In this document: positions 1 to 33,059 of the stretch, one piece after another
Numbering within the stretch: the stretch's first letter is position 1
How the letters are laid out: every line of letters begins with the position of its first letter
DNA from: Tissierellia bacterium
Lineage (GTDB): Bacteria; Bacillota; Clostridia; Tissierellales; Tissierellaceae
NCBI GenBank assembly: GCA_012519355.1
Contig: JAAYQJ010000191.1
Location: 1-33,059 of the forward strand
Reading direction: 5' to 3'
DNA length: 33,059 nt
Made by a program: the position numbers and the translations under genes
Notes under the pieces: generated by a model
What the model saw: the letters and a program-made list of their open reading frames with translations, nothing else
What the model was told of the DNA's origin: nothing
The model's database searches: none

Positions 1-682
1 CCACATCCTGTAGGTTAACATTAATAATGGAAATTCCTAAGTCATATAGGTTTACAAGGTCAATTAGGTTTTCTCTAATATCATTTATTATCTTAGTCCT
101 ACCGTCTGTTAAGGCTTCATCTACTGTGGAACTACCTATAACAGTCCTCAAGGATGAAGAGGCCGCATTGTATAAAATAGTCCTAGGATCAGATGTGTTA
201 TATAAAAAGGCTACAGGGTCTACGATTTTCCACTGGACTTCTAAGTCTGCTAGAATAATATTTTCATCTCCCGTTATCATCTTTGATTCGTACTCATTTA
301 CAATAGTCTGGTCTCCAACTTCCTTATAGCCTATTGTAAGGGAAAAAGTCTCCTTAGAAAGCTTATGTACCTTTTGTATTGGATAAGGTAGTTTGAACTT
401 TAAACCAGATTCAATAATTTCATCACTTGGTTTACCAAAGGTAGTAAGGACTGCGAACTCAGTTTGGTCAACTGTATAAAAACTGCTACCCAAAATAATT
501 ACAACAAGGAATATCCCTATTACAAGCCAAAGAATCTTTGGATTGATGTTAATATTACGAGATTTTTTTTCATCCATATAAATTACATTTTCATCTTCCT
601 GCTTTCTTTTCTTTATTCTTCTTATTATTTCTTGGGCTGCTATAATAGCCGCACCTAAAATTATTACTACAAAATACTTCAA
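1..682 (-). CDS. hflK: FtsH protease modulator HflK (SPFH/band 7), partial, runs off left edge
   Basis: Own minus-strand translation (not in ORF track because there is no stop in the window): TTG start at 682 after AAGGGGGG, giving MKYFVVIILGAAIIAAQEIIRR...SFYTVDQTEFAVLTTFGKPSDEIIESGLKFKLPYPIQKVHKLSKETF..., which matches the HflK SPFH pattern. Confidence 0.85.
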   Translation of the reverse strand, partial: MKYFVVIILGAAIIAAQEIIRRIKKRKQEDENVIYMDEKKSRNININPKILWLVIGIFLVVIILGSSFYTVDQTEFAVLTTFGKPSDEIIESGLKFKLPYPIQKVHKLSKETFSLTIGYKEVGDQTIVNEYESKMITGDENIILADLEVQWKIVDPVAFLYNTSDPRTILYNAASSSLRTVIGSSTVDEALTDGRTKIINDIRENLIDLVNLYDLGISIINVNLQDV

Positions 683-739
683 TAAAATTCCCCCCTTAAT
701 TTTTCTCTGCAATTACTTATACCCGGAGTTGCTATATTA

Positions 740-768
740 TTAACAATTTTTAATATATAATATATATT
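740..768 (+). promoter_or_regulatory. putative sigmaA promoter of hemerythrin-like gene
   Basis: TTAACA (740-745) - 17 nt - TATATT (763-768), about 50 nt upstream of the ATG at 821. Confidence 0.45.
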
Positions 769-820
769 TATTTTCCCCTACATGGGGAATATAAAAAATA
801 GTCTAATTATACGAGGTGAT

Positions 821-1378
821 ATGATGAAATCCATAGAAATTATGGTTGAAGAACATGAGAATATTAGGAGGATGCTTAAGGTAATTAGAAAGCTTTGCTA
901 TAAACTGATGACAGAGCCTAATTATGATATATCAGATTTCCCTAAGATCATAGATTTTGTAAGGAACTATGCTGATAAACACCATCATGGTAAAGAAGAA
1001 GATATCTTGTTTGCTACCATGAACAGGGAAATTGAGAAACTAGCAAAGTCAGGTGCCATTACCGGCATGTATATTGAACATGATAATGGGAGACTATACA
1101 TGACTAATCTAGAAAAAGCCCTAGAGGAATACAAAAAGGGCAATGATGAAGCTAGGCTTGATATTATAGCCAATTCCATTTCCTATACAGATTTGTTAGA
1201 TAGGCATATAGAGAAGGAAAATACTGCCATGTATAAGTTCGCAGAAAAAATGCTAAGTGAAAGTGTAAAATCAACAGTAGATGCTGAATGTCAAAGCATA
1301 GAAGACAAGGCTACTGACATAGGACTTCAAGAAAAGTATATAAAATTACTTGAGGAATTGGAAGAGAAATACCTATAA
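821..1378 (+). CDS. hemerythrin-like (HHE) domain protein
   Basis: MMKSIEIMVEEHENIRRML...YADKHHHGKEEDILF...EHDNGR...DRHIEKENTAMYKFAEKML; His/Glu spacing of HHE cation-binding domains; start moved to 821 behind ACGAGGTGAT. Confidence 0.8.
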   Translation: MMKSIEIMVEEHENIRRMLKVIRKLCYKLMTEPNYDISDFPKIIDFVRNYADKHHHGKEEDILFATMNREIEKLAKSGAITGMYIEHDNGRLYMTNLEKALEEYKKGNDEARLDIIANSISYTDLLDRHIEKENTAMYKFAEKMLSESVKSTVDAECQSIEDKATDIGLQEKYIKLLEELEEKYL

Positions 1379-1398
1379 GTAGTGTATAAAGTAATCAT

Positions 1399-1452
1399 AA
1401 GGTGACCTGTGTAATATAAATATATTACTTTGGTCACCTTTATTGTTTTTTG
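1399..1452 (+). terminator. intrinsic terminator of hemerythrin-like gene
   Basis: AAGGTGACC...GGTCACCTT (1399-1407/1432-1440) with inner GTAATAT/ATATTAC, followed by TATTGTTTTTT. Confidence 0.75.
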
Positions 1453-1454
1453 TA

Positions 1455-1483
1455 TTGACATTTGGAAAATTTTGGTGTACTAT
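1455..1483 (+). promoter_or_regulatory. strong sigmaA promoter of M16 protease gene
   Basis: TTGACA (1455-1460) - 17 nt - TACTAT (1478-1483). Confidence 0.65.
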
Positions 1484-1529
1484 CCACTTAGTACTCTGGT
1501 ACAAATATATAAAGCAAAAGGGGGATAAT

Positions 1530-4500
1530 ATGAAAAAACTTAGTTTAAGGACTAAATCAATTTCCTTAGTCCTATTAGTAACATTAATATCAACATTTTT
1601 ATTTTCCAGCGTAAGTTTTAGCATTTCCTATGCTGAAACAAGCGATTTAGAAGTTGGAGAGACATATTTTGGTTTCAAATTAGTGGAAGAGAGGAACTTG
1701 GAAGAATTAAATTCTATAGGCAGGGTATTCTACCATGAAAAAAGTGGAGCTAGATTGTTCCAAATAGAAAATGATGATCAAAACAAGTCCTTTTCTATTA
1801 GCTTTAGAACTCCTGTAGATAACAATAAGGGGATTCCACATATTTTAGAACATGTATTGCTAACTGCAGGTTCAGAAAAATATCCAGTAAAACAACTTTT
1901 CTTTGAAATTTTGAAAGGTTCTCTAACCAAAAATATTAATGGTTTTACTTCACCTGATAAGACCACTTATATATTTTCAAGTATGAATGATAAAGAATTT
2001 GATGATTTAATGGATATTTATTTAAGCCTAGTATTTAACCCTGCATTTTATAAGGATGAAAAATCCTTTAAGGTAGATGGATGGCATTATAAAATTGAAG
2101 ATAAGGATGGACCATTAGAATATAATGGGGTTGTATATAATGAAATGAAGGGATCCTTATCCTCTCCTGATACCTTACTTTATTATTCTATACTGAAAAG
2201 CTTGTATCCTGATACTAACTATGCCTATGAGTTTGGTGGAAATCCATCAGAGATACCCGATTTAACCTTTGAAGAATTAAAGAATTTCTATGATAAATAC
2301 TACCATCCTTCAAATTCCTATATATACCTATATGGTGATATGGATATATTGGAAAAATTAGACTTTATAGATGAAAATTATTTAAGCAAGTTTGATGGAA
2401 TAGATGTTGATTCTAAGCTAATATCTCAAGAAGCCTTCAAAAAAAGAAGAGATGTTACAGTAGAATATCCTATTGGTATGGAGGAGTCTGAAGAAGGTAA
2501 GTCATCGGTAAGTTTAAACTTTGCTGTTGATGGTGAAAACAGGATAGACACTTGGACATCTTTTAATGTCCTAACTTATATGCTATTTAATAATCCTGCT
2601 TCTCCTGTAGTTCAAAAACTAAACAGTGAAGGCTTCTATAATATTAGTGGTGGCTTTTCACCTACATTTTTACAACCCTTCCTATCTATAACTGCTAGAA
2701 ATATTAATCCGGATATGAAGGAAAAATTCGTAGACATCGTACTGTCTTCCTTGGAAGATATTGTTGAAAATGGAATAGATAAAAACCTTATTAAATCAAC
2801 ATTAAACAGTGTGGAACTGGAACTAAGGCAACAATATGCCAGAGATATAAACACAGGCATTATGTATGGGGAATTAGTCATGTTAAATTGGCTATATGAT
2901 AAGGATCCCTTTGCAGGCTTAAGCATTGGAGAAAGCTTTTCAAAGTTGAATATAGCCATTGATGAACCCTACTTTGAAGAGTTAATTAAAGAATATATCT
3001 TAGATAATGATCATAGTTCCCTAGTCCTTCTTAAGCCAAGAAAAGGCTTGATGGAGGAAAGACTTGCTGCGGAAGCAGAAAAACTAGAAGAAATTAAAAA
3101 ATCTTTAACAGATGAAGAATTAGAAAAACTTATAAAGGATTATATTGAATTTACAGTATGGAATAATAGCCCTAACTCTGAAGAAGCATTGAGCACAATA
3201 CCCACCCTGTCCTTAGAGGATTTAAGGCCAAATATAGAAGAAATACCTACTATAGTAAGAAATTATTATGGAATTAAGGTTTTACACCATCCTCTGTTTA
3301 CCAATGGTGTTGGTAAAATAAACCTATATTTTGATGCTTCTACTGTAAGACAGGAACAAATTCCTTATATAAATTTATTAGCTATGGTATTAGGAAATTT
3401 AAGCACTAAGAATTATCACTATACTGAGCTTCCTATTGAAAAAGCTATGTACACCGGTGGAATTTATTATAATACAAGGGTGTTTAATAAGCCCGGTTCA
3501 AATGATGAATATTATCCTAAGCTAGTTGTTTCATCTATGGCTACGGAAGATAATATTTCTAATATGCTTAAATTAATTGGCGAGGAGATAAAGAATACTA
3601 AATTTGATGATAAGGAAAGGTTGAGACAACTTATTTCAGTCATAAAGGGTAATCTTGAAGCTGAATTAATCGGTGGTCCTATAAATATGGGGGCAATTAG
3701 GAATATCTCATATTTCTCACCATCAGAAAAATATCTTGATACTTTAACAGGTTTTTCATATTATGATTTCATTGCAGACTTAGATAAAAATTTTGATGAC
3801 AAATATGAAAATATTGTAAAGAACCTAGACTATGTGAAAAAGGCCATATTTAATAGGAAAAATCTAGTAATAAGCATTACTGGAGAAAATGAGACTTATA
3901 AAGCCTTTGAGAAAAATTTCTTTAGCCTAACTAATTCTATTGGAAGTATGGTACTTCCTAGTCAAAAATACAAGTTTGATTTTGATGTTAAAAATGAAGC
4001 CTTTGCTGCCCCAATGGATATCCTATATAATTTTGCAGCCTTTGATTTAACAGAACTTGGCTATGAATATACTGGTAAAATGGAAGTTTTAAACAACCTC
4101 TTACAGTTGGATTACTTGTTTAATGAGCTCCGTATTAAGGGTGGGGCCTATGGAGCCATATCTGCCATACTAAATGAAAATAGCTTTATCCTAATTAGCT
4201 ATATGGACCCTAACTTAAGGGAGACCTATGATGTTTATAAGGGTCTTGTTGACTATCTCAAGAACTTTAACTTAAGTGAAGAAGACTTCGAAAAATACAT
4301 CATATCTTCCCTGGCCCAATACTATATGCCTGTATCTAATATGGCAAAGGGAGATTTAGGAGATAGCTATTATTTCTATGGAACTAAGATGGATGACCTA
4401 AACAGGGTATTAGATGAAATATTAAATACTAGACCAGAGGATATAAGGGATTTTGCTAAGATCTTCCAGAAGGGGTTAAAAGATAAGTATATCTTGTCTA

Positions 4501-4568
4501 TAGGAAATGAAAAGATAATATTAGACAATGGAGATGTCTTCAATAAGATAAATAATTTAATTAAGTAA
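1530..4568 (+). CDS. exported M16C (presequence-protease-like, insulinase family) metalloprotease
   Basis: HXXEH zinc motif in GIPHILEHVLLTAGS and distal NGVVYNEMKGSLSSPD; N-terminal signal peptide MKKLSLRTKSISLVLLVTLISTFLFSSVSFSISYAE; start 1530 behind AAAAGGGGG. Confidence 0.85.
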   Translation: MKKLSLRTKSISLVLLVTLISTFLFSSVSFSISYAETSDLEVGETYFGFKLVEERNLEELNSIGRVFYHEKSGARLFQIENDDQNKSFSISFRTPVDNNKGIPHILEHVLLTAGSEKYPVKQLFFEILKGSLTKNINGFTSPDKTTYIFSSMNDKEFDDLMDIYLSLVFNPAFYKDEKSFKVDGWHYKIEDKDGPLEYNGVVYNEMKGSLSSPDTLLYYSILKSLYPDTNYAYEFGGNPSEIPDLTFEELKNFYDKYYHPSNSYIYLYGDMDILEKLDFIDENYLSKFDGIDVDSKLISQEAFKKRRDVTVEYPIGMEESEEGKSSVSLNFAVDGENRIDTWTSFNVLTYMLFNNPASPVVQKLNSEGFYNISGGFSPTFLQPFLSITARNINPDMKEKFVDIVLSSLEDIVENGIDKNLIKSTLNSVELELRQQYARDINTGIMYGELVMLNWLYDKDPFAGLSIGESFSKLNIAIDEPYFEELIKEYILDNDHSSLVLLKPRKGLMEERLAAEAEKLEEIKKSLTDEELEKLIKDYIEFTVWNNSPNSEEALSTIPTLSLEDLRPNIEEIPTIVRNYYGIKVLHHPLFTNGVGKINLYFDASTVRQEQIPYINLLAMVLGNLSTKNYHYTELPIEKAMYTGGIYYNTRVFNKPGSNDEYYPKLVVSSMATEDNISNMLKLIGEEIKNTKFDDKERLRQLISVIKGNLEAELIGGPINMGAIRNISYFSPSEKYLDTLTGFSYYDFIADLDKNFDDKYENIVKNLDYVKKAIFNRKNLVISITGENETYKAFEKNFFSLTNSIGSMVLPSQKYKFDFDVKNEAFAAPMDILYNFAAFDLTELGYEYTGKMEVLNNLLQLDYLFNELRIKGGAYGAISAILNENSFILISYMDPNLRETYDVYKGLVDYLKNFNLSEEDFEKYIISSLAQYYMPVSNMAKGDLGDSYYFYGTKMDDLNRVLDEILNTRPEDIRDFAKIFQKGLKDKYILSIGNEKIILDNGDVFNKINNLIK

Positions 4569-4572
4569 ATAA

Positions 4573-4605
4573 AGGGTCTGTTTCATAATATGAAACAGAC
4601 CCTTA
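4573..4605. terminator. bidirectional terminator between convergent genes
   Basis: AAGGGTCTGTTTCATaatATGAAACAGACCCTT. Confidence 0.75.
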
Positions 4606-5283
4606 TTGTATCTCCTCTAAGGCTTCTATATCCAGTATAATAATTCTCCTATGGCCTACTAACTTAATAATTCCCATATCTTGAAATGCAGTTAGCTTCC
4701 TGCTTAAGGTCTCTTGGCTCATGCCTAGGTGGGAGGCTAAATCCCTTTTACTCATCTTCAGTACTATTTCATTTTTCCCCTCTGCCATATTGATTAAGGC
4801 CTGGGCAATTCTTTTTTCTACACTATGAAGACTGATATTTTCTATTAGGCTTTCTGATTTTTCCAGCCTTTTGCTTAATTCCTCAATAACTTTAAGGGCT
4901 ATGGTAGGATACCTTTTCATTAGGTCCTTAAGTTTATTCCCATCTATAACACATACTATGGTCCTAGTCAAGGCTTCACCGTTATCAGTTAGGGGCAGGG
5001 GGCTGAAAAGAGATAATTCTCCCATAAATTCTCCTGGTCCCAATACCCTAATTACCTGTTCCTTACCAGAATCTGTAATCCTGGTAATCTTTACCTTGCC
5101 AGAATGAATTACATAGAGCTTCTCCCCCTTGTCTCCAGCCATATATATCATTTCGCCCTTTTCAAATACCCTTTCCCTAGTTATCCTGGCTACTTCAATC
5201 ATCTCATCATAAGTTAAATTGCTGAATATGGGGACTATTTCTATACAAGATTTTCCTTCTCTACTAAAACAATTGCAATCCAT
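4603..5283 (-). CDS. Crp/Fnr family regulator with FNR-like cysteine set
   Basis: cNMP-fold plus HTH_Crp; recognition helix GMSQETLSRKL; cysteines C3, C5, C13 and C111. Confidence 0.85.
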   Translation of the reverse strand: MDCNCFSREGKSCIEIVPIFSNLTYDEMIEVARITRERVFEKGEMIYMAGDKGEKLYVIHSGKVKITRITDSGKEQVIRVLGPGEFMGELSLFSPLPLTDNGEALTRTIVCVIDGNKLKDLMKRYPTIALKVIEELSKRLEKSESLIENISLHSVEKRIAQALINMAEGKNEIVLKMSKRDLASHLGMSQETLSRKLTAFQDMGIIKLVGHRRIIILDIEALEEIQ

Positions 5284-5302
5284 TTTACCACTTCCTTAGG
5301 CC

Positions 5303-7552
5303 TTATATACCCTTAACTAGAATCATTTCATCAATTTCTTCCTTTGTAACTGGTCTGCTAAAGTGAAAACCTTGGGCGATGTCGCAATTCATCTCCTTTA
5401 GTATGGTCAATTGCTCATAGTTTTCAACACCTTCTGCAATCACCCTTAAGCCTAATTGCTTTGCCAATATTATTATGGTATTGGAAATCAGCTTATTTTT
5501 GTCATTTTTCTCAATATCCCAAATAAAGGACCTATCTATTTTAAGCTCGTTCACACTCATTTCATTTAGGTAGCTTAGGCTTGAATAGCCTGTGCCAAAA
5601 TCGTCTATGGCAACTGCAATACCTAGGCTCCTTAATTCATTCAAGACTTCTATTGTACGTTTAATATCTGATATAGCTATGGTTTCAGTGATTTCCAAAG
5701 TTAGGTTATTTGGGTTTAAGCCAGATTCATTAATGGCTTCCATTACCTTATTTACAAAATTATCCTGTTGGAATTGCTTAGATGAAATATTTACTGATAC
5801 TATCATATCATTACCATCATCCTGCCATTTCTTCCCATCAATACAGGCTTTCTTTAATATCCATTCTCCCATTTGAATAATAAAGCCACTTTCCTCTGCC
5901 AAGTAAATAAATTCATCTGGGTATAATAAGCCCCTTTCTGGATGGTTCCACCTAACTAGGGCTTCTACCCCTCTTATTTCACCAGTGGATATATCTACTT
6001 GGGGTTGATAATGTAATACTAACTCATCATACTCCACTGCATACCTAAGCTGGTCGAGAAGCATCATTCTCTCTAAACCTTCAGATTTAATTTCCTCACC
6101 ATAGATATAGTAAGTATTTCCACCTAAGCCCTTGGATTTATATAGGGCAAGGTCTGCGTTTTTTATTAAGGTACCAGCATCCACTCCACCATCTGGGAAA
6201 GTAACTATTCCTATACTTGTAGTTAAGTATAAGGTATAGTCTTTTACTATATAGGGAGATTTAAAATCTGCCAGAATCCTTTCTGCTAGATCAGTTACTT
6301 CATCTATATTTTTATAGTTATTCATCAGTATATAGAATTCATCTCCACCTGCCCTAGCCACTATGTCTCCTTTTTCTACTTGTTTTCTAAGGCGGTTTCC
6401 TAATAATTTCAATATATAATCTCCCACACTATGGCCTAAAGTATCATTTATATGTTTAAACCTATCTATATCTAAAAATAGGATAGCAAAATTAGCTACT
6501 ACTTCATCTGGATTTTCAAATTTATTATTTACCTCCTCAACAAAGTAAACCCTATTTGGTAGGGAGGTAATTGAGTCAAAATAGGCTAAGTTGTAAATTT
6601 CCTTCTGTTGTTTTATTAAGCTCTTATTTGCCATTTCTAGTTCTTGTGTTCTTCTTGATACTTCTCTTTGTAGCCTCTTATTGTACATATATAGAAAAAC
6701 AAAAATCATAAATAAGATTATTATTCCAAATATTAATTTATCCTTGTAGAGATCTAAGATCAATCTTAGGTTACTTATATTTTGTCCAAACCATTTTTTA
6801 TATATGGCCTCATAGGTATTATTGTCCCTTATTAACTGAAGACCTTCCTCTAGGATATATAGTAATTCTTCATTATCCATGGAAACAACAGGCCCATATT
6901 TAGCAGAAGAAATAGGGTCCCCAACAATTTTAATCTCATCTGTCAACTTATTTCTCTGTAAATGGTACATGCCAACTAGTTTATTACCAAGTACTGCATC
7001 TACTTCTCCATTAGCTAAGGCAATTAGGGCCTCTTCATGGTCAATTTTAGGAAAACGTTTTACATTAGGTATTCTCAAGAGGACAGACTCATTATAGTCC
7101 CCTCTTTGGTAGGCAACCCTAAAGCCTGGCAATTCTTCAGTACTGCTCACATGAACAGTATCCTTATGTACAAAAATAACTTGTTCATTTAACAGGGTAT
7201 GACTAGTAAACCTATACCTTTCTAATCTGGAGTCATTTTGAGCCATGCCGATAATTCCATCAACTTCACCAGTATCTAAGGACCATAGAGCATTATCCCA
7301 ACTCATAGGTATAATCTGCACATCTATATTCATGGCCTCTGCTATGGCATTCATAATATCTACATTGAATCCAACAAATCTCCCATTTTTATCCACAAAC
7401 TCATAGGGTGGATGATTGTAATCCCCTGCAAACCTATAAACCCTCTTATTATCTTCCATGATATTTTCCCCATGGGCAAAAAAACCATGACTTAAAATCA
7501 GGATTATACTCATAAGGATTAATATTCTTCTATAGGTCTTCATAAAATTCAT
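5303..7552 (-). CDS. SBP_bac_3 sensor - TM - GGDEF - EAL bifunctional c-di-GMP protein
   Basis: Signal/SBP3 domain (YRFAGDYNHPPYEFVDKNGRFVGFNVDIMNAIAEAM), TM, intact GGDEF (ARAGGDEFYIL), intact EAL (VEALVRWNHP, DDFGTGYSSLSYL). Start may be the ATG at 7543, because AGGGGG abuts the first ATG. Confidence 0.9.
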   Translation of the reverse strand: MNFMKTYRRILILMSIILILSHGFFAHGENIMEDNKRVYRFAGDYNHPPYEFVDKNGRFVGFNVDIMNAIAEAMNIDVQIIPMSWDNALWSLDTGEVDGIIGMAQNDSRLERYRFTSHTLLNEQVIFVHKDTVHVSSTEELPGFRVAYQRGDYNESVLLRIPNVKRFPKIDHEEALIALANGEVDAVLGNKLVGMYHLQRNKLTDEIKIVGDPISSAKYGPVVSMDNEELLYILEEGLQLIRDNNTYEAIYKKWFGQNISNLRLILDLYKDKLIFGIIILFMIFVFLYMYNKRLQREVSRRTQELEMANKSLIKQQKEIYNLAYFDSITSLPNRVYFVEEVNNKFENPDEVVANFAILFLDIDRFKHINDTLGHSVGDYILKLLGNRLRKQVEKGDIVARAGGDEFYILMNNYKNIDEVTDLAERILADFKSPYIVKDYTLYLTTSIGIVTFPDGGVDAGTLIKNADLALYKSKGLGGNTYYIYGEEIKSEGLERMMLLDQLRYAVEYDELVLHYQPQVDISTGEIRGVEALVRWNHPERGLLYPDEFIYLAEESGFIIQMGEWILKKACIDGKKWQDDGNDMIVSVNISSKQFQQDNFVNKVMEAINESGLNPNNLTLEITETIAISDIKRTIEVLNELRSLGIAVAIDDFGTGYSSLSYLNEMSVNELKIDRSFIWDIEKNDKNKLISNTIIILAKQLGLRVIAEGVENYEQLTILKEMNCDIAQGFHFSRPVTKEEIDEMILVKGI

Positions 7553-7590
7553 CCCCCTAATGAATTATAGCTTTTATAAGAGCTATAAAA

Positions 7591-8616
7591 TTAAGAGCCA
7601 AGATAATTCTTAATATAATCTATAAACTCATCGATATCTTCTTTCCTAGTATCAAAAGATGTGACTAATCTAACTAGGCCTACTTCTTCATCAATTACAT
7701 AAAAACCAAACCTCTTCCTCAAGGCTTGGATTAAATCCTTGCCCATATGTGCAAATATAATATTAGTATCTAAGTTATCTCCTATCCTAATCTTTGAGAA
7801 TTGAGATAAGTTATTTCTCAAGTACTGGCCCATATTATTGGAATTTAAAGCATTTTCCTTCCAAAGGTCATCAGTTAAATATGCTATAAACTGAACAGAT
7901 ACAAATCTCATCTTTGATATAAGCTGCATTCCTTGCTTCCTATGAAATTTAAGGGATTTACTTATTTCCTCATTAAATGAAACTATGGCTTCTCCAAGCA
8001 TCATCCCATTTTTAGTGCCTCCAAAGGATAATATATCTACTCCTGTATCAGTTATCATTTCCTTGAAGCTAGTATTTAAAGCTACCACCGCATTGGCAAT
8101 CCTAGCCCCATCTACATGAAGGTACATATTGTTTTCATGGGCAAATTTTGCCAAGTTTCTAATCTCTTCTATTGAATAAAGGGTACCCATTTCCGTTGTT
8201 TGAGATATGGATATAATCTTAGCCTGTGTTTGATGCTCATCCCCTAAGGAATGTAAATACTTCTTAACCCCTTCTATGTCAATCTTCCCATTTTCATTAG
8301 GTATTTGGAGTATCTTCGCACCACTAAATCTTTCTAAGGCCCCACACTCGTCTACATTTATGTGGGCAGTGTCTGCACATACTACCCCTTCGTAAGGTCT
8401 TAATATACCACTAAGGCCAATTACATTTGCAGCTGTACCAGTGGTTACAAAGTATACATCTACATCTTTCCCCATTATTTCACATATTTTTTCTATAGCC
8501 ATCTTGGTAGTCTTATCATTTCCATAGGCATATTCATGTCCCTTGTTCACATTGACAATGGCTTCCATTATTTTAGGATGTACTCCAGAATTATTGTCAC
8601 TCATAAACATTTTCAT
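7591..8616 (-). CDS. ltaE: low-specificity L-threonine aldolase (beta-eliminating lyase family)
   Basis: MFMSDNNSGVHPKIMEAI...YAYGNDKTT...VDGARIANA...SFGGTKNGMMLGEA (PLP lysine). Confidence 0.85.
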   Translation of the reverse strand: MKMFMSDNNSGVHPKIMEAIVNVNKGHEYAYGNDKTTKMAIEKICEIMGKDVDVYFVTTGTAANVIGLSGILRPYEGVVCADTAHINVDECGALERFSGAKILQIPNENGKIDIEGVKKYLHSLGDEHQTQAKIISISQTTEMGTLYSIEEIRNLAKFAHENNMYLHVDGARIANAVVALNTSFKEMITDTGVDILSFGGTKNGMMLGEAIVSFNEEISKSLKFHRKQGMQLISKMRFVSVQFIAYLTDDLWKENALNSNNMGQYLRNNLSQFSKIRIGDNLDTNIIFAHMGKDLIQALRKRFGFYVIDEEVGLVRLVTSFDTRKEDIDEFIDYIKNYLGS

Positions 8617-8633
8617 ATTAAGACCTCCATAAT

Positions 8634-8667
8634 ATATGTGTTCTTCTGATTATAGAATAACACATAT
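8634..8667. promoter_or_regulatory. inverted repeat spanning putative ltaE promoter
   Basis: ATATGTGTT (8634-8642)/AACACATAT (8659-8667); minus-strand TATAAT (8649-8654) lies in the spacer. Confidence 0.35.
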
Positions 8668-8687
8668 TAAGACATTGTTAAATAGGC

Positions 8688-8734
8688 ATATTGTCATATT
8701 ATAAAGAATATTGTCATATTATAAAGAATATTGT
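8688..8734. repeat. 20-bp tandem repeat, about 2.3 copies
   Basis: (ATATTGTCATATTATAAAGA)x2 followed by ATATTGT. Confidence 0.9.
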
Positions 8735-8739
8735 ATACT
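8711..8739 (+). promoter_or_regulatory. putative sigmaA promoter of plsY-like gene, inside tandem repeat
   Basis: TTGTCA (8711-8716) - 17 nt - TATACT (8734-8739). An extended -10 TGGTATAAT at 8764-8772 is an alternative. Confidence 0.45.
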
Positions 8740-8800
8740 AAAGTACTATTCTAATTATATCTGTGGTATAATTTAATAATAAATTTTGTGGGGGAATGAA

Positions 8801-9439
8801 ATGATGAAGTCATATTTAATAGTTATTATAATAGGATATTTGTTTGGATGCCTTCAATGGTCATACTTTTTAAGTAAAGGAATATTTAAAAAAGACATTA
8901 GAACCCTAGGAGGAGGCAATGCTGGTGCTTCTAATACTGTTGTCTCCTTGGGTTGGAAATGGGGAGTATTAGTTGCAATTTTAGATATATTAAAAGCCAT
9001 TGCCTCTATATTATTAGTAAGTTATCTAATTAAGCTATCTATAATAGAAGGAAATATCCTTCACCTATATTTAAATGGCCTCTTTGTAATCCTTGGCCAT
9101 GACTACCCCTTTTTCATGGGCTTCAAAGGAGGTAAAGGCACCGCCTCTCTTATAGGTATGATAGTTGCTATAGATTACAGACTGGGTGCCCTAGGTTTTT
9201 TAGTTATATTAATAGTTACAGTATTAACTGATTATATAGCTTTAGGTACTTTATCCCTGGTAACATTTTTCATCCTAGGAACAATTTACCTTGACTTTGG
9301 TCTATTCCCTACAATAATCACCATATTTATTGCACTATTGAGCCTTTATCATCATATACCCAATATAAAGGCTATTAAAAACAAGGAAGAAAGAGGACTT
9401 AGGGAGGCCCTAAGAAAGAAAGCACAACCTAAAGCTTAA
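8801..9439 (+). CDS. PlsY/YgiH-family glycerol-3-phosphate acyltransferase (divergent)
   Basis: MKSYLIVIIIGYLFGCLQWSYFLSKGIFKKDIRTLGGGNAGASNTVVSLGWKWG...GHDYPFFMGFKGGKGTAS; ATG 8801 behind GGGGG. Confidence 0.75.
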   Translation: MMKSYLIVIIIGYLFGCLQWSYFLSKGIFKKDIRTLGGGNAGASNTVVSLGWKWGVLVAILDILKAIASILLVSYLIKLSIIEGNILHLYLNGLFVILGHDYPFFMGFKGGKGTASLIGMIVAIDYRLGALGFLVILIVTVLTDYIALGTLSLVTFFILGTIYLDFGLFPTIITIFIALLSLYHHIPNIKAIKNKEERGLREALRKKAQPKA

Positions 9440-10190
9440 ATTTACTCACCAATACTTGCATATCATCTGCTAGACTTGCCAGTGCTTCACTGGCATTTGC
9501 TATTTCTTCCATGGCTGCAGTTTGTTCCTCCACAGAAGCAGAGGCTTCTTCTGTACTTGCAGCATTCTCCTGAGAAATAGCTGATAAGTTTTGCATTATA
9601 TCTATTATCAAGTCCTTCTCTTTCTCCATTTCTTCATCAGATCTAGATATCTTGTGGATTAGGCCTCTTATCCTTTCAATAGCTTCATTTATCCCTTCAA
9701 ATTTTATATTTGTTAATTTTACACTTTCTGATTGGGAGGCTACTATTACTTTTATTTCTTCCATAGTATTTACAGCATTTTCAGTTCTTGCCTTTAAGTC
9801 TTCAATAATTAGGGATAAATCTACAATAGGTTTAGAAATAGATCTTGCTAGGAGGCTTGCAGCTATTATTCCTAAGACTAAAAATCCCGTGGACCCTAAA
9901 ATTATGCTATTTCTTAAAAACTTTAAGGGACCTAATACATCCTCTTCTAAGCCTCCCACTCCTAATATCCAACCTGTATTCTTAACAGGGGCTATACCAA
10001 TATACCTCCTAAGACCAGATAACTCGTAATCGATTACCCCCTTGTTTCCTATACCTAGTTCATTTAATTTTACAACTAAGTCCTTATACTCTATATCCTC
10101 AAATATATTCTTATTATTGGTTAAATGGCTTGTATCATGGTGGGCATTAAAACTGCCATCACTTCCTATATCTTTACAATTGACTAAAAG
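9429..10190 (-). pseudogene. decayed methyl-accepting chemotaxis protein (5' truncated, internally deleted)
   Basis: Frame is open back to TAA at 10191-10193 with no N-terminus or TM1: LLVNCKDIGSDGSFNAHHDTSHLTNNKNIFEDIEYKDL...APVKNTGWILGVGG (Cache end), TM2, partial HAMP, then directly the MCP C-terminal helix ...SQENAASTEEASASVEEQTAAMEEIANASEALASLADDMQVLVSKFKL; hairpin-tip region missing. Confidence 0.75.
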
Positions 10191-10291
10191 TTATTACAAC
10201 ATTTTATAAGACTTAGATGGTTATTTCAATGACGTTTTTACCATTTTCCTCCATATTAATAGCATTTACGTCATTAATTTTTGTCATAAAA

Positions 10292-10315
10292 AAATGACCC
10301 TTGAAAAGGTCATTT
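10292..10315 (-). terminator. terminator of DEAD-box helicase gene
   Basis: Minus strand AAATGACC-ttttcaag-GGTCATTT followed by TTTT. Confidence 0.75.
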
Positions 10316-10317
10316 CT

Positions 10318-11916
10318 TTATTTTCTCTTTGGATTTGCTATTTCTACCTTTACTCTTGTACCCTTTATCCTTGAACCATTCAACCTATCAAGGACATCTC
10401 CAGCATAATCACCTGGCACTTCTATAAAGGTAAACTTATCATATAGGTCTATATTTCCCACCAACTTTTTAGGCATGCCTGTTGCATCTAATAATGCAGA
10501 AAGTATATGTCTAGGGCTTACTCCCTTCTTCCTTCCAATATTTAAGTGGATTCTTACTGGAGATGAGCCTCCCTTAGTTTTACTTTGAAAATCTACTGTG
10601 TCTAACTCCTCATGGCCATCTAGCCTATTTTCAGTCATATAAAACTTAAGCAAGGCTGCCCCAATATCAAAGGAGGTATAGTCCTCTTGTAAAAGATTTT
10701 CTAGGATTTTCTCATACTTACTTAAATCTTCATTATCTATTTCCCTTTTTATCTTTTCTAACATTATATTAGTATAGTTGGCCTCAATATCCTTTAAGGT
10801 TGGTAAATCCTTTCTTGCAATTTTTGTTTTTGTATACCTTTGTATGTCCCTAAGTTTATAGATATCCCTGCCAGCTACAAAGCTAAAGGCCTTTCCTTCC
10901 CTGCCTGCCCTTGCAGTCCTGCCTATCCTGTGGACATAATACTCTTCGTCCTGGGGCAGGTCATAGTTTATAACTAAGTCTACTTCGTCAACGTCTATTC
11001 CCCTAGCTGCCACATCTGTAGCTACTAAAATATCTATGGTTCCCTTTCTAAATTTACCCATTACTGTGTCTCTTTGGGATTGTTTTAAATCTCCGTGGAG
11101 TCCATCAGCAAAATATCCCCTGCTCTGTAATTCTTCAGTTAATTCATCTACCTTTTTCTTAGTATTGCAGAATACTACTGTAAGTTTTGGGTTGTACATA
11201 TCTATTAATCTAGATAGGATTTCCGTCTTCATATGTTCCTTTAATTCAAAATAAACTTGCTCTACCTTAGGTACCGTTAACTCCTTGTGGACCACCTTGA
11301 TTATTTCAGGGTTGGTCTGGTACCTTTTAGCAAATCTAATGATCTCTTCAGGCATGGTTGCTGAGAAGAATATGGTTTGCCTTTCTTCATTCAGTTGGTT
11401 CATTACAAGGGCAATATCCTCCCTAAATCCCATATCAAACATTTCATCCGCTTCGTCTAGTACCATCATCTTTACATTATCTAGTTTAAGTGTCCTTCTC
11501 CTGATATGGTCTAATACCCTACCAGGAGTCCCGATTACAATATTGACTCCTTTTTTTAAGGCCTTTATCTGCCTTTCTATAGGCTGCCCACCATATACAG
11601 GTAGCATAGTTAAACCTTTCTTATATTTTCCTAATTTTGCAATTTCCTCTGAAACTTGAATAGATAGCTCCCTTGTAGGACATAGGACTAAAGCTTGAAC
11701 ATGTTTGTCTTCAAGGTCACATCTTTCAATAATTGGTATACCAAAGGCAGCAGTCTTTCCCGTTCCTGTTTGTGCTTGACCTATTATATCCCTGCCTTCT
11801 AATAATATAGGTATTGCTTGGGATTGGATTGGGGACATTTCCTCAAAACCCATATCTTGAATACCTTTTTGTACTTCCCAAGATAAATTAATATCTTCAA
11901 ATCTTAATTTTTCCAT
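10318..11916 (-). CDS. DEAD-box RNA helicase with C-terminal DbpA RNA-binding domain
   Basis: AQTGTGKTAAF, VLDEADEMFDMGF, SATMP, HRIGRTARAGR; C-terminal VRIHLNIGRKKGVSPRHILSALLDATG...FTFIEVPGDYAGDVLDRLNG. ATG at 11916 behind AAGGAGGA. Confidence 0.92.
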   Translation of the reverse strand: MEKLRFEDINLSWEVQKGIQDMGFEEMSPIQSQAIPILLEGRDIIGQAQTGTGKTAAFGIPIIERCDLEDKHVQALVLCPTRELSIQVSEEIAKLGKYKKGLTMLPVYGGQPIERQIKALKKGVNIVIGTPGRVLDHIRRRTLKLDNVKMMVLDEADEMFDMGFREDIALVMNQLNEERQTIFFSATMPEEIIRFAKRYQTNPEIIKVVHKELTVPKVEQVYFELKEHMKTEILSRLIDMYNPKLTVVFCNTKKKVDELTEELQSRGYFADGLHGDLKQSQRDTVMGKFRKGTIDILVATDVAARGIDVDEVDLVINYDLPQDEEYYVHRIGRTARAGREGKAFSFVAGRDIYKLRDIQRYTKTKIARKDLPTLKDIEANYTNIMLEKIKREIDNEDLSKYEKILENLLQEDYTSFDIGAALLKFYMTENRLDGHEELDTVDFQSKTKGGSSPVRIHLNIGRKKGVSPRHILSALLDATGMPKKLVGNIDLYDKFTFIEVPGDYAGDVLDRLNGSRIKGTRVKVEIANPKRK

Positions 11917-12206
11917 TAAATATATCTTCCTCCTTAATCTTAGCCTTATAAGTATATACATAATGTTTACTAATTGCAAGGAAAATATTTACATATTTTC
12001 CACCCTATTTTAAATTAGATTTCCCTATCTTATACTTGTTTATAACATGAAATTAGGAGAAACTATGTTAAAGCAATTAAAGCTAGCATAAATATTGGAT
12101 TCTATTATGGAGGAGAAAAAATAATTTAGAGGCTCAAAATATCTCTATGGAAATTTTTATTCTATGTTATAATAGTATTATCTAAAATTTGGAAAGGTGG
12201 GGTATT

Positions 12207-13976
12207 ATGCGTTGGAGTCTAAAGGAGTTATATACATCCTTTGAATCTGAAGAATTTTTAAAGGACTTGGAGAAATTAGATAAGTTAATAGTGGAATTTA
12301 ATAATTGGGCCAATGAAAATCTTTTATCCATAGACAATCCTGTGGAAAAAATGGAAAAATTCATAGTCTATTCACAAGACCTATCAACACTCTTTACAAG
12401 GTTAGCCTCCTTTGCTTCTTTGACATCAGCAGTTGATGCAAAAAATGAAGTGGCCTTAAAAAACCTTGATAGGTTGGTAATAAAAGGCTCAGAGTTAACT
12501 AAGCCAAATGTACAATTTCAAAGTTTCATAAAAGACTTAGACAATCTAGATGAACTAATCAATACTTCAGAATTGCTAAGAGAGCATAAGTTTTATTTAC
12601 AAGAGATCAAAAAGAGAAGTAGATATATGCTTAGTGAAAAGGAAGAAGTCCTTATTTCAAAGCTAACTAATACTGGTTCTACTGCTTGGACTAATTTACA
12701 GAATAAAATTACTTCCACCTTAATGGTTGAAGTTAATATTGATGGAGAGGAAAAATCCATACCACTACCTGCAGCTAGAAACCTAGCCTATGATAAGGAC
12801 CCTGCTAAGAGGAAGGCTGGTTATGAAGCAGAGCTTAAGGCCTACAAAAAGATTGAAGAATCCTCTGCTGCAGCCTTAAATGGAATCAAGGGAGAGGTAA
12901 TTACCCTTGCTGAATTAAGAGGATATAAGTCACCCTTAGAAGAAACTATCTTAAACTCCAGGATGGATGAGGAAACCTTAAATGCAATGCTTACAGCCAT
13001 GAAAGAGTTTTTACCAGTATTCCATAAGTATTATAGAAGGAAGGCAGAGTTACTTGGATATGAAAATGGCCTACCTTTCTATGAAATGTTTGCCCCAATT
13101 GGTGAAGTAAACAGGACCTTTACCTATGATGAGGCTATGGAATATATAATAAAGAATTTTAGAACCTTCTCAGATAAACTTGGAGATTTTGCTAAAAACG
13201 CCTATGAAAACAATTGGTTAGATGTAGAGCCTAGAGAAGGTAAAAGAGGTGGAGCCTTCTGCTCAAACCTTCATCCAATAGGAGAAAGTAGGATTATGGC
13301 TAATTTCAGTGGCAGCTTCTCCAATATGACCACCCTTGCCCATGAACTAGGTCACGGCTACCATGGTTCTTGCTTAAAGGATGAAAGTATATTAAATAGT
13401 CGCTATCCAATGCCTATAGCTGAAACAGCCTCCATATTCTGTGAAACCATAGTTGTCAATGCAGCCTTAAATGAGGCCAACCAAGAGGAAGCCATAGGTA
13501 TATTAGAAGCCTCTATTTCCGATGCAGGCCAAGTCATAGTAGATATCTATAGTAGGTTCTTATTTGAATCTGAATTATTTGAAAGAAGAAAGAACAATGC
13601 CTTATCAGTAAATGAGCTTAAGGAAATTATGTTAGAAGCACAAAAAGAGGCCTATGGTAATGGATTAGACCATAACCACCTCCACCCATATATGTGGCTA
13701 AATAAACCTCATTATTATACAGCAAGTAGAAACTTCTATAATTTCCCCTATGCCTTTGGCCTATTATTCTCCAAGGGCTTGTATGCTGAATACCTAAAGA
13801 GGGGTCAAGAATTTGTTAAGGAATACGATGAACTCCTAAATGCCACAGGCAAGAACGATATTAAAGATGTGGCCATGAGGATGAAGATAGATGTTACAGA
13901 TCCTGAATTCTTTAGATCTTCCTTAAGATTAATTGAAAAGGATATAGAAAAGTTTATAGAGTTGACCAACAAATAA
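12207..13976 (+). CDS. pepF: M3 family oligoendopeptidase (PepF-like)
   Basis: MTTLAHELGHGYHG (HEXXH), GLDHNHLHPYMWLNKPHYYTASRNFYNFPYAFG; start ATG 12207. Confidence 0.9.
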   Translation: MRWSLKELYTSFESEEFLKDLEKLDKLIVEFNNWANENLLSIDNPVEKMEKFIVYSQDLSTLFTRLASFASLTSAVDAKNEVALKNLDRLVIKGSELTKPNVQFQSFIKDLDNLDELINTSELLREHKFYLQEIKKRSRYMLSEKEEVLISKLTNTGSTAWTNLQNKITSTLMVEVNIDGEEKSIPLPAARNLAYDKDPAKRKAGYEAELKAYKKIEESSAAALNGIKGEVITLAELRGYKSPLEETILNSRMDEETLNAMLTAMKEFLPVFHKYYRRKAELLGYENGLPFYEMFAPIGEVNRTFTYDEAMEYIIKNFRTFSDKLGDFAKNAYENNWLDVEPREGKRGGAFCSNLHPIGESRIMANFSGSFSNMTTLAHELGHGYHGSCLKDESILNSRYPMPIAETASIFCETIVVNAALNEANQEEAIGILEASISDAGQVIVDIYSRFLFESELFERRKNNALSVNELKEIMLEAQKEAYGNGLDHNHLHPYMWLNKPHYYTASRNFYNFPYAFGLLFSKGLYAEYLKRGQEFVKEYDELLNATGKNDIKDVAMRMKIDVTDPEFFRSSLRLIEKDIEKFIELTNK

Positions 13977-14005
13977 AATTGGGGAGTTTTCTCCCCAATT
14001 TTGCT
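13976..14005. terminator. bidirectional terminator
   Basis: AAAATTGGGGAGttttCTCCCCAATTTT. Confidence 0.8.
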
Positions 14006-16102
14006 TTATGGTATATATTGTTCTTCTATTCTAGTTACAAAGCCATCCTTTGTATATACATGATAAAGTGGAGTATATTCTATACTATTGTTATATTCCA
14101 CAAATTCCTTCTTTGAAAGGCTTTTATGCTTTGATATGTCACTCCAATCTAAGATTAAATATATGGTATCCTCCGAAACATCTAAGGATGTAGGGTAATT
14201 ATCTGGGTTATATACATAGAAACCACTAGGCATATGGTAGTCTTTATCTAGATTTAACTCTGAAATCCTTTCTTCATCTTCAAGTGTTAAGAATTCAACC
14301 CTGTCTAGGTGAAATATCCTCTCCTCTAAAGTCATCATAGTAATATAGCCAATATAATGGCTTTCTGGACTTTCATTAAAATCATCAATTGTAGCTGGGT
14401 TAATGACTTGTAAATCATCTTTTTTCACTAAAACTTGGCCTAAAATATTTATTATATAGTCATAGGCAACTTCCACAGGGTCAGTAAGCCATGGTTTAGC
14501 ATTCTGGTCACTTTCTATTTGCAAGTTACGATAATATTCCTCTATGGCCATATCTGCTTCTAGGTCTTGATATGCCAGATAAACGTTTCCATTGCCATCC
14601 ATCCACCTTTCAACAGCCCAGATGCCACTATCCCCTTGTACTAGAGGTTGAGATAAAAGTAGCTGGCTAGTTTCCCCTGTAGATAGGGGGAATTTAATGA
14701 CCACATGGTCACCTTCATAGGTCTCATTAGGTAAAACACCCTTATCTTCTAATAGCCTACGAATGGCTAAAGCTGCTAGCTCAGGAGTATCTAGACTAGA
14801 TTCTAACCTATCAACATTCCCCAGGTATACTAAGTTGTCATTTTCATAGCTAAAGGCTAGATAGGGGTTGCCTGATGGACCTTCATCAAGAAGCCATCCA
14901 TCCTCTATATACATACCACCTGCTATTACTACTCCCTCCATACTTTCAGGTCTCAACCTATATTCCAATTTCCATAGTTCAACTGGGTTTGGAAGTATAT
15001 CCTCAATAGTGAACAATTTTTCTAACCTAGTAATCTCCTTATCCACAATTTTGAAATCTCCCCATTCTGCCTTCTCAAGGATTTGGATTTGATTATCTAT
15101 ATATTCCCAGGCAAAGTCTTCTATACTTTTACCTAGATCCCTTTCATCTCCAATATGGACATCCTTATCAGGTGGATTGCTTAAGAGTCCCACACCTAAT
15201 ACTATAATTGCAATCAAAGCAAGTATTGTAACCCAAAACTTTGGCTTTTTATAGTTTAATATGTTCTTAATCCTGCCCTTTGTATTATTCTCTCCAAAGG
15301 CAATAGGTGAGCCCCCAATTGTCCTTCTACCAAGGGAGAGGGATAGTAAGGAATTAGAATAGTCTTTCTTAATACCATAACCTAATTCCCTGATTACTGA
15401 CTCATCACAGGATTTTTCCATGTCTTCAACCATTAGTTGAAAGGCCAACCATGCCATTGGGTTAAACCAATGGATAGACATGATTAAAAATCCTATAAAC
15501 TTTATAATATGGTCCTTCCTCTTTATATGGGTTTCTTCGTGCTTGATAATATAAGGTTCTTCTGTTTTAGAAAGATTTCTTGGTAGGTAGATTTTTGGCT
15601 TTATCAATCCAAAAACAAAAGGACTGCCTATAGAGTCAGCAAGATATATATTACCATAATAATGGGAGGCTGATTTTAAACTCCTTGATAGCCTTAATGT
15701 AGTTAATATGCTATAGGCTAATAGTATAATCAAGCCTATAAGCCATATTATACTCCCTATTGAAATCCAGACTTGTATGGGATTTATACTTGCCTCAATA
15801 GGTGGTGGTGTAGGCAGGACCCTATTTACTGCTCCATCAATTACCCTAACCCCGCTTTGGATCTGGGGTAGAGGTGTATAGGCTATGTTTTCTGGTATAG
15901 TCCTTGTATTAATAGATACTAGGCTAAATATGCTCTCAAAGAAAAAGGGAAAAACCAGTCTAAAAAATGCTATTCCCCAAAGACCATAGGAAAAAATCTT
16001 AGGTGCCCTTTTCAAAAAGAGCCTAGCCAAGATAATAAATAGTATTACATAAGTGGAGGTAATACTCATATTGATAATTTGCAAAAATATTCTCTCCATC
16101 AT
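14006..16102 (-). CDS. BlaR1-like M56 family metallopeptidase sensor without recognisable penicillin-binding domain
   Basis: N-terminal TMs, IIKHEETHIKRKDHIIKF (HEXXH), VEDMEKSCDESVIREL; long C-terminal region of unknown fold. Confidence 0.85.
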   Translation of the reverse strand: MMERIFLQIINMSITSTYVILFIILARLFLKRAPKIFSYGLWGIAFFRLVFPFFFESIFSLVSINTRTIPENIAYTPLPQIQSGVRVIDGAVNRVLPTPPPIEASINPIQVWISIGSIIWLIGLIILLAYSILTTLRLSRSLKSASHYYGNIYLADSIGSPFVFGLIKPKIYLPRNLSKTEEPYIIKHEETHIKRKDHIIKFIGFLIMSIHWFNPMAWLAFQLMVEDMEKSCDESVIRELGYGIKKDYSNSLLSLSLGRRTIGGSPIAFGENNTKGRIKNILNYKKPKFWVTILALIAIIVLGVGLLSNPPDKDVHIGDERDLGKSIEDFAWEYIDNQIQILEKAEWGDFKIVDKEITRLEKLFTIEDILPNPVELWKLEYRLRPESMEGVVIAGGMYIEDGWLLDEGPSGNPYLAFSYENDNLVYLGNVDRLESSLDTPELAALAIRRLLEDKGVLPNETYEGDHVVIKFPLSTGETSQLLLSQPLVQGDSGIWAVERWMDGNGNVYLAYQDLEADMAIEEYYRNLQIESDQNAKPWLTDPVEVAYDYIINILGQVLVKKDDLQVINPATIDDFNESPESHYIGYITMMTLEERIFHLDRVEFLTLEDEERISELNLDKDYHMPSGFYVYNPDNYPTSLDVSEDTIYLILDWSDISKHKSLSKKEFVEYNNSIEYTPLYHVYTKDGFVTRIEEQYIP

Positions 16103-16464
16103 TCTTCACCCCTGTATTCATTTATCAATTTCTCTATTTCCTGAACTTCCTTTTGACTAAGTTTTCTTCTTCTTGTAAAGGCTGCTAGAAACCTAGGTAA
16201 GGAACCATTAAAATTTTCTTCAACAAAGATTTTACTCTGTTCAGCATGATAGTCTTCCTTCTTTACTATTGCCTTTACAATGCTATTTTTATTTTCAACT
16301 ATCTTCTTTTGCTCCAGTCTTTTTAACATGGTATAGGTAGTAGATTTTTTCCAGTTAAACCTATCCTCACATATTTTTACCAAATCAGGTGACTTAATAG
16401 GTTCATTTTCCCATATTATATCTGCTAAATTCTCCTCAGCTTCAGTAAGTCTATATTCGGCCAT
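16099..16464 (-). CDS. BlaI/MecI/CopY family transcriptional repressor
   Basis: YRLTEAEENLADIIWENEPIKSPDLVKICEDRFNWKKSTTYTMLKRLEQKKIV; 4-bp overlap with the M56 gene. Confidence 0.92.
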   Translation of the reverse strand: MAEYRLTEAEENLADIIWENEPIKSPDLVKICEDRFNWKKSTTYTMLKRLEQKKIVENKNSIVKAIVKKEDYHAEQSKIFVEENFNGSLPRFLAAFTRRRKLSQKEVQEIEKLINEYRGEE

Positions 16465-16481
16465 TAAAACAACTCCCTTCG

Positions 16482-16526
16482 GTCTATGCTTTGTAGACTA
16501 TCAATTATAGTCTATGTATTGTAGAC
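16482..16526. promoter_or_regulatory. two BlaI-type operator dyads in the blaI-ddl intergenic region
   Basis: GTCTATGCTTTGTAGAC (16482-16498) and GTCTATGTATTGTAGAC (16510-16526), each GTCTA-N7-TAGAC, 28 bp apart. Minus-strand TTGACA at 16532-16537 puts one dyad in the -35/-10 spacer. Confidence 0.7.
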
Positions 16527-16598
16527 CAAATTGTCAATAGTTTTTTTCATTTGTAATCAAATTGTAAGAATATTATTAGAATCTTTTTCAATATTTTA

Positions 16599-16607
16599 TG
16601 ATATAAT
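16599..16607 (+). promoter_or_regulatory. extended -10 promoter of ddl-murF
   Basis: TGATATAAT, about 36 nt before the ddl ATG. Confidence 0.45.
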
Positions 16608-16642
16608 GCTTTTAATAAATCTAAGTTTTGGGAGGATATAGA

Positions 16643-17716
16643 ATGAAAGCAAATATATTTGTCTTATGTGGTGGAAAATCTGTTGAGCACGAGGTATCTT
16701 TAACCAGTGCTTCGGCAATAATCAATGCTATAGATAAGGAAAAGTATAATGTCTATCCTGTTTTTATAACAAAGGATGGGGTTTGGTGTAATCATGGCTT
16801 ACTAGAAAAGGAAATTGAGTCACCAGATGATTTGAAAATAACTAGTGATTATACGGTTTCTGAATCTTTAGTAGACTTTTTAACTAATTATTTGAAAAAG
16901 GATGAGAGAAATATAGTCTTCCCTGCCCTTCACGGTCCAAATGGTGAAGATGGTACTGTTCAAGGCTTATTAGAAATACTAGATATCCCCTATATAGGCA
17001 ACGAAGTCTTGTCCTCAGCAGTTGGTATGGATAAGGTAATGATGAAGGATATATTCACTAGATATGATATTCCTCAAGCTAAGTATACTTATCTCTGGTT
17101 ACATAATTGGCAAGATGATAGAAATGGATCTATTGAAGAAATAGAAAACTCCATTGGTTATCCATGTTTTGTTAAACCTTCAAAGGGTGGTTCCAGTGTA
17201 GGAATAAATAGGGCAGAAAACAGGGAGGAATTAATAGAAGCCTTAGATATAGCCTTTAAGTATGATGTAAAGACAGTAATAGAAGAGGAAATAATAGGTA
17301 GGGAAATGCAAATATCCGTAGTTGGAAATAACTATCCTCAGGCTTCTGTGGCAGGAGAATTTATTATGGAAAGAAGGTTTTTTGACTATAATGCTAAGTA
17401 TGTAGATGGAAAGTTAATACCTGTTATTCCTGCAAGACTGACTGAAGAATTAAGCAATGAAATGAGAGAGACTGCAGTTAGGGTCTTTAAACTCCTTAAC
17501 TGTTATGGCCTTGTAAGGGTAGATTATTTTGTAACCGATGACAACAAATACTATGTAAATGAAGTAAATACAATGCCTGGTTTTACAAAACTAAGTATGA
17601 CTCCAGCTCTTTGGGAAAAGACTGATGGGACTACTTATGATGAGTTAATTGAAATTTTGATTCAATTAGCCTTAGAACGATATGAAGAAAAGAAAGCAAT
17701 AGTTAATTCGAGGTGA
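16643..17716 (+). CDS. ddl: D-alanine--D-alanine ligase
   Basis: VLCGGKSVEHEVSLTSA, FPALHGPNGEDG, KPSKGGSSVG, FFDYNAKYVDGK, VNEVNTMPGFT; RBS GGAGG. Confidence 0.95.
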   Translation: MKANIFVLCGGKSVEHEVSLTSASAIINAIDKEKYNVYPVFITKDGVWCNHGLLEKEIESPDDLKITSDYTVSESLVDFLTNYLKKDERNIVFPALHGPNGEDGTVQGLLEILDIPYIGNEVLSSAVGMDKVMMKDIFTRYDIPQAKYTYLWLHNWQDDRNGSIEEIENSIGYPCFVKPSKGGSSVGINRAENREELIEALDIAFKYDVKTVIEEEIIGREMQISVVGNNYPQASVAGEFIMERRFFDYNAKYVDGKLIPVIPARLTEELSNEMRETAVRVFKLLNCYGLVRVDYFVTDDNKYYVNEVNTMPGFTKLSMTPALWEKTDGTTYDELIEILIQLALERYEEKKAIVNSR

Positions 17717-19098
17717 AAATTTTGATAAGAAGAAACTTAAAAGAAATACAAAAGATGTGTAATGGTTTTGGATTAAAAAAAGAATATGAGGATTTTGAGA
17801 TTAAGGGAGTATCAACCGATACTAGGACCATAAAAGAAGGACAATTATTTATTCCCCTAATAGGAGAGAATTTTAATGGTCATAGGTTCTTAAGGGCTGC
17901 CATAAATAATGGTGCTAAGGCCTCATTATGGAATAAGGATGAACCTATTGAAGATATAGACTTTCCTTTGATTCTAGCAGATGATACCCTTAAGGCCCTA
18001 CAGGAACTGGCTAAATCCTATAGGGAGGAGTTAAATGTTAAAGTAATTGGTATTACTGGTAGTAATGGTAAAACCTCAACTAAGGATATACTGGCAAGCC
18101 TTTTAAGTACCCAATATAAAACCCACAAGACTACCGGAAATTATAATAACCAAATAGGGGTACCCCTAACCCTCCTTTCCATGGATGAGGATACTGAAAT
18201 GGCAGTTATAGAAATGGGCATGGATAATTTTGGACAAATTGAAAACCTAACCAATATTGCCAGGCCAGATGCTGCGGTAATCACAAATATAGGAGAGGCC
18301 CACCTAGATGATTTAATAACTAGGGAAAATATTGCCAAGGCTAAATTAGAAATCCTAAAGGGATTAAAGCCACAAGACCTCTTCCTCTATTATGGCGATG
18401 ATTCCATGTTAAAAAAAGAAGTAGAAAGTCTTGCTTCAAATTATAATGTGAAAACCTTTGGTACTGGAAGCTCCAATGATTTTCAACCTGAAGTAATCTT
18501 TGTAAATGAAAAGGGAGATTCTTTCTACCTAAAAGAGCCTAGTTCTCCTGAATTCTTTTTACCAATGCTAGGTGAGCACCAAGTTTTAAATGCCACTGCT
18601 GCCATAGCCATAGCAAGGTATTTTGGTATTTCCTATGAAAATATAAAGAAGGGTCTCTTGAATGTGGATAAAACGGGTATGAGAAATGAATTGGTAAAAT
18701 GCAAGGATTTCACCATATTAAACGATGCCTATAAGTCCAACCCTTCTTCTGTTTTAGCAGCATTGAATACTATGTATTCAATGCTAGGTTATGACCAAAA
18801 AATAGTCATTCTAGGTGATATGCTTGGCATTGGAGAAGAAGTAGTATCCATGCATAAGGATATTGGTATAAAAATCAATCCTAATGAAATAGATTATTGC
18901 TTAACCTATGGAGAATTTGGAAAATATATTTCTGAAGCAGCCAAAATAAATTTTAGCCAAGATAGGGTTTTCCACTTTGATAGTAAAGATGAACTAGTTA
19001 AAAAAGCTAAGGAATTGATAAAACCAAATGCCTTAGTATTGGTAAAGGCTTCAAGGCCTTTAGAAATGGAGGATGTAGTTGAAGGATTGCAGAAATAA
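17713..19098 (+). CDS. murF: UDP-N-acetylmuramoyl-tripeptide--D-Ala-D-Ala ligase
   Basis: ITGSNGKTSTKDILASLL, TTGNYNNQIGVPLTLL, NDAYKSNPSSVLAAL. GTG 17713 overlaps the ddl stop; TTG 17722 is an alternative better spaced from AGGTGA. Confidence 0.93.
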   Translation: MKILIRRNLKEIQKMCNGFGLKKEYEDFEIKGVSTDTRTIKEGQLFIPLIGENFNGHRFLRAAINNGAKASLWNKDEPIEDIDFPLILADDTLKALQELAKSYREELNVKVIGITGSNGKTSTKDILASLLSTQYKTHKTTGNYNNQIGVPLTLLSMDEDTEMAVIEMGMDNFGQIENLTNIARPDAAVITNIGEAHLDDLITRENIAKAKLEILKGLKPQDLFLYYGDDSMLKKEVESLASNYNVKTFGTGSSNDFQPEVIFVNEKGDSFYLKEPSSPEFFLPMLGEHQVLNATAAIAIARYFGISYENIKKGLLNVDKTGMRNELVKCKDFTILNDAYKSNPSSVLAALNTMYSMLGYDQKIVILGDMLGIGEEVVSMHKDIGIKINPNEIDYCLTYGEFGKYISEAAKINFSQDRVFHFDSKDELVKKAKELIKPNALVLVKASRPLEMEDVVEGLQK

Positions 19099-19099
19099 A

Positions 19100-19122
19100 A
19101 CTTCCCGAAAGGGAAGTTTTTT
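19100..19122. terminator. terminator of murF
   Basis: AACTTCCCgaaaGGGAAGTTTTTT. Confidence 0.8.
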
Positions 19123-19546
19123 ATGCTTCTATATTAACAGGATTACCAACTTCAATAATTCCTTCTTCTATGACCTTAGTAAAGAAAACATTTGAGGATA
19201 AGGGGCATATTTCTCCCGATAGATATAAATCACATTCCTGGAAACACTCTTTCCCTAGGATAGTAATCTCTTGAAGAGTATTACCTATTTTCAGCCTCTG
19301 TCCCATATGTAACTTATCCATATCTAAGCCATGGATTTCAATATTAGCATAGAATCTTTTACTACAAAGACCTTGGATATTATTAATCCCCTCCATAGCT
19401 TCAGATCTAATAATTGAAACTTGCTTTTCTCCACCTTTGGAGTTTATATCCCCAACTAAGCCCTTATCTTTTAGAAAATATCCCTTGGGGATTTTCTTAA
19501 CCTTACCCTTCTTTTCTTCTTTTATATTGAGAGATTTTACATACAT
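19121..19546 (-). CDS. MOSC domain protein
   Basis: KGYFLKDKGLVGDINSKGGEKQVSIIRSEAM...KRFYANIEIHGLD...GNTLQEITILGKECFQECDLYLSGEICPLSSNVFFTKVIEEG. Confidence 0.8.
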   Translation of the reverse strand: MYVKSLNIKEEKKGKVKKIPKGYFLKDKGLVGDINSKGGEKQVSIIRSEAMEGINNIQGLCSKRFYANIEIHGLDMDKLHMGQRLKIGNTLQEITILGKECFQECDLYLSGEICPLSSNVFFTKVIEEGIIEVGNPVNIEA

Positions 19547-19624
19547 TTCATCACCTAGTTTCCTCTATAGTACAAGTAAAAATAATACATTTAGTTGGAG
19601 CCCTTCTTCTTTTCCATATTAAGC

Positions 19625-20599
19625 TTATAGTCCCTTAATAAAACTTATTAGCTCTTCTTTAAATTCAGTATTTAATTCTAAATCTGGATTGCTGTAAGTG
19701 GCTATATTTTCCTCTTGGTCTATAGGCGCATCTTTCAATATATGATTCATTCCCTTTATAATGATTAGGCGGCTATCTGGATTGGCTTCATGGAGGGCTT
19801 TAGCATCTTCTACTGTAATCTGCAAATCAGTATCTCCCTGTACAATAAGTATTGGAAGGTCCATTTGAGCAATAACCTCCCTAGGTTCATATTTGAACCA
19901 TGAAATCAAATAGGGTTGGACTGATGGTCTAAATAAAGAGTATAAACCTTCTGGAATATCAGCTACTAAATTTCCTTTTCTTAATTCTTCCATAATAGGT
20001 AGGCACATTTCAAAAACTTCTTCAGACTGAGCTTTCAGCTGCCTAGATAGTACATGGTAAACATTCTCCCCAGCCCCAGCTACTGATACATATCCCTCTA
20101 CTTTAGTTTTATTAGCTGCAGCCCCACCTATTAAGGCTCCTTCACTATGGCCAATGATTACTACTTTATCGAACCTATTATCCTCCCTTATCTTTTCAAC
20201 CCAAAGAATAACATCGTTAATATAATCTTCAAAGACTAAATCTTCCTCATTAGCTACTAGACCAGCGCTTTCTCCTATACCTCTTTTATCATACCTTACA
20301 CTGGCTATGTTTTCCTTAGCTAAGGCTTCACTAATCATCTTCAGGCTATTGTTTTTTCCTGCTATTCCGCTATTGCCATCCCTGTCTGTTGGACCAGAAC
20401 CTTGGATTATAATGGCAGCTGTGAAAGGGCCCTCCCCTTTAGGTAAGGTAAGGGTACCGTAGATTTTTCCACCCTCCACATCTAAATTATATTCCTCAGT
20501 AACAAACTCGTCGGATACTTGTAAATCCTCATCTGTAGGCTTACATGCTACAGTAGTTATTAAGGTTAAAGCTAAGATCAAGACAACTATTCTTTTCAT
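19625..20599 (-). CDS. lipoprotein alpha/beta hydrolase
   Basis: Lipobox TTVAC; PFTAAIIIQGSGPTDRDGNS, VVIIGHSEGALIGG (GHSEG), ILIVQGDTDLQI. Confidence 0.8.
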   Translation of the reverse strand: MKRIVVLILALTLITTVACKPTDEDLQVSDEFVTEEYNLDVEGGKIYGTLTLPKGEGPFTAAIIIQGSGPTDRDGNSGIAGKNNSLKMISEALAKENIASVRYDKRGIGESAGLVANEEDLVFEDYINDVILWVEKIREDNRFDKVVIIGHSEGALIGGAAANKTKVEGYVSVAGAGENVYHVLSRQLKAQSEEVFEMCLPIMEELRKGNLVADIPEGLYSLFRPSVQPYLISWFKYEPREVIAQMDLPILIVQGDTDLQITVEDAKALHEANPDSRLIIIKGMNHILKDAPIDQEENIATYSNPDLELNTEFKEELISFIKGL

Positions 20600-20712
20600 T
20601 TAACTTCCCTCCTAACATTATTAGTATATCAAACCATAGGTCTAATTTCTAACTTATTCATTCCCTTATCCTTAAACAAACTAAAAATTTTCATAATAAT
20701 CCTTCCTAGAAA

Positions 20713-20759
20713 TAAAGAAGCCACAATTTTCACCCTAGGAGTGAAAATTGTGGCTTCTT
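20713..20759 (-). terminator. terminator after moaD
   Basis: Long inverted repeat GAAGCCACAATTTTCACcctaggaGTGAAAATTGTGGCTTC. Confidence 0.75.
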
Positions 20760-20987
20760 TTATCCACCACCAACTGGTGGGAAAAGGGATAATACGTCCC
20801 CATTAGATAATTCCCTGCTAGCATCTCCGTCTACTCCGTTTAGTAGTATTATGCTGGCCTCTTCTTCATTTATTTTTAACCTATTTAGCACATCTAAGAT
20901 GGTGGTTCCCTCAGGTAATTCTAATAAGTATTTTTTCTTTCTTCCTTCTCTAAAGGTGGCAAAGAGCCTAACTTCCACACTAATCAA
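20760..20987 (-). CDS. moaD: MoaD/ThiS-family sulfur-carrier protein
   Basis: Ubiquitin-like MISVEVRLFATFREGRKK...NGVDGDASRELSNGDVLSLFPPVGGG with terminal Gly-Gly; directly downstream of AOR. Confidence 0.85.
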   Translation of the reverse strand: MISVEVRLFATFREGRKKKYLLELPEGTTILDVLNRLKINEEEASIILLNGVDGDASRELSNGDVLSLFPPVGGG

Positions 20988-21039
20988 ACTATCAACCTCC
21001 CCTTAAATGTTTCAGGCTCCCTAGGGAGCCTGATTACTT

Positions 21040-22872
21040 CTATGCCATCTCTTTAACTATATACCCTTTATATTCTTCTAATCCCAATCTTTCTAATGTT
21101 TCTTCTGTTGGTATTCCGTTTTCGTCCCAGCCTCTAACAGCATAGTATTCAGGAAGAAGTTCATCCAATTTATGAACATAACCCTTAGATGGCCCATTTT
21201 CTATTGGGTCTTCTAATAGTCTCTTTGGAAGTTTATCTTCTTTGCTGTCTATACCTTCCCTTAGGTTAAATAGTTTTTCTAAATTCCAGATTCTCTCTCC
21301 AGCTTCAAGGAGTGATTCATCTGTGTGAACATCTCCTACTACTGCATTGTACATGTGTACATAGTCTGGTAAGCCTAAACCGAAGGTAGAGAATACGCAT
21401 AGACCAATTGAATCTATGGCGGCAGTTAGGTCTAAGAATATCTTGGTATAGGCTGCTTTTCCTTCTAAGGAGAATCTATCTAATTTTTCAGGATAGCCTA
21501 AGATCTCAGGGCTAATCATATAACCCTTGATATGACAACCACCCCTATTATTAACAGCGTAAGTTAAACCATGGCCTTGAACTCCCCTTGGGTCATAGGC
21601 TGGTAGTTCCTGTTTCTTTACAGACATGGATAAGTCTGGTGCCCCATAGGATTGAGCTAACCTGTAAGAACCATCTGCTAATTTATCTCCAAAGCCCTCT
21701 CTCAATGCCATTTTCTTAGTCCAGCCAACTATAGCCTTAGGATCTCCCCAGCTTAAGCTTAAGCCATCAGCTGCTATATCTTCATCCTTGATATATCCCC
21801 TTTGATATAGCTCCATGGCTGCAGCTATGGTAGCTCCAGTAGATATAGTATCTAAACCGTATTCGTTACAAAGCATGTTAGCTTCATTAATAGCTTCTAA
21901 ATCGTATACTGCACAGTCTGCTCCAAAGGCCCAAATAGTCTCGTATTCAGGTCCTCCTACTATAGAACCATCTGCCATTTTTACAACCCTACCACAAGCT
22001 ATAGGACATCTATAGCAGGCAGAATTCTTAACTAGGTGTTTTTCTGCTAAGCTTTCCCCTGAAATCTTATCAGCTTCGTCTGTATAAGATTCTTGGAAGT
22101 TTTTAACAGGTAGTATCCCACTTTCATTGATAATATTTACTAGGACTGCACTACCATAGGAGGGTAAGCCACCACTAGCAACTGGATCTTCCCTTAAAAT
22201 CTGTACTTTTGCTCTGGAAACTTCCTTAGTCTTTTCTTCATCATATAGGGGAACCTTTTTACTTCCTTTAACAGCAATGGCCTTTAAGTTCTTAGAACCC
22301 ATTACTGCACCTACTCCCCCACGGCCAGCAGCCCTATCTACATCATTGATTATTGAAGATATTAGTGATAAGTTTTCTCCTCCTGGACCTATGGCCAAGG
22401 TTTTACAACCTTCAAATTCCTCTTCTAAAATCTTTGTAGTTTCTGATACTGTCTTACCCCATAGGTGGTCTGCATCTCTAATCTCCACTTGGTCATCATT
22501 GATATATAAGTATACTGGTTTATCTGCTTTTCCTTCAAATATTATTAAATCATGGCCTGTAGCTTTGAATTGTGGACCCCAAAATCCACCAGAATTGGAT
22601 ATACCAATTGTTCCTGTTAATGGAGATTTAGTAATCACCATATATCTACCTGATGTAGGTACAGGTGCTCCAGTTAGGCCACCAGAAGCTATTATTAGCT
22701 TGTTTTCTGGACTAAGAGGGTCAACATTAGCTGGTACTTCATCCATCATGATTTTTACCCCTAATCCTCTAGAGCCTAAGTATTTCTTAGCTAATTCAAA
22801 GTCTAGGTCTTCCTTCTTAACTGTCCTATCAGTTAAGTTTATTCTCAAAATTTTGCCCATATAACCGTACAT
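21040..22872 (-). CDS. aor: aldehyde:ferredoxin oxidoreductase (tungstopterin enzyme)
   Basis: MYGYMGKILRINLTDRTVKKEDLDFELAKKYLGSRGLG; 4Fe4S ligands CYRCPIACG and DSIGLCVFS; AAGRGGVGAVMGSKNLKAIAVKG. Confidence 0.93.
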   Translation of the reverse strand: MYGYMGKILRINLTDRTVKKEDLDFELAKKYLGSRGLGVKIMMDEVPANVDPLSPENKLIIASGGLTGAPVPTSGRYMVITKSPLTGTIGISNSGGFWGPQFKATGHDLIIFEGKADKPVYLYINDDQVEIRDADHLWGKTVSETTKILEEEFEGCKTLAIGPGGENLSLISSIINDVDRAAGRGGVGAVMGSKNLKAIAVKGSKKVPLYDEEKTKEVSRAKVQILREDPVASGGLPSYGSAVLVNIINESGILPVKNFQESYTDEADKISGESLAEKHLVKNSACYRCPIACGRVVKMADGSIVGGPEYETIWAFGADCAVYDLEAINEANMLCNEYGLDTISTGATIAAAMELYQRGYIKDEDIAADGLSLSWGDPKAIVGWTKKMALREGFGDKLADGSYRLAQSYGAPDLSMSVKKQELPAYDPRGVQGHGLTYAVNNRGGCHIKGYMISPEILGYPEKLDRFSLEGKAAYTKIFLDLTAAIDSIGLCVFSTFGLGLPDYVHMYNAVVGDVHTDESLLEAGERIWNLEKLFNLREGIDSKEDKLPKRLLEDPIENGPSKGYVHKLDELLPEYYAVRGWDENGIPTEETLERLGLEEYKGYIVKEMA

Positions 22873-22911
22873 AAAACTCCCTCCTTAGAAATCAGTGTCA
22901 TGTTAATTTTA

Positions 22912-22928
22912 ATGCAAGCTTAATGCCA
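22912..22928 (-). promoter_or_regulatory. sigma54 (RpoN) -24/-12 promoter of aor-moaD
   Basis: Minus strand TGGCATTAAGCTTGCAT: GG-N10-GC spacing, match to TGGCA(C/T)-N5-TTGCA; about 40 nt upstream of the aor ATG. Confidence 0.85.
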
Positions 22929-22934
22929 AAAAGA

Positions 22935-22963
22935 AAAACCTTGGTTTATCAGGATTCCAAGGC
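22935..22963 (-). terminator. terminator of sigma54-activator operon
   Basis: Minus strand CCTTGG-aatcctgataaa-CCAAGG followed by TTTTTCTTTTT. Confidence 0.7.
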
Positions 22964-23003
22964 TTCCACTAATTATGCTGCTCCATATTTGAACAAATTC
23001 ACC

Positions 23004-23018
23004 GTTCTATTATAGAAC
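23004..23018. promoter_or_regulatory. candidate enhancer (UAS) for the adjacent sigma54 activator
   Basis: Perfect palindrome GTTCTAT-T-ATAGAAC, about 84 bp upstream of the -24 element, just after the activator stop codon. Confidence 0.5.
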
Positions 23019-23019
23019 A

Positions 23020-24339
23020 CTATTCCATATTGACACTATTGATATTATATTTACGGATCTTTCTATATAGAGTATTTCTTCCTATACCTAAGGCTTCAGC
23101 AGTTTTAGTAATATTCCCTTCATAGATATTAAGTACATTAACTATATGGTTTTTCTCCATCCTATCCATGGATAAGTCCTTACTAATACTATAGTTGATG
23201 GGAGCTTTCTCTTTTAACTCATGGTTGAAATAGTTTAGGGGTAGATATTCTAGATTTATGGCTAGTTCTATAAAGTTTTCTAGTTCTCTTACATTGCCAG
23301 GCCAAGAGTAAGCCATCAGTATGTCCATTTCTTCTTTACTAATCTTAACTTCTCTTTTATTTAACCTTCTTGATATCTTTTTAATAAAGTAATCTACTAA
23401 TAAGGGGATATCTTCGGTTCTTTCCCTTAAGGACATTATGGTCATGGGTAGGACATTTAGCCTATAAAACAAATCTTCTCTAAACCGGCCTTTGGCTACT
23501 TCCTCCCTGAGGTTTTTGTTGCTTGCTGCTATAATCCTAACATCTACTATTATCCTCTCAGTTCCGCCAATTCTGGAAACTATCCCTTCTTCTAATACCC
23601 TAAGGAGTCTAGTCTGTAAGTCTAAGGCCATCTCTCCGATTTCATCTAAAAATATTGTTCCCCCATGGGCAAGTTCAAATTTTCCTATTTGGCCTGTTTT
23701 TTTTGCTCCAGTGAAGGCCCCTTCTTCATAACCAAAGAGTTCAGATTCTATTAAGGTCTTAGGGATGGCTGCAGTGTTGATAGCAATAAAGGGTTGATTT
23801 TTTCTATTGCTATAATTGTGAATAGATTGGGCAAATACTTCTTTACCAGTACCTGATTCCCCCATGATAAGGACGGTGGACTTTGAATCTGACACCTTCT
23901 TGGCAAAGTCTATAAGTTTTAGAAATTCTTCATTCCTAGAGATGATCTTATCAAAGTTATATATGGCTCTATTATGAAGTATATCATTAGCTAGTTTTCT
24001 TTCTTTTTTAATATCTTCAAAGATATATAGTATATCTAAGGCTTCTCCTTTTGATGAGGAAATGGGAAAAGCAGATAGGGAATAGCTCAACTTGTTTCTT
24101 CTACCATATACATATACTTCTTCTCTTACAATATTTATATTCTCTTGCAAGGCCTTCTTAACTAAACTAAATCCATCAAACAAGTTGGAAATAGGTTTTC
24201 CTTGCAGTTCTTCAGGCAAGTATCCAAACATGTCTAAAAACTTTAAGTTTACATCTTTAATTAGGCCATCTCCATCTGATATGGCTATACCAAGGGGAAT
24301 GTTGTTAATTAGGTTTTTTACATAATCCCCATTGATCAT
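23020..24339 (-). CDS. sigma54-dependent transcriptional activator (PAS - AAA+ - Fis-type HTH)
   Basis: [15 protein letters not shown] (Walker A), [23 protein letters not shown] (GAFTGA), [13 protein letters not shown]-terminal [21 protein letters not shown]. Confidence 0.95.
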
Positions 24340-25235
24340 TAAATCACCTCTATGATATCTCCTTCTTTAATAATTCCACCCTTGATCACTTTTGTAAAAA
24401 TACCCTCCTTAGGCATTACGCATTTCCCTACTTTTTGAGATATGGCGCAACCTGTGTGGCATTCCTTACCAATTTGAGTTACTTCTTGAATAGTTTCTCC
24501 AATTCTAAGTCTAGTCCCTACAGGTAGTTCATATAAAACTATCCCCTCAGTAGTTATGTTTTCTGCAAATACCCCTGGGACTAAACCTTCAATCCCCTGA
24601 TTTTCCATTTTATCAAAACTTTCTATTGCCAACAAGCTAACTTGTCTGTGCCAATTACCTGAATGGGCATCATTTTCTAATCCATAATCTTCTATAAATA
24701 GGCCAGATCCTATAGGCTCCTTAATGACTCCCTTCTTGTCTGATATGTTTATGGATAAGACCTTACCTTCTTTTCTCATATAATCACCTGACTTTCCACC
24801 TGTTTTTTTAACTAATCGTATACTATCAATTACCATATCCTTGTCTATAGCCTTACACATATCATATATGGTCAAACATGCCAAAGATACTGCTGTTAAG
24901 GCTTCCATTTCTATACCAGTTTTTCCAAGAGTCTTCACTTCAGCTTCTACTTCTATAGACTCAGGTAGAATATTAAACCTAATATCTGCTCCTGTTAAGA
25001 ATATATTGTGGCACATGGGAATTAAATCACTGGTCTTTTTAGCAGCCATAATGCCTCCTATTTGAGCTACTGAAAGTACGTCCCCCTTTTCTATAAGACC
25101 ATCTTTGATTCTATCTATAGTTTCACTTTTCATCTTGATCCTGCCCCTTGCTATGGCAGTTCTCTTAGTATCCGCCTTGTGACTAACTTCTACCATATGG
25201 GCCCTTCCTTCTTCGTTGAAATGTGTTAAACCCAT
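24339..25235 (-). CDS. moaC: MoaC - MOSC fusion protein
   Basis: N-terminal MoaC ([64 protein letters not shown]), then from about residue 157 MOSC ([31 protein letters not shown]...AENITTEGI...[30 protein letters not shown]). TAATG overlap with activator. Confidence 0.92.
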
Positions 25236-25237
25236 TT

Positions 25238-26194
25238 CTAACCTCCTATTTGATTCATATTTCTACTAATGTATTTTCCCTCATCTAGGTTATGGGATTC
25301 TTCCTTCTTTTCTATAGAGTCTAGGATTAGTTTTTTCAGGTCTTGTCCACTTCTTAAAGCTGTTTTTATATCAACCTCTGCATTAGAATGAAGGCATAAT
25401 TTTAACTTTCCTTGGGATGTTAACCTTATACGATTACAATGGGCACAGAATTTACAGGATATTGGATTGATTAGTCCAACCCTACCTTTTCCATTGGGCA
25501 ACTTGTAGTAAGTTGCTGGAGAAGAGATATCTTCCTTGGGGATAGGGACTAGGTTTTTAACCTTATCCAGTACCAGACTTGTAGGAATAAACTTTTCCTT
25601 AGCCCAAGTAGCAGCTTGTCCAATGGGCATTAGCTCTATAAACCTAATGTCTATTTCTTCCTTCTCAGTTATTCCTACTAGGGATTCGATTTCATCATCA
25701 TTAAATCCACCTATTAAAACAGTATTAATTTTAATGGGTTCTAGACCAAGCTTTTTTGCCTCTTCTATCCCTTGTAAAGTAGACTTTAAATCTCCACCTC
25801 TAGTTATGGCCTTATACTTTTCCTCATTTAAGGTGTCTAAACTGATATTAAGCCTATTAAGGCCTGCCTCTTTTAGGGCTCCTGCGTAATCCTTTAGTAA
25901 AGTACCATTAGTAGTCATAGCAAGCTCTTTAACCCCATCTAAGGAGGATAAGTTTTTTATTAGGCCTAGTATACCCTTCCTCACTAAAGGTTCTCCGCCG
26001 GTTAATCTAATCTTATCTATACCTAATTCAACAAATACCTTAGCTATCTCAAAGACTTCTTCCAAAGTAAGCATGTCATCATGGAGAAATTTATTGACTC
26101 CCTCCTCAGGCATGCAATACTTACATCTTAAGTTGCACCTATCTGTCAAGGATATTCTAAGATAATTTATTTTCCTTCCAAATGCATCTTTCAT
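25238..26194 (-). CDS. moaA: GTP 3',8-cyclase (radical SAM)
   Basis: [21 protein letters not shown]-terminal cluster [20 protein letters not shown]. Confidence 0.95.
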
Positions 26195-26209
26195 TCCTTC
26201 ACCTATTTT

Positions 26210-28093
26210 CTAAATAATTATTATTTCCCCTGTTTCTCCAAACTTATATCCACCTAAGGCTTGAACCCTATCTTGGAATTCTTTGGACTTAAGAACCTGT
26301 ATAAATTCGGCTATCATAGGCTCATCTAGTAGTTTCTCTGGTATAAGAAAGTCGTAATCTTCATAGGTAACATCAATAAAGTCTAAGTCCAAGGCCTTTG
26401 CAGCAGAGTAAATACCTAAGCCACAATCAGCAGTACCAGTTTTTACACCTGTAGCAACAGCCATATGGGTTGTCATTTCCCTCTCATAACCTTTAACCTT
26501 GTCTGGATTTATATTGTCTACCCTTAAGTGATAATCAAGTAGTATTCTGGTTCCAGCCCCTCTTTGCCTATTAATATATAGGATATCTTCTCTTGCTAAA
26601 TCCTTAAAGTCTTTAATATTCTTAGGATTTCCTTTTCGCACTATAAAACCCTGTTGCCTTTTTACTCCTTTTATTAAGGCCATTTTTTCATTGGGAAAGT
26701 ATTTTTTTACATAGCTAATATTGTATTCTCCCGTCTCTTCATCTAATAAGTGAATAGGAGCTATATGGCATTCTCCCCTTTTCATAGCCAGGATACCTCC
26801 CATACTGCCTACATGGCCAGAGCTTAAAGGCAGTATATCTCCTAATATATCCATAATAAGGTCGTGGCTTCCTATGGAAACAATAGATTTTTTTATTTCT
26901 GATAAGGGTTTCAATAATTCCACATCTATTAAGTCTCCTGCCTCTACCCCTTCTACATTTTGGGGAATTATAGCTATTCCATCAGCCTTTACTAGGGACA
27001 TGGTAACTCCTGCCCCGCTGGATAAGGGAGTGGCTACTAATCTATCATTAACATAGCCAAGGTTAACCCTTACCAAATCCTTGTTTTTTAGAGATGATAC
27101 TATTCTCTTTGATATGGTGGCTTGAATTAACTCTTCTTCCTTTTCCTTAAGGCCAATATATTTTTCTATTAAGGGTCTTACAAAATTATCAAATACCAGG
27201 TAGGCTGATACTGGGTATCCAGGTATGCCTATAACAGGCTTATCCTTTATTACACCTAAAATTGTTGGTTTACCTGGCTTCATAGCCACACCATGAATTA
27301 CAACTTCACCTAGTTCTCTTATTAGCTTTACAGTATAATCAGTGGTTCCAGCTGAAGACCCTGCATTTATTAGGAGGATATCATTTTCTTCTACTCCCTT
27401 TAATATTGCATTTTTTAGTAGTTGGTAATCGTCCTTATGGGGAGGATACCTCTTAGGAAGACCACCAAGTTTAATTACAGATGCTTCAAAAACCCTAGAA
27501 TTTGAATCTATTATCTTTCCTTCTTCTAGGTCCTTTACATCTTCAATTATCTCAGTTCCTGTTGGTAAAATCCCTATCCTAGGCTTTTTATATACTTTAA
27601 CCCTCTCTATACCACCAGAAATTAAAGCTCCTATATCTATGGGTCTTATTTTATGTTTAGAAGGAATGATCATTTCTGTAGCTACTATATCTTCTCCGAT
27701 TTGTCTAACATGTTGCCATGGGTGGGCAGATTTAAGGATTTGAACTTTTCCCTCTCCTAAATCTATTACATCCTCTATCATAATCACTGCATCATAGGGG
27801 TCTCTAATTGGATTTCCTGTATTTATATATATAAAGTCCTTATTTTCTTCTAAGGTCATTGGCTTAGTTTCTGTAGCCCCTAAAGTATCCCCTGCCCTTA
27901 CTGCAATACCGTCCATGGCAGCAGCATTGTAGTTTGGGGAAGAAATTTTAGCTATAACAGCCTCAGCTGTAACCCTGTCTAAGGACTCAATAACCTTGAC
28001 TTCTTCAACTTCTAACTTAATATTCAATCTATCAAAATATGTTTTTTTGGCCAAATCTACGTCAATATTATCTATATAGGTGCTTCTATCCAT
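26210..28093 (-). CDS. moeA: MoeA fused to C-terminal PBP-like domain
   Basis: MoeA core (SSPNYNAAAMDGIAVRAGDT, PTGTEII, GGSSAGT-like NAGSSAGTTDYT, MKPGKPTILG, GIPGYPVSAYLVF) followed by PBP-like GSHDLIMDILGDILP...INRQRGAGTRILLDYHL...GTADCGLGIYSAAKALDLDF. Confidence 0.92.
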   Translation of the reverse strand: MDRSTYIDNIDVDLAKKTYFDRLNIKLEVEEVKVIESLDRVTAEAVIAKISSPNYNAAAMDGIAVRAGDTLGATETKPMTLEENKDFIYINTGNPIRDPYDAVIMIEDVIDLGEGKVQILKSAHPWQHVRQIGEDIVATEMIIPSKHKIRPIDIGALISGGIERVKVYKKPRIGILPTGTEIIEDVKDLEEGKIIDSNSRVFEASVIKLGGLPKRYPPHKDDYQLLKNAILKGVEENDILLINAGSSAGTTDYTVKLIRELGEVVIHGVAMKPGKPTILGVIKDKPVIGIPGYPVSAYLVFDNFVRPLIEKYIGLKEKEEELIQATISKRIVSSLKNKDLVRVNLGYVNDRLVATPLSSGAGVTMSLVKADGIAIIPQNVEGVEAGDLIDVELLKPLSEIKKSIVSIGSHDLIMDILGDILPLSSGHVGSMGGILAMKRGECHIAPIHLLDEETGEYNISYVKKYFPNEKMALIKGVKRQQGFIVRKGNPKNIKDFKDLAREDILYINRQRGAGTRILLDYHLRVDNINPDKVKGYEREMTTHMAVATGVKTGTADCGLGIYSAAKALDLDFIDVTYEDYDFLIPEKLLDEPMIAEFIQVLKSKEFQDRVQALGGYKFGETGEIIII

Positions 28094-28123
28094 CTAATCA
28101 TCTCCCAATATTTAGTTAATAAC

Positions 28124-28213
28124 TGATAGTTAATAGTGAATATTTGTGGGTCAAGCTTTAGGATCAAGATCCTTCGCTCCACTCAGGATGACAATTTCAC
28201 TATTAATTTATCA
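28124..28213. repeat. MITE-like/small intergenic repeat with imperfect terminal inverted repeats
   Basis: TGATAGTTAATAGTGAA (28124-28140) versus TTCACTATTAATTTATCA (28196-28213), flanking GGATCAAGATCCTTCGCTCCACTCAGGATGACA. Confidence 0.6.
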
Positions 28214-28241
28214 CTCCCCCCTATTCACTCTTCACTTTGCA

Positions 28242-29468
28242 CTAAAGTAAGTAAACTTCCCTTTCCTCTCCCTTATATATTCCTTCCTCATGGGATTCTA
28301 TTACAATGTATCCCTGAGACTCCGACAATAGACTTATCATACCTGACTTACCAAAGCTAGGAGTTGCATAGAATATCCCATCCTCTTCCTTTAGTTTGAC
28401 CAATTGGTAAGTTACCCTTCCAGGTGCTGAGGGAAAGTTGAAGTCCATTATGGCCTTAACCCTAGGAGCTATATCTTTTACCCCTAGTTTGTCCTTAATG
28501 AAATCTTCTATAAATGTTTTAAATACTATTATTGATGATACTGGATGGCCTGGTAATCCAAAGATTAGCTTGCCATTTCCTTCTCCCATTATTGTAGGCT
28601 TTCCTGGCTTGATGGATACTCCATGGACAAAGACTCCCCTTCCACCAAAGGAATCAATAACCTTGTGTGTAAAATCCTTAGTACCTACTGAGCTGCCTCC
28701 TGAAATCAAGACAATATCAGATAAGTCTAAGGCCCTTTCCACTTCTTGCCTAAGCAAATTATAATCATCCTTTATGATAACCTTATTTACAACCTCTCCA
28801 CCTAACTTGTGGATCAGGCCAGCTAGGGCATAGGTATTTATATCCCTTATTTTTCCCATGGTAAGGTCTTCTTCTATATCAATTATTTCATCTCCAGTAG
28901 ATATTATATAAAAGCTAGGCTTTTTATATACTTTTACTTTACCTATACCTAAGGCTGCCAAAACCCCCATTACCTCCGGAGTAATCCTCCTACCCTTTTC
29001 TAGAGCTAAAGCACCCTTTTTTATGTCGTCCCCCTTGTAGACAATGTTTTCTCCTTGAGATATAGGCTTATATATTAGCAGGATACTTTCATCCATTTTC
29101 TCAGTATTCTCTATCATTATCATGCTGTCAGCCCCATCTGGTATCATGCCACCTGTAGGGACATAGATAGCCTCTCCTGATTTAATGGCTTTATTTGCAA
29201 GCTCTCCCATCTTAACTTCTCCAATGATATTCAAGATACTTGGAATTGAATCACTGGCACCATGGGAATCTGATGATTTAATAGCATAGCCATCTACGGT
29301 AGACCGATTGAAGTCTGGCACATCAATATTAGAGTATATTTCTTCTCCTAAAACCCTATCTAATGAATTAAGGATATCAACTTCTTCAATTTCAAACTCA
29401 TAGTCTCTTAAGTTTTCCTTCAATAGTCTTTTCCCCTCTTCCACCGATACTACCTTAAAAAAATCCAT
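28242..29468 (-). CDS. moeA: molybdopterin molybdenumtransferase MoeA (second copy)
   Basis: VPDFNRSTVDGYAIKSSDSHGA, YVPTGGMIPDGADSMIMIE, STGDEI, SGGSSVGTKDFT, IKPGKPTIMG, GLPGHPVSSIIVF. Confidence 0.93.
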   Translation of the reverse strand: MDFFKVVSVEEGKRLLKENLRDYEFEIEEVDILNSLDRVLGEEIYSNIDVPDFNRSTVDGYAIKSSDSHGASDSIPSILNIIGEVKMGELANKAIKSGEAIYVPTGGMIPDGADSMIMIENTEKMDESILLIYKPISQGENIVYKGDDIKKGALALEKGRRITPEVMGVLAALGIGKVKVYKKPSFYIISTGDEIIDIEEDLTMGKIRDINTYALAGLIHKLGGEVVNKVIIKDDYNLLRQEVERALDLSDIVLISGGSSVGTKDFTHKVIDSFGGRGVFVHGVSIKPGKPTIMGEGNGKLIFGLPGHPVSSIIVFKTFIEDFIKDKLGVKDIAPRVKAIMDFNFPSAPGRVTYQLVKLKEEDGIFYATPSFGKSGMISLLSESQGYIVIESHEEGIYKGEEREVYLL

Positions 29469-29505
29469 AATCTTACCACCTTTCTAAAAGACAGCTAACT
29501 TTCTA

Positions 29506-30183
29506 TTATTGTAGCTTTAACCTTTCCATCTCCATATTTTTAACATCTATCAGTATTAAATCTCCATCTAATTCTTCATTAAATATTACCTTCAGTAGTA
29601 AATTCACCTGTAAAGATGCTGTTACCATGCAAGTCATAGGTAGATTGCCTAAGGATTCATCATCCCTCTTAAGGCCCCCATATATCCTATTAAATATCCT
29701 ATTCTTGGGACTTGAAACAGCAACTTGACCATAGTATCCCCTTATGGCTCCATGTATTAGGGTTAGGTTCATCTTATCACATAGTTTTTCTAGCTTCAAT
29801 CTACTATCTATAGAATCTAAGCAGTCTACAACTATATCTACCCCTTCTAACATCTCCACACTATTTTCATCTAATTCACAACTAAATACCCTTGCATCTA
29901 CATTCCTATCTATGGATTTAGCCCTCCTAAAGCCTTCCTCAGCCTTGCTCAAGCCTAAATTATTTTCAGTAGAAAGTATCTGCCTATTTAAGTTAGATAC
30001 TTCGAAAACATCCCTGTCTATTAGGTTAAAAGATTTAACACCTAATCTAACTAGGTTTTCTAAAACATAACCCCCTAGTCCACCCAGGCCAACTATGGCA
30101 ACCCTTGTGTTATTGAGGATTGCTTGTTCTTCCTTTGTAATAGACGAATAATTCCTTACATATCTTCCCATATTACTTTTCAC
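29506..30183 (-). CDS. ThiF/MoeB/HesA-family E1-like adenylyltransferase
   Basis: VAIVGLGGLGGYVLENLVRLGVKSFNLIDRDVFEVSNLNRQIL; VVDCLDSIDSRLKLEKLC. Confidence 0.9.
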   Translation of the reverse strand: MKSNMGRYVRNYSSITKEEQAILNNTRVAIVGLGGLGGYVLENLVRLGVKSFNLIDRDVFEVSNLNRQILSTENNLGLSKAEEGFRRAKSIDRNVDARVFSCELDENSVEMLEGVDIVVDCLDSIDSRLKLEKLCDKMNLTLIHGAIRGYYGQVAVSSPKNRIFNRIYGGLKRDDESLGNLPMTCMVTASLQVNLLLKVIFNEELDGDLILIDVKNMEMERLKLQ

Positions 30184-30203
30184 CCCAACTAATAATTATA
30201 ATA

Positions 30204-30212
30204 ATTATATCA
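30204..30212 (-). promoter_or_regulatory. putative extended -10 promoter of thiF-moe-moa operon
   Basis: Minus strand TGATATAAT upstream of thiF. Confidence 0.3.
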
Positions 30213-30264
30213 AACTTATTGAGGAAAGAATAAATATTTTATTCAACTGGCAATAAAAGTAATA

Positions 30265-30291
30265 AAACTCAAATTCTAATAATTTGAGTTT
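30265..30291 (-). terminator. terminator of tup operon
   Basis: Perfect 11-bp stem AAACTCAAATT-ctaat-AATTTGAGTTT, then TTATTACTTTTATT on the minus strand. Confidence 0.75.
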
Positions 30292-30293
30292 CA

Positions 30294-30905
30294 TCACATT
30301 TCAATTATCCTATGTCCAAGTCTCTTGCTTTGTTCTAAGTTGTGGGTAACAATAATTACGGTTCCATTAGTTTCTTCATTAAACTTCAGTATTTCCCTTT
30401 CTAGGATTTCAATAGCATCTGGGTCTATATTTGATGTTGGCTCATCTAAGAGCAATAGGTTAGGTTTAAATACTAAGGCCCTAGCCAAGGCAACTTTTTG
30501 TGATTCACCACCTGATAGTAAGTGGGCTTTCTTTTCAATCAAATCTTCTATTTCTAGTTTCTTAACTATATCTAGAACCTTTTTACTTCTACTTTCTTTA
30601 TCTATCCCTCTAACCTTTAATGGATATTCAATATTTTCATATACGCTTCTTTTAAATAGGTAGGGTTTTTGAAATACTATAGTCATTTTATCAGCTATTT
30701 CTTTATTTAAGTTAAGTCCATTATATGTAATATTTCCTATATATTCCTTATCTAATCCTGCTATTATATTTAAAAGTGTTGTTTTACCACAGCCATTGGG
30801 CCCAGTTATTCCTGTAATCTTTCCCTTTTCTATGATTAGGCTCTCTATATCCAAGACCTTTCTATTACCATAATATTTCTCTAAATTATTTATCTTAATT
30901 TCCAT
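30294..30905 (-). CDS. tupC: tungstate ABC transporter ATP-binding protein
   Basis: GPNGCGKTTLLNIIAGL, LSGGESQKVALARALVFKPNLLLLDEPTSNID; downstream of tupA-tupB. Confidence 0.85.
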   Translation of the reverse strand: MEIKINNLEKYYGNRKVLDIESLIIEKGKITGITGPNGCGKTTLLNIIAGLDKEYIGNITYNGLNLNKEIADKMTIVFQKPYLFKRSVYENIEYPLKVRGIDKESRSKKVLDIVKKLEIEDLIEKKAHLLSGGESQKVALARALVFKPNLLLLDEPTSNIDPDAIEILEREILKFNEETNGTVIIVTHNLEQSKRLGHRIIEM

Positions 30906-30906
30906 A

Positions 30907-31596
30907 CTAATCCTCCTGACTATAGGAATATATAATACTGTGTATTACAAAGGATATTAGAAGTAGTATTATTCCTAAGGCTATGGCCATGGGATAGTCC
31001 CCCATGGAATTCATCATGGATATTGTAGTAGTTATTACCCTTGTATAACCCTTAATATTTCCACCTACTATCATTACTGCTCCAACTTCGGATATGGCCC
31101 TTGAAAAGGCTGTTGCTATATTTACTAATATATCTATTTTTAATTCTCTAATGATTAAAATTATGGTATCCCATTTATTGGCTCCTAGGGTAAAGGCTAC
31201 CTTTTCAATGACATCTCCCCTACTTTTAGTAAGGCCAAAGGTTAGTCCAAAAACTAAGGGGATTACCAGCAAGGTTTGGGCAATGATCATGGCTTTTTTC
31301 GTATAGAGTAAGTCTAAATAACCTAAAGGACCCCTTCTAGATAAGATTATGGCTACTACTAACCCAACTATTACTGAAGGTATGCTCATTAAAGTATATG
31401 TAATTCTACTAAAAAGTCTTTTGCCTTTAAATTTTTTAATTCCAAAATATACTCCTAGGGGAATTGAGATTAAAGATGCTAGAATTGTAGCTGATGTAGA
31501 TACTATAATAGACAAAGAAACTATCAGTAATACTTCCCTGTCTAGAGAAATTAGAAGATTTATAGCTTCTTTGAATCCTTGTATTATGTAATCCAT
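30907..31596 (-). CDS. tupB: tungstate ABC transporter permease
   Basis: Multi-TM; YTLMSIPSVIVGLVVAIILSRRGPLG; EAA-type loop KVAFTLGANKWDTIILIIRELKIDI. Confidence 0.88.
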   Translation of the reverse strand: MDYIIQGFKEAINLLISLDREVLLIVSLSIIVSTSATILASLISIPLGVYFGIKKFKGKRLFSRITYTLMSIPSVIVGLVVAIILSRRGPLGYLDLLYTKKAMIIAQTLLVIPLVFGLTFGLTKSRGDVIEKVAFTLGANKWDTIILIIRELKIDILVNIATAFSRAISEVGAVMIVGGNIKGYTRVITTTISMMNSMGDYPMAIALGIILLLISFVIHSIIYSYSQED

Positions 31597-31697
31597 GGTT
31601 TCACCCCAATTCTAAGTAGTTTTCCATGACATATAGATAAAAGAAAAACACTCATTTCACTTCAGGATTTGATAGCTTCAACAACTCATTTAAAAAT

Positions 31698-31737
31698 AGG
31701 GAACATACGAACACTTCGTTAAATGCCCATGTTCCCT
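31698..31737 (-). terminator. bulged hairpin between tupA and tupB (attenuator/processing element)
   Basis: AGGGAACAT/ATGTTCCCT outer stem (31698-31706/31729-31737) stacked on ACGAA-cac-TTCGT inner stem, with a 9-nt one-sided bulge. The minus strand after it is ATTTTTAAATG, a weak U-tract. Confidence 0.5.
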
Positions 31738-31832
31738 ATCAATTTTTAAATTTCCTTGGAAGCTATAGCAAATCCTTCAGAGGCATTCATACATTTTTTC
31801 TTTTTACCTAGATATATTAACTCTTCATTCTA

Positions 31833-32720
31833 TTATTCTGCATTTGGTATAAATAAGGGTTGTCCATACTCCTCTACACCAAAGTCCTTAATCAAATCTT
31901 GGCCTCTTTTTGAAGTTATCCAGTTCATAAACTCTATGGCGCCTTCACCATTGATGTTAGTATTTTTATCTGGATTTACTGGAATTACCCCATATTGGTT
32001 AAATAGGTTTTCATCTCCTTCAATTATTATATCTAAATCCAATGTATCTCTCATACTTAAGTAAGTAGCCCTATCTGTAATGGTATAGCCTTGTTTTTCA
32101 CTGGAAATTTTAAGTACATCTCCCATTCCTGCTCCTGCTTCTAGATACCAATCCCCTGCAGGTTCAATATTGGCAGCTTTCCAGATGCTTAATTCCTTTT
32201 TATGGGTACCTGAGTCGTCTCCTCTAGATACAAAGGTTACACCATTATTTGCTATTAGCTTTAGCCCTTCTAAAATATTATTTGGGTGGTCATTTTTTAG
32301 CTTTAGAGGGTCCTTTTCTGGTCCTACTAAGATGAAATCATTATACATTACATCTAGTCTTTCAGTACCATGGCCTTCCTCTACAAATTTAAGTTCGTCT
32401 GCCTTAGCATGAACCAAGAGTACATCTGCCTCTCCATCTCTACCCATTTGTAATGCCTTACCTGTTCCTACTGCAATAGTCTTTACTTCTATTCCAGTTT
32501 CCTCAGTAAAAATTGGAAGTAAAAAGTCTAATAGACCTGAGTCTTGAGTAGATGTTGTAGTTGACAAGATAATTGAACCTTTTGGTTCCTCTGGTGGAAC
32601 TGGATCATTGGTTTCTTCTTGTACCACATCCTGATTTTGAGGAGTTTCTGTCTTAGGTGAACATGCTACTGTAGTGATGATTAGCAAGAGGGCAAGTAAT
32701 AAAAGACTAATTCTTTTCAT
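31833..32720 (-). CDS. tupA: tungstate ABC transporter substrate-binding lipoprotein
   Basis: Lipobox TTVAC; TupA signature SIILSTTTSTQDSGLLDFLLPIF; VSRGDDSGTHKKELSIWK. Confidence 0.92.
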   Translation of the reverse strand: MKRISLLLLALLLIITTVACSPKTETPQNQDVVQEETNDPVPPEEPKGSIILSTTTSTQDSGLLDFLLPIFTEETGIEVKTIAVGTGKALQMGRDGEADVLLVHAKADELKFVEEGHGTERLDVMYNDFILVGPEKDPLKLKNDHPNNILEGLKLIANNGVTFVSRGDDSGTHKKELSIWKAANIEPAGDWYLEAGAGMGDVLKISSEKQGYTITDRATYLSMRDTLDLDIIIEGDENLFNQYGVIPVNPDKNTNINGEGAIEFMNWITSKRGQDLIKDFGVEEYGQPLFIPNAE

Positions 32721-32757
32721 ATTACCACTCTCCTTTTGGTTTTATAAATTTTTAGAG

Positions 32758-32872
32758 AAAAAAAAGACTGCCTAAAGGAAGGCTGCCTAAACATCTTCCT
32801 TTCCAATCACGGGAGGCAAAGAAATTTCTTCCTTCACCCATTGGCTTATACTTCATGACCAATGCAAGCCTT
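32758..32872 (-). ncRNA. structured leader of tupA; candidate Moco/Tuco-type riboswitch with terminator
   Basis: P1 AAGGCT/AGCCTT (32867-32872/32779-32784), P2 CATTGG/CCAATG, small AAGA-aatt-TCTT hairpin, conserved-looking GCCTCCCGTGATTGGAAAGG; alternative stem AAAGGAAG/CTTCCTTT (32795-32802/32774-32781) overlaps the P1 3' strand and leads to an 8-U run at 32758-32765. Confidence 0.6.
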
Positions 32873-32877
32873 TGGTT

Positions 32878-33059
32878 TTAGAAGTTTAAGCTCGGAAAAC
32901 TTGAATAGATATTCATTTTTTCTCCTCTTGCAAATCCTACTACTGTTATGTTTAACTCCCTAGCCAATTCTACAGAAAGGCTGGTAGGAGCAGACCTGGA
33001 TATTATTACTGGTATACCTCTTTTAGCTACTTTTATTAGCATTTCAGAAGTTATTCTTC
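32878..33059 (-). CDS. fdhD: FdhD formate dehydrogenase accessory sulfurtransferase, C-terminal part (runs off right edge)
   Basis: Own minus-strand translation: RITSEMLIKVAKRGIPVIISRSAPTSLSVELARELNITVVGFARGEKMNIYSSFPSLNF*, matching the FdhD C-terminus. Confidence 0.9.
   Translation of the reverse strand, partial: RITSEMLIKVAKRGIPVIISRSAPTSLSVELARELNITVVGFARGEKMNIYSSFPSLNF

Follow-up and report, generated by a model that had tools for sequence, protein, structure and literature searches.

A P3-less molybdenum/tungsten cofactor riboswitch that overlaps the 3' end of fdhD ahead of tupABC: a probable transcriptional OFF switch within an operon

Introduction

Among the molybdenum and tungsten cofactor (Moco/Tuco) riboswitches of Rfam family RF01055, members that lack P3 go with tungsten genes according to Regulski et al. 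2008 (PMC2408646), whose conclusions rest on genetic assays; when P3 was removed from the E. coli RNA, regulation was lost and not switched. The locus described here lies in a 33,059-nucleotide stretch of Tissierellia bacterium DNA (GenBank assembly GCA_012519355.1, contig JAAYQJ010000191.1), which was analysed as a whole and is referred to below as the window. It shares with the P3-less group the core, the GAAA tetraloop and its receptor, the absence of P3 and a tungsten gene context, and it has a terminator platform, as do some members of that group. Unlike the published group, the aptamer in the window is intra-operonic, its 5' end codes for fdhD and the UAA of the tetraloop receptor serves as the fdhD stop codon; the main text of PMC2408646 makes no mention of fdhD or of any overlap.

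Two other described systems are close. Tandem Moco/Wco riboswitches (PMC9481103) are made of the same aptamers, which occur as a tandem pair in one relative (locus L003, genome G232) and as a single copy in the window. The B12 riboswitches of M. tuberculosis (PMC11260477) likewise tie a translated frame to a riboswitch leader, with one uORF encoded within an aptamer extension. Those frames are short uORFs and control is translational OFF, whereas the window combines the end of a full-length conserved gene with a transcription terminator. A literature search whose coverage left out most subscription papers found no RF01055-class aptamer that overlaps an upstream gene and no fdhD-linked Moco switch.

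The riboswitch itself is therefore of a known class and its presence was expected. What is new, as judged from sequence comparison, is a conserved coding-overlap architecture, not an established family, in which the aptamer also encodes the C-terminus of the product of a conserved enzyme-maturation gene and the tetraloop receptor supplies the stop codon. The arrangement illustrates how an operon can accommodate an aptamer without a leader, and how RNA structure can constrain a protein tail (FPSLxF). It also offers a natural test of the interaction between ribosomes and riboswitch folding, and a compact system, found also in relatives that are in culture ([Clostridium] ultunense is an example), in which to ask whether the tungsten cofactor is really what P3-less RNAs sense.

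Results and Discussion

When the whole window was searched against Rfam, a single match exceeded the threshold. It is to RF01055 (Molybdenum/Tungsten riboswitch), at 32909-32780 on the minus strand, and scores 77.4 bits (gathering score 36), with an E-value of 2.8e-17 over the window. The match covers the complete model (positions 1-135, cmscan) and is the only one to this family in the 2.16-Mb, 84%-complete genome. A preliminary description of the window had placed a riboswitch-like leader at 32758-32878 and suggested RF01055. The family assignment was borne out far above threshold, but the extent was not, as the aptamer begins inside fdhD and the overlap had been missed. The same description had called the leader highly structured, and the fdhD-tupA region does fold better than chance (z -2.1; 4 of 200 shuffles equal it). 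By every testable feature, the fdhD-tupA leader is a genuine member of RF01055, the Moco/Tuco riboswitches. An Xist_exon1 match elsewhere in the Rfam output was rejected as chance, being sub-threshold (20.3 bits against a gathering score of 50).

The window aptamer aligns to RF01055 with every conserved core position and helix intact. P1 pairs UUUUCC (32894-32899), which doubles as fdhD codons, with GGAAGA (32794-32799), a strand that it has in common with the antiterminator described below. The 5' strand of P2, GCUUAAACUUC (32881-32891), encodes the final fdhD residues, and its 3' strand, GAAGUAUAAGC (32844-32854), is followed by a short linker, CAAU, instead of P3. P4 is the hairpin GGGUGAAGGAA-GAAA-UUUCUUUGCCU (32814-32839), with the GAAA tetraloop at 32828-32825, and P5 is CC-CGUGAUU-GG (32803-32813). 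The receptor in the P2 bulge is formed by CUAAAACC...GGUCAUG, of which the first strand (CUAAA; 32874-32881) contains the fdhD stop codon; the tertiary contact itself is predicted. These elements, all on the minus strand, were assigned from the RF01055 alignment, together with pair counts for P1, the 5' strand of P2, P4 and P5, fold energies for the 3' strand of P1 and the sequence of the receptor strand.

Comparison with 34 fdhD-overlapping homologues supports this fold. Over the 29 pairs of P1, P2, P4 and P5, 95.2% of cells are paired and 16 pairs have changes on both sides; 500 shuffles all fell short of this level of pairing, and no slid register came near it. In P1 alone, 98.5% of cells are paired and the changes are one-sided only, because its 5' strand is coding. 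A different closing stem, AAGGCT/AGCCTT, had been proposed earlier. Both blocks exist (32872-32867 and 32784-32779), but neither the RF01055 alignment nor any predicted fold contains the stem, which conflicts with the terminator, and it was rejected in favour of UUUUCC/GGAAGA as the true P1. The segment GCCTCCCGTGATTGGAAAGG, quoted with it, is also present.

The aptamer runs into an intrinsic terminator, AGGCAGCCU-UCCUUU-AGGCAGUCU with a U-run (32758-32788, minus strand; -9.0 kcal/mol), which reads AGGCAGCCT-TCCTTT-AGGCAGTCT plus Us at the DNA level; the hairpin spans 32788-32765. A simple terminator scan overlooked it because of its A-A mismatch. An antiterminator of 8 bp, AAAGGAAG/CUUCCUUU (32774-32802, minus strand; -9.4), excludes both P1 and the terminator, since its 5' strand takes up the 3' strand of P1 and its 3' strand takes the 5' arm and loop of the terminator. 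In predicted folds, P1 plus terminator (-43.3 kcal/mol) and the antiterminator state (-42.7 kcal/mol) are nearly isoenergetic, which suggests an RNA poised between two states, as in an OFF switch. The exclusivity computed for the window is conserved: a terminator-like hairpin is present in 35 of 35 fdhD-overlapping homologues, although in two of them (G045 and G233) the scan probably picked the wrong hairpin, and in 31 of the 35 the antiterminator is 7 bp or longer. Two genomes (G025 and G026) have a re-paired variant, AAGATAG/CTATCTT, in which the sequence has changed and the pairing is kept. The layout is thus predicted to be that of a transcription-terminating OFF switch, with a terminator and a mutually exclusive antiterminator that uses the 3' strand of P1.

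The preliminary description had already recognized a transcription-terminating geometry, and this stands, as do the 8-bp complementarity between AAAGGAAG (32802-32795) and CTTCCTTT (32781-32774), the eight Us at 32765-32758 and their position ahead of tupA, which begins at 32720, 37 nt downstream of the U-run. The roles have to be exchanged, however: the 8-bp stem does not lead into the U-run but is the antiterminator, and the terminator is the hairpin at 32788-32765.

The genes on either side, all on the minus strand, indicate what such a switch would control. Upstream is the 3' part of fdhD (32878-33059; TIGR00129/PF02634). The gene is split across two contigs in this genome (C215 and C70), and its 5' part lies at the end of C215 after mobA, with a GTGA start/stop overlap. 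Upstream of fdhD, C215 carries in order NuoF/NuoE-like subunits, formate dehydrogenase alpha, mogA/moaB and mobA; the formate dehydrogenase alpha gene (L236, G000:C215, 4410-1723, minus strand) is interrupted by an in-frame TGA whose context, VDHCARL-U-HAST, is that of selenocysteine. The first controlled gene would be tupA (31833-32720), a tungstate-binding protein gene whose sole NCBIfam match, NF041772, is below the equivalog cut-off. Next are tupB (31596-30907) and tupC (30905-30294), named from their position after tupA, from domain matches (PF00528, PF00005) and from NF041773 for tupB and NF041774/NF040840 for tupC, all below equivalog cut-offs. Profile matches then identify ThiF-like, MoeA, MoeA-PBP, MoaA and MoaC-MOSC genes (24339-30183), a sigma-54 activator (24339-23020) and, at the end of the cluster, an aldehyde ferredoxin oxidoreductase (AOR; 22872-21040) of the tungsten-enzyme family. 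In genome G020, a single 3.9-Mb contig, the order FDH-mogA-mobA-fdhD-riboswitch-tupABC is continuous. This gene order places the switch between an enzyme/maturation module and an uptake/synthesis module, in support of the earlier proposal of intra-operonic action that uncouples tungstate uptake from fdhD; tupABC and moe/moa downstream fit Moco/Tuco RNAs, as had also been noted.

We therefore favor, with a probability of about 0.85, a P3-less RF01055 riboswitch, most likely Tuco/Wco-sensing, that acts as an intra-operonic transcriptional OFF switch and very probably turns off tungstate uptake when cofactor is abundant. In the mechanism that we infer, single transcripts through the formate dehydrogenase module and fdhD would run into the aptamer, which begins with the last part of fdhD. 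When ligand is present, P1 would stay closed and block the antiterminator, the terminator would fold and transcription would halt before tupABC and the Moco/Tuco synthesis genes. With ligand absent, the 3' strand of P1 would pair with CUUCCUUU, the terminator would be broken and the downstream genes would be read. As fdhD and the upstream enzyme genes would be expressed in both states, sufficient Tuco would lower tungstate uptake and cofactor synthesis while formate dehydrogenase and fdhD continue to be made.

The feature that sets this switch apart is its overlap with fdhD. The first quarter of the aptamer is the end of the fdhD coding sequence, with about ten last codons and the stop inside; the gene ends in ...AGT TTT CCG AGC TTA AAC TTC TAA, such that the final codons form strands of P1 and P2 and the stop (TAA, 32880-32878, minus strand) is the UAA of the receptor. 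An fdhD frame ends within the aptamer in 35 of 134 RF01055 matches of the order, spread over seven families (our labels f1, f5, f8, f13, f17, f18 and f19), and all 35 frames stop at one position, aptamer nt 29-31. The next gene is tupA in 34 of these cases and moeA in one, and none of the 35 aptamers is P3-bearing. The order holds 20 other tupA-linked switches without fdhD overlap. A sample of 69 RF01055 matches from elsewhere in the class contained no long reading frame ending in the receptor; fdhD is sometimes a neighbor in that sample, at about 100 nt.

Codon usage in the overlap is strongly skewed. The Pro codon is CCG in 33 of 33 sequences (7 of 161 elsewhere in those fdhD genes), the Ser codon AGC in 28 of 33 (10% elsewhere) and the last Phe codon TTC in 29 of 29 (22% elsewhere), and the strongest synonymous constraint in fdhD falls in the window of its final seven codons, although the sequences are related and p-values are merely indicative. 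This pattern indicates that the RNA dictates codon choice at the fdhD 3' end. In the order, 18 FdhDs whose genes do not overlap an aptamer carry different tails, and CCG AGC occurs in none of them, so the FPSLxF tail was rejected as an RNA-independent feature of FdhD. Two non-overlapping FdhDs (L216 and L217) do end in FPTL and FSTL, and an F-P-x-L tail could possibly predate the overlap in part of the lineage.

Elevated synonymous constraint is likewise seen just 5' of the aptamer (about 32925-32878, minus strand; GAA AAA ATG AAT), where Glu is encoded by GAA in 22 of 22 sequences with the overlap and in 3 of 7 without it. The sequence AGGAGAAAAAATG in this region may serve as an internal, in-frame start for an ORF of 12 codons, MNIYSSFPSLNF, or may be a spacer that lacks structure.

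Where fdhD is absent, the same frame of the aptamer commonly reads (F/S/I)PS...stop, and the consensus thus provides any upstream gene with a ready-made end. Two such aptamers have FdhD-like tail remnants, NIYKSFPSIEF (G005) and NIYLKFPSLIF (G232), though fdhD lies elsewhere in both genomes, which suggests that they derive from an ancestor with the overlap, since lost.

At the G005 locus (L100, G005:C59), the RF01055 element precedes tupA and its relic tail ends in a stop; an intact fdhD frame is absent there, and the fdhD gene elsewhere in the genome encodes a different tail. In G232 (L003/L138, G232:C277, 1260-1606), both P3-less copies of the tandem pair before tupA have FdhD-tail-like 5' ends, with fdhD on another contig. 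A near-overlap of another kind is seen at L149, L181, L183, L185 and L208, where the gene upstream is ThiF-like and ends at aptamer nt 2-4.

The overlap raises the question of whether fdhD translation is an input to the switch. Ribosomes finishing fdhD would cover P1, P2 and the receptor and terminate at the UAA, and the aptamer would fold only after their release; fdhD translation would then favor antitermination, and the switch would integrate the cofactor level with fdhD translation. This would be an addition to the OFF-switch explanation, not a replacement for it, and we regard it as possible but on balance doubtful. The stop codon sits exactly in the receptor in all 35 overlap cases, codon constraint is strong, the distance of about 110-120 nt from the stop to the terminator is so short that a trailing ribosome may have an effect, and interplay between riboswitches and uORFs is known from the B12 switches of M. 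tuberculosis (PMC11260477). Mere compaction may explain the overlap by itself, however, as the consensus frame PS..* is open to any upstream gene and the 20 tupA-linked switches without fdhD do without it. A wider form of this proposal, that the coding end and the cofactor sensor together work as a single attenuator coupled to translation and conserved across several families of the order, is correspondingly tentative. Translational coupling between fdhD and tupA was considered separately and judged unlikely, because the fdhD stop and the tupA start are 157 nt apart and tupA has its own AAGGAG.

The identity of the ligand is suggested by the subtype. The P3 positions of the model are deleted in the window aptamer, where CAAU links P2 to P4, and this P3-less switch precedes tupABC, the moe/moa synthesis genes and, at the end of the cluster, AOR. 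Within the order, tupA or AOR comes next after 62 of 123 P3-less RF01055 matches and after 0 of 11 P3-bearing ones (p=0.0009, kinship ignored), the latter having been picked by eye as an automatic P3 classifier was unreliable on some aptamers; they adjoin modA, mobA, moeA-like and other genes instead. The P3 rule for the tungsten subtype is correlative, and we infer from it and from the gene context that Tuco (Wco) is the likelier ligand. Sensing of Moco, or of both cofactors, seems unlikely given the missing P3, the tupABC and AOR context and the distribution of neighbors just described, even though one RNA family serves both cofactors, the P3 rule is a correlation only (PMC2408646) and the organism encodes MobA/MogA and a selenocysteine formate dehydrogenase that may use Mo or W.

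It is highly improbable that the RF01055 match is a relic between an ordinary fdhD terminator and a constitutive tupA promoter: the terminator after fdhD is a good one, but the core positions and helices are intact, the helices covary in relatives, the antiterminator is conserved and a simple consensus found no sigma-70-like promoter on the minus strand from 33059 to 32300, inside fdhD or before tupA. That negative result also speaks for an intra-operonic switch, although a promoter inside fdhD might have escaped so simple a scan.

Further downstream, a sigma-54-like promoter, TGGCATTAAGCTTGCA (22928-22913, minus strand), lies just before AOR and right after the sigma-54 activator gene. It is the sole exact match of its kind in the window, where 0.04 would be expected by chance, and this lone site suggests that AOR is probably under separate sigma-54 control.
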